The position numbers and the translations under genes are program-made. From assembly GCA_900170005.1 (NCBI GenBank), contig LT827128.1, forward strand, positions 682,001 to 746,000: 64,000 nt of DNA, in the 5' to 3' direction. The notes under the pieces were generated by a model. It was not told the origin of the DNA. It saw only the letters and a program-made list of their open reading frames with translations, and searched no databases. Shown in pieces: positions 1 to 64,000 of this stretch. How positions within the stretch are numbered: position 1 is the stretch's first letter; each line of letters starts with the position of its first letter. Source of the stretch: Gordonibacter massiliensis (ex Traore et al. 2017) (GTDB lineage Bacteria; Actinomycetota; Coriobacteriia; Coriobacteriales; Eggerthellaceae).

Positions 1-333
1 GATGGCTCCATGGGGGCAGGCCAGCGCGCACCGCTCGCAGTCGGCGCCGTGCGCGCGCATGCAGAAGTCTCGCAGCACCACGATGCGCTGCGGGCGCTCC
101 GGGGCGTCCGCAGCCGCGTCGGCGGCAGTGGGCGAGGGCGCCCCGGACGCGTCGGCGGCAATCGCGGCGGCGCCCGCGGTCACCACGTCGGCAGGCGAAG
201 CGCCCTCGTTGTCATCCTGAGCGGAGCGAAGCGGAGTCGAAGGATCTTCGGCCGCCGCCGGCGCGCCGTCTTGCCGGGAGCCCGCCCCTGCGGGGTCGCC
301 GGGAGCCCTGGTGTCTTCGGCCTTGTCAGCCAC
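1..333 (-). CDS. 4Fe-4S ferredoxin-like protein, 3' end outside window
   Basis: The GTG start at 333 overlaps the gltX stop codon, so the gene is probably translationally coupled to gltX. About 111 residues are visible and the frame runs off the left edge. The first 80 residues are low-complexity (Ala, Asp, Pro, Gly) and include an in-frame copy of a dispersed repeat. Then comes RIVVLRDFCMRAHGADCERC followed by ALACPHGAI, whose Cys spacing looks like the start of a 4Fe-4S domain. The function and total length cannot be judged. The long disordered leader is unusual for a ferredoxin, and the true start could lie nearer the Cys region. Confidence 0.6.
   Translation of the reverse strand, partial: MADKAEDTRAPGDPAGAGSRQDGAPAAAEDPSTPLRSAQDDNEGASPADVVTAGAAAIAADASGAPSPTAADAAADAPERPQRIVVLRDFCMRAHGADCERCALACPHGAI
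206..258. repeat. Dispersed GAGCGGAGCG...GTCGAAGGATCTTCGG repeat inside a coding region
   Basis: The segment contains TCCTGAGCGGAGCGAAGCGG and then AGTCGAAGGATCTTCGG. A related copy lies at 6157-6220 between metK and the dinD-like gene. Here it is translated in frame in the linker of the Fe-S protein gene. Confidence 0.7.
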
Positions 334-1897
334 CGAACACCTCGCTCGTCACCTGGTCGATGCGCGCGAGCACGTCCTCGCGGGGCAGCAGCTCGATGCT
401 CTCGAACAGCGGCGGCGACACCATGTTGCCGCACACGGCCACGCGCAGCGGCTGGAACAGCAGCTTCGGCTTGATCTCCAGGCGCTCGCCCTCGGCGCGG
501 CACGCCTCCTGCAAGGCCTCGGCCTCCCAGGCCGTGCCCTCGTCGGCCAGCACGCCGCGGCAGGCGGCCAGCGCCTCGTCGGCGCGCGCGCCCTCCTTCT
601 TCAGCACCTTGTTGACGCTCTTCTCGTCGAGCTGCACGTTCTTGCTCCAGAACATGAAGGCCAGCTTGTCCACGACCTCGTCCAACCGCGTCAGGCGCTC
701 GGAGACGAGCGGGTACAGGTCGCAGTACCAGACCGCGCGCTCCTGTACGTCGCCCAGCGCGGACTCGATGGCCGCGCCGTCGAAGGCGGATTCGCGCGCT
801 TCGGGATCGATCGGCGACCCCGCGGCCACGGCGCTGCCCAGGATGTTCGCCTGCGCCAGCCACAAAAGCGACGATCGCACCCATGCGTTCGGCCCCATGT
901 CCTTGATGTACTGGGCGTTCATCCAGTCGAGCTTCGTCTCGTCGAACACGGCGTCCTTCTTCGTCACGCGCTCCAGGCTGAAGTTCTCGCACAGCGTCTC
1001 GCGGTCGATGATGGTGGTCTCGCCGTCGAGCGACCAGCCCAGCAGCGCCAGGAAGTTCACCATGGCGTCGGGCAGGTAGCCACGCTCGCAGAACTCCTCC
1101 ACCGAGGCCGCGCCGTGGCGCTTCGACAGCTTCTTGCCGTCGGGGCCCAGGATCATGGACAGGTGGGCGAAGGTGGGCACGTCGAAGCCCAGCGCCTCGT
1201 AGATGAGGATCTGGCGCGGCGTGTTGGACAGGTGGTCGTCGCCGCGGATGACGTGCGTGACGCCCATGTTCGCGTCGTCGCACACCACGGCGAAGTTGTA
1301 GGTGGGCGATCCGTCGGTGCGCACGACGATCATGTCGTCCATCACCTCGGCCGGGAAGCTCACGTGGCCGTACACGGCGTCGTCGAACTCGATGGCGCCG
1401 CGGTTCTCGGGCACGCGCAGGCGCCACACGTGCGGCTCGCCGGCCTCGATGCGCGCGGCCGCCTCGGCCGGGTCGAGGTCGCGGCAGGTGCGGTCGTAGC
1501 CCGCGTAGCCGCCCTCTTCCGCCTCGGCCTTGGCGCGCTTGGCGTCCAGCTCGTCCTTCGTGCAGAAGCAGGGGTACACGCTGCCGCGCTCCTTCATGAG
1601 CTCGAGCGCCTGGGCGTAGGTGTCCGTGCGCTGCGTCTGGAAGTAGGGGCCGGCAGCTCCCCCCACCTCGGGGCCCTCGTCCCAGTCCAGCCCCAGCCAC
1701 TTCATGGCGTTGAGGATGACAGCCACGTTCTCCTCGGTGGAGCGCTCGGGGTCGGTGTCCTCGATGCGCAGGATGAAGTCGCCGCCCGTGGCGCGGGCGA
1801 ACGCCCAGTTGTAGATGGCCGTGCGGGCCCCGCCCACATGCAGGCGCCCGGTGGGCGAGGGGGCGAAGCGGACGCGTACTTTCTTCTTCTCAGTCAT
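326..1897 (-). CDS. gltX: Glutamyl-tRNA synthetase
   Basis: Charges tRNA-Glu with glutamate in the cytoplasm. The 523-residue protein opens with the class I signature RFAPSPTGRLHVGGARTAIY (HIGH-type motif HVGG) and has the second signature KKLSKRHG (KMSKS equivalent). It also shows ILRIEDTDPERST and HVIRGDDHLSNTPRQ, typical of GluRS. The ATG at 1897 follows GGAGG by about 12 nt; an upstream in-frame start at 1984 would lie inside a structured repeat and is not used. The stop overlaps the next gene. Length is slightly above the usual 470-490 residues. Confidence 0.96.
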   Translation of the reverse strand: MTEKKKVRVRFAPSPTGRLHVGGARTAIYNWAFARATGGDFILRIEDTDPERSTEENVAVILNAMKWLGLDWDEGPEVGGAAGPYFQTQRTDTYAQALELMKERGSVYPCFCTKDELDAKRAKAEAEEGGYAGYDRTCRDLDPAEAAARIEAGEPHVWRLRVPENRGAIEFDDAVYGHVSFPAEVMDDMIVVRTDGSPTYNFAVVCDDANMGVTHVIRGDDHLSNTPRQILIYEALGFDVPTFAHLSMILGPDGKKLSKRHGAASVEEFCERGYLPDAMVNFLALLGWSLDGETTIIDRETLCENFSLERVTKKDAVFDETKLDWMNAQYIKDMGPNAWVRSSLLWLAQANILGSAVAAGSPIDPEARESAFDGAAIESALGDVQERAVWYCDLYPLVSERLTRLDEVVDKLAFMFWSKNVQLDEKSVNKVLKKEGARADEALAACRGVLADEGTAWEAEALQEACRAEGERLEIKPKLLFQPLRVAVCGNMVSPPLFESIELLPREDVLARIDQVTSEVFGG

Positions 1898-1945
1898 AGC
1901 TGCGGTGATCCTCCAGGTTGAATATCGACAACGATGTTCGCGCAA

Positions 1946-2058
1946 GCGGTCTGTGCGGGAATATTCCGCGCGCAGATTCCGCACGAGCCAAACAGCCCAG
2001 AGAGCTGTTTGCGCGAGCTCAAGACCGTTTGGGCACGGAATGTTCCCGCCCAGACCGC
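1946..2058. repeat. Structured repeat family S1, copy A
   Basis: Outer inverted arms at 1946-1968 and 2036-2058 match at 21 of 23 positions. The core holds ATTCCGCACGAGCC (1976-1989), a small AAACAGC/GCTGTTT hairpin, then GCGCGAGC. The core is shared with copies at 18260-18441 and 38104-38265, but the arm sequences are unrelated. The right arm encodes the last residues of the DUF1461 gene. Confidence 0.85.
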
Positions 2059-2774
2059 CTCAGAAACCCGCCAACAATGATTGCCAGTATAGACAACACG
2101 CCCGTCACCGCAAGCCATACGGCGCCCATTCCCATCCAAAATGCGGGCGGGTACATGGTGATGAGCAGCGAGTCGTACGAGAACGTCCACGAGCCGTCTG
2201 CGAAGAACAGCGAGTGGAAGGCGGCGAAGAAGCCGTTGAAGTCCACGCACACCCAAACGGCCAGCAGCGCGAACATGACGACGACCGCGGCTCCCGCCAG
2301 CGCGAGCACCCCGCCCAGCGCACGGCGCCCGCAACGGGCGCCCAGGAACACGCAGCCCGCCAGCGCCACAAGCGCGATGACCCCCAGCGCGACGAACGAG
2401 GTGGACACCACGCCGTATACGTCGTCCAAGTGGGAGAGCGCCTCGGCGTCGAGCGTGTACACGTCGGGCGCCGTCTCGAGCGCCGCCTCGTCCGCGTCCG
2501 CGAAAGCCGTGCCCGCGTCGCGGTTGACGGCGGCCACCACGCCCATGACGGCCGCGCGGTCGTGCGAGCCCACCGTGTAGTCGCGCGTGGCCGCGGCGGC
2601 GCGCACGAGCTGCGCGTGCGAGAACGGCGTGGCCGTGTCCTCGGTGCCCGAGAACGCTTCGGCCAGCACCTGCGTCGTTTGCGGCAGGCAGCACGCGGCC
2701 AGGCCCGCCGCCACAAGCGTCACCGCCAGCGCGGCCGCAGCCACTGCGGCCGCGATGCGATCCATGAGTTTCAT
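2019..2774 (-). CDS. DUF1461 (TIGR01906-type) integral membrane protein
   Basis: A 251-residue membrane protein of unknown function. There is a hydrophobic N-terminal segment (about residues 7-30), a soluble loop of about 90 residues, then three hydrophobic segments (DVYGVVSTSFVALGVIALVA region, ALAGAAVVVMFALLAVWVCV region, and WMGMGAVWLAVTGVLSILAI region). This topology and the aromatic stretch around FNGFFAAFHSLFFADGSWTF are typical of DUF1461. The start at 2774 is preceded by GGGGGAG; 2786 or 2765 are alternatives. The C-terminus (RRSGREHSVPKRS) is encoded by the arm of a dispersed repeat, so the native end may have been replaced. It follows the ATP-grasp gene by 86 nt. Confidence 0.75.
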   Translation of the reverse strand: MKLMDRIAAAVAAAALAVTLVAAGLAACCLPQTTQVLAEAFSGTEDTATPFSHAQLVRAAAATRDYTVGSHDRAAVMGVVAAVNRDAGTAFADADEAALETAPDVYTLDAEALSHLDDVYGVVSTSFVALGVIALVALAGCVFLGARCGRRALGGVLALAGAAVVVMFALLAVWVCVDFNGFFAAFHSLFFADGSWTFSYDSLLITMYPPAFWMGMGAVWLAVTGVLSILAIIVGGFLRRSGREHSVPKRS

Positions 2775-2860
2775 CTGCTCCCCCATCGTGAAAGTCCCGG
2801 AAGGCGATGCGGTCGCCTTCCGGGCGCGTGTCCCGTGCCGTGCCTTGCGCCGCGCGCTCG

Positions 2861-4231
2861 TCAGTCCCTGTCCACCCAGATGGTCGCGGCGGTCATGCCC
2901 TTCATGTCCTTCGAGATGGTGGGCAGGGGCCCCAGGCGGCTGAACACGCCCATGAACTCGCCGTCGTACAGGTACAGGCCGTTCAGGTTGTTGTACAGCT
3001 TGGGCTCGCGCGGCACCTCGCCGTCCGGCAGCTGGTCGATGCCCGCGTCGGGCGGCAGCGTCTCGGTTTTGAAGGGGTGGATGTAGCGCTGCACGATGAA
3101 CGGGTAGCCGGCGCGCCCGTTCGCGAAGCGGTCGATGAGGCGCTCCCATTCCTCCTGCGTCACCGCCTCGCCGGCGTACACCTCGTCGGCGCCGTAGTGG
3201 TCGGTAGGCTTGATGATCCACTCGCAGCGGTTCTCGCGGATCTGCGGCAGGTTCACGTGCTCGTCGTCCAAGAAGGCGGTCAGGGGCACGGTCTCTTCGA
3301 TGAACGATATCTCGTCCGCATCCAAAAACGCGGTCGTGCGCTCGTCGAACAGCACGTTGAACAGCTGCTTGTCGTGCACGATATGTCCGGCGAAGCTGCC
3401 GATGAGCGCCACCTTCTCGGCGCGCACGGCGTCGATGAGCTGCTGGGACTCGTCCCAGTGGTCGATGACGTCGTTGGTCACGCAGCGCCTCCAAATCGCG
3501 TCGACGCGGCCGCCCTCCGCGTCGCGCAGGACCTCGCCGTCGAAGCGCAGGTCGCGCACGTCGGCCACGACGCAGTCGGCGCCGGCGCGCTTGAACAGGT
3601 CGGCGTAGATGCGGAACTCGTCCACCACGCCGTTTTCCAGGTAGTCGCAGATGGCGATGCGCGGGTTCTCCACCCGGCGCTCGTAGGTGGCGTAGATGTC
3701 CATGAACGTGCGCACCCACGACTCGAACAGCTCGCAGCCCTGTACGCGATGGCGGCTTGCGAACTCCTTGAACGTGGCTGTGTTCTCGATGGAGTGGGTG
3801 ATCTCGCGGTTCTCGTTCATGCCCGACGACCCGTCGCCGTTGAACTCGCAGAACTTCATGCGGTAGTCGTCCTCGTCCAAGAACGTGTCCACGCGCGCGA
3901 AGGGCAGCAGCGAGTCGTAGCCGCGCGGAAGCAGGATGAGCTCCTCGAGGCGCGGGTCGAAGTCGAACGCGCGGCGGTAGGCGGGGTCTTCCAGATAGCG
4001 CGCGATGACCTTGACGAGGATGCGGTGCGCGGTTTCGGCCGTCTCCTTCATGGTGCGGTAGGTTTCGGCGTTGAACAGGCGCGGGACGAACGAGCAGGCC
4101 ACCACCTTGTGATGCACGATGGCGGTGGAGCCCTGCATGTAGTCGTAGGCGGCGCGGCGGCCTTCGACGTCCCCTCCGAGGGACTCCATGATGTCGAAGT
4201 ACTCGCGCGTGTAGTCGGCGTTGGTTGGCAT
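2861..4231 (-). CDS. Glutathionylspermidine synthase-like / ATP-grasp carboxylate-amine ligase
   Basis: A 456-residue cytoplasmic protein resembling the circularly permuted ATP-grasp ligases related to glutathionylspermidine synthase. Family-like elements are KFCEFNGDGSSGMNENREIT, RENRCEWIIKPTDHYGADEV (ATP-binding Lys region) and IVQRYIHPFKTETLPPDAG. Such enzymes couple ATP hydrolysis to amide-bond formation; the acceptor here is unknown. The ATG at 4231 follows AAAGGA at good spacing. It likely forms a two-gene unit with the downstream DUF1461 gene. A ligase acting on a small-molecule thiol or polyamine is possible, but that is inference from family only. Confidence 0.72.
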   Translation of the reverse strand: MPTNADYTREYFDIMESLGGDVEGRRAAYDYMQGSTAIVHHKVVACSFVPRLFNAETYRTMKETAETAHRILVKVIARYLEDPAYRRAFDFDPRLEELILLPRGYDSLLPFARVDTFLDEDDYRMKFCEFNGDGSSGMNENREITHSIENTATFKEFASRHRVQGCELFESWVRTFMDIYATYERRVENPRIAICDYLENGVVDEFRIYADLFKRAGADCVVADVRDLRFDGEVLRDAEGGRVDAIWRRCVTNDVIDHWDESQQLIDAVRAEKVALIGSFAGHIVHDKQLFNVLFDERTTAFLDADEISFIEETVPLTAFLDDEHVNLPQIRENRCEWIIKPTDHYGADEVYAGEAVTQEEWERLIDRFANGRAGYPFIVQRYIHPFKTETLPPDAGIDQLPDGEVPREPKLYNNLNGLYLYDGEFMGVFSRLGPLPTISKDMKGMTAATIWVDRD

Positions 4232-4409
4232 GGCGATCCTTTCGGGACGCCCCGCTTTTCGGCGCCCTGCGCAGGTCGAAGCGGGGATGCTTTTCGACCA
4301 GAAAGTGTACCACGCCCGCCGCGCGCCCGCCGTCGAGGTTGCCGTATCGCCACACGAACGGCGACGGCGGGCAACCTTGCTCCCGCGCGGTGGCGCCGAG
4401 CGGTAGGAG

Positions 4410-4461
4410 TGTCGCCCGAAAGCCGCGTTTTTTCCCGGAAAACCGCGGCTTTCGGGCGACA
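4410..4461. repeat. 18-bp perfect inverted repeat
   Basis: Arms TGTCGCCCGAAAGCCGCG at 4410-4427 and its complement at 4444-4461 flank a 16-nt loop that contains TTTTTT. It lies between the divergent ATP-grasp and metK genes. There is no T-run beyond the stem in either direction, so it is not a clean intrinsic terminator. Confidence 0.75.
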
Positions 4462-4559
4462 ATCCTCGCCGGGAGGGGCCTTGCCGCGGCTCTCCGTCGC
4501 CGTTTCCGCGTGCGCGCAGCGGCATTCCCGTAGGTTGCGCGCGCATGGCAATCTCCCTA

Positions 4560-4588
4560 TTGCGCGCGCCGTGCTTTCAAGGTACCAT
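4560..4588 (+). promoter_or_regulatory. Likely SigA-type promoter of metK
   Basis: TTGCGC at 4560-4565, a 17-nt spacer, and TACCAT at 4583-4588. The expected start near 4595 lies about 38 nt before the riboswitch. The -10 is imperfect, so this is a candidate only. Confidence 0.45.
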
Positions 4589-4632
4589 CGGCAAGGTTAC
4601 GCGGGGATTCCGGCCGTTTGCGCGGTTCTCTG

Positions 4633-4727
4633 CTTTATCAAGAGTCGGGGGAGAGAGTTGGCTCTGTGATCCCGACACCAACCTGGCGGATACGCCAAGG
4701 TGGTCCGGCCTACAACGATGAAGGAGG
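4633..4727 (+). promoter_or_regulatory. SAM riboswitch (SAM-I clan) controlling metK translation
   Basis: The leader starts with CTTTATCAAGAG, followed by a GTCGGG/CCCGAC stem (P2), TGTGAT, ACCAACC, a GGCG/CGCC hairpin and AAGGTGG, in the order of SAM-I aptamers. The closing stem P1 pairs CTTTATC (4633-4639) with GATGAAG (4717-4723) over seven base pairs. The 3' half of P1 overlaps the Shine-Dalgarno AAGGAGG (4721-4727). SAM binding should therefore hide the ribosome site and turn metK off without a terminator. Only about 10 nt separate P3 from P1, so the usual P4 hairpin seems absent; this may be a SAM-I/IV-type variant. Confidence 0.85.
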
Positions 4728-4732
4728 AGCTC

Positions 4733-5998
4733 ATGGCCGAAGATCGTTCTACCTACCTGTTCACATCCGAGTCCGTCACCGAAGGTCACCCCGACAAGGT
4801 GTGCGACCAGATATCCGACGCGGTGCTCGACGCCATCCTGGCCAAGGAGATCGAGCTCGCCGCGGCGGGCTACGTGGCGCCCAACGGCTGCCCGGCCGAT
4901 CCCGCCCAGGTGCGCTGCGCCTGCGAGACGGTGGCCACCACGGGCATGGTCATGGTCACGGGCGAGATACGCACGCAGGCCTACGTCGACGTGCCCGGCA
5001 TCGTGCGCGAGGTGCTCGCGGACATCGGCTACAACCGCGCCAAGTTCGGCTTCGACTGCGACACCTGCGGCGTGCTGAACGCCATCCACGAGCAGAGCCC
5101 GGACATCGCGCAGGGCGTCGACGAGAGCTGGGAGGCCCAGCACGGCCTGGCCGGCGACGACCCCTACGAGCGCATCGGCGCGGGCGACCAGGGCATGATG
5201 TTCGGCTACGCCTGCGACGAGACTCCCACGCTCATGCCCCTGCCCATCTACCTGGCGCACCGCATGGCCGAGCGCCTGGCCGCCGTGCGCAAGGACGGCA
5301 CGCTGCCGTATTTGCGCCCCGACGGCAAGACGCAGGTGTCCGTGCGCTACACAGACGGCCGCCCGACTTGCGTGGAGAAGGTGGTCGTGTCCACGCAGCA
5401 CGCCGAGAGCGCGGGGCACGACGAGCTGCACGCCGACATCGTGGAGCAGGTGGTGAAGCCCGTGCTGGAGGCCGAGGGCGTGGCGCTATCCGACGACGCC
5501 GAGATCCACGTGAACCCCACCGGGCGCTTCGTCATCGGCGGGCCCATGGGCGACGCGGGCCTCACCGGCCGCAAGATCATCGTGGACTCCTACGGCGGCA
5601 TGGGCCGCCACGGCGGCGGCGCGTTCTCCGGGAAGGACTGCACGAAGGTGGACCGCTCGGGAGCCTACGCCGCGCGCTGGGTGGCGAAGAACGTGGTGGC
5701 CGCCGGCCTGGCCGAGCGCTGCGAGATCCAGCTGGCCTACGCCATCGGCATGGCGCGCCCCGTGTCGGTGATGATCGACACGTTCGGCACCGCCAAGGTG
5801 GACGAGGCCGTCATCGAGCGCGCGGTGGGCGAGGTGTTCGACCTGCGCCCCGGCGCCATCATCGACCAGCTCGACCTGCGCCGCCCCATCTACCGCAAGA
5901 CGGCCGCCTACGGCCACTTCGGCCGCGAGCTGCCCGAGTTCACCTGGGAGCGCACCGACAAGGCCGACGAGCTGCGCCGCGCGTGCGGGCTGGCGTAG
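4733..5998 (+). CDS. metK: S-adenosylmethionine synthetase
   Basis: Makes SAM from methionine and ATP in the cytoplasm. The 421-residue protein has the N-terminal [19 protein letters not shown], the central [20 protein letters not shown] and the C-terminal [20 protein letters not shown] signatures. It is about 35 residues longer than typical MetK, from extra residues near positions 35-55 ([17 protein letters not shown]) and around 120-145. The ATG at 4733 sits 5 nt after AAGGAGG, which is part of the riboswitch P1 stem. A strong terminator follows, so the gene is monocistronic. Confidence 0.97.
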
Positions 5999-6023
5999 GG
6001 GAATAGAAGAGGAACGAACCGAG

Positions 6024-6055
6024 CCGCCCGCTGCGATCATGCAGCGGGCGGTTTT
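6024..6055 (+). terminator. Intrinsic terminator of metK
   Basis: Perfect 11-bp stem CCGCCCGCTGC (6024-6034) with GCAGCGGGCGG (6041-6051), a 6-nt loop, then TTTT. Confidence 0.9.
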
Positions 6056-6156
6056 CTGTCGCCCTTCCGGCTGGGGGAGGTTCGCTCTGCTCGTCGTGGG
6101 TAGAGCGCCGAAGCGCCCCTGTTGTCATCTTAGCCAGAGTGCCAAGACGTTTTCTG

Positions 6157-6220
6157 TTGTCGTTCTGAGCGGAGCGCTGGAGGTGCGGAGTCGAAGGATC
6201 TTCGGCAACGGCAAGCCCCC
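6157..6220. repeat. Dispersed GAGCGGAGCG...GTCGAAGGATCTTCGG repeat, second copy
   Basis: TTCTGAGCGGAGCG followed, after a 13-nt insertion, by CGGAGTCGAAGGATCTTCGG; same family as 206-258. It lies in a 576-nt gap (5999-6574) that also holds the metK terminator and the SOS promoter but no convincing gene. Confidence 0.65.
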
Positions 6221-6345
6221 TGCCGCCGAATCTCCTTCGGCTCCGGCCTTGCGGCCTCCGTTCGAGATGACAGGGGACGGCCTGCGGCCTTCGCTCGTAG
6301 GATGGCAATGCGACGTATCGATTCGAATATTTTCTATTATATATG

Positions 6346-6372
6346 GAACATACGTTCGTTTTATGGTATAGT
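6346..6372 (+). promoter_or_regulatory. LexA (SOS) box and promoter upstream of the dinD-like gene
   Basis: GAACATACGTTC at 6346-6357 fits the Gram-positive LexA consensus CGAACRNRYGTTYG at all inner positions. A -10 element TATAGT follows at 6367-6372, so the box lies in the -35/spacer region where a repressor would block polymerase. The gene downstream is a damage-inducible family member, which supports the assignment. About 200 nt of untranslated leader would follow. Confidence 0.8.
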
Positions 6373-6574
6373 GAGTTCTAACGAAAAGAGCCAGTGCGGA
6401 TGCGTTCCGTCTGCCGCCCGCTAGGCGGCGTCTCGGGATGCCCATAGATGGCGGCGGTCTCCGCGTTGCCCGTACCATGTCCGCAAGATCCTCTGAGAAA
6501 ACGGAGCATGCCCCGCACGTCGCGATCGCGCGACCGTGGTCGCGTGCGCGCAAGGGGCGGATGGGAGGACTCGC

Positions 6575-7483
6575 ATGGAGCGGTTCGACATCGAGGAGCG
6601 CAAGATGACGCTGGACGATCTGGCCCACGTCGACGAGGAGAGCGGCGTGGAGTATTGGTACGCGCGCGATATCATGGGGTTTCTGGGGTATGCGCAATGG
6701 CGCAACTTCGAGGCCGCGGTGAAAAAGGCGATGATATCGGCAGAAAGCAGCAAAACCGCAGGTGAACATCATTTTGCTAGCGTCAGCAAAATGATCGACG
6801 CAGGCAAAGGAGCCAAGCGCGAAGTCAGGGATTACCAGCTCACGCGCTACGCCTGCTACCTCATCGCGCAGAACGGCGATCCGCGGAAGGAGGAGATCGC
6901 CTTCGCCCAAAGCTACTTCGCCTTGCAGACGCGCAAGCAAGAGCTTATCGAAGAGCGCATGGCGGAACTGAACCGCCTCGCGCTTCGGGATCGTCTGAGC
7001 GAGACCGAAAAGGAATTCTCGCGTATTGCCTACGAGCGCGGCGTGGACGGCGCAGGGTTTGCCCGCATCCGTTCCAAAGGAGACGCCGCGCTGTTCGGCG
7101 GTCATTCGACAGCCGACATGAAGAAACGATTGGGGGTGAGGAAGTCGAAGCCGCTGGCCGACCACTTGCCGTCCGTCACCCTTGCGGCCAAGCAGCTCGC
7201 CACCGAGATGACGAGCCACAACGTGGTGAGGAAGGACCTGCAGGGCGAGCCGCCCATCGCCGACGAGCACGTGCAGAACAACCTCGGCGTGAGGAGCATC
7301 CTCGGCCAGCGCGGCATCAAGCCGGAGGAGCTGCCGCCCGAAGAGGATGTGAAGAAACTCGAGCGCCGCGTGGTGGGCGATACGCGCGAGCTCGAGCGCG
7401 GCGCGAAAGGCTTTGTCGCGCAAAGGGGGATTGCCGATGGCGATGCCGTCGAGGAGTCGGGCGGCTCCGATCCGGGTGCGTAG
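6575..7483 (+). CDS. dinD: DinD-like DNA-damage-inducible protein (Bro-N type)
   Basis: The 302-residue protein resembles E. coli DinD, a LexA-controlled protein reported to antagonise RecA filaments. Residues about 20-110 form a Bro-N/ANT-like domain (YWYARDIMGFLGYAQWRNFE), then VRDYQLTRYACYLIAQNGDP, a signature shared by DinD and phage antirepressors. The C-terminal half has ALFGGHSTADMKKRLGVRKS and HNVVRKDLQGEPPIADEHVQ, also DinD-like. The ATG at 6575 follows GGGAGG by 6 nt. A LexA box sits about 220 nt upstream. The C-terminal 15 residues look unstructured. A phage-derived origin is plausible, but no other phage genes are present. Confidence 0.82.
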   Translation: MERFDIEERKMTLDDLAHVDEESGVEYWYARDIMGFLGYAQWRNFEAAVKKAMISAESSKTAGEHHFASVSKMIDAGKGAKREVRDYQLTRYACYLIAQNGDPRKEEIAFAQSYFALQTRKQELIEERMAELNRLALRDRLSETEKEFSRIAYERGVDGAGFARIRSKGDAALFGGHSTADMKKRLGVRKSKPLADHLPSVTLAAKQLATEMTSHNVVRKDLQGEPPIADEHVQNNLGVRSILGQRGIKPEELPPEEDVKKLERRVVGDTRELERGAKGFVAQRGIADGDAVEESGGSDPGA

Positions 7484-7503
7484 GGTGGGGTATACTGGCT
7501 GCT

Positions 7504-10020
7504 ATGAAATTCGCATCCGTCATTCTGGACATACCGACGCAGGCGCTCGACGCGCCCTACACCTATGCCGTGCCCGACGCGCCCGTCGAAGCGGGGGGCT
7601 TCGACGTGGAGGTGGGTTGCGCCGTGCTCGTGCCGTTCGGGCATCGGCAGGCCGTGGGTTTCGTCGTGGCCGTAGAGGACTGCGACGAGGGCTCGGCCCC
7701 CGCCGGGCTCGACCCCTCCAAGGTCAAGCCGATCGTGCGCGCCGTGAGCCACGCCTACTTCGACGAGGAGGGAGCGGCCTGCGCGCAGTGGCTCTCCGAA
7801 CGCTACTTGGCGCCGCTCTCGTCATGCGTGCGGCTGTTCACGCCGCCCGGCGGCGTGCCGCGCATGGTGCGCGCCCGCGAAGGATATTGGCGCTTGGAAG
7901 AGCCGACGGTGGGCGAGGTGGATGATCGCTGGGTGCTGCCCGGTCCCGCGTTCGCCGGTTTCGAGCCGCGCAAGAACGCCGTCAAGCAAGCTTCCATCGT
8001 GGAGGCCTTGCGCGCCGGCGAGCTGCGCGTTGCCGAGCTGACGGCCGAGTTCGGTGCGGTGTCGTCTCCGCTCAAGGCGCTCGAGAAGCAGGGGGTCGTG
8101 CGTATCGAGCACCGTCGCCGCATGCGGGGCTTTCAGGTTCCACGGGTTCCGCCGGCCTGCCGGCCGTCGGAACCTGCCGACGCTGCGGCTTCCCCCGGCA
8201 CCCGATCTCGCGGCGATAACGGAGACTCGCGTACCGAGGCACGCTTCGCCTCCGCCATCCCCACGATATCGGGCACCGGGGAAACCCTCGCTGACTCACT
8301 GCGCCAACCTGCGGCATCGGTTCAACCTGCGAGCGATCAACCTGCGGGCGGCTTCATCCCCTCGCCGAAGCCGCCGCTCACGGCCGGACAGGCCTCGGCG
8401 CTCGCCGCGATCGACGCGGCGCGGGAGCGCGGGGCGGGCGAGGTGGTGCTCGTGGACGGTGTCACCGGGTCGGGCAAGACCGAGGTGTACCTGCAGGCCA
8501 TCGAGGCCGCGCTCGCCGCAGGGCGCACGGCGTGCGTGCTCGTGCCCGAGATATCGCTCACGCCGCAGACGGTGGGGCGCTTCCGCGGGCGCTTCGGCGA
8601 CACGGTGGCCGTCATGCACTCGCGCATGAGCGCGGGCGAGCGCTACGACCAGTGGGACTTCATCCGCTCGGGCGCCGCGCGCGTGGTGGTGGGGGCCCGC
8701 AGCGCGCTGTTCACGCCGCTGGCGAACGTGGGCCTCATCGTCATCGACGAGGAGCACGAGGGTTCCTACAAGCAGGACAGCGCGCCGCGCTACCATGCGC
8801 GCGACGTGGCCGTGTGGATGGCGCGCCGCGCCGGCGCCGCCGTGGTGCTGGGCTCGGCCACGCCTTCGATCGAGGCGCTGTACGCCTGCGCGAAAGACCC
8901 GCTCTGGCACCATGTGGAGCTTCCCGAGCGCGCCAACGGCCGCCCGCTGCCCGCCGTGCAGGTGGTGGACATGGCCGTGGAGTTCGGCGGCGGATCGCGC
9001 TCCATGTTCTCGGGCGTGCTCTCCCGCGCGCTCGCCGAGGAGCTCTCGGCCGGACGCAAGGCGGTGCTGTTGCTGAACCAGCGCGGGTTCGCGAAGTTCC
9101 TGCTGTGCCGCGAGTGCGGGTTCGTGCCGGAATGCCCGTCGTGCTCCACGTCGCTCACGTTCCACGAGCGGGGGAACTTCCTCGTCTGCCACCATTGCGG
9201 CCACCGCATCGCGGCTCCGCCCGTGTGCCCCGAATGCGGCAGCCCCTACTTGAAGAAGTTCGGCGCCGGCACGCAGCGCGTGGAGGCCGACCTGCGCGTG
9301 CTGCTGGACGCGACGCCGGGCGTGGGGCCGGAGGTCCCCATCGTGCGCATGGACGCGGACACCACGAGCGGCAAGGGCGCCCACCAGCGCCTGCTGGAGG
9401 AGTTCGCCGCCGCCGACGCCGCGGTGCTCTTGGGCACGCAGATGATCGCCAAGGGGCTGGACTTCGAGGACGTGACCCTTGTGGGCGTCATCAACGCCGA
9501 CACCATGCTGCGGCTGCCCGACTACCGTGCCTCCGAGCGCACGTTCGCGCTCGTGGAGCAGGTGGCCGGCCGCGCGGGGCGGGCCGCGCTGCCCGGGCGC
9601 GTGCTCGTGCAGACCTACGAGGCCGACGCCGCCCCCATCCGCGCCGCGGCCGCCTACGACCGCGCGCTCTTCCTGCGCGACGAGCTGCCCAAGCGCAAGA
9701 TGCTGCGGTATCCGCCCTACGTGCGCATGGCCAACGTGCTGGTGTGGGGCAAAGAGGAAGAGGCGGTGCGCCGCTCGGCGGCGGCGCTCTACGAGGGCGT
9801 GGCGGCCCATGTTCGCGACTTCGCGGGCGAGGGGTGGGACGTGCTGCCGGCCACGCCGTGCGTGCTGGCGAAGCTGCGCGGCACGTACCGCTGGCACCTG
9901 GTGGTGAAGTGCCCGCTCGAGGGCGACCTGTCGGGCGTGCTGCTGCCCCTCTTCCGCGCCCGCAAGCCGGAGCGCGACGTCAACGTCGCCGTGGACGTGG
10001 ATCCGGACGACCTGCTGTGA
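7504..10020 (+). CDS. priA: Primosomal protein N' (replication restart helicase PriA)
   Basis: Recognises stalled forks and reloads the replisome. The 838-residue protein has the 3'-end-binding domain (about 1-105), a winged helix (about 150-210), Walker A VTGSGKT (320-326), Walker B DEEH (415-418), and a zinc region with CRECG, CPSC, CHHCG and CPECG (about 535-580) inserted in the helicase core. Between the winged helix and the helicase core (starting LTAGQASAL) there is an extra stretch of about 80 low-complexity residues (about 210-295), encoded by palindromic DNA (8134-8284) and a triple TCAACCTGCG-like repeat. The reading frame stays open. It runs convergently toward the carboxypeptidase gene. 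Confidence 0.95.
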   Translation: MKFASVILDIPTQALDAPYTYAVPDAPVEAGGFDVEVGCAVLVPFGHRQAVGFVVAVEDCDEGSAPAGLDPSKVKPIVRAVSHAYFDEEGAACAQWLSERYLAPLSSCVRLFTPPGGVPRMVRAREGYWRLEEPTVGEVDDRWVLPGPAFAGFEPRKNAVKQASIVEALRAGELRVAELTAEFGAVSSPLKALEKQGVVRIEHRRRMRGFQVPRVPPACRPSEPADAAASPGTRSRGDNGDSRTEARFASAIPTISGTGETLADSLRQPAASVQPASDQPAGGFIPSPKPPLTAGQASALAAIDAARERGAGEVVLVDGVTGSGKTEVYLQAIEAALAAGRTACVLVPEISLTPQTVGRFRGRFGDTVAVMHSRMSAGERYDQWDFIRSGAARVVVGARSALFTPLANVGLIVIDEEHEGSYKQDSAPRYHARDVAVWMARRAGAAVVLGSATPSIEALYACAKDPLWHHVELPERANGRPLPAVQVVDMAVEFGGGSRSMFSGVLSRALAEELSAGRKAVLLLNQRGFAKFLLCRECGFVPECPSCSTSLTFHERGNFLVCHHCGHRIAAPPVCPECGSPYLKKFGAGTQRVEADLRVLLDATPGVGPEVPIVRMDADTTSGKGAHQRLLEEFAAADAAVLLGTQMIAKGLDFEDVTLVGVINADTMLRLPDYRASERTFALVEQVAGRAGRAALPGRVLVQTYEADAAPIRAAAAYDRALFLRDELPKRKMLRYPPYVRMANVLVWGKEEEAVRRSAAALYEGVAAHVRDFAGEGWDVLPATPCVLAKLRGTYRWHLVVKCPLEGDLSGVLLPLFRARKPERDVNVAVDVDPDDLL
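8134..8284. repeat. Palindromic elements embedded in frame in priA
   Basis: First palindrome: CAGGTTCC (8134-8141) with GGAACCTG (8169-8176), enclosing GCCGGC-CT-GCCGGC (8151-8164). Second: 8189-8206 (CTTCCCCCGGCACCCGAT) pairs with 8268-8284 at 14 of 17 positions. Both lie in the interdomain linker of PriA, where insertions should be tolerated. Confidence 0.65.
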
Positions 10021-10042
10021 CCGGTCGGGATCGGGCGCCGCG

Positions 10043-11480
10043 CTAGGACACCTCGCGGGCCCCGAGGTTCGAAAGCTCGCTCTCGGCGACGGCCGGCATG
10101 CCGAACAGGCCGCCGAAGAACCGCTGCGCGCCGATGCCGAGCGCCTCCCACCAAGTCGGCGCCGGCACGCTTTCGGCCGCCACGAGATCGGCCTCCCACA
10201 CGACGTCTCCGTCGCGGCGAAACGCCAGGCGCCCCACCACGTCGCCGGGCGCCACGTCGCCCGTCACGTCGAGGAACGACGCCTCCTGCTCGAGGCGCCC
10301 GCCCTCCTTCGGCAGCGTCACCATCGGCTCGCGCCCCGCAACCGTTGCGGCCACGGTGCGGTTCGTCCAGTCGGCGTGCGCCACCTCGGCCACCACGGGC
10401 CATGCCGCCTCCGCGCCGCCTATCGTCGCGCGCACGGAGCGGGGGGGCGTTCAGCAGCTGGAAGGTCGCGGTCTCGGGCTCGGGCGGGCTTGCGGGCTCG
10501 GGGCTCGCGACGGCCCGCACCTCGTCGCGGCAGGCGTAGATCCAGTCGTAGAGCGCCTCGGAGTCGGCGAAGCGCTGCGGCTTGGACGACGATGCCAGCA
10601 CGACGGCGTAGTACTCGTGCCCGTCGCCCCGGTTCACGGCCGTGGCCACGCAGGGCCCGGCGGCCAGCGTGTAGCCGGTCTTGGCGGCGCACGTCCCGGC
10701 ATAGCCCTCGATCATCGTGTCCGTGTTCGCCAGCTCAACGGTCACGGGCGCGCCGCCCCGAAGGACCGCGATGCCCACGCGCTCGTACCCGATGTTCGCG
10801 CGCACGAGGTCGATCCCCATGGCGTGCCGCAGCATGACGGCAACGTCTCGGGCGCAGCTGTACTGCCCTTGGTCGTACGCGTCGAAGTCCAGGCCGTGGG
10901 GGTTCGCGAAGCGCGTGCCGGCCATGCCGAGCTCGGCGGCCTTGGCGTTCATGGCATCGACGAACGCCGCCTCGCAGGCGTAGGCGTCGCCGGCTCGCCC
11001 CTGCTGCCCCAGCATGACGGCGCCCGCCGCCTGGGCGACGGCGCTGGCGGCGTCGTTGCCGGAGGCGGTGAGCACGGCCTTGAGCGCGTCGTCGAACGTC
11101 ATCTCGTCGCCGGCCAGAAGCCCGGCGCTCGACTCGCCCACGCCCGCCGCCTCCGGCGTGACGGTCACGGGCGCCTCGGCGTCCAGGTGCTCGGAGGCCA
11201 CGATGGCCGTCATGATCTTCGTGAGCGAGGCTATCTGGGCGCGCTCGCCGGCCGCCCGCCCGAACCACAGGGTTCCGTCCTCGTCCATGAGCGCCGCATG
11301 GGAGGCTTCGATGCTCGGGCGCAGATCGTCGGGAAGTCCCAGCTCGGCCGCGCCGCGCTCGAGCACGGAGTCGCCGTCGTCGGTCCACGCGAGCGCCGAG
11401 GCGGGAAGGCAGCAGATCGCGAGCGCGGTCGAAAGGGCGCATGCGAGCGCGTGGGGGAAACGGAAACGGCGGTCGCTCAT
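10043..11480 (-). pseudogene. D-alanyl-D-alanine carboxypeptidase with a frameshift in a C7 tract
   Basis: A secreted penicillin-binding protein that trims peptidoglycan stem peptides. It has a signal peptide (ending near ALAWTDD), the SxxK motif SLTK, SxN motif SGN and KTG motif. The frame breaks after FQLLNA at a run of seven C on this strand (plus-strand G7, 10441-10447). With six C the reading continues as LLNAPRSVRATIGG into a normal C-terminal PBP5-type domain (TVAATVAGREPMVTLPKEGG) ending at 10043. Without correction the protein reads an unrelated tail to 9789. The ATG at 11480 follows GGAGAGGAG. This could be a phase-variable tract, a true mutation or a sequencing error; the catalytic domain is intact. 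Confidence 0.85.
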
Positions 11481-11627
11481 GACGGGGCTCCTCTCCGGCG
11501 CCGAAGACGCGACGCTGGCGATTGTTCGGCTATATAATACCATCGGCTCAGGGGCCGTTGCGTCAACCCATGGTATCCTGAACGCTTCTTGGATGCACGT
11601 TGGAAGGTCGAAAGGGGAGGGTACGAG
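11481..11627. promoter_or_regulatory. Divergent promoter region, carboxypeptidase and sensor kinase
   Basis: A TATATAATA stretch at 11531-11539 can serve as a -10 in either direction (TATAAT at 11533-11538 on plus, TATTAT on minus). No strong -35 is visible. Confidence 0.4.
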
Positions 11628-14468
11628 GTGAAGCGGTTTGCTCGTCTCGCATGCGTCGCGCTCGCCGTGGCGCTATCCGTCTGCACCGTGTCCGCCGCGT
11701 TCGCCCTCGAAGAAGCGGCCCCGCATTCCGGCGACGGCTCGGTCGCCGCGCCGAGTTCGGACGGAGGCGACGGCTCGGCCGCCGCAGCGGACGAGGGCGG
11801 CCGCCTCGTGCGCGTCGCCTTTCCGCAGGCGGAGGGTTTCAGCACGGTCGATGAGAAGGGCGTGCGCAGCGGCGTGTTCTACGACTGGCTCGTGGAGATA
11901 GCCAAGTACACGGGGTGGCGCTACGAGTTCGTGGAAGGCGACGTCGACTCGGTGGTCGAGCAGGTGGTGGCGGGCGACGCCGACCTCGCCGGCGGCATGT
12001 TCCGCCGCGAGCAGCTCGAGGATCGGCTGGACTACTCTACGTTCAGCATGGGCTCGAACCGGTCGATCCTCGTATGCCCGATGGACGACGAGTCCCTGTC
12101 CTCGTTCGACCTGCGCACCTTGAACGGGAAGTCCATCGGGGTGAACGGCAACGCCACGGAGAAGATCCGCCGCCTGGAGAACTTCCTCGCGTTCAACGAC
12201 CTGGATTGCACCGTGCTGCGCCTCGACCCCTCCTCGTACGCGACCTGCCTGGAGAACGGCACGGCCGATCTGATGCTCGGAAGCGACCTGGACATGCAGG
12301 ACGGGTGCAAGGTGGTTGCGGAGTTCGACGGCGAGCCGCACTACATGGCCGTGTCGACGGGGAGCGACCTGCTTCCCGAGCTCGACGAGGCCATGAAGCA
12401 GATATACGCCGCCGATCCCGGCTTCGCCCGCGAGCTCTACAGCCGGCACTTTCCCGACAGGTACGCCGGCCCTATCGAGTTCTCGGAAGCCGACCGCGCC
12501 TTCGTCGAGCAGGCCGGCGAGGTGCGGGTCGCGGTGGTCGCCGGCCAGTACCCCCTGTACTTTGAACGCGAGGGTTCGTACCAGTGCATAACGAAGGACC
12601 TGCTCGACCGCCTGGCGGAGCGCACGGGGCTGTCGTTTCGGCTCGTGCACGCCGACAGCTACCAAGCCGCGCTCGACCTCGTGGCTTCGGGAGAGGCGGA
12701 CATCGTCGGGTGCTACATGGACGACGAGCGCACGGCGTCCTCGCAGGGCTTCGCCTTGACGAAGGGCTACGCGACCCTCGACGAGGTGGTGTTCCGCAAC
12801 AAGCTGTCCATCCAGGCGGGCGACGGTCCGGTGGTCGCCCTGTTGGAGGGCCGCGCGCCGAGCGAGGACGAAGAGGACGCGACCGTGGTCCGCTACCCCT
12901 CGTACGCCGAGTGCCTCGCCGCGGTGAACTCCGGGCGCGCCGACGTCACCAGCATGCCCGCCTCGTACGCCGAGTGCCTGTTCACCGAGCATTCCTACGG
13001 AAACGTGGCCCCGGCCACGTCCGACCATGCCGAAACCTCGCTTTCCCTGGCGCTCCCGCTTCCGGTGGACTCGTCGCTGTACTCGGTGCTGAGCAAAGCC
13101 GTGAACAGTCTGACCGAGGAGGAGCTCGACACCATGGTGTCCCGCAACGCCGTCGCTTTGGGCGGGCGCGGCGTGACGGTGGAGTCGTTCGTTTCGGAGA
13201 ACCCGCTGCTCGTGGTGGCGCTGTCGCTGGTGTTCTTCCTGCTGGTCGGCGCTATCGCCGTCATCGTGGCGGGCTCCAAGGTGCGCAATCGCATGATGGA
13301 GCTCAAACTGGAGAAAGCCGAGGAGACGGGAAGGGCCAAGGCCGACTTCCTCTCGCGCATGTCCCATGAGATCCGCACGCCCATGAACGCCATCATCGGG
13401 CTGTCCAACGTGGCGTCGCTGTCGGGCGAGGCGACGCCCGCCATCCGCTCCAACCTCGAGAAGATCAACACCTCCGCGCAGTTCCTCCTGTCGCTGGTGA
13501 ACGACATCCTCGACATGTCCAAGATACAGAACGACAAGATGAGCATCGAGGTGGCGCCCCTGCGGCTGGGCTCGCTCGCCTCGCGCCTCGAGAGCATGTT
13601 CTGCATCCAGGCCCAGGAGAAGGGCATCTCGTTCAAGGTGGAATGCACGACCGACGACGTGGTGGTGGGCGACGACGTGCGCCTTCAGCAGGTGCTCGCG
13701 AACCTGTTGTCCAACGCCTTCAAGTTCACCGATGCGGGCGGCACGGTCGCCCTGCGCATCGAGGAGGTGGCGCGCGTCGACGGTCGCGTGCTGCTGCGCT
13801 TCGGCGTGGCCGACGACGGCGCCGGCATCCGGCCCGAGGACTACCAGCGCATCTTCGACTCGTTCGAGCAGGCCGCCGAGAACCACCGCAACGCCCAGGG
13901 AACGGGTCTGGGCCTGGCCATCAGCAGCAACCTCGTGCGCCTCATGGGGGGCGAGCTGAGGGTGAGCAGCCAGGTGGGCCTGGGCTCCGAATTCCACTTC
14001 ACCTTGGACCTTCCCCTCGGCGACGCGTCCGACGTCGACGCGCCGCTCCCCTCGGGCGACGCCGAGCCGCGCTCGCTTGCCGGGACACGCGCGCTTCTGG
14101 CCGAGGACAACGACCTGAACGCCGAGATCGCCGCGACGCTTTTGGAGATGGAGGGGGTTTCGGTCGATCGCGCCGCGAACGGCCGCGAGGCCGTGGATTT
14201 GTTCGCGGACGCCGAGCCGGGTTTCTACGACTTCGTGCTCATGGACGTGAAGATGCCCGTGCTCGACGGTTTGGAGGCCGCCGCCGCGATCCGCTCCCTC
14301 GAGCGAGCGGACGCGCGCACGGTGCCCATCGTGGCGCTGACGGCGAACACGTTCCAGGAAGACCGCGACGATGCGGCCGCCGCCGGCATGGACGGCTTCA
14401 TCCCGAAGCCCTTCGACGCCCGGCAGCTCTACGACGTCCTGCGCGGCTTCCTGCCGCCCGAAGGGTAG
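11628..14468 (+). CDS. Hybrid sensor histidine kinase with two periplasmic-binding sensor domains
   Basis: A 946-residue membrane sensor of BvgS/EvgS-like layout. In order: signal peptide (about 1-27), first solute-binding-protein-3 domain (about 55-265), second such domain (about 290-500), membrane segment (about 525-550), HisKA with SHEIRTPMNAIIG (His580), HATPase (NLLSNAFKFTD, DDGAGI, GTGLGLAI) and a C-terminal receiver with LMDVKMP (Asp873). It likely senses a small solute outside the cell and phosphorylates its own receiver; no HPt domain or partner regulator lies nearby. The GTG start at 11628 follows GGGGAGGG and gives a proper signal peptide; a TTG at 11589 is an alternative. A terminator follows. 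Confidence 0.9.
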   Translation: MKRFARLACVALAVALSVCTVSAAFALEEAAPHSGDGSVAAPSSDGGDGSAAAADEGGRLVRVAFPQAEGFSTVDEKGVRSGVFYDWLVEIAKYTGWRYEFVEGDVDSVVEQVVAGDADLAGGMFRREQLEDRLDYSTFSMGSNRSILVCPMDDESLSSFDLRTLNGKSIGVNGNATEKIRRLENFLAFNDLDCTVLRLDPSSYATCLENGTADLMLGSDLDMQDGCKVVAEFDGEPHYMAVSTGSDLLPELDEAMKQIYAADPGFARELYSRHFPDRYAGPIEFSEADRAFVEQAGEVRVAVVAGQYPLYFEREGSYQCITKDLLDRLAERTGLSFRLVHADSYQAALDLVASGEADIVGCYMDDERTASSQGFALTKGYATLDEVVFRNKLSIQAGDGPVVALLEGRAPSEDEEDATVVRYPSYAECLAAVNSGRADVTSMPASYAECLFTEHSYGNVAPATSDHAETSLSLALPLPVDSSLYSVLSKAVNSLTEEELDTMVSRNAVALGGRGVTVESFVSENPLLVVALSLVFFLLVGAIAVIVAGSKVRNRMMELKLEKAEETGRAKADFLSRMSHEIRTPMNAIIGLSNVASLSGEATPAIRSNLEKINTSAQFLLSLVNDILDMSKIQNDKMSIEVAPLRLGSLASRLESMFCIQAQEKGISFKVECTTDDVVVGDDVRLQQVLANLLSNAFKFTDAGGTVALRIEEVARVDGRVLLRFGVADDGAGIRPEDYQRIFDSFEQAAENHRNAQGTGLGLAISSNLVRLMGGELRVSSQVGLGSEFHFTLDLPLGDASDVDAPLPSGDAEPRSLAGTRALLAEDNDLNAEIAATLLEMEGVSVDRAANGREAVDLFADAEPGFYDFVLMDVKMPVLDGLEAAAAIRSLERADARTVPIVALTANTFQEDRDDAAAAGMDGFIPKPFDARQLYDVLRGFLPPEG

Positions 14469-14574
14469 GGGCGTTTCGGTTCCGAGCGGTCGAGCACGCC
14501 TCGCCGCTGGTCGTTCCGGCGCGGCGCGCGCGATCGCTCCGTTGCGGCCCTCGTCCGGTTGAAAGTCGAATTCT

Positions 14575-14595
14575 CCCCTGCGCGCAGGGGTTTTT
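14575..14595 (+). terminator. Intrinsic terminator of the sensor kinase gene
   Basis: CCCCTG-CGCG-CAGGGG hairpin (14575-14590) followed by TTTTT. Confidence 0.8.
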
Positions 14596-14664
14596 ACCGG
14601 ATAATGAATAATTCGTTTATCTTGCGGGCGCGGGGGCCGCAAGTCCGATGCGAAGGGGAATTTC

Positions 14665-16920
14665 ATGGAACGCACCGTCCGAAACCGCAGCCATCTGGCG
14701 CTGTTCGGCGTCGCCTTGGCGCTTTTGGCGTTGGTCACCGGCATCGTTTGCGCCGTCACGATGCAGCGCGGCGAGGCTGTTTCGAACGACGAGACCGAGC
14801 GCTACCTCTCCGAGCTGACGCTGCAGACGTCGCTCAAGGTGAACCAGCGCGTATCGTTCAACTTGGAGTTGCTGGAGCTGTTGGGCGACGAGCTGGCCGT
14901 CGTCGGCGACGGGGGAGACGGCGACCGCGCGGCGACCATCGCGCCGTTCGTGGAGAACGGCCCCTTCGCGTGGGTCGGGACGATCGACGCGGCCGGCGTG
15001 CTCACGGTGGAGGGCCGCGAGCCCAGGTGCCTGACGGGCGTTGCCGTGGTGGACCATGCGCTGGCCGGCGAGAAGGGCGTGAGCGAAACGCTCGTGCCCG
15101 TGTTCGACGACGAGAAAGGCGCGCTCTACGCGGTGCCCGCCGCCTCCGGCGACCCCGCGGCAGCGGCGGTCGTGGGATGGGTGCCGCCCGACCGGATGCG
15201 GATGCTGCTGAACACCGACACGTCCGGCGGCCTCGGTTTCTCGCACGTGGTCTCCTCGGGCGGCGACTTCATCCTGCATGCCTCCAACGAGAACGCTTTC
15301 TTGAAGGGCGACAACGTGATTCAGAGCCTGGCTGCGCAAGGGCGGTTCGAGGAAGGCGACCTAGCGAACTTCCAGCAGGGCATGGCCGCCGGCGAGAGCG
15401 GGCACGTGCGCTTCGTCGTGAACGGCGAGGCGCGCGAGATGAACTACACGCCGCTTGCGGAAGGCGGCTGGTACCTGCTGTCCATCGTTCCTCCCCACGC
15501 GTACACCAGCTCCTTGGCGGACTACACCGCGTTCTCGGCCGCCACCACGGCGGCGATCGCCCTGCTCGCGTTCGCCGCGTTCGGGGGCGTGCTTTTGTGG
15601 GTGACGGGCAAAAAGAACCGCGAGATTCTGCGAATAGCCTACGAGGATCCGGTGACCGGCGGCTACACGGCCGCCCGCTTCGACCGGGAGGTTACGGCCA
15701 AGATCGCCAAGGGCAGGCCGTTCTCGTTCGTTTCCGTGGACGTGAGGAACTTCAAGCTCATCAACGACTTCTTCGGCAAGGAGCAGGGCGACCGCATACT
15801 CAGGCACATCCACGACGCCATCTCGTCGCTGCTCGCGGACGGCGAGTGCGTGGCGCGCATCTCCTCCGACGTGTTCGACATCGCGCTCGACGAGACGGAC
15901 CCCGACCGCGTGGACGCATGGCTCGAGCGCCTCGCCGACAAGGCGAACGGGTTCAATCGCGAGGGCAAGTCGGCCTACCTGCTCATGCTCAACTGCGGCT
16001 CGTACGCGGTGAAGGAGGCCGAGGACGTCGTCACCGTGCGCGACCGCGCCAACACGGCGCGCAAGGGGGCCGGCGACGTGTCCGGGCGGCTGTTCCGCTG
16101 CACGTTCTACAGCGATCCGGAGCACGAGCGGCTTTTGCGCGAGAAGGAGATGGAAAACGCCATGGAGGGCGCCCTCGAGAGCGGCGAGTTCGTGGTGTAC
16201 CTGCAGCCGAAGGTGAGCCTCGAGACGGGCGAGACCGTGGGCGCCGAGGCGCTCGTGCGCTGGGACAGCGAGGATCGCGGCCTCATCCCGCCCGACGAGT
16301 TCATACCGTTCTTCGAGCGCAACGGCTTCGTGATCAAGCTGGACCTGAACGTGTTCGAGCAGGTGTGCCGACTCATGCGCGCATGGATGGACGCGGGCCT
16401 CGAGCCGTTGCCGGTGTCGGTGAACCTTTCGCCGCTGCACCTGCAGATGCCCGATTTCCTGGACGCGTTCGAAGAGGTGCGCGAGCGCTACGCCGTCCCG
16501 CCCCGGCTGTTGGAGCTGGAGCTGACCGAGCGCGTGGCGTTCGAGAACCTGGAGCTTCTGCGCCGCGTGGTCGACGATATCCACGCGCGCGGCTTCCTCT
16601 GCTCCATGGACGACTTCGGCAGCGGATACTCGTCGCTCAACGTGCTCAAGGACATCCCGGTCGACATCCTGAAGATCGACCGCATGTTCTTCAGCAGCGA
16701 CGACGAGCGCGCCCGCAGCGTGGTGTCGTCGGTGGTGGAGCTGGCCAAAAAGCTCGACATGGGCACGGTGGCCGAGGGCGTCGAGACCATCCCGCAGGTC
16801 GACATCCTGCGCTCGATACACTGCGACGCGGTGCAGGGCTACGTGTTCTCCGCGCCGGTTCCCATCGACGCGTTCGAGAAGATGGTGTTCGGCGAGGACG
16901 GCGGAGAAATCCACCCGTGA
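14665..16920 (+). CDS. Membrane-bound EAL phosphodiesterase with degenerate GGDEF domain
   Basis: A 751-residue protein predicted to hydrolyse cyclic-di-GMP. It has a membrane segment (about 10-35), an extracytoplasmic sensor region (about 36-285, dCACHE-like), a second membrane segment (about 290-315), a GGDEF-fold domain and an EAL domain. The GGDEF signature is replaced by SSDVF (400-404), so cyclase activity is unlikely. The EAL domain keeps EALVRW (528-533), LELTERV, DDFGSGYSSL, KIDRMF and EGVET, so it should be active. The ATG at 14665 follows GAAGGGG. The adjacent sensor kinase suggests a shared role in surface or envelope signalling, but this is inference. Confidence 0.9.
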   Translation: MERTVRNRSHLALFGVALALLALVTGIVCAVTMQRGEAVSNDETERYLSELTLQTSLKVNQRVSFNLELLELLGDELAVVGDGGDGDRAATIAPFVENGPFAWVGTIDAAGVLTVEGREPRCLTGVAVVDHALAGEKGVSETLVPVFDDEKGALYAVPAASGDPAAAAVVGWVPPDRMRMLLNTDTSGGLGFSHVVSSGGDFILHASNENAFLKGDNVIQSLAAQGRFEEGDLANFQQGMAAGESGHVRFVVNGEAREMNYTPLAEGGWYLLSIVPPHAYTSSLADYTAFSAATTAAIALLAFAAFGGVLLWVTGKKNREILRIAYEDPVTGGYTAARFDREVTAKIAKGRPFSFVSVDVRNFKLINDFFGKEQGDRILRHIHDAISSLLADGECVARISSDVFDIALDETDPDRVDAWLERLADKANGFNREGKSAYLLMLNCGSYAVKEAEDVVTVRDRANTARKGAGDVSGRLFRCTFYSDPEHERLLREKEMENAMEGALESGEFVVYLQPKVSLETGETVGAEALVRWDSEDRGLIPPDEFIPFFERNGFVIKLDLNVFEQVCRLMRAWMDAGLEPLPVSVNLSPLHLQMPDFLDAFEEVRERYAVPPRLLELELTERVAFENLELLRRVVDDIHARGFLCSMDDFGSGYSSLNVLKDIPVDILKIDRMFFSSDDERARSVVSSVVELAKKLDMGTVAEGVETIPQVDILRSIHCDAVQGYVFSAPVPIDAFEKMVFGEDGGEIHP

Positions 16921-16946
16921 CAAAGGGCTTGATTCTGTGGTATAGT
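16917..16946 (+). promoter_or_regulatory. Promoter of the sigma factor gene
   Basis: GTGACA (16917-16922), 18-nt spacer, TATAGT (16941-16946). The -35 overlaps the stop codon of the preceding gene. Confidence 0.6.
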
Positions 16947-17020
16947 GCTCTGCTGTATCTTTGCGCCCGGCGCGCATGCTTCCGCACGCCCGAGCGCATC
17001 TTGTTTGAAAGGAAGATCAC

Positions 17021-18247
<1,227 letters not shown>

Positions 18248-18259
18248 ACGCACATGTCC

Positions 18260-18441
18260 GGGGCTGGGGCGGCGAGGCTTCGCTGCTCGGGCAGTCCTGG
18301 GCTCGCACGGAGGCCCCGCAGCCTGGGATCGGCGAAGCCGCTCTCAGGCGCGCCCGCTCGGGCGCAAAAGAAAGTGTGTTGACAGTCCACTGGACTGTCA
18401 ACCATGCGGAACTCGCCTCGAAGCCTCGCCGCTCCGGCCCC
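18260..18441. repeat. Structured repeat family S1, copy C (long form)
   Basis: Outer arms at 18260-18282 and 18419-18441 pair at 21 of 23 positions, with the two exceptions being G-U compatible. Inside are a perfect hairpin (18379-18401, arms TTGACAGTCCA around one central C), CGCATGGT/TTCCGCA-like sequence next to it, and CAGTCCTGGGCTCGCAC, the core features of copies A and B in reverse orientation. It fills most of the gap between sigA and rlmKL. Confidence 0.75.
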
Positions 18442-18499
18442 TGCGTTTGTCGTCAGATGAAGCGGAGGGGCGCGGCTCGGTTGGACGAAGGAATGTGAA

Positions 18500-20797
18500 G
18501 TGGAAAACCTCGAACTGTTCGCCAGCTGTTTGGCGGGGCTTGAGCGGCCGTTGGCCGACGAGCTGAAGCAGATGGGAATCAAGCGCGTGCGCCCCCTTGG
18601 CGGGGGCGTCGCCTTTTTCTGCGACGCGCGCGGCGCGCTCAAGGCGTGCCTGTGGTCGCGGCTGGCCTCGCGCATCATGCTGGTGGTGGGACGCGCGGAC
18701 GCGCGCTTGGCCGACCTGCTCTACGACGACGTGCTCGACCTCCCTTGGGAGGACGTCGTGGCGCCCGGCGCGAGCATCGCGGTGTCGGCCCACGGCATGA
18801 ACGAGGAGCTGCGCAACACCCGCTTCACCGCGCTCAAGGTGAAGGACGCGGTGTGCGACCGCCTGCGCGACAAACGCGGCGCGCGCCCCGACGTGGACGC
18901 GAAGGATCCCGACGCCGTCATCGACGTGCGCGTGCGCGAGAAGCGCGCCACCGTGTCGCTCGACCTGTCGGGCGCGTCGCTGTACCACCGCACCTACCTG
19001 GCCCCCGACGACGGCGCCGAGGCGCCGCTCGAGTGCGCGCTCGCCGCCGGCCTGCTGGCGCTGGCGAACTGGCGTGCGCGGGCGCGGGACGGGGCCGCTT
19101 TCGTCGACCCGGCCTGCGGCGACGGGGCCGCGGTGGTGGAGGCGGCCGCGGTTGCGTGCGACTTGGCCCCGGGCTTGGCGCGCGATCGTTGGGGCTTCCA
19201 CGGCTGGGCCGGCTTCGACGAGGACGCGTGGGCCGACCTGCTGGACGACGCGGACGAGCGCTTCGAGCGCGGTTTGGCCGCCGTGACGGCCCAGGGGGCC
19301 GTGGACGGCCCGGCTTCCGCGCGCCCCGACCTCGACGTCGTGCGCTTCGCCGGCCTGTCGGCTTCCTCGCCGGCCATATCGCGGGCGCGCGGGCGCGCCA
19401 AGCGCGCGGGGTTGCGCCAAGCCGTGAGCATCGAGGCGGGCGGCGCCGAGGAGGTTCCCGTTCTGGTGGAGCGCGTGAGCGCGGCCGCGACGGCTCAAGG
19501 GGTCGGCGCCGAGGCCGCTTCCTGCCTCGTGGCGAGCGTGCTGGGGGCCCGCGAGCGCTCCTCGGAGGCGAGCGCGCAGGCCGACGCCGCCTCGTTCGTG
19601 GCGGCCGCCACGGCGGCTCCGGCAGGCTCCGCGTTCGCCGTGGCGGGCAGCGAGGCCGTGGAGGATCGCTTCGGCACGGAGCCCGCCGTGCGCACGGAGC
19701 TCGGGCGCGACCGCGTGGCCGTGGAGGCCCTCGTGTTCGACGCGCCGCCCGCCGCCTCCGCCGTGGTCATGGTGCCCGACCCCTCCGGCGGCGCGGAGCA
19801 TCGCGTGGAGGTGCTGGAGCCGGCCTCCGAGCAGTTCTCGTCCCGCCTGTTCAAGGTGGCCAAGGAGCGCCGCAAGTGGGCGCGCCGCGAGGGCGTCACG
19901 TGCTACCGCGTGTACGACGCCGATCTGCCCGACTACGCCGTGGCCATCGACGTGTACGCGGGCGCGGGCGACGCCGAGGGCAACACGTACCTGCACATCG
20001 CCGAGTACGCGCCGCCCTCGTCGGTGGACGCCGCGAAGGCCCGCCGCCGCTTCGACGACGTGCTGGCGCTCGCCCCCGTGGCGCTGGGCGTGCGCCCCGA
20101 CCACGTGTTCGCTAAGACGCGCCGCCGCGACAAGGGCGGCGCGCAGTACCGCGACGCCGGGCGGCGCAGCTACGTGACGCAGGTGCTGGAGGACGGCTAC
20201 CTTCTGGAAGTGGACCTGTCGGGCTACCTGGACACCGGCATCTTCCTGGATCACCGCACCACGCGCGAGCTCGTGGGCGCGAAGGCCGCCGGAGCGCGCT
20301 TCCTCAACCTGTTCGCCTACACGGGCACCGCCACCGTGCACGCCGCCGGCGGGGGAGCGGTGGAGACCACGACGGTGGACCTCTCGCAGACCTATCTCGA
20401 TTGGGCGCGCCGGAACATGGCCGACAACGGCTTCGCGGGCCCCGAGCACGTCTTCGAGCGCGCCGACGTCATGACGTGGATCACGGAAACGCGCCGCAAG
20501 CCCCTGCGCTACGACCTGATCTTCGTGGATCCGCCCACGTTCTCGAACTCGAAGGCCATGGGCAGCCGCACCTGGGACGTGCAGCGCGACCACGTGGAGC
20601 TGCTCATCGGCGTCACGCGCCTGCTCACGGAAGGCGGCGAGGCCGTGTTCTCGTGCAACCTGCGCACGTTCAAGCCCGACGTGGAGGCGCTGGCGAAGTA
20701 CGGCGTGGCCGTCGAGGACATCACGGCGTCCACGATCCCCCACGACTTCGAGCGCAACCCCAAGATCCACCAGTGCTTCCTGGTTAAGCGCGCCTAG
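18500..20797 (+). CDS. rlmKL: 23S rRNA methyltransferase RlmKL-like, with a degenerate RlmL half
   Basis: In E. coli, RlmKL makes m2G2445 (RlmL half) and m7G2069 (RlmK half) in 23S rRNA. The 765-residue protein has an N-terminal THUMP region, an RlmL-like methyltransferase (DPACGDGAAVVEAAAVACDL, about 205-225) and an RlmK-like methyltransferase (FLNLFAYTGTATVHAA, IFVDPPTFSNSK). In the RlmL half the usual CGSGT is CGDGA and no NPPYGER catalytic motif is found; the matching area reads ASCLVASVLGAR. The RlmK half looks intact. The GTG start at 18500 follows GAAGGA. Confidence 0.88.
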   Translation: MENLELFASCLAGLERPLADELKQMGIKRVRPLGGGVAFFCDARGALKACLWSRLASRIMLVVGRADARLADLLYDDVLDLPWEDVVAPGASIAVSAHGMNEELRNTRFTALKVKDAVCDRLRDKRGARPDVDAKDPDAVIDVRVREKRATVSLDLSGASLYHRTYLAPDDGAEAPLECALAAGLLALANWRARARDGAAFVDPACGDGAAVVEAAAVACDLAPGLARDRWGFHGWAGFDEDAWADLLDDADERFERGLAAVTAQGAVDGPASARPDLDVVRFAGLSASSPAISRARGRAKRAGLRQAVSIEAGGAEEVPVLVERVSAAATAQGVGAEAASCLVASVLGARERSSEASAQADAASFVAAATAAPAGSAFAVAGSEAVEDRFGTEPAVRTELGRDRVAVEALVFDAPPAASAVVMVPDPSGGAEHRVEVLEPASEQFSSRLFKVAKERRKWARREGVTCYRVYDADLPDYAVAIDVYAGAGDAEGNTYLHIAEYAPPSSVDAAKARRRFDDVLALAPVALGVRPDHVFAKTRRRDKGGAQYRDAGRRSYVTQVLEDGYLLEVDLSGYLDTGIFLDHRTTRELVGAKAAGARFLNLFAYTGTATVHAAGGGAVETTTVDLSQTYLDWARRNMADNGFAGPEHVFERADVMTWITETRRKPLRYDLIFVDPPTFSNSKAMGSRTWDVQRDHVELLIGVTRLLTEGGEAVFSCNLRTFKPDVEALAKYGVAVEDITASTIPHDFERNPKIHQCFLVKRA

Positions 20798-20803
20798 CTC
20801 CCT

Positions 20804-20856
20804 CGTTCCCAGGACGCGGACGATGCCCGTTTGGTTTCGCTCGCGTCTTAGGAACG
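20804..20856. repeat. 15-bp imperfect inverted repeat after rlmKL
   Basis: CGTTCCCAGGACGCG (20804-20818) pairs with CGCGTCTTAGGAACG (20842-20856), with two mismatches. There is no T-run, so a terminator role is uncertain. Confidence 0.45.
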
Positions 20857-21061
20857 GCTTCCGCATCGCTTCCTTCTTGTGCCAATAGGCTGCCTTTCCC
20901 CTGGTGGCAGGCTCTTACTACGTTTTTTCCTATGCTCGCGCGCCTTCAATACGCGCTTTTTCCCGATTACACCTTCCGACAGGGCTCCTAGAGTCCTTCC
21001 CGTACCGCGCGCTTCCGGAGGCGCCGGGCGATTTCGCAGGGAACACGAGAAGGAGGGGCTT

Positions 21062-22315
21062 ATGGATGCAAGGAAATCATCGGGGGCGGGCTGGGTCGTC
21101 ACGCTCGTCGGCATTCTGGCTGCGGTGGCCATCGCCATCAACATGTTCAAGGTGCCGCCCACCATGGGGCTGCTCATGGCCGACCTGGGCATCGGTCCGG
21201 CGCTCGGCGGCTGGCTCATGACGGTGCCCACGATCACGGGATTGATTTTGGCGTTGCCTTCGGGCGGCTTGACCGACAAGTTCGGCCCGAAGAAGGTGGG
21301 CCTGTTCGCCATCTTGTCGGCGGCGGTGGGAAGCCTGCTGGGCACGTTCTCGCCGACCATCGAGCTTCTGCTGGTGAGCCGCTTCGTCGAGGGCCTGAGC
21401 TTCGCGCTCATCGGCGTGGCCGTGCCGGCGCTCATCTCCATGTGGTTCTCGCCCGAGAAGAGCGGCGCCCCCATGGCCATCTGGTCCGGGTGGGTGCCCA
21501 TCGGCATGCTCGCCATCTTCACGGGGGCGAACCTGTTCATCTCGGCAGACGATCCGGGCACGTGGACGAACGTGTGGTGGGTGTCCACCGCGCTGCTCGC
21601 GGTCGCGGCCGTGCTGTACCTGATCTTCGTCAAGGCGCCCGCGGGCTACGCGGCCGAGAAGGCTCCGAAGATATCGCTCGTCGCGGGCATGAAGTCGCCC
21701 TCGACGTGGCTGCTCGCGCTCATCTTCGCCATGTTCGCGTTCATCATGTACGCCGTGTCCACGTTCGCGCCCACGTACTGCATGCAGGAGCTCGGCTACA
21801 GCATCGAGGACTCCAACCTGTACTCGAGCCTCATCACGGTGGGCATGATCGTGGGCGTGGTGCTCATGACCCCCGTGCTCAACAAGGTGGTCAAGCTGAA
21901 GAGCCGTATCTGGCTGCTCGTGGCCAGCATGGTGCTCACGGCGCTCATCGCCGTGCTCGCGTTCAACGTGCCGCCGTCGGCCACCGTGGCCGTCATGGTG
22001 GTCACGGGTATCGTGTTGCAGCTCGTACCGGCCGTCATCTGGCCCATCGCGCCGTCGGCCGCCGTGGCGCCCATCTACATCGGCACGACGTTCGGCGTCA
22101 TCGCGCTCGGGCGTTCCATCGGCGGGTTCGGCAACGCCTCCATCGGCACGCTCATCGAGACGTCGGGCTGGGGCGCGGCCATCGTGCTGCTCGTCGGCAT
22201 AGGCGTCGTGGGCGTCGTGGCTTGCTTGGCGCTGCTCAAGTTCCTGAAAGACCCGGCTGATGCGCCAGCGCCCGCCAATGCTTCTGCGGGCGAGGAGGAA
22301 GCCGCCGGCCGGTAG
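21062..22315 (+). CDS. MFS transporter, oxidoreductase cluster 1
   Basis: A 417-residue inner-membrane carrier with about 12 hydrophobic segments and the MFS loop signature GGLTDKFGPKKVGLF after segment 2. The ATG at 21062 follows AAGGAGGGG. It precedes the molybdoenzyme gene by 96 nt and probably moves the enzyme's substrate or product across the membrane. It resembles the two carriers of cluster 3 and the carrier at 62357 (shared start pattern A-x-x-x-N-x-F-K-V). Confidence 0.88.
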   Translation: MDARKSSGAGWVVTLVGILAAVAIAINMFKVPPTMGLLMADLGIGPALGGWLMTVPTITGLILALPSGGLTDKFGPKKVGLFAILSAAVGSLLGTFSPTIELLLVSRFVEGLSFALIGVAVPALISMWFSPEKSGAPMAIWSGWVPIGMLAIFTGANLFISADDPGTWTNVWWVSTALLAVAAVLYLIFVKAPAGYAAEKAPKISLVAGMKSPSTWLLALIFAMFAFIMYAVSTFAPTYCMQELGYSIEDSNLYSSLITVGMIVGVVLMTPVLNKVVKLKSRIWLLVASMVLTALIAVLAFNVPPSATVAVMVVTGIVLQLVPAVIWPIAPSAAVAPIYIGTTFGVIALGRSIGGFGNASIGTLIETSGWGAAIVLLVGIGVVGVVACLALLKFLKDPADAPAPANASAGEEEAAGR

Positions 22316-22411
22316 GCCGGAGCGAAGCCGGTCGCCGAGCGCAAGGGGACCCTCGACGCGCGTCGGCGGCGAACAACAGTTAAGGCAAGGGAGACGAGAG
22401 AGGAGTTCCAC

Positions 22412-24649
22412 ATGGAAGAGCGAGATTACCGATTCATCGAGCACGAGAGGCCCTACACGTATCGGGACGGCGATTTGACGGTCACGCGGGGCAGCGCGTG
22501 GTCGGGGCCGGGCTGCCATCTGGGTTGCGGCGTGCTGCTGTACACGAACGACGAGGGCGACCTCGTGAAGGTGGAAGGCGACCCGGAGAACCCGTTCAAC
22601 GAGGGGAGGCTGTGCGTGCGCTGTCTGGACCTGCCCGAGATGGTGCACAACCCGAAGCGCCTCACCCACCCCCTGCGCCGCGCCAAGGAGGATCGCGGCA
22701 AGGACCGGTGGGAGCGCATCGGCTGGGACGAGGCGCTCGACCTGATCGCCGCCGAGCTCTCGAAGGTCAAGGACGAGTACGGCCCCGAGTCCGTCATCTT
22801 CTCGTGCGGCACCGGGCGCGACATCGCGCCGTACATCACGCGGCTGTGTTGGTCGTTCGGCTCGCCGAACTTCGTGAACATCTTCTCCGGCAACGCCTGC
22901 TACCTGCCGCGCGTGGCCGGCTGCATCGCCACGACGGGCGCGTTCTGGGTCGCCGACTGCGCCCAGCAGTTCCCCGACCGCTACGACAACCCGGCGTGGC
23001 AGCTGCCCGAAACGATGTTCATCTGGGGAAACTACCCGCTTATCGCCAACTCGGACGGGTTCTTCGGCCATTGGGTGGTCGATCTCATGAAGCGCGGGAT
23101 GAAGATCGTCATGATCGACCCCAAGGTCACCTGGCTCTCCGCGAAGGCCGAGGTGCACCTGCCGGTGCGTCCGGGCACCGACGCCGCGCTCGCGCTGGCG
23201 ATGATGAACGTGATCGTGAACGAGGACCTGTACGACCACGACTTCGTCGACCGCTGGTGCTACGGCTTCGAGGAGCTGCGCGAGCACGTGCAGCCCTTCA
23301 CGCCCGAGTACGCCGAGACGACGACGTGGGTGCCGGCCGAGCGCATACGCAAAGCGGCGCGCATCCTGGCCGCATCCAAGCCGGCGACGCTGCAGTGGGG
23401 CGTGGCCGTGGACATGACGAAGGAGGCGCTGCCGGCCGGCCAGGCCATCATGGCGCTGTTCCAGGTGACGGGCAACGTCGAGGTGCCCGGCGGCATCATC
23501 GTGCCGCCCGAGATACTGAACTACGGCGGCGGCTGGGGCTTCGAGCTCCTGGGCGACGAGCAGAACGAGAAGCGCCTCGGTCTGGACAAGTACTCGCTGT
23601 TCCGCCTGGGCTTCCAGGCCGCGCACCCCAACACCACCATCGAGGCCATGAAGACCGGCGAGCCGTACCCCATCAAGGCCGCCTGGGTGCAGACGTCGAA
23701 CTTTTTGGCCTGCATGTCGGCCAACTCCACCGAAGTGGCCGCATGCTTCCGCGAACTCGATTTCGTGGCGGGCGCGGATCTGTTCATGACCCCCACGATC
23801 ATGGCGTTCTACGACGTGGTGCTGCCGGCTGCGATGTTCCCCGAGCGCGACGGCGTGCGCCTGGGCGACGGAGCGCAGCGCGCCGAGGCCATCAACAAGG
23901 TGTGCCAGATCGGCGAATGCAAGTCGGACATGGAGATCAACCTGGCGTTGGGCAAACGGCTCGCGCCCGAGGCGTGGCCGTGGGACAACGTGGAGGACAT
24001 GTTCACCGAGATGATCGCCACGTCGGGCATCACGTTCCCCGAGCTGCGCGAGGTCGCGCCCGTGTACCTTCCGTTCGAGTACAAGAAGCACGAGAAAGGC
24101 CTGCTGTGCCCCGACGGCAGCCCCGGTTTCTACACGGCCACGGGCCGCATCGAGCTCTGGTCGACCTACTACAAGAACGCCGGGCTCGACCCGCTGCCCG
24201 TGTTCGACGAGCCCTCTCCCGGGCCCATCGCGACGCCCGAGCTTCTGGACGAGTACCCGCTCGTGCTGTGCACGGGCGCGCGTCGCTGGCCCTTCTTCCA
24301 CTCGGAGCACCGCCAGGCGAAGCGGCTTCTGGCCATGCACCCCGACCCGTGGATCGAGGTGCATCCCGAGACGTGCGCCCGGCTGGGCGTGGCGGATGGC
24401 GACTGGGTGTGGGTGGAGAACATGCTCGGGCGCGCGAAGCGCCGCGTGAAGGAGACGCCCATCTTCGACCCGCGCATCGTGGCGGCCGACCACGGCTGGT
24501 GGAACCCCGAAGGCGATCCGGAGAACCTGTACGACATCGGCGAGCTGTGCATCAACAACCTCATACCCTGGGGCAACGGCAAGAGCGGCTTCGGCGGAAA
24601 CTACAAGACGAACCTGTGCAAGGTGTACAAGGTGAAGGAGGGCGAGTGA
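22412..24649 (+). CDS. Molybdopterin-dependent oxidoreductase, cluster 1 (catechol-dehydroxylase-like)
   Basis: A 745-residue DMSO-reductase-family catalytic subunit that binds bis-MGD and one 4Fe-4S cluster. Cluster ligands are probably C35, C39, C68 and C71 (PGCHLGCG ... LCVRC). Family landmarks are WERIGWDEALDLIAAELSKV, FSGNACYLPRVAG and FHSEHRQAKRLLAMHPDPWI. The N-terminus lacks a Tat or Sec signal, so it acts in the cytoplasm. The ferredoxin gene starts 1 nt after its stop. Domain content and neighbours (MFS, short ferredoxin, LuxR) match catechol dehydroxylases described in Eggerthella and Gordonibacter, but the substrate is not decided by sequence alone. Confidence 0.88.
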   Translation: MEERDYRFIEHERPYTYRDGDLTVTRGSAWSGPGCHLGCGVLLYTNDEGDLVKVEGDPENPFNEGRLCVRCLDLPEMVHNPKRLTHPLRRAKEDRGKDRWERIGWDEALDLIAAELSKVKDEYGPESVIFSCGTGRDIAPYITRLCWSFGSPNFVNIFSGNACYLPRVAGCIATTGAFWVADCAQQFPDRYDNPAWQLPETMFIWGNYPLIANSDGFFGHWVVDLMKRGMKIVMIDPKVTWLSAKAEVHLPVRPGTDAALALAMMNVIVNEDLYDHDFVDRWCYGFEELREHVQPFTPEYAETTTWVPAERIRKAARILAASKPATLQWGVAVDMTKEALPAGQAIMALFQVTGNVEVPGGIIVPPEILNYGGGWGFELLGDEQNEKRLGLDKYSLFRLGFQAAHPNTTIEAMKTGEPYPIKAAWVQTSNFLACMSANSTEVAACFRELDFVAGADLFMTPTIMAFYDVVLPAAMFPERDGVRLGDGAQRAEAINKVCQIGECKSDMEINLALGKRLAPEAWPWDNVEDMFTEMIATSGITFPELREVAPVYLPFEYKKHEKGLLCPDGSPGFYTATGRIELWSTYYKNAGLDPLPVFDEPSPGPIATPELLDEYPLVLCTGARRWPFFHSEHRQAKRLLAMHPDPWIEVHPETCARLGVADGDWVWVENMLGRAKRRVKETPIFDPRIVAADHGWWNPEGDPENLYDIGELCINNLIPWGNGKSGFGGNYKTNLCKVYKVKEGE

Positions 24650-24650
24650 C

Positions 24651-24992
24651 ATGGCGGAGTACGGGCTGCTGGTTGACTACGAATGGTGCACGGGTTGCCA
24701 TTCGTGCGAGATGGCGTGCGCGGTGGAGCACGGCTTCCCCGTGGGGCAATGCGGCGTGGCGGTGTGCGAGGCGGGTCCGTGGAGCTACGGAGAGGACGGC
24801 GAGCGCTGGCAGGTGGGATACCAGCCGGCGTTCACGGACCAGTGCGACCTGTGCGCGGCGCGCACGCAGGCGGGCGGTGTTCCCACCTGCGTGAAGCACT
24901 GCCAGGCCAAGTGCCTGGAGTACGGGAAGCTGTCTGACTTGGCAGGTCGGATCGGTTCCAAGCCGAAGCAGGCGCTCGTGGCGCTCGCCTAG
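24651..24992 (+). CDS. 4Fe-4S ferredoxin subunit, cluster 1
   Basis: A 113-residue electron-transfer partner of the molybdoenzyme. C13, C16, C19 and C23 form CTGCHSCEMAC; a second group CDLC ... CVKHCQAKC lies at about 62-90. It is shorter than DmsB-type subunits, which carry four clusters, and there is no membrane anchor gene. The ATG lies directly after the upstream stop, so translation is probably coupled. Confidence 0.9.
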   Translation: MAEYGLLVDYEWCTGCHSCEMACAVEHGFPVGQCGVAVCEAGPWSYGEDGERWQVGYQPAFTDQCDLCAARTQAGGVPTCVKHCQAKCLEYGKLSDLAGRIGSKPKQALVALA

Positions 24993-25054
24993 GCGCGAAG
25001 GCAGGCGGCGGCCGCCCGACGCGTGCGGGAGGCGCGCGAGGAGGGCGGCCGCCG

Positions 25055-25261
25055 ATGGAGGAAGGGAGGCGCGCGTTGAGGGAGGAGCGATCGAGCGGCG
25101 ACGTCTTCGACGTCGACGGCACGACGGGGGCAACCGTGTGCGCGCAGTTGCAGGAGGCGGGGCGCCGCGTGCTCGACGAGGGTGCCGGGGTATGCGTTCC
25201 GCCACCGGGAGTCACGCGCGATGAAATGTTAGAATGTGGGTGTGATCAGGTAAAACGATGA
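25055..25261 (+). CDS. Small protein with a flavinylation-like D-x-x-T-G-A-T motif
   Basis: A 68-residue protein 62 nt after the ferredoxin gene. GAGGAGGGC precedes the ATG by about 9 nt; a TTG at 25076 with GGGAGG is an alternative start. Residues 21-27 read DGTTGAT, fitting the D-x-x-(S/T)-(G/S)-A-T site to which ApbE attaches FMN in FMN-binding domains. No full FMN-binding domain or signal peptide is present. A longer protein with three such motifs ends cluster 3 (47455-47793). It might be a small redox carrier, but this is inference, and the gene itself is not certain. Confidence 0.5.
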   Translation: MEEGRRALREERSSGDVFDVDGTTGATVCAQLQEAGRRVLDEGAGVCVPPPGVTRDEMLECGCDQVKR

Positions 25262-25352
25262 TGTAGAGACTCAGGTTCGCCCGACGTCGCCGCGTCGGGC
25301 ACCGCCGTTTCGACGGCATGCGGCGCGGCGGCCTTGCAGGAGGGGGTGCGGG

Positions 25353-26900
25353 GTGAAGGAGCAAACGGAAAAAGGTCGCGCATCAAGGGTGCTGCGTCGG
25401 CTGGCGGGCGGACGGGGGCCGTCTCCCGACTCGCTCGTGCACGAATGGTCCGTGCTGCCGACCGTCGCGGTTTCGTGCTATTGGATCTGGCTGTATATCG
25501 CTTACTCGCTCGACGTGTTCGTCGTTTCCTCGGACGCCTTCGTGCGCTTCGACATCCTGCAGAAGGAGTTCGGGTTTCTGGGTGCTGCGTTGTTCATGGT
25601 CGCCGTCTCGCGCCTGCGCACGGCGACGTTCTTCGAGCGCACGCCGTTCCTCGCGCTGTTCTCGGTCGGGGCCGGCTTGTCGATCGTCGTCGTGTCCGCG
25701 CTCGCTCGGGCGGGGGTTCCCTTGGTGCCGCCCGTGGTCTTCGCGGCCTGGCTGCTCATGGGAGCGGGCACCGCTGCGGCGTTTTTGCGCCTGTTCAGCG
25801 GCTTGCAGGATGCGGGGCAGGGGCGGTTCTGCGCCATCAACTCGCTGGCGCTCTTCCTGTCCGGCTTCTTCTACCTGCTGCTGCTCGGCCTGCAGGACAA
25901 CGTGCGGCTCGTCCTCACGGTGTTCGTCGTGTGCTTCACGGCTTTCGTGCCGCTGAGCACGCCCGCATCTTCCGCATCCGCCGGCGACGAAGCCGGCGCG
26001 GCCGCATCGGCGCGCAAGGTCGGCGGCAAATCCGCGCACGGGGCGTCCGCCACGGGCGAGGGCGCGCCTTCCCAAACGGCCGGCAACGCGGCGGTGAAGG
26101 CGCTGCTGAGCTTCCGCGGCGAGCTGTTCTTGCTGAGCGTCGTGTTCGGCCTCGCGTACTGCTTGGGCATCTCGCTCAGCATCATGTCGGGCAGCCTGGA
26201 GTTCATCTGGCTGTCGCTGTGCGTGCCCGGCATCTTCCTCATGCTGTACAGCGTGTTCTTGAAGAACCGCGTGTCCGTGCGCGTTCTGCTCACGTTCCTG
26301 TTTCCCATCGCCGCGTTCCTGCTGCTCCTGCTGCCGTTCAGCAACCCGTTCGGGCTCGTGCTGTGCTGCAGCCTGCTGGTCATGTGCTTCACCACGTACG
26401 ACGTGCTCAACGTCGTACGGCTGCGGAGCATCATCGCCGCGAACCGGCTCCCGCAGGCGAAGTCGTGGGCGACGGGACGCTATCCGCAGCTCGCGGGGCT
26501 CGTGCTGGGATGGGCGGTCGGCTACGGCATGCTGCTGACGGACGACGCCCTCAAGGCGCTGCTGCCCGTGGTGTGCGTAGGGCTGGTCGTGGCCATCGTC
26601 GCCATGCTCACGCGCTACGTGTGGAAGTTCAGCGACGCCGGCGGCGCCGCCCATGTGTCGGAGGAGGCGGTCGAGAGCGTGCACGACGCCATAACGCTGC
26701 GCTACCGCCTGTCGCCGCGCGAGCGCGAGGTCATGGAGCTGCTCGTGCGCGGCTACAGCACGGAGCGCATAGGAAAGGACCTGCACATCTCGTACCACAC
26801 GGTCAAGACGCACGTCTACCACATCTACCAGAAAGTGGGCGTGCACGCCCAGCAGGAGCTTATCGACCTGGTGGAAGAGCGCCTGCGCCTTATGCGGTGA
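25353..26900 (+). CDS. Membrane-bound LuxR-type regulator, cluster 1
   Basis: A 515-residue protein with about 12 hydrophobic segments (about 35-420) and a C-terminal LuxR helix-turn-helix (LSPREREVMELLVRGYSTER, ISYHTVKTHVYHIYQKVGVH). A polar linker of about 45 residues lies between the two membrane halves. Such proteins are one-component membrane receptors that control neighbouring operons in Eggerthellaceae. The GTG at 25353 follows AGGAGG. Its stop lies 4 nt from the end of the convergent Crp/Fnr gene. It probably senses the cluster 1 substrate. Confidence 0.9.
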   Translation: MKEQTEKGRASRVLRRLAGGRGPSPDSLVHEWSVLPTVAVSCYWIWLYIAYSLDVFVVSSDAFVRFDILQKEFGFLGAALFMVAVSRLRTATFFERTPFLALFSVGAGLSIVVVSALARAGVPLVPPVVFAAWLLMGAGTAAAFLRLFSGLQDAGQGRFCAINSLALFLSGFFYLLLLGLQDNVRLVLTVFVVCFTAFVPLSTPASSASAGDEAGAAASARKVGGKSAHGASATGEGAPSQTAGNAAVKALLSFRGELFLLSVVFGLAYCLGISLSIMSGSLEFIWLSLCVPGIFLMLYSVFLKNRVSVRVLLTFLFPIAAFLLLLLPFSNPFGLVLCCSLLVMCFTTYDVLNVVRLRSIIAANRLPQAKSWATGRYPQLAGLVLGWAVGYGMLLTDDALKALLPVVCVGLVVAIVAMLTRYVWKFSDAGGAAHVSEEAVESVHDAITLRYRLSPREREVMELLVRGYSTERIGKDLHISYHTVKTHVYHIYQKVGVHAQQELIDLVEERLRLMR

Positions 26901-26904
26901 TGCC

Positions 26905-27633
26905 TCACAGAAGGTTGCCGAGGCCCTCCCGGTCGAGCAGTTCCAGCTGGTGGCCCTTGATGCGGAAATAGCCCAGCCTCTCCATGCGCTTGATTTCCTG
27001 GTTCAGGGAGGCGCGGGACACCCGCAGCTCGTTCGCCCAGATCGTCTGCGAGGCGGGCAGCTGCACGCGGTCGCCCTGCGCGATGCCGTCCATTTCGAGC
27101 AGCCAGAACGCCACGCGCTCCCGTATCGTGCGATAGCGCAGGCAGGCGAGCAGCATCTGGTTTTTCAGCCCCCGTTTCGACAGGTAGAGCATGAAACGGT
27201 ACAGCAGCTGGTCGTCGGTTCTGAGCATCAGCTCGAAGTACGGCGCGCCGAGCCACATGACCGTGGTCCGCTTCGCGGCCGACAGGTTGTAGGTGTACTC
27301 CTTCGTGCCGGTGAAGTAGAGGAGCTCGGGGAACACGTCGTCCTTCTCGAAGTACGCGCTGCACAGCTCGTCGCCGTCGACCGTGCTGCGGCACGACTTG
27401 AGGCATCCGTCCACCACGATGCCGAACTCCTTGATGGGGGTGCCGATGGTGCGTATCGTCTCGCCCAGCTTGTAGGTTTTGCGGCGGAAGAGCTCGCCGA
27501 ACACGGGATGGCGCAAGCAGGAGCTGGCGAAGGAGGGCTCCGCCAGGATGTCGCAGTCGGACAGGTTCCAGCGTCGCACGGGGGGCCCGAACCGCAGTCC
27601 GACTTCGGGATCCGTCTGGTTCAAAACGATCAC
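26905..27633 (-). CDS. Crp/Fnr-family transcriptional regulator
   Basis: A 242-residue DNA-binding protein with an N-terminal cyclic-nucleotide-binding fold (about 45-150; LGETIRTIGTPIKEFGIVVD) and a C-terminal helix-turn-helix (LPASQTIWANELRVSRASLN). There is no Fnr-type Cys cluster, and the ligand is unknown. The GTG start at 27633 has a poor ribosome site, and a downstream start cannot be excluded. It lies downstream of the thioredoxin reductase gene in the same direction and may regulate the arylsulfotransferase operon. Confidence 0.85.
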   Translation of the reverse strand: MIVLNQTDPEVGLRFGPPVRRWNLSDCDILAEPSFASSCLRHPVFGELFRRKTYKLGETIRTIGTPIKEFGIVVDGCLKSCRSTVDGDELCSAYFEKDDVFPELLYFTGTKEYTYNLSAAKRTTVMWLGAPYFELMLRTDDQLLYRFMLYLSKRGLKNQMLLACLRYRTIRERVAFWLLEMDGIAQGDRVQLPASQTIWANELRVSRASLNQEIKRMERLGYFRIKGHQLELLDREGLGNLL

Positions 27634-27805
27634 CTTCCCATCAGAGGCGCCGTTCGGGCGGTCCTTGTCCGAGAGCGGGCGGGGCGGGGCCTCCTCCGCC
27701 CATCATAGCGCCTTTCTCCGGCGATGCGCAACGCCGCGCCGCACCCGTCCGTTCCATCGGGCCCGGCACCTGCCGGCATCGGACGGACGGGGCGTAGCGC
27801 CCGGG

Positions 27806-28972
27806 TTAGCCCTGCCTTCCGTTTTCGCGGACGACCTGGGCCTTGTTCTGCTCGTTGAGGGCTATGCCGTACTTCGAGGCGATGCCCCGCTTGAGGTTGA
27901 CGTCGAACTCGAGGAAGCGGAGCGGCTTTTCGAGCCTCCTGTTCCGCGCGCGCAGCTCCCCGAGGGCCTCCATGCTGCCGGGAAGGCCCGGATCCCAGAA
28001 TCCCAAGAGCACGGGCTCGTCGCTTTCGAGGACGTCGGCGCGGAACTGCTCCATCTCGGCGATGTAGCGCTCCGCGGCCGTGGCCGCCGCCGCCCCGTCG
28101 CCCACGGCCGTCGCCACCTGGCGCAGGTACTTCTGGCGCACGTCGCCAGCCGCGAACACGCCGCCTACGCCGAGGTCCATGTCGTCGCCGGTGCGCAGCC
28201 AGCCGCGGGGGTCGCGCGGCACCTGGTCTCCCAGGAAATCGGTCGCCGGAACCATGCCGCAGAAGAAGAACACGCCTTGGCAGGGAAGGTCGCGCGCCTC
28301 GTCGGTGCGCACGTCCTTGACCTTCACGCCCTCGACCTCGTCGCGCCCGTACACCTCGGCGATCGTGCTGTTGAAAAGGAAGCGCAGCTTCGGGTTCTTC
28401 AAGGCCTGCTCCGCCGCCAGCTTGTTGCAGTCGAGGACGCCCTCGTCGTGCACGACGACGATCGTGACGCTGCGGGCGAACTTCGCGATGAACTCGCTTT
28501 CCTCGATGGCTTGGTCCCCGCTGCCCAGCACGACCACGTCCTCGTCCTGGTAGAACTCGGCATCGCAGGTGGCGCAGTAGCTCACGCCGCGGCCGGCGAA
28601 CTCCTTCTCGCCGGGGATGCCCAGCACGCGCGGGCTCGTGCCCGTCGCAAGGACGACGGCCTTGGCGTGGTAGGTCGCCTTCCGAACGTTCACGATCTTG
28701 TCGTCGCTCGAGAAGTCCACGCTGCGAACCGTTTGCTGGCGGATGTCCGCGCCGAACGCGCGGGCATGCTCGGCCATCTTCGCCATGAGGTCGGGGCCCG
28801 AGCTGTGCTCGACGGAAGGGTAGTTCACGATCTCGCGCGTGTCGTACACGCGCCCTCCCACGTTGCCCTTCTCCAGCACGAGCGTTTTCAGGCGCGCCCG
28901 GCCCCCGTAGATGCCCGCCGCCAGGCCGGCCGGGCCGCCCCCTATGACGATCAGGTCGTAGTATTCGTCCAT
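27806..28972 (-). CDS. Thioredoxin reductase with a C-terminal thioredoxin-like tail
   Basis: A 388-residue flavoprotein. FAD site GGGPAGLAAGIYGGRARL (11-28), NADPH site VVVLGSGDQAIEESEFIAKF, and redox pair CATC (about 133-136) are those of low-molecular-weight thioredoxin reductases (usually about 310 residues). The extra 75 residues (from about 312) resemble half a thioredoxin fold (EPVLLGFWDPGLPGSMEALG ... YGIALNEQ), but the CxxC position reads GLPG, so this tail cannot be redox active. The ATG at 28972 follows GAGGAG. It lies downstream of a thioredoxin gene in the same operon. Confidence 0.88.
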   Translation of the reverse strand: MDEYYDLIVIGGGPAGLAAGIYGGRARLKTLVLEKGNVGGRVYDTREIVNYPSVEHSSGPDLMAKMAEHARAFGADIRQQTVRSVDFSSDDKIVNVRKATYHAKAVVLATGTSPRVLGIPGEKEFAGRGVSYCATCDAEFYQDEDVVVLGSGDQAIEESEFIAKFARSVTIVVVHDEGVLDCNKLAAEQALKNPKLRFLFNSTIAEVYGRDEVEGVKVKDVRTDEARDLPCQGVFFFCGMVPATDFLGDQVPRDPRGWLRTGDDMDLGVGGVFAAGDVRQKYLRQVATAVGDGAAAATAAERYIAEMEQFRADVLESDEPVLLGFWDPGLPGSMEALGELRARNRRLEKPLRFLEFDVNLKRGIASKYGIALNEQNKAQVVRENGRQG

Positions 28973-29068
28973 ATGAGATTTCTCCTCGACAACAGGATGC
29001 CGGTCCCTTCCGCCCGCGATGGCTGATGGCGCCCCTGGCGAACGGAAGGGCGGGCCGGCATCAACGTG

Positions 29069-29386
29069 TTACAGCCCTTCGATCCGATCGGCGAAGTCAT
29101 CCTCGCTCGCGTCCCCGGTTATGCGGCTTCGCGCCTCGCCGTCGGCGAAGAACAGGGTCTGCGGCACGCCCTTCAGATGCTGCTTCGCCATCAGCCTCGG
29201 CTGCTCTTCCACGTCCACTTCGTAAAAGGGGACGGAAGGGTAGTCGTCTTTGAGCGCCTCGAGCTTGGCGTGCACGCTTTGGCACACGGTGCAGGACTTG
29301 CGGGAGAACATCACCAGGCACTTCTCCCCGTCGTTCTCCACGATTTCCTCGAAAGCCGCCGTGTTGAGCGATTCGAACTTGCTCAT
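29069..29386 (-). CDS. Thioredoxin-like protein
   Basis: A 105-residue cytoplasmic thioredoxin with active site CTVC (residues 32-35) in FSRKSCTVCQSVHAKLEALK and the cis-proline region GVPQTLFFADG. The usual WCGPC is changed to SCTVC, which would alter the redox potential. The ATG at 29386 overlaps the MFS stop (ATGA) and follows GGAGGAG. It is probably the partner of the reductase encoded next. The substrate could be the neighbouring sulfotransferase or its product. Confidence 0.88.
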   Translation of the reverse strand: MSKFESLNTAAFEEIVENDGEKCLVMFSRKSCTVCQSVHAKLEALKDDYPSVPFYEVDVEEQPRLMAKQHLKGVPQTLFFADGEARSRITGDASEDDFADRIEGL

Positions 29387-30666
29387 GCCGCCACTCCTCC
29401 TTCCTTGACGGCCGCCGCGCCCTCGGCAAGCTGCGCGGTGCCGCCCTTGTACATTTTCCTGAGCACGACGATCGCCGCGGCGATCCCCATAAGCGCCACG
29501 ATGCCCACGGGCACGGCCATGAGGCCCCAGCTGCCCGTCGCGTCGACGACCTGCCCGCATATGACCGGGCCCAGCATCGAGCCGAGCCCCGAGGCGAAGG
29601 AGAGCATGCCCATGCCGATGGGCACGGCATGGGGCGCCACGGTGTCGGGCACGAGGTTGTGGGCCATGGGTCCGATGAGCTGCATGCCGGTGCCGCACAG
29701 CAGGATGGCGACGATGTCCAAGGGGATCGAGGGCATGTTCCACATGAGCGTGCCGCCCGCCACGACGAAGAAGGTGAGGGCGAGGAATATCTTGGGATGG
29801 TGCTTGTTCGCGATCTTGTTCAGCGCGAAGCCGAACGTCAGGCAGAGGAAGATCATCCAGTAGGTGTGCACGGTCGAGATCGAGTTCGCGTCGGCGGAGG
29901 GGATGCCGAGCGTGCTTTGCAGGAACGTGGGGTAATAGGACGTGTAGACGTTGAACGCGAAGATGGCCGCGAAGAACACGATGCAGATGCAGACGCAAGC
30001 GGGGTTTCTCAAGCACGCGCCCCAGGCGCCCTTCTTCTTGGGCGCTCCGTTCTGCTTCGCCTCGGCGTTTTTGACGGATTTGTCCATGTCGGATTGAACC
30101 TTGCAGAACAGGAAGTTCAGGACGAGGGCCACGGCCAGAAACGCTGCGGCAACCAGCCAGTTGGAGCGCCAGCCGAACAGCGGCGTGAACACGTTGCACA
30201 GGTTGAGGATGATCAGCGTGCCCACCGTGGACCAGATGGACCAGAGCGTCATGGGCAGGCCGCGCTTCTCGGCCGGGAACGCCTCGGTGATGATCACCGG
30301 GGCTATGATGAACACGAATCCGACGCTGATGCCCTCGCAGAACCTCGTGATCGCCAGCGTCGTGAAGTCCGGGGCGAAGTAGCCCAGTACGTTGAACGCG
30401 AGGCACCAGGCGATGCCGAACAACCACACCTTGCGCACGCCGAACTTGCTGACGATGGAGCCGCCCGGCAGGGCGATGAGAAGGTTGGCCAGGGCGGTGA
30501 TGCTCATGAGCGATCCTGCCGTGGTGATGTCGATGCCGTACTCGCCTTTGATGAACACCATCGTGCCGGTGATTTTGAACCATGAGACGGCGACGCAGAT
30601 GGAGCCGATCACCGCGACGACGAACACGAGCCATCGGTTCGGCAGGCTTGACCTTGTTTCTTGCAT
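29383..30666 (-). CDS. MFS transporter of the arylsulfotransferase operon
   Basis: A 427-residue carrier with about 12 membrane segments and the loop signature GGSIVSKFGVRKVWLF. The ATG at 30666 (MQETRS) follows GAAGGGG. The gene lies between the arylsulfotransferase and thioredoxin genes and overlaps the latter by 4 nt. It may transport phenolic compounds or their sulfate esters, since these are substrates of the upstream enzyme family; this is inference. Confidence 0.87.
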   Translation of the reverse strand: MQETRSSLPNRWLVFVVAVIGSICVAVSWFKITGTMVFIKGEYGIDITTAGSLMSITALANLLIALPGGSIVSKFGVRKVWLFGIAWCLAFNVLGYFAPDFTTLAITRFCEGISVGFVFIIAPVIITEAFPAEKRGLPMTLWSIWSTVGTLIILNLCNVFTPLFGWRSNWLVAAAFLAVALVLNFLFCKVQSDMDKSVKNAEAKQNGAPKKKGAWGACLRNPACVCICIVFFAAIFAFNVYTSYYPTFLQSTLGIPSADANSISTVHTYWMIFLCLTFGFALNKIANKHHPKIFLALTFFVVAGGTLMWNMPSIPLDIVAILLCGTGMQLIGPMAHNLVPDTVAPHAVPIGMGMLSFASGLGSMLGPVICGQVVDATGSWGLMAVPVGIVALMGIAAAIVVLRKMYKGGTAQLAEGAAAVKEGGVAA

Positions 30667-30768
30667 GTTCCCCTTCTTTCCCTTCGGCATGCGGCGAACC
30701 TGGGGCGACGGGCGCTGCCGCCCCAGGTTCGCCGCCTCGCTCGGCCGCCGGTCGGCGGCCGAATCGCC

Positions 30769-32193
30769 CTAGTTGAGCTTGTCCACGCAATGGGCCGAGT
30801 TGGCGTGGAAGCCCGTGGTCCCTTCGACCGAGACCTCCGCCTCGTCGTAGCCGGTCGCCTCGGCGCCGGGCAAGCGGAACTGCGCGTTGTCGCAGCGGGG
30901 GATGGCGACTTCTTCGGGCGCGTCGAGCTGGGGGATCCACTCGTAGGGAATGCGGTACGCGCGGTAGAGCAGGGCCGGGCCCACGTCGGGATAGACGTAT
31001 TCCCACACCAGCTCCTTCTCGGGGGTCATTTCCATGATCCTGCCCGTGGTGCCCTCGCAGATGAGCGTGTTGCCGTTCTCCAGGCGCTGCGCGTCGCTCG
31101 TGAGCGGCGAGTAGAAGTTGTGGGCGCTGAACGGGAAGCCCACGGTCTCGTTGGTGTCGCGGCACTCCCACACCACCTTCAGCGTCACCGGATCGAGCTC
31201 GATCACGCGCGAGCCGTCGCGGCGCTGGGTTTTCAGGCCCGTCTTCGACACCTGCGAGGGCTGGTCGTAGCCCGCCCAGCCTCCGTTGTCGTAGACCAGG
31301 ATGTTGCCCTCGCCCGGCAACCCTCGGGGGATCATGTGGGTGTGGTGGGGGCCGATGATGGCGCCGAGGATGCGCAGCTCGCGGCTTGCCGTGTAGTCCG
31401 GTCCGATCTTCCACACGATGTCGCCGGTTTCATGGTCGAGGATCCACAGCATGTTCGCCTCGCGGGAGTCCATGATGATGTTGTTGGGGTTGAAGCGCTC
31501 GTCGCCTTCGTCGTACCAGTGGTTCGGGCCCAGGTAGCTGGCGCAGTTCACGTGGAAGAGGTCGCCTTCGCCCTCCGCGCCCGCGTCCTGGGTGTTGGGG
31601 TCGCGGTAGATGACGTTTTTCTGGGCCTCGGTGAAGTTGAAGTCGTTGAGGTGGTCGAGCGTGCTCCACTCCCACTGGATGTTGCCCTCGCGGTCGATCT
31701 CGATCAGGCGGTCGTCCAGCAGAAGCTGCGGCGAGATCTTGGGTTTGCGCACGTCGTTGTGCGTGAGGAGGAGCACCTTGTTGAAATCGTCGGTCGATTC
31801 CTGCCCGGGGACGTGATAGCCCACCGGGTTGCCTTCGATCTGGTAGTCGTGGTGCGTGCGGGCGACCCATTGCTTGCCGCCGTCGCCGTCGTCAACTTCC
31901 TGGTTGCGGTTGAACGTCCACTCGACGTTGCCGTCCCAATCGACCTCGGTCAGATCCGTCTGGTCCTGGTACGCGGCTTCGGGGTCGCGCTCGCCCAGAT
32001 GCCCGAACAGGTGGCCGCCGGGAATCATCTTGCAGGGGAATCCTTGGAAGTCCTTCCAGTAGCGAACGGCCTTGCCGTTCATGTTGATGAGGAGAACGCC
32101 TTTGTTCGGCCCGGTGAACAAGGTGTAGCCGCTCTGGCACTTCTCGGGGTCGTAGATGGTCGTTCCGGTTGGAAACACTGTTGGCCTGCCCAT
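30769..32193 (-). CDS. Arylsulfate sulfotransferase (ASST-family beta-propeller), apparently cytoplasmic
   Basis: A 474-residue protein resembling PAPS-independent arylsulfotransferases, which move sulfate between phenols through a sulfohistidine. Repeated blade motifs such as LIEIDREGNIQWEWSTLDHL, LWILDHETGDIVWKIGPDYT and VIELDPVTLKVVWECRD mark the propeller. Conserved His clusters are THHDYQ, IIGPHHTHMIPRG and FSAHNFY. It is shorter than the secreted enterobacterial enzyme (about 600 residues) and has no signal peptide. The ATG at 32193 follows GAGG. It heads an operon with MFS, thioredoxin and thioredoxin reductase genes. Confidence 0.85.
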   Translation of the reverse strand: MGRPTVFPTGTTIYDPEKCQSGYTLFTGPNKGVLLINMNGKAVRYWKDFQGFPCKMIPGGHLFGHLGERDPEAAYQDQTDLTEVDWDGNVEWTFNRNQEVDDGDGGKQWVARTHHDYQIEGNPVGYHVPGQESTDDFNKVLLLTHNDVRKPKISPQLLLDDRLIEIDREGNIQWEWSTLDHLNDFNFTEAQKNVIYRDPNTQDAGAEGEGDLFHVNCASYLGPNHWYDEGDERFNPNNIIMDSREANMLWILDHETGDIVWKIGPDYTASRELRILGAIIGPHHTHMIPRGLPGEGNILVYDNGGWAGYDQPSQVSKTGLKTQRRDGSRVIELDPVTLKVVWECRDTNETVGFPFSAHNFYSPLTSDAQRLENGNTLICEGTTGRIMEMTPEKELVWEYVYPDVGPALLYRAYRIPYEWIPQLDAPEEVAIPRCDNAQFRLPGAEATGYDEAEVSVEGTTGFHANSAHCVDKLN

Positions 32194-32492
32194 GGTACCC
32201 TCTTTCCTCCGCTGACGCTTCTGCCTTCTATCGCACACAGCACGTTGCTGAGATGCTTCGTCCGGGCGACGTTCGCCAGGGGAGGCGCCACGGTGGCCTT
32301 CCGTGCCGAACCGATGCTCGATGTGGTTTTTCCAGCGTTCGACCTGCTCGCTTGTAAAAGCGAGCCGCCCTGCGCTCTTCGGTTTTGTCTTGGGGGAACC
32401 TGTTTTTCGCTACCTGTATTAAGCCACGCCGCATGGACGGAGGCCTGTCGGCAGTCCGACACTTTTGCAATTGGGTATTTCAATTTCTAATG

Positions 32493-32548
32493 CCACAGAG
32501 AGGAGGGTGGGAACGAGAAGCCACAGAGAGGAGGGTGGGAACGAGAAG
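32493..32548. repeat. Two perfect tandem copies of a 28-nt unit
   Basis: The unit (32493-32520, repeated 32521-32548) begins CCACAGAGAGGAGGG and ends GAACGAGAAG. No spacer separates the copies. Confidence 0.9.
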
Positions 32549-32555
32549 GGGCGGG

Positions 32556-32603
32556 AAAAACGAGAAGGGCCGGCTCCGGAGACGATCCGGAGCCGGCCCT
32601 TCT
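32556..32603 (-). terminator. Intrinsic terminator of oxidoreductase cluster 2
   Basis: A perfect 18-bp stem (arms 32586-32603 and 32563-32580, 5-nt loop) is followed on the minus strand by CG and TTTTT (32560-32556). It ends the operon that starts at 37944. Confidence 0.9.
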
Positions 32604-32632
32604 GGGAGGAGGGGAGTGCTGTTCGGTTGCGG

Positions 32633-32848
32633 CTAGCCCGCCATGCCGCCCATGGAGAAGTAGCCCGCCACGGCCACGAGGACTATGCCGGCTGCCGCCA
32701 CGAGCACGTTTTTCGCCGAGAAGGAGGGAGAGGCTTGGTCGGGTTTCCGGACGGCGGTCTCGGCCGCATCTTCCGGCGCGGCCGAGACCGCCTCGTCCCA
32801 ACGTGCCGCCGCCTTCTGCGCGGGCGTCATCTTCTTCTTACGGCTCAT
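32633..32848 (-). CDS. Small tail-anchored membrane protein, cluster 2
   Basis: A 71-residue protein with a basic start (MSRKKKMTPAQKAAARW), a polar middle and a C-terminal membrane segment (about 47-66, NVLVAAAGIVLVAVAGYF) ending SMGGMAG. The ribosome site AAGGAGG is at ideal spacing, so it is very likely a real gene. It is the last gene of cluster 2. Its function is unknown; it could tether a cytoplasmic redox complex to the membrane, which is inference. Confidence 0.8.
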   Translation of the reverse strand: MSRKKKMTPAQKAAARWDEAVSAAPEDAAETAVRKPDQASPSFSAKNVLVAAAGIVLVAVAGYFSMGGMAG

Positions 32849-32894
32849 GGCGGGCCTCCTTCTTTTTTCGAGGACGGTTCCTCTTACGGCTCAT
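32838..32894 (-). CDS. Possible 18-residue basic micro-ORF overlapping the next gene
   Basis: ATG at 32894 after AAGGAAG reads MSRKRNRPRKKKEARHEP and stops with TAA inside the start region of the tail-anchored protein gene. The first four residues and the upstream ribosome site duplicate those of that gene, so it may be a remnant of a local tandem duplication or a translational coupler. Confidence 0.35.
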   Translation of the reverse strand: MSRKRNRPRKKKEARHEP

Positions 32895-32924
32895 GGCTGG
32901 CTTCCTTTTTCACGCATTTGGTTT

Positions 32925-33030
32925 CGTAGGGGCGCTCTCCAGAGCGCCCGTTCCGGCGAAGCCGGAAAAGCAACCGAGGGCCGCGTCCTCGCGCTGCGCG
33001 CGAGCGGGCGCTCTGGAGAGCGCCCCTACG
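32925..33030. repeat. Structured repeat family R, copy 1
   Basis: Perfect 26-bp arms at 32925-32950 and 33005-33030 (CGTAGGGGCG...). Between them are the hairpin TTCCGGCGAAGCCGGAA, then AAGCAACCGAGGGC and CTCGCGCTGCGCGCGAG. It lies inside the cluster 2 operon. Confidence 0.9.
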
Positions 33031-33054
33031 GGAGAACCGGCATGCTTCTTGCGG

Positions 33055-33597
33055 CTAGCCCTTCTCGACGGGCACCGGCTCGCGGTCGGCCTCCCACTCT
33101 TCGAATATCACGCTGCCGCGGTACTTGTACACGCCGTAGATGCCGGCGAACTCGTAGCCGGCGCAGACGAACGTGCCGCCGATGGACGTGACGAACTCGG
33201 CGGCTTCCGCGTTGAACGCGCCCTGCTTGAACACGTAGAAGTTCGCGATGTTGTCGCGGCTGCCCGTGGGGGCCAAGAACAGGCCCGTGCCGAACTGCAC
33301 CGGCAGGCCGTCGCTTTTCAGGCGCAGGTTCTCCAGCAGGATGTCGGGCTCGAAGCGGTTCAGCCAGCTCTTGCGCTTGAGGGATGCCCATTCGGCCCAC
33401 ACCGAGGTGTTCTTCTTGCCGTCGTCGGCGTAGATCGCGTTGAAGAAGTCCTGGTAGGACGAGGCGCCTTCCAGGTACGGCTGGTAGTCGGGGGACACGT
33501 TCGGGCCCGTTGACACGTACAGCAGCAGACGCTCGAGCGCCGCGCGCGATGCCAGCGGCGCCTGGTCGATGCTTTCCTTCAGTCCTTGATAGTCCAT
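33055..33597 (-). CDS. Uncharacterised protein, cluster 2
   Basis: A 180-residue soluble protein that I do not recognise. It begins MDYQGLKESIDQAPLASRAA, a helical N-terminal half of about 95 residues, followed by a more beta-rich half (VQFGTGLFLAPTG, FVTSIGGTFVCAGYEFAGIY, YKYRGSVIFEEWEADREPVP). There is no signal peptide, membrane segment or Cys cluster. It lies between the MFS and tail-anchored genes of cluster 2. A chaperone or accessory role for the molybdoenzyme is possible, but it does not show TorD features. The start at 33597 follows GAAGGAG. Confidence 0.75.
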   Translation of the reverse strand: MDYQGLKESIDQAPLASRAALERLLLYVSTGPNVSPDYQPYLEGASSYQDFFNAIYADDGKKNTSVWAEWASLKRKSWLNRFEPDILLENLRLKSDGLPVQFGTGLFLAPTGSRDNIANFYVFKQGAFNAEAAEFVTSIGGTFVCAGYEFAGIYGVYKYRGSVIFEEWEADREPVPVEKG

Positions 33598-33685
33598 GGT
33601 GGCTCCTTCGAACTCGACGGCGCTGCGACAAGGGTGGTGCGAGCGGGGCGGCGCAGCGCTCGCACGCCGCACCCGCTCGTTGCGG

Positions 33686-34981
33686 CTAGAACCCGCTCGG
33701 CCATGCCTCCTCGGCCGGCACGTCGTCGAGCTTCTTCACGTTCTTGCCGCGCGGCAGGATGAAGAAGCACAGGATGAAGGCCAGCACGTAGGCGGGAAGC
33801 TGCAGGACCAGGCTCGCGGTCTGCCAGCCGGCCTGCGACATGACGGCGCCGAACAGCGGCGATCCCACGGCCGACCCGAGGTTCTGGCAGAGCTGCATGA
33901 TGGCCATGGCCATGGTGGCGCCCATGGCGGTGTTGCGCATGAGCATGGGGGCCATGGGGCGCAGGCTGCCGCCGCACATGCCGCCGCCCACGCCCTGCAG
34001 CACGATGGTGACCCACATGACGGCGATGGCTCCGTTGCCCGTGTAGAACATGAAGAAGCCGGTGGGTATGAGCAGCAGCATCATCACCAAGCCCACGATG
34101 TACTTGCGGCCGAGCGGCAGCCGGTCGGACACGAAGCCCGTGAGCGGCGCCACGATGAGCGACAGGAACATGATGACGGACGAGAGCGTCGAGGCGGTCT
34201 GCGCGTCGAAGCCCAGCTGCGTCTCCAGAAACGTGTTGTAGTAGGTGTTCATGATGCCGATGGTGGTGAAGGCGAACAGGAAGAACACGGCGCCCAAGAT
34301 CCAGATGCGGCGGTTCTTGCAGTACTTGAGCGACTCTTTGAACGTGCCCTCCACGCCCATGTCGCCCGTGGCGCCCGGAGGCATCTTGTACACGAGGGCG
34401 AACAGCACGAACGCCACGGCGCACACGGCTGCGATGGCGAAGAACACCGCCTGGTAGCCGAACGCGCCGGCGATGGCGGGCGCGGTGTTGAACGCTACGA
34501 CCGAGCCGACGGGCACCCAGGTTGCCCATATGCCCAGCGCGAGCCCTCGCTTGCGCTCCGGGAACCAGATGGTCACGCACGACGGGGCGGCCACGCCGAT
34601 GAGGCCGATGCCCACGCCCTCCAGAAGGCGGCTTCCCATGAGCAGGGCGAGGTCGTTCGTCAGGCCGCCCAATGCCGAACCCACGCCCAGGCACGCCACC
34701 GACAGCAGGATGACGTTCTTCAGCCCCATGCGCCGCGCGATGAACGCGGCGGGGAAGGCCAGCACCACGCCGATGATGGCGATGGCGCTCATAAGCGTTC
34801 CGAACGTGACGGAGTCGAGCGCGCCGTGGAACGCCGGGAACAGCCACGACGCCAGCGGCGGGATCTTGAACTGGCACAGCGGCGCGCAGAAGCTCGCGAG
34901 GTACGTGACGGCGAGGATGCCCCACGCCTTTCCGGAAACCTTGTCTTGCTTGGCTATTTGATCCGCAGTCAATTCAGCCAT
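33686..34981 (-). CDS. MFS transporter, cluster 2
   Basis: A 431-residue carrier with about 12 membrane segments; the N-terminal tail of about 20 residues is polar (MAELTADQIAKQDKVSGKAW). Loop signatures include AFIARRMGLKNVILL and GFVSDRLPLGRKYIVGL. The ATG at 34981 follows AGGGGG. It lies 225 nt downstream of the ferredoxin gene, a gap filled by a structured repeat. It is likely the substrate or product carrier of cluster 2. Confidence 0.87.
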   Translation of the reverse strand: MAELTADQIAKQDKVSGKAWGILAVTYLASFCAPLCQFKIPPLASWLFPAFHGALDSVTFGTLMSAIAIIGVVLAFPAAFIARRMGLKNVILLSVACLGVGSALGGLTNDLALLMGSRLLEGVGIGLIGVAAPSCVTIWFPERKRGLALGIWATWVPVGSVVAFNTAPAIAGAFGYQAVFFAIAAVCAVAFVLFALVYKMPPGATGDMGVEGTFKESLKYCKNRRIWILGAVFFLFAFTTIGIMNTYYNTFLETQLGFDAQTASTLSSVIMFLSLIVAPLTGFVSDRLPLGRKYIVGLVMMLLLIPTGFFMFYTGNGAIAVMWVTIVLQGVGGGMCGGSLRPMAPMLMRNTAMGATMAMAIMQLCQNLGSAVGSPLFGAVMSQAGWQTASLVLQLPAYVLAFILCFFILPRGKNVKKLDDVPAEEAWPSGF

Positions 34982-35031
34982 GATGATGCCCCCTTGGTAT
35001 GTTTTCCCCTTAAAGTACCCGCAGGATGACT

Positions 35032-35137
35032 CGTAGGGGCGATCCCCTGATCGCCCGTTCCGGCGAAGCCGGAAAAGCAACCGAGGGCAGCGTTCTCGCG
35101 CTGCGCGCGAACGGGCGATCGGGAGATCGCCCCTACG
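35032..35137. repeat. Structured repeat family R, copy 2
   Basis: Arms of 28 nt (35032-35059, 35110-35137) match at 26 positions. The core equals copy 1 with few changes, while the inner part of the arms differs (GATC-type instead of GCTCT-type) with pairing kept. It lies between the MFS and ferredoxin genes. Confidence 0.9.
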
Positions 35138-35206
35138 GTTCGACCTGCGTTCGTGGAACGAAGCAGGGATGGGACGGCGAACCGTCCCATCCGTCAATAG
35201 TTTACC

Positions 35207-35566
35207 TTACGCGCAGGGCGGCACCCAGAGGTACTGCTGCGGCTTGGCGTCCAGGCTCTTCACGAGCTCGTCCACCGGGCCGAACTCCATGCACTTCGCC
35301 TGGCAGTGGAACACGCAGGAGGGAAGCTTGCCCTTCTCCTGGCGGTCGGCGCACAGGTCGCAGATCTTCGTGAACGACGGGATGAAGTCGTAGACGTAGT
35401 TGTCCGTCTCGTTGCCTTCCGCGTCCTTGACGGGCCAAGGGCCGTTCTGCATGACGCGCACGCCCCATTGCTCGAGCGGCAGCTCGTGCTCGGCCTGGCA
35501 GGCCACCTCGCACGAGTAGCATCCCGTGCAGTACTGGTAATCGACGAGAATTCCGTTGCGGGCCAT
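35207..35566 (-). CDS. 4Fe-4S ferredoxin subunit, cluster 2
   Basis: A 119-residue electron-transfer subunit with CTGCYSCEVAC near residue 12 and CDLC ... CVFHCQAKC near residue 65. It overlaps the molybdoenzyme stop (TAATG), so the two are translationally coupled and probably made in equal amounts. It resembles the ferredoxins of clusters 1 and 3. Confidence 0.9.
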   Translation of the reverse strand: MARNGILVDYQYCTGCYSCEVACQAEHELPLEQWGVRVMQNGPWPVKDAEGNETDNYVYDFIPSFTKICDLCADRQEKGKLPSCVFHCQAKCMEFGPVDELVKSLDAKPQQYLWVPPCA

Positions 35567-37944
35567 TACAGTTCCTCCTCCTTGCAGCGATAGACCTTGC
35601 ACAGCGTGCACTTAAGGTCGGCACCGAAGCCGGTCGTGCCGGGCTTGTTGGCCAGCAGCTGGTTGATGTTGGACTGGCGGAAGCCGTACAGGTTCGGCTC
35701 GGCGCCGTCCTGCTCGGGGAACCACCAGCCGTGCTGGGCGGCGATTTCCTTCTCGTGCACCTCGAACGTGAGGCGGGCGCGCTGGCGGCAGCGGCCGCGG
35801 TGGTTCTCGATCCACACCCAGTCGCCCTCGGAGATGTTGAGGTCCTTGGCCGTGCGCGGGTGGATCTGCACCCACGGATCGGGCGTGAGCTGGCGCAGAT
35901 AGGGGATCTGACGGTGCTCGGAGTGGAAGAACGAGGTGGTGCGGGCGCCCGTGATCATGATGAGCGGGTACTCCTCGTACAAATCCGGCGTGGTCACCGG
36001 GCCGATGCCGGGTTCCTCGATGTAGGGCAGCGGATCGTAGCCGAACTTCTCGAACAGCGTGGAGTAGAACTCGATGCGGCCGGTGGGGGTGTTGAAGCCG
36101 GGCTGGCCGTCGGGGCGCATGAGGCCCTTCTCGTACTTCTTGTACACGTACTTCTGGTAGACCGGGCCGTGCTCCATGAGCTCGTGGAAGGTGAATCCGG
36201 AGGGCTTCACGATCTCGTCGTACACCTCGTCCTCGGTAGCCCACGGCCACGTGTGCTGCTTGCCCTCGGGGCGGCCGATGGCCTGGTTGAACTCATCGTC
36301 GTTGTCGAAGTACTGGGCGAGCTCGCGGTTGATCTCGCAGTCGGACTTCGCCTCGCCCTCGGCGGCGCAGCCGCCGGTGATGGCCGACAGGAAGTAGTAG
36401 TGGGCGCGCACGGAGTGCTTCTCGGCCCAAGTCTGCACCGGCATGACGATGTCGGCGCACGACTGGATGGTCGGCGTCATGAAGATGTCGACGGCGGCGA
36501 TGAACTCGGGCTTCTTCATGGCCTTGTACCAGCGGTCGACCTCGCAGCTCATGCAGGCGATGCCGTTGGACGTTTGGATCCACACGCCCTTGACCTTGTC
36601 GGCCTCCATGTACTCGAGGCACATGTCGGGCATGGCCTGGGTGAGGCCGTAGCGGTACATGGGGAACTCTTTCCAGCCCACGCGCTTCTTCTGCATCTCC
36701 TCGTTGATGAGGTCGTAGATGCCCCACGCGCCGGCGGAAGGCTGGTCGACGCCCATGGGGGAGGCGGTGTAGCACATGCCGCCCGGCACGTCGAGGTTGC
36801 CGGTGATGGTCCACAGCGCCGCGATGGCGGCGGCGCAGGGCGTGCCCTGGCTCTGCATGTCGACGGCGAGGCCCCATACGACGTTCGCCGGCTTGGAGGT
36901 GGCGAACAGGCGCGCGGCGGCGACGATCTTCTCCTTCGGCACCCAGGTCATTTCCTCCACCTGGTCAAGCGACAGCTCGCGGGCGCGCTCGGCCAGCTGG
37001 TCGAAGCCGTACGTCCAGCGGTCGACGAAGTCGTGGTCGTACAGGTCCTCGTCGATGATGACCTTGATCATGCCCAGCGCCAGGCCCGTGTCGGTGCCGG
37101 GGCGCAGCTGCAGGTGGATGTCGGCGTGCGCGGCCAGCCACGTGACGCGCGGCTCGACGGAGATGAGCTTGCAGCCCAGCTTCATGGCGTCGGTGACCCA
37201 GTGGCCCATGAAGAAGTCGGGGTTGGAGATGGTGGGGTTGCAGCCCCACACGATGGTGCACTCGGGGCAGACCCACTCGGGATCGTCATAGCGCAGCGCC
37301 GAGAACTGCGAGAAGTCGGCGATGAGCATGCCTCCGTACGTCATGATCATGAGCGAAAGGCGGGGCAGGTAGCAGGCGGTGCCGGACAGGAAGCCGTACT
37401 CGTTCGGGCTGCCGAACGTGTTGACCATGCGGCCGACCTGCCACTGGTTGTCGCGGGCGGTGCCGCGCAGGGCGTGGATGGAGTCGCCGCCGTACGTCAT
37501 GGCGATGCGGCGGAATTCCTTGTAGCACGTTTCGAGGGCCTCGTCCCACGTGATGCGCTCCCACTTGCCCTCGCCGCGCTCGCCGGCGCGCTTCATGGGG
37601 TACAGGATGCGGTCGGGGTGGAACTCGACCTGCTTGAAGGCCAGGCAGCGCGGGCACAGCGCGCCGCGGTTGTACGGGTCGTCCGGGTCGCCCTCGCACT
37701 TGATGAACTTGCCGGTCTCCTTGTCGGAGTACACCAGCACGCCGCAGCCCTCGTGGCAGCCCGGAGCGGACCACACCGAGGTGCGGGTGACGATCATGCC
37801 GTCTTCCTCGTACTGCCATTCGCCCGGATGCTTCCAGCGCGGGTCGACCTCTTGCTTCTTGCCGGCGCCAAAGTTGAACTGGTTCTCCTCTTTGGATGTG
37901 CCGATCTCGTCGCGGTCCTTCTCCGCGACTGCGTTTTCAACCAT
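35566..37944 (-). CDS. Molybdopterin-dependent oxidoreductase, cluster 2 (catechol-dehydroxylase-like)
   Basis: A 792-residue cytoplasmic catalytic subunit of the DMSO reductase family. Likely cluster ligands are C63, C67, C97 and C100 (PGCHEGCG ... LCPRC). Landmarks are WERITWDEALETCYKEFRRI, FLSGTACYLPRLS and FHSEHRQIPYLRQLTPDPWV. The N-terminal 50 residues are charged and carry no signal peptide. The ATG at 37944 follows GAGGAG. It heads an operon with ferredoxin, MFS, an unknown protein and a small membrane protein, ending at the terminator near 32560. LuxR-type gene 38502-39962 lies upstream in the same direction. Confidence 0.88.
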   Translation of the reverse strand: MVENAVAEKDRDEIGTSKEENQFNFGAGKKQEVDPRWKHPGEWQYEEDGMIVTRTSVWSAPGCHEGCGVLVYSDKETGKFIKCEGDPDDPYNRGALCPRCLAFKQVEFHPDRILYPMKRAGERGEGKWERITWDEALETCYKEFRRIAMTYGGDSIHALRGTARDNQWQVGRMVNTFGSPNEYGFLSGTACYLPRLSLMIMTYGGMLIADFSQFSALRYDDPEWVCPECTIVWGCNPTISNPDFFMGHWVTDAMKLGCKLISVEPRVTWLAAHADIHLQLRPGTDTGLALGMIKVIIDEDLYDHDFVDRWTYGFDQLAERARELSLDQVEEMTWVPKEKIVAAARLFATSKPANVVWGLAVDMQSQGTPCAAAIAALWTITGNLDVPGGMCYTASPMGVDQPSAGAWGIYDLINEEMQKKRVGWKEFPMYRYGLTQAMPDMCLEYMEADKVKGVWIQTSNGIACMSCEVDRWYKAMKKPEFIAAVDIFMTPTIQSCADIVMPVQTWAEKHSVRAHYYFLSAITGGCAAEGEAKSDCEINRELAQYFDNDDEFNQAIGRPEGKQHTWPWATEDEVYDEIVKPSGFTFHELMEHGPVYQKYVYKKYEKGLMRPDGQPGFNTPTGRIEFYSTLFEKFGYDPLPYIEEPGIGPVTTPDLYEEYPLIMITGARTTSFFHSEHRQIPYLRQLTPDPWVQIHPRTAKDLNISEGDWVWIENHRGRCRQRARLTFEVHEKEIAAQHGWWFPEQDGAEPNLYGFRQSNINQLLANKPGTTGFGADLKCTLCKVYRCKEEEL

Positions 37945-38032
37945 CGCAACTCCTCTCGATTCGCGGTCCTGTCGGGTGTCCGCCCCAATCGGTCCGCCCC
38001 CTCTAGGGTTGGTGCGAGTAAAGCATGCGCAC

Positions 38033-38089
38033 GGTATGAGCGTATCGCGTAATGAGTATGCAGATTGCGAATCAGTACATTGGTATGAG
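38033..38089. promoter_or_regulatory. Candidate regulator sites upstream of cluster 2
   Basis: GGTATGAG occurs at 38033-38040 and 38082-38089, with a related GAGTATG between. They lie about 90-145 nt upstream of the molybdoenzyme start, a plausible place for a LuxR-type activator. Confidence 0.35.
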
Positions 38090-38103
38090 GTGGTGATCTG
38101 GGG

Positions 38104-38265
38104 CTTTGCTCGGCTGGGTCGACCTGGACCGGAATCGGAGGGGCTGCGCGGGCCCGCTGTTCGGTCAGTCCTGGCTCGCGCGAACAGCCCACAGGGCTGT
38201 TCGGCTCGTGCGGAATCTACAGCGGGCCCGCGCAGCCCCTCCGATTCCTCGTAGGCCGAGCAAAG
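38104..38265. repeat. Structured repeat family S1, copy B
   Basis: A perfect 30-bp inner stem (38131-38160 with 38219-38248) plus an 11-bp outer stem (38104-38114 with 38255-38265). The core holds a perfect CGAACAGCCC/GGGCTGTTCG hairpin flanked by CAGTCCTGGCTCGCG and GGCTCGTGCGGAAT, matching copy A in reverse orientation. Confidence 0.9.
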
Positions 38266-38322
38266 GGTCCGTGGGGGTGAGGGGGTTTCAACCTGCGGGG
38301 GTTTGCAGGTTGAGGGAGCTCC

Positions 38323-38407
38323 CGTGGGGGCGATCTCCAGATCGCCCGTTCCGGCGAAGCCGGAAAACAACAAGGGGGAATGCCGGGGCGAAGAGGCGCC
38401 TCACGGG
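38323..38407. repeat. Structured repeat family R, copy 3 (decayed)
   Basis: GGCGATCTCCAGATCGCCCG and the hairpin TTCCGGCGAAGCCGGAA are kept, but the right arm is degenerate. It lies upstream of cluster 2, next to a CAACCTGC/GCAGGTTG hairpin at about 38289-38313. Confidence 0.65.
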
Positions 38408-38501
38408 ATCGCGCTTAGCTGCCTATCGTCAACCGCTTTCTGATTGAGAAACATTTTCGCCCGAAAACGTTCTGTTTTGGAAACACTACTGGAAAGGTAT
38501 C

Positions 38502-39962
38502 CTATTGCTCCACCGGGTACTCCTCGATGAAGTCCATGAGCTTTTGCTGGGAGTGGATGTCGAGTTTTCGGTAGATGCTGTAGATGTGGCTTTTCACCGT
38601 ATGGGGCGAGATGGTGAGCTTGTTTTGGATGTAGGCGGCGTTGCGGCCCTTCGCCAGGAACTTGAGGATGTCGGTCTCGCGGGGCGAGAGCTGGTAGAGT
38701 TCGGCCACGGCGGCGCAGCGGCGCTCGAAGAGCTCCTTCTCGCTCAGGTTCGAGGGCACGACGGGCTGGGCGCCGCGATCTTCGGGAACGCCGCCGTCGG
38801 GCGCGTGGTGCTCGGCCGAGGGGAAGAACAGCATGACCACCACCACGAGCACGAACGCCATGCACAGGCGCACGATCATGAAGGCGTCGGAATGGGCTCC
38901 GTAGACGAAGGTCATGGCCGTGGCCACGCCCCAGCCGACGAGGAAGCCCAGCGCGCTGAACGCGAGGCGCGCCGGAGCCTGGCGGAACACCGGCGTGTCC
39001 CAGCGCTCCACGCTCTTCTTCACGATGAAGGCGTAGTTCACGGGCACGAACGCGGCCCACGAGGCCACGACCAAGCATGAGCACGCCAGCTGGAACACCT
39101 CGGTGGCGAAGGGCATGGCCAGGCACGCCAGCACGGTGATGCACAGCAGCACGCGCTGGATGACGGTGATGCCGACGGTTTTGCCCGCAAGCGCCAACGC
39201 CGCGATCACGCCCGCGCCGACGATCACGAACAGCAGGCCCACGAGCACGTTCTGCGACCCGGAGTTGAACAGGTACACGAACGTGAGGCCGAACACGATG
39301 CCGAACGCCACGAGCGACGGCTCGATCTCCCAAGCGAATTTCCAAGTGTCTTTGCAGGAGCCCACGGGAGGGGCGTCGAGGTTGCCCTCTCCGCGCTCTC
39401 CGGCGAACCGGAGCAGCCCCACGCTCAACAGCGCGTAGACGACGCAGAACACGGGCTGGACGGCCTGGGGGACGAGCGCCGCGAGGACGAAGAGGATCCC
39501 GCCGCCCACCAGCGACAGGCTCGTGAAGCGCGCGTAGCTCTGCACCCTGATGCGGCTTCCCACATCGAGCCAGCTCACGGTGAGCGAGGCCCCGCCGAAG
39601 CCGGCGCACAGGTTGACGACGCACAGCACGGGGGAGGGAATGGGCACGTCGAAGCTCAGCAACAGGGCCGCAAGGGGCAGCAGAAGCGCCAGCACGGCGT
39701 CGGTCACGAGCGCGGGAAGCTTGAAGGGGTTGAACTTCTTGCTCTTGCTGGCCAGGTGCAGTGCCAGGTAGCCCAAGGCCATGCCGGCGAATACGAACAG
39801 CTGGATGCCGTCGCGCTCGGCCACGGGAGTCTCCTGGATGAACTCCGCGAACAGCCAATAGTACGAGACGAGCATCCATCCGAAGAAGCAGGCGAATCCG
39901 CCTATCCCCAACAGTTCCATGGCGCCGATACGGCGCTTCGAAGAAGCCTTACCCTCGTCCAT
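38502..39962 (-). CDS. Membrane-bound LuxR-type regulator, cluster 2
   Basis: A 486-residue protein with about 12 hydrophobic segments (about 15-400) and a C-terminal LuxR helix-turn-helix (LSPRETDILKFLAKGRNAAY, ISPHTVKSHIYSIYRKLDIH). The ATG at 39962 follows GGGGGG. It lies 557 nt upstream of the cluster 2 molybdoenzyme gene, a gap occupied by two structured repeats and candidate binding sites. It probably activates cluster 2 when its small-molecule ligand is present. Confidence 0.9.
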   Translation of the reverse strand: MDEGKASSKRRIGAMELLGIGGFACFFGWMLVSYYWLFAEFIQETPVAERDGIQLFVFAGMALGYLALHLASKSKKFNPFKLPALVTDAVLALLLPLAALLLSFDVPIPSPVLCVVNLCAGFGGASLTVSWLDVGSRIRVQSYARFTSLSLVGGGILFVLAALVPQAVQPVFCVVYALLSVGLLRFAGERGEGNLDAPPVGSCKDTWKFAWEIEPSLVAFGIVFGLTFVYLFNSGSQNVLVGLLFVIVGAGVIAALALAGKTVGITVIQRVLLCITVLACLAMPFATEVFQLACSCLVVASWAAFVPVNYAFIVKKSVERWDTPVFRQAPARLAFSALGFLVGWGVATAMTFVYGAHSDAFMIVRLCMAFVLVVVVMLFFPSAEHHAPDGGVPEDRGAQPVVPSNLSEKELFERRCAAVAELYQLSPRETDILKFLAKGRNAAYIQNKLTISPHTVKSHIYSIYRKLDIHSQQKLMDFIEEYPVEQ

Positions 39963-40098
39963 CGAACCCCCCTGCGGTGCCCGGCCATAACATCATTGGA
40001 GAAACTGAACACGATCGCTGCGCCCTGGCCAAGCACCTCCGCAGGACGCGACCCCAACATCTCCGAAAACCCAGTATACCGCAAAACCAGCTGTTCAT

Positions 40099-40186
40099 GT
40101 TTGCGTCCGCCCCGGTTCGACCTTCGGGGGCGGGACGGACGCAAACGGGATCGAAGGGGCGTCGCGCCGATGCGCTTGGCGCGACG
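40099..40186 (-). terminator. Two hairpins after the fucose-isomerase-like operon
   Basis: CGTCGCGCC/GGCGCGACG (40160-40168 with 40178-40186) and GTTTGCGTCC/GGACGCAAAC (40099-40108 with 40137-40146) follow the last gene of the operon. T-runs are weak, so a terminator role is tentative. Confidence 0.45.
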
Positions 40187-40195
40187 AGGCCCGTT

Positions 40196-41722
40196 CTACA
40201 CGGAAACGACTTCCAACTTCAGCGTTTCGGCGAGAAGCGTCAGTTCCCGCGTGATGTCGCCAAACACGAGCGGAAGCATGAGGCCGACCTTCGCCTGCTC
40301 CTTGTACAAGCGGTACCCGTCGCTCACGCGGAACACGAAACCGCCGTTGCAGTTGTGCAGGTCGTAGCCGTATCCTTTGACGATTTCGCCCTTGACCACG
40401 AGCAGCTTCCTGCAGTCGCCCGAGAAGCGCGCGAGCGTCACGGTTTTTCCGATGTCGGCGTTGAAATCCCGGTGGAACACGGCGCCGAATTGCTGGTCGT
40501 AGGCGAAGTGGCGGATCGCGTAAGGGCCGACCGGCCCCTCGACGCCCTCGACCTTGCGCATCATGGGCGACATGTTCACGCAGTACAGGTTCGAGGTGTC
40601 CTCGATGGCGGAGCGGTCTTGTTCGGGGATCTGGTCGATCCATTGAACGCTGCCTTGCGATTCTACGAGGGGCAGGGTGTTGGCCATGTAGGGCACCTGC
40701 CCGGAAAGGCACAGCTCGGCCATCATGGTCAACGTGGCGGCGATGTCGTACTTGCAGGCGGAGGCGATGCCGCGTTCGTTGTTCAGCTGGTGGTTCAGGC
40801 AGAAGGTGAACTTCTCGTCGTTGAGCCGCCGTGTGGAGCAGAGGTCGGGGCAGGGGATGGCGCAGCCGCTGCAGTCGTGCGCATCGAGGTGCTTGTTGAC
40901 GACCTTCCATGCTTTCAACGAGTTGACCAGGTACTCCTTCGAGATGTCGCACTCTTCGGCACCGCTTATCAGCTCGTCGGCGTAGGCATCCAACTCGGCC
41001 AGGTCGTCGTCGGTTAGGTTGGGCGTGGCGCGTCCGGGGGTGGTCGTGTTGCCCTCGGCGGCCAACGGCTTCATCTGCTCGACGAGCTCGTGGAAGTTGA
41101 CGGGCCTGAAGCTCGTGCCGAACGTGGCCGACGCCTGTTCGAGCGAGATGAACGAGTCGTCCGCTCCGGCGAGCGCCATGGTGTCGCCGAATCGGGTGAC
41201 CAGCAGCACGTTCGCCTCCGCAAGCGCCTTGCGAGCCCTGAGCGCTTTCAGGTAATCGGACACCTCGGGCCAATCGTAGGGCACGTAGACCTCGGCCCCG
41301 ATGTTGAACAGATAGGCCGATTTCATAGGGTTCCACTGGTTCGGGCATATGACGAGGGGCTTCTTGCACTTGCGCCCGAACTCGCGCCAGACGCGGTCGG
41401 CGCCGAACAGCGTGAGGACGAAGTACGCATCCGCCGTCGCGTCATCCTCCATGAGCTTCTCGAGGAAGCCGTCGTCGATGTCCCAATCGTCGGTCGCGGT
41501 GACTGCGGCGGGTTCAAGCAACGTGCAGGCATCGTCGGGGCAGCTGGCGCGCAGGCCCGCCATGACGCCTTTGACGATCTTCGCGTTCAGCACGTCGTCG
41601 AATCTCGGTTGGAGCGCGTCCCCTCCGGTCATTCGGCAAGGGCCTTCGTAATAGTACTTATGCGAGAACAGGCAGAACACCGGTTTCACGTTCAATTTCA
41701 CATCGAGACACGATTTGGACAT
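40196..41722 (-). CDS. L-fucose/L-arabinose isomerase-fold protein, probably non-catalytic
   Basis: A 508-residue soluble protein whose C-terminal half follows the fucose-isomerase pattern: NCNGGFVF then LPLVFGDITREL (usually GxHHxxVYGD). At the three expected metal-ligand positions it has K324, N348 and M482 instead of Glu, Asp and His. It carries C284, C287, C291 and C295 (CSGCAIPCPDLC), a CxxCxxxCxxxC pattern that could hold a 4Fe-4S cluster. Its paralogue at 44007-45542 keeps Glu and His. It is the last gene of a five-gene operon with SufE and SufS. The ATG at 41722 follows GGAGGA. The reaction is unknown. Confidence 0.7.
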   Translation of the reverse strand: MSKSCLDVKLNVKPVFCLFSHKYYYEGPCRMTGGDALQPRFDDVLNAKIVKGVMAGLRASCPDDACTLLEPAAVTATDDWDIDDGFLEKLMEDDATADAYFVLTLFGADRVWREFGRKCKKPLVICPNQWNPMKSAYLFNIGAEVYVPYDWPEVSDYLKALRARKALAEANVLLVTRFGDTMALAGADDSFISLEQASATFGTSFRPVNFHELVEQMKPLAAEGNTTTPGRATPNLTDDDLAELDAYADELISGAEECDISKEYLVNSLKAWKVVNKHLDAHDCSGCAIPCPDLCSTRRLNDEKFTFCLNHQLNNERGIASACKYDIAATLTMMAELCLSGQVPYMANTLPLVESQGSVQWIDQIPEQDRSAIEDTSNLYCVNMSPMMRKVEGVEGPVGPYAIRHFAYDQQFGAVFHRDFNADIGKTVTLARFSGDCRKLLVVKGEIVKGYGYDLHNCNGGFVFRVSDGYRLYKEQAKVGLMLPLVFGDITRELTLLAETLKLEVVSV

Positions 41723-41818
41723 GGTTCCTCCTCATTTTGCCGTTCGAACGGCTTTGGTAGTTGCTCGTAGCGCATCCTGTCGGCCGCCGAAGCGCTTGAG
41801 CGCGCTGGCGGCCCCTCT

Positions 41819-42229
41819 CTAGGTTGCGGTTTGCCTGCCGATGATCTTCCTGACGATCGCCTCCAATCCGCGCAGTTGGGTTTTCGTGAAATGGCGTGCG
41901 AACGCCTCGTCGTCCAGCAGGCCGCACGGGTAGCCTGCGAGCTCTTCGGGGCGCCTGCCGTCGAACAGCTCTTCTAAAAGGGCGAGGGCCCCGCGGATGG
42001 CGATGGACTCCGAGTCGCCGACGAGGCGCACGGTGCCGTCGGCATGGTGCCGTGCGTCGATCCAGGTTTTGACCTGGCATTCCCTGACGAGGTGCCCGTT
42101 GTCGCGCAAGCTGTCGGGATAGGGCTCGGCATCGCCGGCGCAGGCGACGAGGTAGGCGTACTGCAGAACGGGGTCGTCCAGCTCATGCAGGTCGGCCAGA
42201 ATGTCCTCTTCGGTTTCGCGCACGTCCAC
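41819..42229 (-). CDS. SufE-like sulfur acceptor
   Basis: A 136-residue SufE-fold protein that accepts persulfide sulfur from a SufS-type desulfurase. The acceptor Cys is C51 in VRECQVKTWI, matching the V-x-G-C-Q-S-x-V-W signature of SufE, with Gly replaced by Glu. The GTG at 42229 follows AAAGGAGG and lies 47 nt inside the end of the SufS gene. Its position between SufS and a fucose-isomerase-like gene suggests a dedicated sulfur relay rather than general Fe-S assembly; no SufBCD genes are present here. Confidence 0.88.
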   Translation of the reverse strand: MDVRETEEDILADLHELDDPVLQYAYLVACAGDAEPYPDSLRDNGHLVRECQVKTWIDARHHADGTVRLVGDSESIAIRGALALLEELFDGRRPEELAGYPCGLLDDEAFARHFTKTQLRGLEAIVRKIIGRQTAT

Positions 42230-43454
42230 GGACGCCGCCTCCTTTCAGTACGAGCGAGGCCTTCGCGAGCGCTTCGAGCAGGCGGTCTATATCGTCCTTT
42301 GAAGTGAAGGGGGCGACCGACGCGCGCACGGCTCCGGCGTATCCGAGCGCTTCGAGGTAGGGCTGGGCGCAGTGGTGCCCCGAGCGCACGGCGACGCCGA
42401 GGCCGTCGAGCAGCTTCGCCCAGTCGAAGGGGGAGGCGACGTCGACGGAGAAGGAGAGGCATCCGGTCCTCTCGGTCGCTCGCCCCAGCACCTGCGCGCC
42501 CTCGATGTTCGCGAGCCCCGCTTCAAGCCGGTCGATCAGCCGCCGCTCGTGCAACCGGCAGGCGTCCAGGTCGTGCGCGCGCCAATAGCGTATAGCGCTC
42601 GCCAGCCCGACGGCCCCGTCGATAGGCGGGGTTCCCGCCTCGAACCGCTCGACGCCGTCGGAGAGGACGGCGCGGTCGCTCGTGACCTCCCATACCGTGC
42701 CGCCTCCGAACGAGGCGGGCTCGAGCGTCTCCAACAGCGGCCCGCGCACCCAGAGGCCGCCGATGCCGGTGGGCGCGCCCAGCTTGTGGCCGGAGAAGGC
42801 GTACATGTCGCAGCCGAGGGCGGAAACGTCGGTGGGAAGGTGGACGACCCCCTGCGCCCCGTCCACGACCACCACGGCGTCGCTGCGTTCGTGCGCGATG
42901 CCGCTGAGGAGCGCGCAGTCGTTGGCGATGCCGGTGACGTTCGAGAGCTGCGTGAACGCGACGATCTTCGTGCCCTCGTCCACGAGCGTGCGGAAGGCGC
43001 CCGTGTCGAGCGCGCCCTCGCCGTCCACGGGCGCGACGCGCAGATCGCAGCCGGTCCTGCGCGCCAGGCTTCGCCAGACGAGGATGTTGGAGTGGTGCTC
43101 CATCGCGGTGATGACGACGTTCGACCGCTCGTCGAGCCGCGAGGCCAGCATGGCGGCCGCCTTGTTGAGGGAATCGGTGGTGCCGGAGGTGAACACGAGC
43201 TCCGGTTCGCTTCCGCCGACGAACTCCGCAGCGGTGCGGCGCGCTTCGTCGTAGCGCTGCGACGACTCCTCGGACAGCGTGTGCACGCCGCGATGGATGT
43301 TCGCGTAGCTGTTCGAGCGGAAGGCGCACAGCTCGTCGAGCACGAGCCGGGGCATGGGCAGGGTGGCCGCGTTGTCCAGGTAGACGAGCGGCCGGCCGTT
43401 CACCGTGCGGGCGAGGAGGGGGAAGTCGCCGCGCGCGAACGCGTCGCGGCTCAT
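42183..43454 (-). CDS. SufS-type cysteine desulfurase
   Basis: A 423-residue PLP enzyme that takes sulfur from cysteine. Landmarks are YLDNAATLPMP (N-terminal), AMEHHSNILVW, the PLP-Lys in SGHKLGAPTGIG and the catalytic Cys C362 in RSGHHCAQP, the group II (SufS/CsdA) form. The C-terminal 20 residues (GGGVRGRARNRRGHSGRPA) are a basic tail encoded in the overlap with the SufE gene. The ATG overlaps the stop of the upstream unknown gene (ATGA). It probably feeds the adjacent SufE-like protein. Confidence 0.93.
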   Translation of the reverse strand: MSRDAFARGDFPLLARTVNGRPLVYLDNAATLPMPRLVLDELCAFRSNSYANIHRGVHTLSEESSQRYDEARRTAAEFVGGSEPELVFTSGTTDSLNKAAAMLASRLDERSNVVITAMEHHSNILVWRSLARRTGCDLRVAPVDGEGALDTGAFRTLVDEGTKIVAFTQLSNVTGIANDCALLSGIAHERSDAVVVVDGAQGVVHLPTDVSALGCDMYAFSGHKLGAPTGIGGLWVRGPLLETLEPASFGGGTVWEVTSDRAVLSDGVERFEAGTPPIDGAVGLASAIRYWRAHDLDACRLHERRLIDRLEAGLANIEGAQVLGRATERTGCLSFSVDVASPFDWAKLLDGLGVAVRSGHHCAQPYLEALGYAGAVRASVAPFTSKDDIDRLLEALAKASLVLKGGGVRGRARNRRGHSGRPA

Positions 43455-43888
43455 TTCCCGGCCCCGTCGTCCGAAGCCGAAAAAGCCGCGAACATCAGAT
43501 CCGCCAGCTCGTCGGTCGTGTCGGCGAGCCCGGCGCGCAGGCCGTCGAGCGCCACGCCGAACTCGCGCTGCAGCGCCATGATCAGCAGCGCCTGCTTCAT
43601 GTCGACCGACCGCGCGCCGTCGCAGGTTGCCGGGCGCTCGGCTTCGACCACCTGGTCGGGATCGGTTCTGAGCGCTTTCGCGAGGCTCTCCTCCGCCAGG
43701 TCCTCCAGCGAGCGGCTCGGCGCCTCGGCGGCTTCGAGGCCGAATTTCGCCAGCACGTACCGAAACAGGTGCTCGCGCAAGAGCTCGGCGGTCAACGTCC
43801 CCTCGGCGCGCTTCTCGCGGACGGCGTCGACCTGGTCCGCCGCTGCGCGCTTGTCCGCCAGCAGCCTCTCTTTGATGTCGCGACGCAT
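43451..43888 (-). CDS. Uncharacterised 145-residue protein of the SufS operon
   Basis: The first half is a charged helical region (MRRDIKERLLADKRAAADQV). The C-terminal part, DGARSVDMKQALLIMALQRE followed by FGVALDGL, weakly recalls the helix II region of acyl carrier proteins, with RSV in place of the usual DSL and two extra residues before the acidic-Phe step. The resemblance is too weak to assign carrier function. The ATG at 43888 follows GAGGAG; a start at 43981 is also open but has no ribosome site. It is coupled to SufS by a 4-nt overlap, so a role in the same sulfur pathway is likely. Confidence 0.75.
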   Translation of the reverse strand: MRRDIKERLLADKRAAADQVDAVREKRAEGTLTAELLREHLFRYVLAKFGLEAAEAPSRSLEDLAEESLAKALRTDPDQVVEAERPATCDGARSVDMKQALLIMALQREFGVALDGLRAGLADTTDELADLMFAAFSASDDGAGK

Positions 43889-44006
43889 CGCATCTCCTCT
43901 TCTTCGGCGCTTTGCGACCGCATTGAAAGCCGCCGCAACGCGTGCCCTCTGCGGCGCCCGAAACGCCGCCGCAGAGGGCACGTTTGGTGCGGCCTCGCGG
44001 GGCGTG

Positions 44007-45542
44007 CTACGCGCGCACGGGTTCCATGCCCAGGCGCTTCGCCAGCTCCTCCAAGTCGTCGGCGATGTCGCCGTACACGAGCGGCAGGTGCAGGCCGAAG
44101 CGCATCTGCTTCTTGAACAGATCGCGCGTGTCGGCCACCTTGAACACGAAGCCGCCGTTGCAGTTGTCGGTGTCGAAGCCGGTGCCGGTCACGATCTCCC
44201 CCGACACGATGAGCATCTCGTCGAGGTTGGGGGAGATGCGGCAAAGCGTGATCTTCTGCCCGGCGTCGGTGGTGAAGTCGTGGCGTTGGATGGCGCCGAA
44301 GCCCTGGTCGTAGGCGAAGTGCCGCAGTGCGTACGCGTCGGCTGCCGCCTCGAGGCCGTGGAGCTTCCGGCAGGGCGTGGAGTGGATGACCGAGTACATG
44401 TTCGCCGCGTCCTCGAGCGAGATGCCGGCCACGTCCTCCTCGTGCACGTTCACCGGCCATTCGATGCGGCCCTCCGTCACCACGACGGGCAGCGTGTTGC
44501 CCATGTAGGCGGCGCTGTTCGAGAGCGCCATCTCGGCGATCATGCACACGACGGACGTGATGTCGTACTCGCAGGCGCTTCCGAAGCCCTGCTCAAGGTT
44601 GAGCGAGTGCGCCAGGCAGAACGTGAACTGCTGCTCGTTCAGGCGGCGCGTCGAGCACGCGTCCGGGCACGGCGCGGTGAACCCGGAGCAATCGTAGAGG
44701 TCCATGAGCTTTTGCACGACGGTCCAAGCGACGAGCGATTTGACCAAGAACCCCTTGTCGACGATGCAGGGGTCGGCGGAGGCCATCATCTCGTCGGCCA
44801 TCTCCTCGCAGCGCGCCACCTCCTCGGGCGTGATGTTGGGCGTGGCGCGTCCGGGCGTGGTGGCGTTGCCCTCCTCGGGCAGCGGGTTCATCATGTCCAT
44901 GAGCTCGTGCACGTTCACGTGGCGGAAATGGCATCCCAGCTGCCGCGTGACATCCGACAGGCAGGTGAACGAGTCGTTGCCGCCCGCCTTGGGCGTGGTG
45001 GAGTCGAAGCGGGGCGCGAGCAGGATGTTGGCCGTGCGCACGGCCTTCTCGGCGCGCAGGATGGAGCAGTAGCGCGAGACCTCCGGCCAGTCGAAGGCCG
45101 GGAGGATGTCGGCACCGCGCCGTTGGGCCGGCGCGGTGGACATGGCGCCGAACGACTTCGTGGGGTTCATGGCCACGGGCTTGCTCGTGCGGCAGCAGAA
45201 CTCCACGAGGATCTGGTTCGCGCCGAAGTTCGACATGACCACGTAGAGGTCGGTTTTCTGGTCGTCGGCCAGCATCTCCTCGAAGTAGGAGTCCTTGATG
45301 TCCCAGTCGTCGGTGCCGCGCACGATGGCGGGTTCGAGCACGGTCGCGCCCGTCGACGCCACGTACTTTTCCACGTTGGCCAAAAAGCCCTTGAGCATCT
45401 TGCCCTGCACGACGGCGTCGAACCCGGGCTTGATGGCGTCCCCGCCCGCCATGCGGCAGGGCCCCTCGTAGTAGTACTGGTGCTCGAAGCCGATGAACAC
45501 GGGCTTCACGGTGAGCTTGATGTCGGTGACGCTTCGCTTCAT
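44007..45542 (-). CDS. L-fucose/L-arabinose isomerase-fold protein, first gene of the operon
   Basis: A 511-residue soluble protein paralogous to that at 40196-41722 along its whole length (shared PCRM-GGDA, TTPGRATPN, RHFAYDQ-FGA, DNCNGGFVF). It keeps E325 in ACEYDI and H485 in FGLHLPLVYGD, two of the three metal ligands of fucose isomerase; the Asp position is N349. It may still bind a divalent metal and act on a sugar-like substrate. The ATG at 45542 follows AAAGGGG. The promoter region is shared with the divergent PucR-type gene. The real substrate is unknown. Confidence 0.75.
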   Translation of the reverse strand: MKRSVTDIKLTVKPVFIGFEHQYYYEGPCRMAGGDAIKPGFDAVVQGKMLKGFLANVEKYVASTGATVLEPAIVRGTDDWDIKDSYFEEMLADDQKTDLYVVMSNFGANQILVEFCCRTSKPVAMNPTKSFGAMSTAPAQRRGADILPAFDWPEVSRYCSILRAEKAVRTANILLAPRFDSTTPKAGGNDSFTCLSDVTRQLGCHFRHVNVHELMDMMNPLPEEGNATTPGRATPNITPEEVARCEEMADEMMASADPCIVDKGFLVKSLVAWTVVQKLMDLYDCSGFTAPCPDACSTRRLNEQQFTFCLAHSLNLEQGFGSACEYDITSVVCMIAEMALSNSAAYMGNTLPVVVTEGRIEWPVNVHEEDVAGISLEDAANMYSVIHSTPCRKLHGLEAAADAYALRHFAYDQGFGAIQRHDFTTDAGQKITLCRISPNLDEMLIVSGEIVTGTGFDTDNCNGGFVFKVADTRDLFKKQMRFGLHLPLVYGDIADDLEELAKRLGMEPVRA

Positions 45543-45599
45543 GGACGTACCCCTTTCGATGCGCGTAGGCCCGGAATCGTGGAGGGCCTTGGAAACCTG

Positions 45600-45674
45600 G
45601 CATTATCTTAGAATGCGCACCCACCCAAAGATATGTCAAAATGCACATGAATACACGCTATAATGCAGCATTAT
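45600..45674. promoter_or_regulatory. Divergent promoter with repeated AATGC/GCATT half-sites
   Basis: Perfect palindrome ATAATGCAGCATTAT (45660-45674) overlaps the -10 TATAAT (45659-45664) and the start codon of the PucR-type gene. GCATTATCTTAGAATGC (45600-45616) and AATGC (45640-45644) give further half-sites toward the divergent operon. This fits an operator for the adjacent regulator. The -10 spacing places the transcription start at the ATG, so the regulator mRNA is probably leaderless. Confidence 0.65.
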
Positions 45675-47340
45675 GACAATTACGTGCAACATGGTGGCGG
45701 ATAGGGTGGGCGGCGGTGCCGTGCTCGTCGCCCCCGAAGGCGCGTCTCCGCGATTCTCCCACGTCATAGCGGACGGGGAAGGGGAGCTTTGCGCGCTCGG
45801 CGCGTTGCGCGCCACGGTGGGCTCGACGCTGTTCGTGGGCGACGAGGCCTCGTGCCTCGCGTACCTGGCCCGCCACCCGGGTGGCTGGGCGCTGAGTGCG
45901 GGCGGATCGACCGTGGAGCCTTCGACATCGACGGCGGATGCTGGGGATGCGGCCGCCACGAAGCCGGTCGACGCCGCGGCCGCATCCGTGGCAGACGCCG
46001 CGGCGGAGCGCCTGTTCGTCCTGCGCGCTTCCTGCACGCCCGCGCATGCAGCCGCCTGCGCGGCGGCCGAGCTCGCCGACACGCAGGCGTGGATTGCCCG
46101 CATGCAGGAGGCGTTGCTCGCGGGCGGGGGCTATCAGGAGCTTGCAGACGCCGCCGAACCAGCGCTCGGCAACTCCCTTGCGCTGTCGGACGCGGGGTTC
46201 CGCATCATCGCGCACACGCGCCGGCTTCTTCCGCCCGATCCTCTGATGCGCGATTCTATCGAGCAGGGCAGGCTCAGCAGGGAGGCGCTCGATTCGTTCA
46301 GGCGGCACGGCCGCCCGCGGCGATGGAGCACGCAAACGGGCGTGCACGTGCTAGAGGGCTATGGAGGCTGCCCCATCGTGGAGTGCATCTTTCGCGTGGA
46401 GGGTGTCTACGCCGCCCATCTCGTCATGCACTGCGACCGTCGGCCCCTCACCGAGGGCTTGCTGGACAAGCTGGCCTTGCTTTGCACGTGCATCGAGCTG
46501 AACTTGAAGAAGGAGCTGCCGGCCAGCAGGCTGTTCGATCAAGGCCCCGCTCGCGTGCTCGCCGACCTGGCGGCCGGCATGCCCGTTTCGCGCCGCAACT
46601 TGGAAGCGTGGTTCCGTGCGACGGGCCTATCGCGTGACGGACGGTTCGAGCTGGCGGTGGTGGATTACGGGTACCGTGACGACGAACGGCAGTTGGCGGT
46701 GAACGCATGCCTGCGCTTGCTCGACCTCTTCCCCGATGCGGTGGTCGGACTGCAGGACAACCGTGCGCTCGTGCTGCGCTCGCTCGCGGACCGCGATGAT
46801 TCCTTTCGTGCGGCGATCGGACGCCACGCGCTGGAGTTCGGCGGCAGGGCCGGGCTGTCCGACCTGCTCGACCGCGTTGAAGACCTGCGCTACGCGTACC
46901 GTCAGGCGGACATCGCGCTGCAGATGGCGGCGGCCGAGGAGCGCAGCGCCGAGGGAGACGTCGCCTTCGGCGACGGCGGGGGGTCGGATGACGGCGTTCG
47001 GGACGGCGGTGCCTGCCGTTTCCGCGACTACTTCGTAGCCTATCTGCTGGCGAGCGAGCGCCAAGACGACGAGCTCGTGTCGTTCACCGTGTCGCACAGC
47101 GTGCCCGCGCGCCTGCGCGAGGCCGACCGCGCGGCGGGCACGCAGGACTGCGCGTTGCTGCTTTCGTACTTGGCGCTCGAGCGGCGCCCGTCAACCGTCG
47201 CGCAACGGCTGCACCTGCATCGCAACACGTTGTTGTACCGCGTGCGCCGCATAGAGCAGGAATACGGCATCGACCTCGACGATTGGCGCACGCGCGAACG
47301 CCTGCTCGCCGAGTACCAGATCATGCGGTTCGGCGGGTGA
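45673..47340 (+). CDS. PucR-type transcriptional regulator
   Basis: A 555-residue cytoplasmic regulator. The C-terminus holds the PucR helix-turn-helix (RRPSTVAQRLHLHRNTLLYR, VRRIEQEYGIDLDD), preceded by a GGDEF-like regulatory region (about 300-420). The N-terminal half is an Ala-rich sensor region without a clear domain. It has no ribosome site at the ATG and a TATAAT 8 nt upstream, consistent with leaderless translation; the Met at 45691 is an alternative. It is divergent from the fucose-isomerase-like/SufS operon and likely controls it. Confidence 0.85.
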   Translation: MTITCNMVADRVGGGAVLVAPEGASPRFSHVIADGEGELCALGALRATVGSTLFVGDEASCLAYLARHPGGWALSAGGSTVEPSTSTADAGDAAATKPVDAAAASVADAAAERLFVLRASCTPAHAAACAAAELADTQAWIARMQEALLAGGGYQELADAAEPALGNSLALSDAGFRIIAHTRRLLPPDPLMRDSIEQGRLSREALDSFRRHGRPRRWSTQTGVHVLEGYGGCPIVECIFRVEGVYAAHLVMHCDRRPLTEGLLDKLALLCTCIELNLKKELPASRLFDQGPARVLADLAAGMPVSRRNLEAWFRATGLSRDGRFELAVVDYGYRDDERQLAVNACLRLLDLFPDAVVGLQDNRALVLRSLADRDDSFRAAIGRHALEFGGRAGLSDLLDRVEDLRYAYRQADIALQMAAAEERSAEGDVAFGDGGGSDDGVRDGGACRFRDYFVAYLLASERQDDELVSFTVSHSVPARLREADRAAGTQDCALLLSYLALERRPSTVAQRLHLHRNTLLYRVRRIEQEYGIDLDDWRTRERLLAEYQIMRFGG

Positions 47341-47370
47341 TCGAAGCCGCTGAACCGCATGATCTGGTAC
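47313..47370. repeat. Inverted duplication of the 3' end of the PucR-type gene
   Basis: GTACCAGATCATGCGGTTC (47313-47331) recurs as its exact complement GAACCGCATGATCTGGTAC (47352-47370); a further GGCGG/GCCGC pair extends the stem inward. The left arm encodes the last residues of the regulator. Confidence 0.9.
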
Positions 47371-47454
47371 TTCCTTCAGGATCCTTGTTACCTGCGCCAT
47401 CGCCTAAAGCGCGCGATTCCGCAGATGTTCGGCAGCGGCTTCTTACGGCCGGGC

Positions 47455-47793
47455 TCACGCCACGCCGGGCGGCTTGATGCCGCGCTCGCGCACGACGTCG
47501 TCGACCGACGCCATGCCCAGCTCGCGGCAGGCGCTCGCCACGCCCGGCGTCGCACCCGTCGCGGCGTCCACGTCCTCGGCGGACGCCGCGCTCACGCCCG
47601 GAGGAGCGCATGCGGGCAGGGGCGCCTTTTCCCCGGCGGGATCGAGCGCCGCCGCCGCGTCGGCCAAGCTCGTCGCGGAGGTGACGGCGTCTGTTTCGCC
47701 GCCGCCGGCGATGCCCTCGACCGGGCAGGTCGCCCCGGTGACGGCGTCGAAGCGCTCGTCGGTCGGATGTTCGTTCGTTTGCCGTTCTCGCAT
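47455..47793 (-). CDS. 112-residue protein with three flavinylation-like motifs
   Basis: Contains D-x-x-T-(G/S)-A-T three times: DAVTGAT (16-22), DAVTSAT (35-41) and DAATGAT (76-82). This is the signature to which ApbE transferases attach FMN through Thr. The rest is Ala/Gly/Pro-rich; no full FMN-binding domain, signal peptide or membrane segment is visible. The ATG at 47793 follows GGAGCGAG. It is the last gene of cluster 3, after two MFS genes. Three bound flavins would make it a compact electron carrier; this is inference. No ApbE gene is in the window. Confidence 0.72.
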   Translation of the reverse strand: MRERQTNEHPTDERFDAVTGATCPVEGIAGGGETDAVTSATSLADAAAALDPAGEKAPLPACAPPGVSAASAEDVDAATGATPGVASACRELGMASVDDVVRERGIKPPGVA

Positions 47794-47914
47794 GTTTTCT
47801 CGCTCCGTTTAGCTTCGTGCAATCGTATGCGCGGGTAGGCTTTCGCCTCGTGCCCCGCGTTCGGCGTCCGGCGGGTTGCGCGCCGCAGCGCAGGGCTTTG
47901 CGGCGCGCTTTTGC

Positions 47915-49387
47915 CTATGCGGCGGGAAGCCGGTCTTCCACTGCTGCGACGATCTCGTCCGCCTGGCCGCCTTCGCTCTCGTCCTCCTCGAACACCGGCG
48001 GCTTCATGGCCACGTAGACGATCCACAGGACGGTTCCGACGGCCGCCGTGACCGCGCACAGCGGCGCCACGTTCGTCCACACCTGGGCCTCGCCGATGAC
48101 GTAGCCCACGACCGGCGTGCACAGCAGGTTCGAGATGCCCTGGAAGAAGATGATGATGGCCATGCCGATGGGCATGGTGACGCGCTTGGGCATGGTGACG
48201 GGCACCATCGACCACACCACCCCGCTCGTCCAGCCGCTCTCCAGACCTAAGAGCACCAGGTAGTAGGGTAGGTACTCGTAGGGGATGAGGAACGCCCCCA
48301 CGTAGAAGAACGCGCAGAAGCCGGCGATGACCACCATGACGTTGCGCGCCTTGATGGTCTGGAACTTCCCCAGCAGGAACGCCGTCACGAGCGCCATGGG
48401 GATGGAGGCCGCGAAGCCGAGCGAGGCCATGGACCCGCCGGACACGCCCGCGGAGGCCTGCGCGTCGGCAAGCGCCACGCCGTCGGCGAGGAGCCTGTTC
48501 AGCTCGATCTCCTGCACGTAGGTGGGTACCCACGTGAGCACCGAGAGCGACGTGAACATGAGGAAGCAGAAGCCCAGACCGAACAGCCACATGCGCTTGA
48601 CCTTGAAGCCCTCCAACAGGATGGAGGCCGGGCGGTGCTGCCTTTGGCCCGTCTCGCGCTCCTTCTTGGCGGCCACGCCCTTGCCGACATGCGGCACGCT
48701 CACGAACAGCGCGAACACCACGAACGCCACGAGGGCGAGCACGTCGGAGAACCACCACCACGCGTGCCAGTTGTGCGGGTCGCCCGTGAGGGCCAGGGCC
48801 ACGGGCACGCCGATGTTGTAGGCCAGCGTCGAGCCCACGACGTACCACAGGTTCCAGATGCCCATGGGAAGGCCCGCCTTCTCGCGGGGGAAGTACATGG
48901 AGATGACGGTGGTGGCCACCACGCCCATCATGGCCACGCCGATGCCCTCGAGCACGCGCCCGACGATGAGCTGGGCGAACGTGGGCGACAGGGCGCCCAC
49001 GGCGCACCCGACCACCATGAAGGCCAGCCCGAACAGGCCGATGCGCTTCGGGCCGAAGCGGTTGAGCAGGAACGCCGACGGGAAGGCGGTGACGATGCCG
49101 GCGACGGCGATGACCGACATGAGCCAGCCGGTGGTTCCGGGGTCGGTATGGAAGTCGGCCATGAGGGCCGGCATGAACGTGGGAACCTTGAACTGGTTCA
49201 TGATGACGATGATGCCGCAGAACAGCATGGCGAACAGCACGATCCAGCCCTTGCGCTGGCGATTCCTCGTCTCGTCGATGCCGGGGTTCGAACCGTTGGG
49301 GGAGGGGGAGGGCCGTGCGGAGTCGGCCGAAGGATGTGCGGCGCCAACGCCCGCCGCATCGCGGGTTTGCTTGTTGTATTCGCTCAT
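47915..49387 (-). CDS. MFS transporter, cluster 3 (second)
   Basis: A 490-residue carrier with a polar N-terminal tail of about 45 residues (MSEYNKQTRDAAGVGAAHPS) and 12 predicted membrane segments. Signatures are AFLLNRFGPKRIGLFGLAFM and MYFPREKAGLPMGIWNLWYV. The ATG at 49387 follows GAAGGG. It lies 139 nt downstream of another MFS gene. Two carriers in one operon may serve substrate uptake and product export. Confidence 0.87.
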   Translation of the reverse strand: MSEYNKQTRDAAGVGAAHPSADSARPSPSPNGSNPGIDETRNRQRKGWIVLFAMLFCGIIVIMNQFKVPTFMPALMADFHTDPGTTGWLMSVIAVAGIVTAFPSAFLLNRFGPKRIGLFGLAFMVVGCAVGALSPTFAQLIVGRVLEGIGVAMMGVVATTVISMYFPREKAGLPMGIWNLWYVVGSTLAYNIGVPVALALTGDPHNWHAWWWFSDVLALVAFVVFALFVSVPHVGKGVAAKKERETGQRQHRPASILLEGFKVKRMWLFGLGFCFLMFTSLSVLTWVPTYVQEIELNRLLADGVALADAQASAGVSGGSMASLGFAASIPMALVTAFLLGKFQTIKARNVMVVIAGFCAFFYVGAFLIPYEYLPYYLVLLGLESGWTSGVVWSMVPVTMPKRVTMPIGMAIIIFFQGISNLLCTPVVGYVIGEAQVWTNVAPLCAVTAAVGTVLWIVYVAMKPPVFEEDESEGGQADEIVAAVEDRLPAA

Positions 49388-49526
49388 GATTAATCCCTTC
49401 TCCCCAGGGAAGCGGGGATACAGGCTTGGCGGAAAGGCCGCCCGCCTGCGCTCGAAGCGCTGCGCAGCGGCCTTGTCGAAAAGCCTGCCCCGGATCTGGG
49501 CCGGGGCAGGCCGATGAGGCGAGCGG

Positions 49527-51002
49527 CTAGTGCTGAGCGGCCGCGTCGCCCTCGGAGGGCTTGCCGGCGGGGGCGCCAGCAGCCTGCTTCTTGGAGGGCA
49601 TGACGCCGAGGCTCAGGATGCAGCCGACGACGCCGATGGGCACGAGCGCCCAGAAGGCCAGCATCGGGTCGACGTGGATGCCCTGGGCGACGGCCTCCTG
49701 CACGGCCTGGCCGATGGCCGGGCCGAAGTCGGCCGGGGTGCCGCCGGAGGCGAGCACGGCCTGCTTGGCGTTGATGGCCACGTTGGAGGCGGCGGTGAGG
49801 CCGTCGTTGAACGGGGCGAGCGCGTAGCTCGTGACGATCTGGCCGGCGTACTGGCCGAGCGTCAGGAACGACAAGCCGAACGCCACGGCGGTGGCACCGC
49901 CCTTGAACACGAACGTCGGCACGAGCGGACGGCAGCAGGCGTTCAGCATCATGTTGCCGATGCAGAAGAAGATGACGTACGGGATGAAGAACTCGGCGTG
50001 GAAGGCCAGCGCGGAGCAGATGGTCAGGCCCAGGATGCCCACGACGACGCACAGGAACTTCTTCGACTTAGGCGTCTTGTCGAGGATCAGGCCGCCGAGC
50101 GGGGCCAGCGCGCCGCAGGCGACGATCAGGCCGCCCCAGAGGCCGGCGGTCGTGGCGTCCCAACCGAAGCCGCCCAGGGCCTCGGGGGTCTGCAGCCACG
50201 TCTTCAGGTACTGGCTGAACGCGTAGTTCATGTAGTTGAAGATGGCGAACATGATGATGAGGCACCACAGCTGGCGGCTCTTGAAGAACTTCAGGACGGC
50301 CTTGAGCGGCTTGCGCTCAGGCGACACCTGCGAGCGTTCTTCGGGCTTCGGATCGCGGAACACCACGGCGAACAGGATGCCGCACAGGGCGGCCACGGCG
50401 ACCCACACCCACTGGAGGTTGCCCATGTCGGAGCCCACCACGTGGTACACGCCGTCGTTCACGAAGTTGGACAGGAAGATGCCCACGGGCGCCCAGCAGG
50501 ACCAGATGGCCATGGCGCGGCCGCGCGTGGAATCCGGGAACCAGGTGGACACGCAGGTGGGACCGGCTACGACGGTGGTGGACAGGCCCAGGCCCAGGAT
50601 GAAGCGGCCGGCCAGGAACACGTAGAAGTTGCCGCCCACGAACGCCGCGCTGATGGCGCCGCCCACGACCGCGCAGCCCACGCCGATGAGCGTGGTGGCC
50701 TTCGGGCCGAACTTGCGCACGAGGAACGTGGTGGGCAGAGCCATGATGAGGGCGCCGATGGGCACGAGGCCCATGACGTTGGACAGCAGGCCGAAGTTGG
50801 CGGGGTTCGCGAAGAACGAGTTGTTCTCGGCCAGCCAGTTCTTGAACACCGGGAACGTGATGCCCGGAAGCCACATCCAGGCGAACACGATGCCCACGGC
50901 CGCCAGCAGCGACACGATCAGGCATGGCCACGCGTACGACGGCGTCTTCTCCACGGGCTTGGCCGCGGGAGCGCCTGCGGTAGCAACAGCAGGATTACTC
51001 AT
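49527..51002 (-). CDS. MFS transporter, cluster 3 (first)
   Basis: A 491-residue carrier with 12 predicted membrane segments. An enlarged loop between the first two segments (about 45-70, ITFPVFKNWLAENNSFFANP) and another near 370-410 distinguish it from its neighbour. Signatures are TFLVRKFGPKATTLIGVGCA and STWFPDSTRGRAMAIWSCWA. The ATG at 51002 follows AAAGAGGGG. Confidence 0.87.
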   Translation of the reverse strand: MSNPAVATAGAPAAKPVEKTPSYAWPCLIVSLLAAVGIVFAWMWLPGITFPVFKNWLAENNSFFANPANFGLLSNVMGLVPIGALIMALPTTFLVRKFGPKATTLIGVGCAVVGGAISAAFVGGNFYVFLAGRFILGLGLSTTVVAGPTCVSTWFPDSTRGRAMAIWSCWAPVGIFLSNFVNDGVYHVVGSDMGNLQWVWVAVAALCGILFAVVFRDPKPEERSQVSPERKPLKAVLKFFKSRQLWCLIIMFAIFNYMNYAFSQYLKTWLQTPEALGGFGWDATTAGLWGGLIVACGALAPLGGLILDKTPKSKKFLCVVVGILGLTICSALAFHAEFFIPYVIFFCIGNMMLNACCRPLVPTFVFKGGATAVAFGLSFLTLGQYAGQIVTSYALAPFNDGLTAASNVAINAKQAVLASGGTPADFGPAIGQAVQEAVAQGIHVDPMLAFWALVPIGVVGCILSLGVMPSKKQAAGAPAGKPSEGDAAAQH

Positions 51003-51125
51003 AGTTTCCCCTCTTTCAGACGCCTCCTTGCAGGCGTCGATGAGTTTTCCGGCGGGGCGCCCTTTGCGCGCCCCGCCGCACGATACGCAACCTTGAGACG
51101 GTTGCGGCGGGAAGTCGTTCGAGCC

Positions 51126-52184
51126 TTACAGGTTGAACAGCTTCGCGGCGTTGCCGCCCAGCATGAGGTCCTTGTCCTCCTGCGGCACGTCCATGGCGTT
51201 GATGGACTCCACGGAGCGGGCCATCCACTCGTAGAACACCGGGAACGACGAGCCCAGCAGCAGATGGTCGGCGCCGCACACCTTCGCCGCGCACTCGAGC
51301 TGGTCCTTGCCCCAGCTCATGGGGTGCGTCATGTCGAAGAACAGGTTGTTGGTGAGGTAGCGGTCGTACGCCTCGTGGTCGACGTTGGTGGCCAGGCGGT
51401 TCATGGCCTCCTTCTTCTTGGTCGACTTGTGCGGGGCGAGGATGTTCTGCAGGCCGAACCAGTTGCCGCCGAACATCGTGTGGATGAACTTGAGGTTCGG
51501 GAACTCGTCGAACATGCCGGAGTAGATCTCGCGGCCCACGGCGGCGGCCTGCGCGTGGATGCGGCCGAGCTCGCGGCGGAGCACCGTGTACTCGTCGAAG
51601 TTCGCGTAGGCGTTCTGGCCGGGCGTGTGGTGGATGACGGCCGGGATATTCTTCTCGTTCAAGACCTTCAGGTAGGGCTTGAACATGTCGTCGTCGAGGA
51701 AGCGGTCGCCGTAGCAGCAGGCCAGCTGCACGCCCACCATGCCCAGCTCGTCGATGCAGCGCTCGAGCTCGGCCACGTCCTCCTTGCGGCCCCACGGCGG
51801 CACGACGGCGTTGGCGTACAGGCGGCCGTTCGAGCGCTTGCACATCTCGGCGGCCTGGTCGTTCACGATCTTGCAGGTGTCGAGCGAGAGCCATTCCTGC
51901 CACACCGGCATGCGCAGAAGGGCGATGTCCACGCCGTTCTCGTCCATGGCCTGCAGCTTCGTCTCGAGCGTGTAGTCGCCTTCCACGTAGTTCAGGATCT
52001 GCTTGCCCTCGGGGTACTCGAGGATGAGCTGGTCCTTCGCGCCGTCCGGCGTCTTGTCGATGTAGGCCTTCATGCCGAACGCGATGGGCGCCGAGTACAG
52101 GAACCCGTGCAGGACCTCTTCGTTGGTGAACAGGTCGGTCGGCAGGAAGTGCATGTTGATATCGATGACCTTGTTTTCCGCCAT
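51126..52184 (-). CDS. Amidohydrolase-2 (ACMSD-like) family protein with altered metal sites
   Basis: A 352-residue TIM-barrel protein related to metal-dependent decarboxylases and hydrolases of the ACMSD group. The usual D-x-H-x-H start reads IDINMHFLP, so the first His is Asn. Later metal positions keep His (AVIHHTPG, FIHTMFGGNW), but the C-terminal Asp region reads LLLGSSFPVFYEWM instead of GSDxP. Metal binding may be weakened or changed. The ATG at 52184 follows GAAGGAGG. In this operon it could decarboxylate or hydrolyse an aromatic precursor or product of the molybdoenzyme; this is inference. Confidence 0.82.
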   Translation of the reverse strand: MAENKVIDINMHFLPTDLFTNEEVLHGFLYSAPIAFGMKAYIDKTPDGAKDQLILEYPEGKQILNYVEGDYTLETKLQAMDENGVDIALLRMPVWQEWLSLDTCKIVNDQAAEMCKRSNGRLYANAVVPPWGRKEDVAELERCIDELGMVGVQLACCYGDRFLDDDMFKPYLKVLNEKNIPAVIHHTPGQNAYANFDEYTVLRRELGRIHAQAAAVGREIYSGMFDEFPNLKFIHTMFGGNWFGLQNILAPHKSTKKKEAMNRLATNVDHEAYDRYLTNNLFFDMTHPMSWGKDQLECAAKVCGADHLLLGSSFPVFYEWMARSVESINAMDVPQEDKDLMLGGNAAKLFNL

Positions 52185-52320
52185 TGTTCCTCCTTCTTGT
52201 GGTTGACGGGGGCTCGTCCAAGATCGCGCTTGCGGAGCGCTTTCGCTTGCAGGCTCGCAAGCGTCATCTCGTACGGCCCGGGTGCGTGCGGTGCCGCCGC
52301 AGGACGGCACCGGTTAAGCC

Positions 52321-52518
52321 TTACTGGTAGATCGGGGTGACTTCGTGCTCCGCGATCTTCTTCATGTTGGCGGAGTTGCGGTCCTTCCAGTCGATGCGGC
52401 CCTGCTCGCGCTCCAGCTGCGTGACTTCGCGCTTGTTCACGCCGGCTATGCGCACGTCGACGTGCATCAACTTTTCAGCGACCTGTCCGCCGAAGTCGTT
52501 CTCGAACTGTTGAGCCAT
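52321..52518 (-). CDS. Uncharacterised 65-residue protein, cluster 3
   Basis: A small soluble, charged protein (MAQQFENDFGGQVAEKLMHV ... EVTPIYQ) with no membrane segment or Cys. The ribosome site AAGGAGGG is at ideal spacing and the gene sits between ferredoxin and amidohydrolase genes of one operon, so it is likely real. It may be an accessory subunit. I do not recognise a family. Confidence 0.75.
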   Translation of the reverse strand: MAQQFENDFGGQVAEKLMHVDVRIAGVNKREVTQLEREQGRIDWKDRNSANMKKIAEHEVTPIYQ

Positions 52519-52592
52519 GGTTGCCCTCCTTCCCCTGCTCGGTTTGCTTGGCTGGGCGCGCCCGCTCGGAGCGCGCCCAGCGATGTATGACC

Positions 52593-52937
52593 CTACGCCT
52601 CGTTGATGGCGACGATCATCTGCTTGGGGGCCTCGATCTTCTTCGCGAGATCCTCGACGTTGCCCCAGTCGAGGCACTGCGCCTGGCAGTGCTGCACGCA
52701 GGTGGGCTGCTTGCCCTTGCCCACGCGCTCGGCGCACATATCGCACCACTTGGTGAACTGGGGGATGAAGTCGTACTGGTAGTCCTTCTTGGCCTCGTCG
52801 ATGTGCAGCGGGCCCAGCTTTGTGATCTTCAGGCCGAACTCCTTCTCGGAGTAGCCGTGCTCCTGCTGGCAGGCCAGCACGCAGGCCTCGCAGCCGGTGC
52901 AGTAGTCGACGTCGACCAAAATTCCCTGATAAGCCAT
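52593..52937 (-). CDS. 4Fe-4S ferredoxin subunit, cluster 3
   Basis: A 114-residue partner of the molybdoenzyme with CTGCEACVLAC (about 13-23) and CDMC ... CVQHCQAQC (about 64-89). The ATG at 52937 (MAYQG) matches the starts of its two homologues in clusters 1 and 2; the ATG 9 nt upstream is an alternative. It lies 22 nt after the molybdoenzyme stop. Confidence 0.9.
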   Translation of the reverse strand: MAYQGILVDVDYCTGCEACVLACQQEHGYSEKEFGLKITKLGPLHIDEAKKDYQYDFIPQFTKWCDMCAERVGKGKQPTCVQHCQAQCLDWGNVEDLAKKIEAPKQMIVAINEA

Positions 52938-52959
52938 GTCTCTCATTCCTTTCCGGCTG

Positions 52960-55362
52960 CTATTCGGCCTTGTAGATCTTGCACATCATGGCCTTGTAGT
53001 TCGAGCCGAAGCCCGAGACGCCGGCGTCGAAGGGCACGAGGTTGTTGATGTTGGACTCGAGCACGCCGAACAGGCCCTTCTGCTCGTCTTCCACGTTCTC
53101 CTCGGCGGCGTCCTTGCGCTCCGGGAACCACCAGCCGTGCTCAGCCTGCATGACGCGCGGGTCGTAGGTGTCGTTGAACGAGGCCTTGTACTTGCACTTG
53201 CCGTGCTTGTTCTCCAGCCAGATCCAATCGCCTTCCTCGATGCCGTTCTCGGCGGCCGTGTCGGGGTGGATGTACACGAGCGGGTCGGGGTGCAGGCTGC
53301 GCAGCTTCGTCACCTGGCGCTGCTCGGAGTGGAAGAAGTGCGGCACGCGGGCGCCGGAGGTCACGATGTAGGGGTACTCCTCGGTGTCCTCGGGGGCGCT
53401 GTAGGGGCTCTCCACCGGCTCGACGTAGCTCGGCAGCGGATCGAGGCCCGACCACGACGTGTGGTGGAACACCATGGAGTAGATCTCCGCACGGCCCGTC
53501 TCGGTGCGGAAGCCCGGCTGGCCGTCGGGGCGCAAATCGCCCGTCTCGTACTTGCGGTACTTGAACTCGGGGTACTTCCACGTCGACTCGCGCAGCTCGT
53601 CCCACGTGAAGCCGCCGTCCTCGAGCGCGTAGTCCCACATTTCCTGCACGTCGTCCCACGGCCAGGCGATGTCGTTGTTCTCGGGCTTGATGGCCTGCGT
53701 CAGGCGCTTGCCCAGCTCGAGGAATATGGTGTTGTCGGGCTTGGAGTCGCCCACGGGCTCGATGGCCTTGTTGATGCAGCTGATGCGGTAGGCGTTCAAC
53801 CCGCCGAAGCCGTCGCGCTCCTCGTAGGTGGCGGCGGGCAGCACCACGTCGGCCAGGGCCATCATCGTGGGGGTCATGAACAGGTCGGACACCACGATGA
53901 AGTCGATCTGCTTGTACCATTCCAGCTGCTGCTCGGCCTGGGCGCCCATGGTGGCCAGGAAGTTGTTGGTGACGATGTAGGCCGCCCGGATGGGGATCTC
54001 GCCGCGCTGCCACGCCTCGATGGTGGCGTTGGAGGACAGGTTCTTGAAGCCCACGGCGAACATGGGGTAGCGCTCCACGCCGATGCGCTTGGACTGCTCT
54101 TCCTCGGTCATGAGCTCGTCCCAGCCCCAGGTGCCCGTCCAGTTCGGCTGCTCGATGCCCCAGCATGCGTCGCCCATGACGTTGCCGCCGGGGATGTCCA
54201 GGTTGCCGGTGATGCACCACATGGCCGTGATGGCGTGCGCGGCCTGCTGGCCGCCCGTCTGCTGGTCGAGCGCCACGCCCCACTGGATGGCGGCGGGGTG
54301 CGAGGTGGCGTAGGTGCGGGCCACGCGCTGGACGTCGTCCTTGGACACCCAGGCCTTCTCGCACAGGTCGTCCAGGTCCATCTCCGCGACGCGCTCGCAC
54401 ACGGCTTCCAGTCCGTACACCCACTTGTCGCAGAAGTCCTGGTCGTAGAGCTTCTCGTCGCAGATGACCTTCAGCATGGCCATGGCCAGCGCGCCGTCGC
54501 CGCCGGGGCGCACGCGCAGCCAGTCCTCGCCGGCGCGGGCCGCGAGCCACGTGAGCTGCGGGTCCACCACGGCCACCTTCATGCCGCGCTTCATGAGGTC
54601 GGTGATCCAGTGGCCGTAGAAGCCGTCGGCGTTGCTGTAGAAGGGCTGGTGGCCCCACACGATGCAGTACTCGGGCACCGTGTAGCGAGGGTCGTCGTAG
54701 CGCTTGGGCAGGAACTGCGAGCAGTCCATGACGCAGGCGCCGCCCAGCATGCAGGCCATCGAGGCGATGCGCGGCAGGTAGCAGGAGTTGCCGGCGAAGT
54801 AGGGCACGCCCTCGTTCGGGGAGCCCACGCAGGCGTTCAGGCGCGTGACCTGGTGGATGTCGCGGCCCGTGCCCTGGCACATGGCGATCTTGTCGGCGCC
54901 GTAGGTGTCCACGACGCGCTTGAACTCGCGCGTGATGATCTCGTACGCCTCGTCCCAGCTGATCTCGACGAACTTGTCCTTGCCGCGATCGGCGCGGTCG
55001 CGCTTCATGGGATGCAGCAGGCGGTCCTCATGGTAGACGTAGTCGGGGATGCACAGGCAGCGGCTGCACAAACGGCCCTGGTTGTAGGGGTCCTCCGGGT
55101 CGCCTTCCACCTTCACCAGCTTGCCGTCCTTCACATAGGACAGGATGCCGCACACGTTGTGGCATCCCGGTGCGGAGCGCGCGGTGCCGCGGATGACGGT
55201 CATGCCGTCCTCCTCCCACGTCCAAGGCACCTTCGGCGTCTCGGCTGCGGGGACGGGCGGGCGCGTGTCGGTCTTCTTCGGCAGGCGCGAGCCGCGGCGG
55301 TACTTCTTTCCGTTGGTCTCGCTCCAATGCTCCTGCACGGAGGCCTCAGCAGAATCGGCCAT
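52960..55362 (-). CDS. Molybdopterin-dependent oxidoreductase, cluster 3 (catechol-dehydroxylase-like)
   Basis: An 800-residue DMSO-reductase-family catalytic subunit. Likely cluster ligands are C67, C71, C99 and C102 (PGCHNVCG ... LCSRC). Landmarks are FVEISWDEAYEIITREFKRV, FAGNSCYLPRIASM and FHSEQRQVTKLRSLHPDPLV. The basic N-terminal stretch KKYRRGSRLPKK is not followed by a hydrophobic segment, so it is not a Tat signal. The ATG at 55362 follows AAAGGAGG. It heads an operon of ferredoxin, a 65-residue protein, an amidohydrolase-like protein, two MFS carriers and a triple-motif miniprotein. Confidence 0.88.
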   Translation of the reverse strand: MADSAEASVQEHWSETNGKKYRRGSRLPKKTDTRPPVPAAETPKVPWTWEEDGMTVIRGTARSAPGCHNVCGILSYVKDGKLVKVEGDPEDPYNQGRLCSRCLCIPDYVYHEDRLLHPMKRDRADRGKDKFVEISWDEAYEIITREFKRVVDTYGADKIAMCQGTGRDIHQVTRLNACVGSPNEGVPYFAGNSCYLPRIASMACMLGGACVMDCSQFLPKRYDDPRYTVPEYCIVWGHQPFYSNADGFYGHWITDLMKRGMKVAVVDPQLTWLAARAGEDWLRVRPGGDGALAMAMLKVICDEKLYDQDFCDKWVYGLEAVCERVAEMDLDDLCEKAWVSKDDVQRVARTYATSHPAAIQWGVALDQQTGGQQAAHAITAMWCITGNLDIPGGNVMGDACWGIEQPNWTGTWGWDELMTEEEQSKRIGVERYPMFAVGFKNLSSNATIEAWQRGEIPIRAAYIVTNNFLATMGAQAEQQLEWYKQIDFIVVSDLFMTPTMMALADVVLPAATYEERDGFGGLNAYRISCINKAIEPVGDSKPDNTIFLELGKRLTQAIKPENNDIAWPWDDVQEMWDYALEDGGFTWDELRESTWKYPEFKYRKYETGDLRPDGQPGFRTETGRAEIYSMVFHHTSWSGLDPLPSYVEPVESPYSAPEDTEEYPYIVTSGARVPHFFHSEQRQVTKLRSLHPDPLVYIHPDTAAENGIEEGDWIWLENKHGKCKYKASFNDTYDPRVMQAEHGWWFPERKDAAEENVEDEQKGLFGVLESNINNLVPFDAGVSGFGSNYKAMMCKIYKAE

Positions 55363-55740
55363 ACTTTCCTCCTTTTTCGTTGTTCTCTCGTCGAATCTCG
55401 TCTCGATACTCAGGTCGTCTCTGGCCGGCGGGCCGCCGCAGCTTGCGCGCGCGGTGCGGGCTCGATACCGAACGTGCCCAGAATAAGGAGGATTTGTGAA
55501 GCAACGTCCCCCATAGATAATGAGGGGTGCGTTTTCAGCATGCTGACCCGACGCCTCGGAGCGGTAATCCTATTGGTATGACGCGTTCATGTGGGGAAAC
55601 GTCGAACAACGGAGGGAGGGGCGGGTTGGGGTCGGGTGCGTATCAGAGGCAGGGGAGGGCCCGCGCCGGGAGGCGGCGGGGCGTTTTAGCCGGCGGGCGG
55701 TGCCAGGGGCTATACGGAGGGGGCGTTCTGCCCGCAGCTC
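55363..55740. other. 378-nt gap upstream of cluster 3
   Basis: Presumed promoter region of the cluster 3 operon. It contains CCCCCA-N7-TGAGGGG near 55508-55528 and GAGACGA/GACGA direct repeats near 55390-55430. No clear -35/-10 pair and no gene were found. Confidence 0.4.
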
Positions 55741-57195
55741 TTAGCGCAATTGCGCCTGCACGAGAGAGCGGAGCTCCTCGCGCGAGTGCACGCCGAGTTT
55801 GGCGTAGATGTGGCGCTGGTGGGTTTTGACGGTGTTCTTTGACACGAATAGGATCTGATGGATGGAGGCGATGTCGGCGTCGCCTGCCAACATGGGCAGC
55901 AGCTCCCGCTCGCGGGGCGACAGGCCGTGCTCTTTGGCGACGTCGGCGCAAGCGAGCGCGATAAGGCGCTCGGGATCGATGCGGTCGGACGCGTCGCTTG
56001 CCAAGCGCCCGAGTGCGACGACGCACCATACGAGGGCGGCAAGGAGCGCTACCGTCATGATAAGGAACGGTGTGCCTCGCAGTCCGCCGGCGTCGAGCGA
56101 CGCCGTGCATGCCGTCCAACCCAGCAGAAGCCCCAAGGCATCGGCCGCGAAGTCCGCCAGGGGCGCTTCGCCAGCGCGTGCGGGCCTTTCGGCCCTCGTG
56201 GCCGCGAGGGCCCCCGCGATAGGAGCGAACGCGGCCGCGGAACCGAGCAGCACGCTTTGCGCTGCGAGCCATTCGGGGTCGCCGGCAAGGTCGAACGACA
56301 GCAGCAGGGGCGCAACCGCCACGACCATGAGCGCTGCGATGTTCTGCAGCGTGCGCGCTCCGTTTCTCGTCGCGGTGCCGCGAAGGAGCCAGGCGGCGCC
56401 GCCTGCCGCCGCGAGCGGTGCGAACGCCCCCGCAGGGCCGACGAGCGCGGCGCACACCGCGGCTCCCAAAGCTGCGGCGAAGCCGAAGGACGCTCCGTGG
56501 CAGGCCAGGGCGAAGGCCAGCGCGATGTGCGGTCGAACCTTGCGCGCCCGCTCGCCATCTGCTCCGAAAGAGGGCCGTCCGACCGACGGGTCGTTCTTCG
56601 CCGCGGGCCGTTCCTCGGCCGCCTCTACGCGATCGGAGCCCGAGAGCAGCAGTGCCGCCGGAACGAGTGCGAACGCGACGGCGGCGACGGCGGCCGGGGG
56701 TGCGAAAGCCAATGCAAACCCGATTCCGGCGCTTGCCGCCAAGGACGTCGCGAGAAAGCCCGCGAGGGTTTTAGGGCTCAGACGGACTAAGAAACGCATG
56801 GTTGCTCGGGACGCCTCGGCCGCCCCCAGCCCGAGCAGGGCCCAGAGGGCGCATGCCGCGATGGCGCGAAGATCGATGCCCGTCGCCAACAGCGCGAGGG
56901 CGAAGACCCCCGGCAGAGCGGCGGGCGTCCGGACGCGACGGAAGGGTCGCGCGACCCTTCGATGCCGGGTTGCGGCGAAGCACGCGATGCCGCCGCACCA
57001 GCCAGCCAGGCACGCTGTTCGACACGCTTGGGGCGGCAGCGCGCCCCCGAACGCCTCCGGGACCCCGTCTAGAAAAAGAACGGCCCAGAGAAATACGAGG
57101 ACGAGCACGAAAGCCGTGCCGCCGCACAACTCATCCAAGCCCACCGTCTTTCTCGCGATGCTCTCTTGCTCGCTGCTTTCCCTTCTCGATTCCAT
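55741..57195 (-). CDS. Membrane-bound LuxR-type regulator, cluster 3
   Basis: A 484-residue protein with about 12 hydrophobic, Ala-rich segments and a C-terminal LuxR helix-turn-helix (LSPRERELLPMLAGDADIAS, VSKNTVKTHQRHIYAKLGVH). The ATG at 57195 lacks a ribosome site but lies 6 nt after a TATAAT, consistent with leaderless translation; ATGs at 57213 and 57261 are open but lie upstream of or within the promoter. It is upstream of and co-directional with the cluster 3 operon and likely its activator. Confidence 0.88.
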   Translation of the reverse strand: MESRRESSEQESIARKTVGLDELCGGTAFVLVLVFLWAVLFLDGVPEAFGGALPPQACRTACLAGWCGGIACFAATRHRRVARPFRRVRTPAALPGVFALALLATGIDLRAIAACALWALLGLGAAEASRATMRFLVRLSPKTLAGFLATSLAASAGIGFALAFAPPAAVAAVAFALVPAALLLSGSDRVEAAEERPAAKNDPSVGRPSFGADGERARKVRPHIALAFALACHGASFGFAAALGAAVCAALVGPAGAFAPLAAAGGAAWLLRGTATRNGARTLQNIAALMVVAVAPLLLSFDLAGDPEWLAAQSVLLGSAAAFAPIAGALAATRAERPARAGEAPLADFAADALGLLLGWTACTASLDAGGLRGTPFLIMTVALLAALVWCVVALGRLASDASDRIDPERLIALACADVAKEHGLSPRERELLPMLAGDADIASIHQILFVSKNTVKTHQRHIYAKLGVHSREELRSLVQAQLR

Positions 57196-57201
57196 GTCTT
57201 T

Positions 57202-57207
57202 ATTATA
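57202..57207 (-). promoter_or_regulatory. -10 element of the cluster 3 LuxR gene
   Basis: TATAAT on the minus strand, with the ATG starting 7 nt after its last base, which is where transcription should begin. The surrounding DNA (57196-57260) is markedly AT-rich for this genome. No good -35 is seen. Confidence 0.6.
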
Positions 57208-57247
57208 TCTCATAAGAAAATAATATACATATAAGTACATATTCAAA

Positions 57248-57260
57248 TGAATATAATTCA
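57248..57260 (+). promoter_or_regulatory. -10 with overlapping dyad upstream of the ABC importer
   Basis: TGAATATAATTCA is a 5-3-5 dyad whose centre contains TATAAT (57252-57257). A metal-responsive repressor could bind here, but it does not match a standard Fur or DtxR box closely. Confidence 0.35.
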
Positions 57261-57426
57261 ACGCTCATCATGAAAGAGGGAGGCTCACCTTGCGAGGTGA
57301 GGCGTTCGTCACCTTTTTTTCACCTTGCCGAGCGACCGGTTTCGCCCTGCATGTTCGATGCGGGGCATGGTCGTTCGGGCGAACATGAATCTGCTTTGTT
57401 AGCCAATCGACAAGAACGGAGTTCCT

Positions 57427-58521
57427 ATGAAAACGAAGCAGGCGGGTGCCGTCGCGATGACGGCGCTCATGATGGCCGGAGCGCTCCTGACCGGCTGCGT
57501 CGGCGGCGGCGAGCAGAGCGCCCCCGCCGACGACGCCCCGGCCGCAAGCGAGCCGACCACGCGCACGGTGCGCGACAGCAACGGCACGGAGGTCTCAATC
57601 CCGGCCGACGTCGAGCGCGTTGCCCCGGGCATCGGGGCGTTCGCACAGGTGACCGAAATGCTCACGCAGGGTTCGGGCAAGATAGCCGCCACGGCCGTCA
57701 AGCAGATATCCGACGACTTCAAAAGCACCTTTCCCGACTACGAGCAGTCGAACCCCGACAACCGCGACGCCAGCTCGGTCGAGGACCTCGTGGCGGCGGA
57801 AGTTCAAGTGGTTTACGGACCCGAGAGCCTGTATTCCGACGAGCAGCGCGCGCAGCTCGACGAAGCCGGCATAGCCTTCGTGGCGCTGAACAACATCGGC
57901 AGCGTGGACGGCATGTGCGAGAGCATCCTCACCATCGGCGAGATACTCGGCTCCGACGAGCAAGCCGTCGCGCAGCGCTTTGTGGATTACTATCGGGCCG
58001 GCTTGTCCGATGCCGAGAAGCGCACCGCCGGAATCGCCGATGCCGACAAGCGGGGGACGCTCCAGCTGAACATGGCGGGCGGCGCCTACACGTGCGCGAC
58101 GAAAGACGACATCAGCAACGCGTACTACGTCGCCGCAGGGGCAAGAAACGTGGCGGCCGACTACACGGGGGCGAAGAGCGGCCAGTATCCCACGGTGGAT
58201 GCCGAGCAGATCGTGGCGTGGAACCCGTCGCTCATCGTGGCCATGAACGCCGAGACGAAGGATGCCGTGATGGCCGATCCGGCGCTCGCGGAGGTCGACG
58301 CCGTGAGGGACGGCAACGTGGTCACCTGCCCCACGGGTTTGTACCTGTGGTGCGTGCGCAGCGGCGAAGGCGCCCTCATGACGCCGTGGTTGGGAACGGC
58401 GCTCTACCCCGACCTGTTCTCCGACGTCGACATGGTTAACGTGCTCCAAGACTTTTACCAGGAGTTCTACCGCGCCGATTTGAGCGAGGGCGACGCTGAG
58501 ACCATATTGGCGGGTGCGTAG
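57427..58521 (+). CDS. ABC importer substrate-binding lipoprotein (siderophore/corrinoid type)
   Basis: A 364-residue lipoprotein: signal peptide with lipobox LLTGC (Cys near 24), a Ser/Pro/Ala linker, then a periplasmic-binding-protein fold of the FecB/BtuF class (RTVRDSNGTEVSIPADVERV, the usual start of that domain). Substrate is probably an iron chelate, heme or corrinoid; the sequence does not decide. The ATG follows CGGAG. The permease gene starts 3 nt after its stop. Confidence 0.88.
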   Translation: MKTKQAGAVAMTALMMAGALLTGCVGGGEQSAPADDAPAASEPTTRTVRDSNGTEVSIPADVERVAPGIGAFAQVTEMLTQGSGKIAATAVKQISDDFKSTFPDYEQSNPDNRDASSVEDLVAAEVQVVYGPESLYSDEQRAQLDEAGIAFVALNNIGSVDGMCESILTIGEILGSDEQAVAQRFVDYYRAGLSDAEKRTAGIADADKRGTLQLNMAGGAYTCATKDDISNAYYVAAGARNVAADYTGAKSGQYPTVDAEQIVAWNPSLIVAMNAETKDAVMADPALAEVDAVRDGNVVTCPTGLYLWCVRSGEGALMTPWLGTALYPDLFSDVDMVNVLQDFYQEFYRADLSEGDAETILAGA

Positions 58522-58524
58522 GCG

Positions 58525-59628
58525 ATGGAAGAGGTCCTTTCCGACGATGCGGCGGAGGCGGGCTCTTTCGAACCGGCTTCCGCCGCGCGGCGGCGCGAGG
58601 GCGCTCGAGCGGGAGCAGCGCGCGAGCGGGCGGTCATGGCCGGGCTCGCCGTCGCGCTCGCGGCCCTGGCAGCCGTCTCGCTTACGGTGGGCACCTACGA
58701 CGTGTCGCTGCCCGAGATAGGCCGGGTGCTGTGGGACTGGCTGACGGGGTCGTCCACCGCCCATGACAAGGCGACCGTCGTGCTGCTCACCATACGAGCC
58801 CCCCGTATCCTGCTCGCGGCGCTCGTGGGCGCTGCGCTCGCTGCTTCGGGCGCGGCCTACCAGGGCATGTTCCGCAACCCCATGGTTTCGCCCGACATCC
58901 TGGGCGTGTCGAACGGCGCCGCCGTGGGCGCCGCGCTCGCGTTGCTGCTGGGTCTGCCGTCGCTCGTTGTGCACGGCCTGTCTTTCGTCTGCGGCCTGGG
59001 GGCGGTGCTGCTCGTCATGGCCGTCGCACGGGCCGTAGGCAAGGGCGGCAACACGCTCACCGTCATGATCCTGGCCGGCGTCGTCATGTCATCCACGTTT
59101 TCGGCCTTGCTTTCGCTCGTCAAATACGTCGCCGACCCCGACGATGCGCTGCCTCAGATCACCTACTGGCTCATGGGGAGTTTCGCCCGTTCGGGAAACG
59201 ACGCGAACGTGCTGGTCTTGGCGGCGATCTTCGTCGTCGGGGGAGGCGCCCTCCTGCTCATGCGCTGGCGTATCAACGCCTTGTCGTTCGGCGAGGAGGA
59301 GGCTCGCACGCTCGGCGTGGACGTGAAGCGCACGCGCACGGTGGTTATTCTGGCTGCCACGCTGCTCACGTCGGCCACGGTATGCCTGTGCGGCACGATC
59401 GGATGGGTGGGGCTCATCATCCCGCATATCGTTCGCCTTGTCGTGGGGCCGAACTACCGGGCGCTGCTGCCGGTGTCTCTTTTGGGCGGCGCCTGCTTCA
59501 TGCTGCTCGTGGACGACGTGGCGCGCATCATCGTGCCGGGCGAGTTGCCCGTGGGCGTGCTCACGGCGCTCATCGGCGCGCCGCTGTTCATCTACATGCT
59601 GGTCAAAGGTCGGAAGGAGTGGTTGTGA
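58525..59628 (+). CDS. ABC importer permease, FecCD/BtuC family
   Basis: A 367-residue membrane subunit with about 10 hydrophobic segments after a charged N-terminal tail of about 38 residues. Family signatures are RAPRILLAALVGAALAASGA, YQGMFRNPMVSPDILGVSNG and CGTIGWVGLIIPHIVRLVVG. It pairs with the binding lipoprotein upstream and overlaps the ATPase gene by 4 nt (GTGA). Confidence 0.92.
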   Translation: MEEVLSDDAAEAGSFEPASAARRREGARAGAARERAVMAGLAVALAALAAVSLTVGTYDVSLPEIGRVLWDWLTGSSTAHDKATVVLLTIRAPRILLAALVGAALAASGAAYQGMFRNPMVSPDILGVSNGAAVGAALALLLGLPSLVVHGLSFVCGLGAVLLVMAVARAVGKGGNTLTVMILAGVVMSSTFSALLSLVKYVADPDDALPQITYWLMGSFARSGNDANVLVLAAIFVVGGGALLLMRWRINALSFGEEEARTLGVDVKRTRTVVILAATLLTSATVCLCGTIGWVGLIIPHIVRLVVGPNYRALLPVSLLGGACFMLLVDDVARIIVPGELPVGVLTALIGAPLFIYMLVKGRKEWL

Positions 59629-60404
59629 CGTTGGAGGTGCGCGACCTTGCGTGCGGTTACGGCGGGCGGCGGGTTGTCGAGGGCTTCTCGATGCGCGTCG
59701 AGGCGGGCGACATCCACTGCCTGCTCGGGCCGAACGGGGTGGGGAAGACCACGCTGTTCAAGTCCGTTTTGGGGCTGTTGCCGCGCTTGGGCGGCAATGT
59801 GCTGCTCGACGGGCGGGAGGTGGACGGCCTCTCTGCCCGCGAATTCGCCCGCGCTGTGGCCTACGTGCCGCAGGCCCACACGCCGCCCTTCGCGTTCAAC
59901 GTGCGCGACGTGGTGGTCATGGGCCGTCTGGCGCATCTGGGCCCGTTCGCCGCACCGGGACGCGCCGACTACGAAGCGGCCGACCATGCCTTGGCGCAGT
60001 TGGGCATCGGTCGTTTGGCCGACCGGGTTTACACCGAGCTTTCGGGCGGCGAGCGGCAGATGGCGCTTATCGCCCGCGCGGTGGCGCAGAGCCCCCGTTT
60101 CCTCATGATGGACGAGCCTACGGCAAACCTCGATTTCGGCAATCAGGCGGAGGTGCTGGAGGCTGCCAAACGGCTCGCCGCGGGCGGTATGGGCGTCGTC
60201 ATGACCACGCACGTTCCCGACCATCTGTTCCAGTGCGAGGCCGAGGGGACGCTCATGTTGCGGGACGGGCGCTACGTGAAGGGCGGCGCCGACGCCGTGC
60301 TCACGCCCGAGAACCTGCGCGACGCCTACGGTATCGAGGTCATGGTGCTCGATGCTTCGTGGCGGGGTCGCGGAGTGCGTTTCTGCCGTCCCGTGGTGGT
60401 TTGA
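59625..60404 (+). CDS. ABC importer ATPase, FecE/BtuD family
   Basis: A 259-residue ATPase with Walker A GPNGVGKTT, signature LSGGERQ, Walker B FLMMDEPT and switch His in TTHVPDH. The GTG at 59625 overlaps the permease stop and follows GGAAGGAG. The last 20 residues (SWRGRGVRFCRPVVV) are basic and atypical. With the previous two genes it forms a complete importer. Confidence 0.93.
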   Translation: MTLEVRDLACGYGGRRVVEGFSMRVEAGDIHCLLGPNGVGKTTLFKSVLGLLPRLGGNVLLDGREVDGLSAREFARAVAYVPQAHTPPFAFNVRDVVVMGRLAHLGPFAAPGRADYEAADHALAQLGIGRLADRVYTELSGGERQMALIARAVAQSPRFLMMDEPTANLDFGNQAEVLEAAKRLAAGGMGVVMTTHVPDHLFQCEAEGTLMLRDGRYVKGGADAVLTPENLRDAYGIEVMVLDASWRGRGVRFCRPVVV

Positions 60405-60470
60405 GGCGACATCGATCGAATGTTGCGTGGGACCGAACGATGCCGTTTGGAAAAGTCGCGAAATTCGGTC

Positions 60471-60498
60471 TTGCGCAAAGGCTGTGATCCGGTATAAT
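60471..60498 (+). promoter_or_regulatory. Promoter of tRNA-Asn
   Basis: TTGCGC (60471-60476), a 16-nt spacer and TATAAT (60493-60498), about 40 nt before the tRNA. Confidence 0.7.
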
Positions 60499-60539
60499 CT
60501 TCACTTGCGCGTTCCGAGAAAAGGAAACGCACGGCTCAT

Positions 60540-60614
60540 TCCTCGGTAGCTCAACGGCAGAGCATCCGGCTGTTAACCGGAGGGTTGTAGGTTCGAATCC
60601 TACCCGGGGAGCCA
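60540..60614 (+). tRNA. tRNA-Asn (GUU)
   Basis: Acceptor TCCTCGG pairs with CCGGGGA; anticodon loop CTGTTAA between TCCGG and CCGGA gives GUU; T-arm GGTTCGAATCC; CCA encoded at 60612-60614. Confidence 0.95.
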
Positions 60615-60626
60615 TTTTTCAAACCT

Positions 60627-60660
60627 GGTCAGAGGCAACTGCTTCTGGCCTTTTCTTTTA
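60627..60660 (+). terminator. Terminator after tRNA-Asn
   Basis: GGTCAGAGGC (60627-60636) pairs with GCTTCTGGCC (60641-60650), 4-nt loop, followed by TTTTCTTTT. Confidence 0.85.
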
Positions 60661-60757
60661 TCGGGCCCTAGCCGCGAGCGTGCGCCGCATCTGTTCCGAG
60701 CGGGTTGATAACGAGAACCAGGTTGAAAATTAACCGCTTGCAACAAGGAGGTCCGCC

Positions 60758-62065
60758 GTGAATGCGAGCAAAGGCGCGGCGCGGGGCACCGCGAAGGACA
60801 AGGGTCGTCTGGCGGTGCTGCTAGCCGCCTCGATGATGAACCTTATGGGAGGCGCCGCCGTAGCCCCGGCCCTTCCTCAGATGAGCGCGGCGTTTCCGGA
60901 TGCGTCGGCCACGGAGGTGACGCTTGTCATCACCTTGCCCGCGCTGGCTATCGCCATCGTGGGGCTGGCCGTGGGCGCGCTCGCCGACCGGGTCGGCAAG
61001 GTGCGCACGCTGGCGCTGTCGTCGCTCGTGTTCACGGCGGCGGGGCTCTCGGGCGCGGTGCTCGGTTCGATCGAGGCCATCCTCGCCGGTCGCTTCTTGC
61101 TCGGCATCGGCATAGCGGGCATAACGGTGTCCACGACGGCGCTCATCTCCGAATGCTACGACGGCGCCGCGCGCTCGCGCGTGCTGGCGCTGCAGTCCGC
61201 CTCTATGGGCGCTGGCATCCTGCTGCTCGAGTTCGGCGGAGGGGTACTGGCCGAATTCGGCTGGCGCATGCCGTTCCTCGTTTACCTCGTGGGGGTCGTC
61301 ATCTTCGTGGGCGTGCTGTTGTTTCTGCGCGAGGATGGCGGCGGGAAGGAGCGAGGAGAGACGGCGGGCGATCGCGCGGAGGCGCCGGGAGGGGCCGAGG
61401 GCGCGTCCGGTCGTTCGGCGGGAGGCGCGCCGGCTTTCCGGCGCGGCGACGTTCTGGCCGCCGTGGCGGGCGGTGCGCTCACCATCTTCCTGCTTGAGGT
61501 GCTGTCGTTCGCGTTTCCCGGCAAGCTGCCCTATTTTATCGAGGAGCTGAGGGCGACGTCGTCAACGAGCGGGCTGTTCTTGGGAATTCATGGCAGCTGC
61601 ATGGCCGCGGCATCGCTTCTGCAAGGGCGCCTTGCTCCGCGCACCCGGCGCTCGACGTTGCTGGTAACGGGTTTCGCCCTGCTCGCGGCATGTTTCGCGG
61701 CGTTCTTCGCCCTTCCGAGCCTGCCGGCGGTGCTCGTGGCCGCTTGCGTGGGCGGGGCGGGCATCGGCATCGTCATGCCCACGGTGCTGCAATGGGTCTC
61801 GAGCGTGATGACGCCTGAGACGTCGGGCAAGATCATGGGCTGCTACACCGTCATGCTCAACCTGGGCCAGTTCGCCTGTTCGCTCGTGCTGGCGCCCGTG
61901 ATGCTCGCCGTGGGCTCCACCGGCGCCCTGTTCGGCGTGTTCGCCTGCTTTGCGGCGGCGTGCTGCGTCGCGATCGTGCTGGCCCGGCGTGGCGTGGACG
62001 GGTCTGCTGCGGAAGGGCTCCTGCCGGAAGACGGCCTTCCTAGCGCCGAAAACCTCGGCCAATAA
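60758..62065 (+). CDS. MFS transporter (drug-efflux-like)
   Basis: A 435-residue carrier with about 12 membrane segments and the motif ALADRVGKVRTLALSSLVFT (motif A of proton-coupled exporters). A charged loop (about 190-225, rich in Gly, Glu and Arg) separates the two halves. The GTG at 60758 follows AAGGAGG at 6 nt. It differs from the N-x-F-K-V-type carriers of the oxidoreductase clusters and looks more like multidrug or sugar efflux carriers. No partner gene is evident. Confidence 0.87.
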   Translation: MNASKGAARGTAKDKGRLAVLLAASMMNLMGGAAVAPALPQMSAAFPDASATEVTLVITLPALAIAIVGLAVGALADRVGKVRTLALSSLVFTAAGLSGAVLGSIEAILAGRFLLGIGIAGITVSTTALISECYDGAARSRVLALQSASMGAGILLLEFGGGVLAEFGWRMPFLVYLVGVVIFVGVLLFLREDGGGKERGETAGDRAEAPGGAEGASGRSAGGAPAFRRGDVLAAVAGGALTIFLLEVLSFAFPGKLPYFIEELRATSSTSGLFLGIHGSCMAAASLLQGRLAPRTRRSTLLVTGFALLAACFAAFFALPSLPAVLVAACVGGAGIGIVMPTVLQWVSSVMTPETSGKIMGCYTVMLNLGQFACSLVLAPVMLAVGSTGALFGVFACFAAACCVAIVLARRGVDGSAAEGLLPEDGLPSAENLGQ

Positions 62066-62356
62066 CCCTGGAACCCCGAATCCTCGATATATGAATTCTG
62101 CCCACTACATGGCAGGTTGCAGCAGCTTCTGAGGGAGGGCCGATAGGCGGTATGAAAACGCCTGCTCGCGGTTGCGGAGCCAAGGCCGCCTGAAAAACTC
62201 ATCGTACGTTCCGATTCCGTTCCGCACTGCTTGCAACCAGGGGGCAGGTTCGTAGTGGGGACGGTGCTTTCGGCAAGCCCAGGGTTCGAATGCGGCCGCT
62301 ATGCGGCCGGAACGTATAGAATAGGGACAGTTGCTGGAAGGGGAACAGGGGACACG

Positions 62357-63637
62357 ATGGGTGCTTCAGACGAAGGGGCGTCGCGCGGGGACGTGTCGGC
62401 CGGTCGCGTGCGAGCCACCGCTGCTCGCGGGGCGGGGCGTAAGGCGGCACGCGGGGGCTCGACGTTGATGGGCGTGCTGGCTATTGCGGCGGGCATCGTC
62501 ATCGTCATGAACCTTTTCAAGGTGTCGGCGTCTATGAGTTTGCTGACGGCCGATTTGGGCATCGATCCGAGCGCGGGCAGCTGGCTCATCACCATCTGCA
62601 CCGTGGTGGCGGTGGTGCTCGTGCTGCCGGCGGGAGGGCTGGCCGACCGTTTCGGGCCGAAGCGCATCGGGCTGCTTGGCCTGGTTTGCGCGGCGCTCGG
62701 CAGCGCGGCGGGGGCCCTGTGCGTCGACATCGGGCCGCTTTTGGCCACCCGCGCGCTCGAGGGCGTGGGTTACGGGCTCACGGGGGTTGTTTCGCCGGCC
62801 ATCATCGCCGAGGCGTTCCCGCCCGAGAAGCGCGGGTTTCCCATGGCCGTGTGGTCGTGCTGGATGGACCTGGGAATGCTGGCCGTGCTCAACGTGGCGA
62901 ACCTGTTCATCGACCCGTCTGTGGTTGGCAGCTGGACGAACCTCTGGTGGCTGTGCTCGGCGCTCATCGTTGTCGTGGCGGTGGTCTACGCGCTTGCGGT
63001 CAGAGAGGCGCCTCGGCTACCGGCTGGGGAAGGCGCGCGCCGGCCTTCGTTGGCCCAAGGGCTGCGCACGCCTGCGACATGGGTGGTGGCGCTGGTGTTT
63101 CTGCTGTACAACATTGGCGTGCTCTCGCTGCTCACCTTGGCGCCGCTCTACTGCCAGGCGCAGCTTGGCCTGGGCGTGGCGGAGGCCAATTCCTACACGA
63201 GCCTGCTCACCGTGGGCATGATAACGGGTGCGTTCGCCATGGGCTTCGTGCTCTCGCGGGTGCGGACGCTGCGTGCGCGCATTGTGCTGCTCGCGGCGAG
63301 CATGGTGCTCGCCGCGGCCGTTCTCGGCTGGGCTTACGTGTACACGCTCGACCAGATCGTTGCCTTCATGCTGCTGACCGGGCTCTGCTTGTCCATCATG
63401 CCGGCCGTAGGGTTCACCATCGTGCCCGAGACGGCGGCGTCGCCCGCGTTCGTCGGCGCGGCTATCGGCCTGTTCATGCTCATGGGAAATCTGGCCGGCT
63501 TCGGCACGCCGCTCGTAGGATCGCTGATGGAAGGCTCGGCCCCCGCGCTCTCGGCGGCCCTCGTCGGCGTCAACCTCGTCGGCGCGGCGCTGTCTTTGGT
63601 GCTGCTGAGGCTGATGAAGATATCCCGTACTTTCTAA
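62357..63637 (+). CDS. MFS transporter related to the cluster carriers
   Basis: A 426-residue carrier with a basic 35-residue tail and 12 predicted membrane segments. It shares with the cluster 1 carrier the start pattern VMNLFKVSASMSLLTADLGI and the loop GGLADRFGPKRIGLLGLVCA. The ATG at 62357 follows AGGGGA; an upstream in-frame ATG at 62231 lies before the likely promoter TATAGAAT (about 62323-62330). No oxidoreductase gene is adjacent, so it may be an orphan of the same carrier group. Confidence 0.85.
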   Translation: MGASDEGASRGDVSAGRVRATAARGAGRKAARGGSTLMGVLAIAAGIVIVMNLFKVSASMSLLTADLGIDPSAGSWLITICTVVAVVLVLPAGGLADRFGPKRIGLLGLVCAALGSAAGALCVDIGPLLATRALEGVGYGLTGVVSPAIIAEAFPPEKRGFPMAVWSCWMDLGMLAVLNVANLFIDPSVVGSWTNLWWLCSALIVVVAVVYALAVREAPRLPAGEGARRPSLAQGLRTPATWVVALVFLLYNIGVLSLLTLAPLYCQAQLGLGVAEANSYTSLLTVGMITGAFAMGFVLSRVRTLRARIVLLAASMVLAAAVLGWAYVYTLDQIVAFMLLTGLCLSIMPAVGFTIVPETAASPAFVGAAIGLFMLMGNLAGFGTPLVGSLMEGSAPALSAALVGVNLVGAALSLVLLRLMKISRTF

Positions 63638-63655
63638 GGGTGTCGCAAGACGCAA

Positions 63656-63681
63656 AACGGGGAAACGATAGTTTCCCCGTT
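63656..63681. terminator. Hairpin between the convergent MFS and tRNA-Ile2 genes
   Basis: AACGGGGAAAC (63656-63666) pairs with GTTTCCCCGTT (63671-63681). On the minus strand it is followed by TT, giving a short T-run with the stem end (GTTTTG), so it may serve the tRNA more than the MFS gene. Confidence 0.6.
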
Positions 63682-63692
63682 CGTTGATTCTA

Positions 63693-63767
63693 TGGTGGGC
63701 CCAGCAGGACTCGAACCTGCAACCAAGGGATTATGAGTCCCCTGCTCCGCCATTGAGCTATAGGCCC
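63693..63767 (-). tRNA. tRNA-Ile2 (CAU, lysidine-modified)
   Basis: Acceptor GGGCCTA pairs with TGGGCCC; anticodon loop CTCATAA; T-arm GGTTCGAGTCC; CCA is encoded. A CAU anticodon could also be Met, but the GACTCATAATC anticodon arm and the CTTGGTTGC variable region match tRNA-Ile2 better. Confidence 0.8.
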
Positions 63768-63900
63768 GCGCGAAAAGCGCCCAGCTATTCTATCTCAAAA
63801 CAAGGCGTTGTGCCAAGGTTTCGCGATTCTGATGCGAAAAATGCGCGAGGGGCAGGGCGGGTCGAAAAGGCCACGCCACGTTGCGTCCGCGCCTCGCCGC

Positions 63901-64000
63901 CTAGTACACCATGCCCATGGTCTCGCGCACCTCGTCGAGGGTGGCGTTCGCGATCTCGTTGGCCGCGCGGTTGCCCTCGTGCAGCACGTCCTCGATGTAG
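63901..64000 (-). CDS. trpS: Tryptophanyl-tRNA synthetase, C-terminal end only
   Basis: The last 33 residues are visible and end in EGNRAANEIANATLDEVRET followed by MGMVY, which matches the conserved C-terminus of TrpRS (G-x-x-x-A-x-x-I-A-x-x-T-L-x-E-V-R-x-x-M-G). The gene continues beyond the right edge. Confidence 0.75.
   Translation of the reverse strand, partial: YIEDVLHEGNRAANEIANATLDEVRETMGMVY

Follow-up and report, generated by a model that had tools for sequence, protein, structure and literature searches.

The genome of Gordonibacter massiliensis (ex Traore et al. 2017) carries an operon in which genes for two arabinose/fucose-isomerase-fold proteins (ISO-1 and ISO-2) stand together with those for a SufS-type cysteine desulfurase, a SufE sulfur acceptor and a 145-aa protein (UNK) with an ACP-like domain. 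This gene set appears to represent an undescribed sulfur-delivery system of some gut Actinobacteria, in which a catabolic enzyme is probably the recipient of the delivered sulfur. Within gut-associated Coriobacteriia, it links a dedicated cysteine desulfurase with two protein families for which Pfam and NCBIfam give no accepted assignment. Among the papers searched, none was found that connects fucose isomerase with SufS/SufE or describes this gene set.

Gene order and genomic context

The window analysed, i.e., the whole stretch of DNA studied, comprises 64,000 nt (positions 682,001-746,000 of contig LT827128.1, assembly GCA_900170005.1). Five consecutive ORFs are located on its minus strand between positions 45542 and 40196, encoding ISO-1 (P0001, 45542-44007, 511 aa), UNK (P0002, 43888-43451, 145 aa with a helical N-terminus and the ACP-like C-terminal domain), SufS (P0003, 43454-42183, 423 aa), SufE (P0004, 42229-41819, 136 aa, GTG start behind AGGAGG) and ISO-2 (P0005, 41722-40196, 508 aa). 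An earlier note on this DNA had delimited the operon and reported overlaps of 4 nt and 47 nt between its middle genes; all its coordinates are correct, and both overlaps (4 nt, ATGA, UNK/SufS; 47 nt, SufS/SufE) are exact. Its five-gene unit holds as a run of ORFs, but the conserved core consists of four genes (ISO, UNK, SufS and SufE), the fifth being an extra ISO paralogue. With four genes, the cassette is compact. Between ISO-1 and UNK, the minus strand contains a strong RNA hairpin (43941-43982; MFE of the region -65 kcal/mol, z=-4.2), by which the ratio of ISO to relay expression may be set. The regulator gene transcribed divergently from the operon (P0006, 45673-47340, plus strand, 555 aa) is of the PucR type, as had been proposed: HTH_30 (PF13556, C-terminal; 48 bits vs 27) and GGDEF_2 were both found, and regulators of the same sequence cluster are present at 15 of the loci examined.

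The proposed identities of SufS and SufE were borne out as well. P0003 has the PF00266 fold (E=4e-113) with intact SGHK and RSGHHC motifs and scores 405 bits against TIGR01979, below the cut-off of 475; P0004 matches PF02657 (E=4.5e-22; 78.6 bits vs a gathering score of 27), and its Cys51 is conserved. As the earlier note had stated, SufBCD genes are absent from the region, and no SufBD gene adjoins the operon. SUFBD_core genes are located elsewhere in the genome, at C1:467-469k, where they adjoin another SufS that serves general Fe-S assembly, and at C1:513k. The possibility that the cassette SufS/SufE are the only copies in the genome, which would have spoken against a dedicated system, is thereby removed. 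In the tree, the cassette SufS sequences stand apart from SufBD-linked SufS.

Outside the core, the minus strand encodes two MFS transporters (47915-49387 and 49527-51002), an amidohydrolase-family decarboxylase-like protein (51126-52310), an Fe-S subunit (52593-52946) and a molybdoenzyme-cluster ORF (52960-55362); other Gordonibacter and genus g27 show a similar order next to ISO. Most ISO loci are adjoined by transporters and regulators, and the neighbours across loci include MFS, GPH and SNF transporters as well as decarboxylase-like and PhlG-like hydrolase genes. A divergent ISO copy in genome G395 is accompanied by a sugar PTS and a class II aldolase, and some ISO copies have phenolic-acid or trihydroxybenzene-type genes alongside. 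The idea of a dihydrophloroglucinol cyclohydrolase was rejected, this enzyme being a member of the 'cyclase' family (PMC10470551).

Distribution of the gene set

The gene set recurs in the same genome at C1:3487-3493k, and ISO, UNK, SufS and SufE are found together in varied order in related genomes of the class; the operon is therefore more than a chance arrangement. Among 400 Coriobacteriia genomes (profile scans were kept within Actinomycetota), all 19 genomes with UNK possess ISO, and SufE is present in 19 genomes, 18 of which possess ISO (Fisher p ~1e-27 to 1e-30 for co-occurrence, without phylogenetic correction). The dedicated system proposed in the earlier note would have been doubtful if ISO occurred mostly without SufS/SufE; in fact, 18 of the 19 genomes with UNK-linked ISO have SufE, mostly adjoining ISO. 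Most Eggerthellaceae sampled, one of the same genus among them, lack the cassette. A single-sequence scan of genome contigs gave matches only in Gordonibacter, and a search of plasmids with P0001 gave none.

UNK adjoins 33 of the 36 ISO copies and co-diverges with the neighbouring ISO (Mantel r=0.86, vs 0.69 for ISO-SufE and 0.58 for ISO-SufS); species history is behind part of the ISO-UNK signal. Furthermore, an ORF in G376 is a fusion of UNK and SufE. G317 has six ISO, six UNK and three SufE, and G222 and G376 have two ISO, two UNK and one SufE each, as expected for cognate ISO-UNK pairs that draw on a shared sulfur supply. The full relay is not obligatory, since G156 possesses ISO, UNK and SufS without SufE, and G395 ISO and SufS without UNK and SufE. 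For the SufE genes at G154:C12 and G317:C1:1713k, neither ISO nor UNK was present within the fetched 20 kb. The co-occurrence of ISO, UNK and SufE, the co-divergence of UNK with ISO, the UNK-SufE fusion and the presence of another SufS beside SufBD together support the earlier claim that SufS and SufE of the cassette are dedicated to it.

The isomerase-fold and ACP-like proteins

The isomerase fold, which the earlier note had guessed, is confirmed by an AlphaFold2 model of ISO (pLDDT 91.5). In the PDB, this model is matched best by L-arabinose and L-fucose isomerases (Foldseek E ~1e-18 to 1e-12, with ~1e-18 for arabinose isomerase and 1e-13 for fucose isomerase); by fold, ISO thus belongs to this superfamily. 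Direct sequence searches of the PDB with P0001 or the ISO profile gave no match. Seven cysteines (29, 285, 292, 296, 309, 324 and 461) are invariant in every ISO copy covering those positions. ISO-1 and ISO-2 share 48% identity. The putative metal ligands of ISO-1 are E325, N349, H387 and H485; ISO-2 has lost three of them (E325K, H387M, H485M), retains all seven cysteines and has no UNK partner of its own. Neither this loss nor the likeness of UNK to ACPs had been recognized in the earlier note.

ACPs rank top when the UNK profile is searched against the PDB and are also the best Foldseek matches (probability as high as 0.99; TM 0.78 when scaled to target length), but the Foldseek E-values are >0.1, hhalign gives a probability of 41%, and PF00550 is recognized in just 4 of the 25 members, at E=0.0023 for the best. 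Instead of the DSL phosphopantetheine motif, UNK has CxGxSSxxxK. Cys89 and Lys98 are conserved in all 34 members, and Ser94, which is aligned with the phosphopantetheine serine of ACPs, in 33; the remaining member has Ala at this position and Ser one residue earlier. In the predicted structure, Cys89 is located in a flexible loop, within the sole segment with pLDDT <50.

A possible sulfur relay and its relation to known systems

Gene set, folds, invariant residues, coupling across genomes, ISO-UNK co-divergence and the SufBD-adjoining SufS are the observations on which our model builds; which way the relay runs, what kind of sulfur site is formed and which substrate is used are inferred. With about even odds, the operon encodes a catabolic isomerase-fold enzyme provided with its own sulfur relay, in which ISO would convert an imported substrate with the help of a relay-built sulfur site. 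SufS would take sulfur from L-cysteine as persulfide and hand it to Cys51 of SufE, and UNK, being specific to each ISO, would accept it on the loop Cys89. After docking of UNK on ISO, the sulfur would be placed onto the invariant cysteines, where a persulfide site, an Fe-S site or another metal-sulfur site would be built or charged. The substrate could be sugar-like, a cyclic polyol or derived from trihydroxybenzene, entering via the linked transporters, and ISO-2 would keep the cysteine site only. More tentatively, the ACP-like UNK might carry sulfur on its Cys, in a client-specific manner, from SufE to a new family of isomerase-fold enzymes whose catabolic chemistry (e.g., of trihydroxybenzene-derived rings or sugars) depends on a sulfur or metal-sulfur cofactor borne by cysteine; this would be a sulfur-dependent enzyme and a carrier of previously undescribed type. 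If the relay operates as proposed, the known systems of sulfur trafficking gain a new client and a carrier of new type, and organisms noted for their polyphenol metabolism turn out to possess a sulfur-dependent enzyme.

Sulfur could also be a stoichiometric substrate, from which ISO and a UNK persulfide form a thio-sugar, thioacid or other sulfur-containing metabolite. In other systems, thio-sugar and thiocarboxylate biosynthesis is fed by sulfur-carrier proteins, and this precedent and the same coupling data fit the proposal. We nevertheless consider it unlikely: the transporters, the PTS with aldolase, the decarboxylase-like protein and the PhlG-like hydrolase look catabolic, one cysteine per turnover would be expensive in catabolism, and no recognised biosynthetic tailoring gene recurred among the neighbour clusters inspected. 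Of the two destinations proposed in the earlier note, a sugar-like substrate and a cluster in the isomerase-like protein, a site within the protein is favoured over incorporation into a product because of the seven invariant cysteines, the cognate ISO-UNK pairing, the lower number of SufE than of ISO-UNK pairs and the catabolic neighbours. The ACP-like profile and fold, with Ser94 at the phosphopantetheine position, would also suit a true phosphopantetheinylated carrier that holds an organic substrate for ISO, SufS and SufE maturing a cofactor independently. This is less probable still, given the missing DSL motif, the two extra residues after Ser in the alignment, the member with Ala at Ser94 while Cys89 and Lys98 are invariant, the fusion of UNK to SufE in G376 and the lack of acyl-transfer, adenylation or thioesterase proteins among the neighbours scanned.

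Many copies have molybdoenzyme genes of the DMSO-reductase family within ~8 kb, and in G156 and G317 such genes stand directly upstream of ISO-UNK, which could suggest that the cassette matures these molybdoenzymes (molybdenum cofactor sulfuration, FdhD-like). However, Gordonibacter has ~60 PF00384 matches, so such closeness is often expected by chance; G275 and G279 have only 7-10, and the cassette is missing from most Eggerthellaceae sampled. We set this very improbable role aside since G295, with a complete cassette, and G395, both ISO-bearing, have no PF00384 match. Fe-S assembly is the usual role of SufS and SufE, and ISO and UNK could be their chance neighbours. The genome data contradict this, as another SufS adjoins SufBD, SufE is rare in the class and nearly confined to genomes with ISO, and the gene set recurs in rearranged orders; general Fe-S assembly is thus the least credible explanation of all.

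Like the SufS-SufE and CsdA-CsdE relays, the cassette combines a SufS-type desulfurase (with catalytic Cys) with SufE (Cys51); unlike them, it adjoins neither SufBCD nor CsdL/TcdA and has an isomerase-fold client and an ACP-like protein as partners instead. In NifS/NifU of nitrogenase, too, a desulfurase serves just one kind of client; the likeness is one of concept (analogy), as the client is different and no scaffold homologue was found in the operon. ACPs are the best profile and structure matches of UNK, whereas UNK possesses a ~60-residue helical N-terminal extension, the invariant Cys89 and Lys98 in the absence of DSL, and ISO and SufE as gene partners. P0001 and P0005 score far below the cut-off of 700 for sulfoquinovose isomerase SftI (NF048012; 27.5 and 11.9 bits). 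The solved arabinose and fucose isomerases share the fold with ISO at just 10-15% identity, and profile homology of COG2407-type relatives to ISO reaches 99.5%. E325, D327, H387 and H485 of ISO match conserved positions of these relatives; P0001 keeps E325, H387 and H485 and has one acid replaced by N349 (several relatives have Asp there), and P0005 has lost three. Cys 292, 309 and 324 occur in ordinary COG2407-type relatives as well, whereas four invariant cysteines (29, 285, 296 and 461) and the linkage to SufS, SufE and UNK distinguish ISO from its isomerase relatives.

The operon and its counterpart in the same genome

The complete 3.95-Mb genome carrying the window at C1:682001-746000 is close to Gordonibacter, and the arabinose/fucose-isomerase-fold protein (ISO) ISO-1 (P0001) is 96% identical to a protein of Gordonibacter sp. 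28C, 91% to one of Ca. G. avicola and 89% to one of G. pamelaeae. The operon has exactly the coordinates and gene order proposed in the earlier note: five minus-strand genes encode ISO-1 (45542-44007), the unnamed 145-aa protein UNK (43888-43451), SufS (43454-42183), SufE (42229-41819; GTG start behind AGGAGG) and ISO-2 (41722-40196), and a divergent PucR-type gene is located on the plus strand (45673-47340). The overlaps described there (UNK/SufS, 4 nt; SufS/SufE, 47 nt) are present as well. A strong GC-rich hairpin (z=-4.2) lies between ISO-1 and UNK (window 43941-43982); with a second one at 41780-41815 it brackets the UNK-SufS-SufE block, possibly setting apart the mRNA stability of ISO and the relay genes.

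A third ISO (35% identical) is encoded on the same contig (C1:3489.7-3491.2k), adjoining a further SufS, a further SufE and a second UNK. Here UNK and SufE are on the opposite strand and an MFS gene is immediately upstream; as the gene order differs, this locus is not a simple segmental copy of the operon. The genome possesses exactly two SufE copies, both (2/2) at ISO loci, and a separate SufS adjoining SufB/SufD homologues (C1:465-469k) would cover general Fe-S assembly. Together with co-occurrence across genomes, this bears out the earlier claim that SufS and SufE are dedicated to this cassette (ISO, UNK, SufS, SufE). In a tree in which some supports were below the strict threshold, cassette SufS fall outside the clade that contains the SufB/SufD-linked SufS of this genome. 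Elsewhere (C1:3470-3476k; L017:6-6350), proteins resembling, by eye, tungsten-type aldehyde:ferredoxin oxidoreductases and an Fe-S protein are encoded; the SufS-type gene directly downstream (C1:3475141-3476286) is possibly another dedicated desulfurase.

Distribution and gene neighbourhoods

Among 400 Coriobacteriia genomes, profile searches gave strong ISO matches in 21 (four families) and strong-score UNK matches in 19; SufE is present in 19. The genome sets overlap almost completely (ISO-UNK 19/19, ISO-SufE 18/19, UNK-SufE 18/19; hypergeometric p ~1e-27 to 1e-30, without phylogenetic correction). The spread is patchy, covering 13 genera and sparing one same-genus genome, and 297 genomes searched from the rest of the phylum gave remote isomerase-like matches only. 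UNK adjoins 33 of the 36 ISO copies at fetched loci; the others are ISO-2, a divergent G395 copy and a contig-end fragment from a genome in which UNK lies at a different contig end. Two exceptions to the cassette rule were seen, namely a SufS-SufE pair (L153, G154:C12:80000-99900) and a lone SufE (L151, G317:C1:1704000-1723900), both with no ISO or UNK within the fetched stretch.

Most ISO copies are adjoined by transporters (GPH symporters at several loci, MFS at others) and regulators, PucR-cluster regulators occurring at 15 loci. In Gordonibacter and genus g27, genes near ISO encode, among others, a molybdoenzyme with its Fe-S subunit, MFS transporters and an amidohydrolase. Among the solved proteins most closely related to this amidohydrolase are 5-carboxyvanillate and gamma-resorcylate decarboxylases. 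The G156 molybdoenzyme, encoded upstream of ISO-UNK-SufS (an arrangement shared by G317), has pyrogallol hydroxytransferase as its nearest match (E=1e-123), and a PhlG-like hydrolase is additionally present at G295. The G395 ISO and SufS belong to an operon (L075, G395:C110:17000-31347) with PTS EIIA/EIIC-GAT components, DeoR-like regulators, a class II aldolase and a creatininase-HAD fusion, in which UNK and SufE are absent. Either phenolic rings or sugars could thus serve as substrates. The window's genome and several related ones show about 60 DMSO-reductase-family molybdopterin matches.

The ISO and UNK proteins

The AlphaFold2 model of ISO (pLDDT 91.5) best matches arabinose and fucose isomerases in the PDB, and profile comparison relates ISO to COG2407-type proteins (99.5% probability). 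E325, D327, H387 and H485 fall on positions conserved in these relatives, whereas N349 occupies a position that is Asp in several of them. Seven cysteines are invariant in every copy covering them; in profile alignments Cys 292, 309 and 324 are also found in ordinary relatives, whereas Cys 29, 285, 296 and 461 are specific to ISO. Putative metal ligands are replaced in ISO-2 (E325 to K, H387 and H485 to M), and at least E325 is lost in the G395 copy. These ligand-depleted proteins are the only full-length ISO without UNK; the two cases, few as they are, suggest from sequence that UNK accompanies an intact putative metal site and that the cysteines may be important independently of it.

UNK (P0002) has no Pfam match. 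Acyl carrier proteins (ACP) head its PDB profile matches and are also what its structural model resembles best in Foldseek (probability up to 0.99, TM 0.78); since single scores are weak (hhalign 41%), UNK is likely, not certainly, ACP-like. Distances correlate most strongly for ISO-UNK (r=0.86, 29 pairs), followed by SufS-SufE (0.81), ISO-SufE (0.69) and ISO-SufS (0.58). UNK and SufE form a single 278-aa ORF in G376, and G317 has six ISO, six UNK and three SufE. This is most simply explained if each ISO-UNK pair is a client module and SufS/SufE a supply that the pairs share. The six G317 pairs lie within ~130 kb (C1:240k-388k), which suggests expansion for different substrates. In G326, a leucine-rich-repeat-variant (LRV) protein gene was seen between UNK and SufS (L072:7027-8517); an LRV protein binds a 4Fe-4S cluster.

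A proposed sulfur relay and its alternatives

We infer a relay in which sulfur would pass from SufS via SufE and Cys89 of UNK to ISO, where it would charge or build a sulfur-dependent site. Cys89 is conserved in 34/34 UNK sequences, as is Lys98, and lies within the sole segment with pLDDT <50. UNK may instead be a phosphopantetheine carrier; Ser94 (33/34) aligns with the phosphopantetheine serine. The sulfur, too, may end up incorporated into the product. A role in maturation of the molybdoenzymes encoded nearby is disfavoured, because G295 possesses the full cassette but has no molybdoenzyme match.

That UNK is a Cys-based, client-specific sulfur carrier and ISO a previously undescribed family of sulfur-dependent enzymes is a tentative proposal, which we consider rather doubtful as a whole. 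For the ISO client, the ACP-like partner and their phyletic coupling, no description was found in the literature searched, most subscription journals lying outside it; the desulfurase-acceptor relay itself is a known kind of system.
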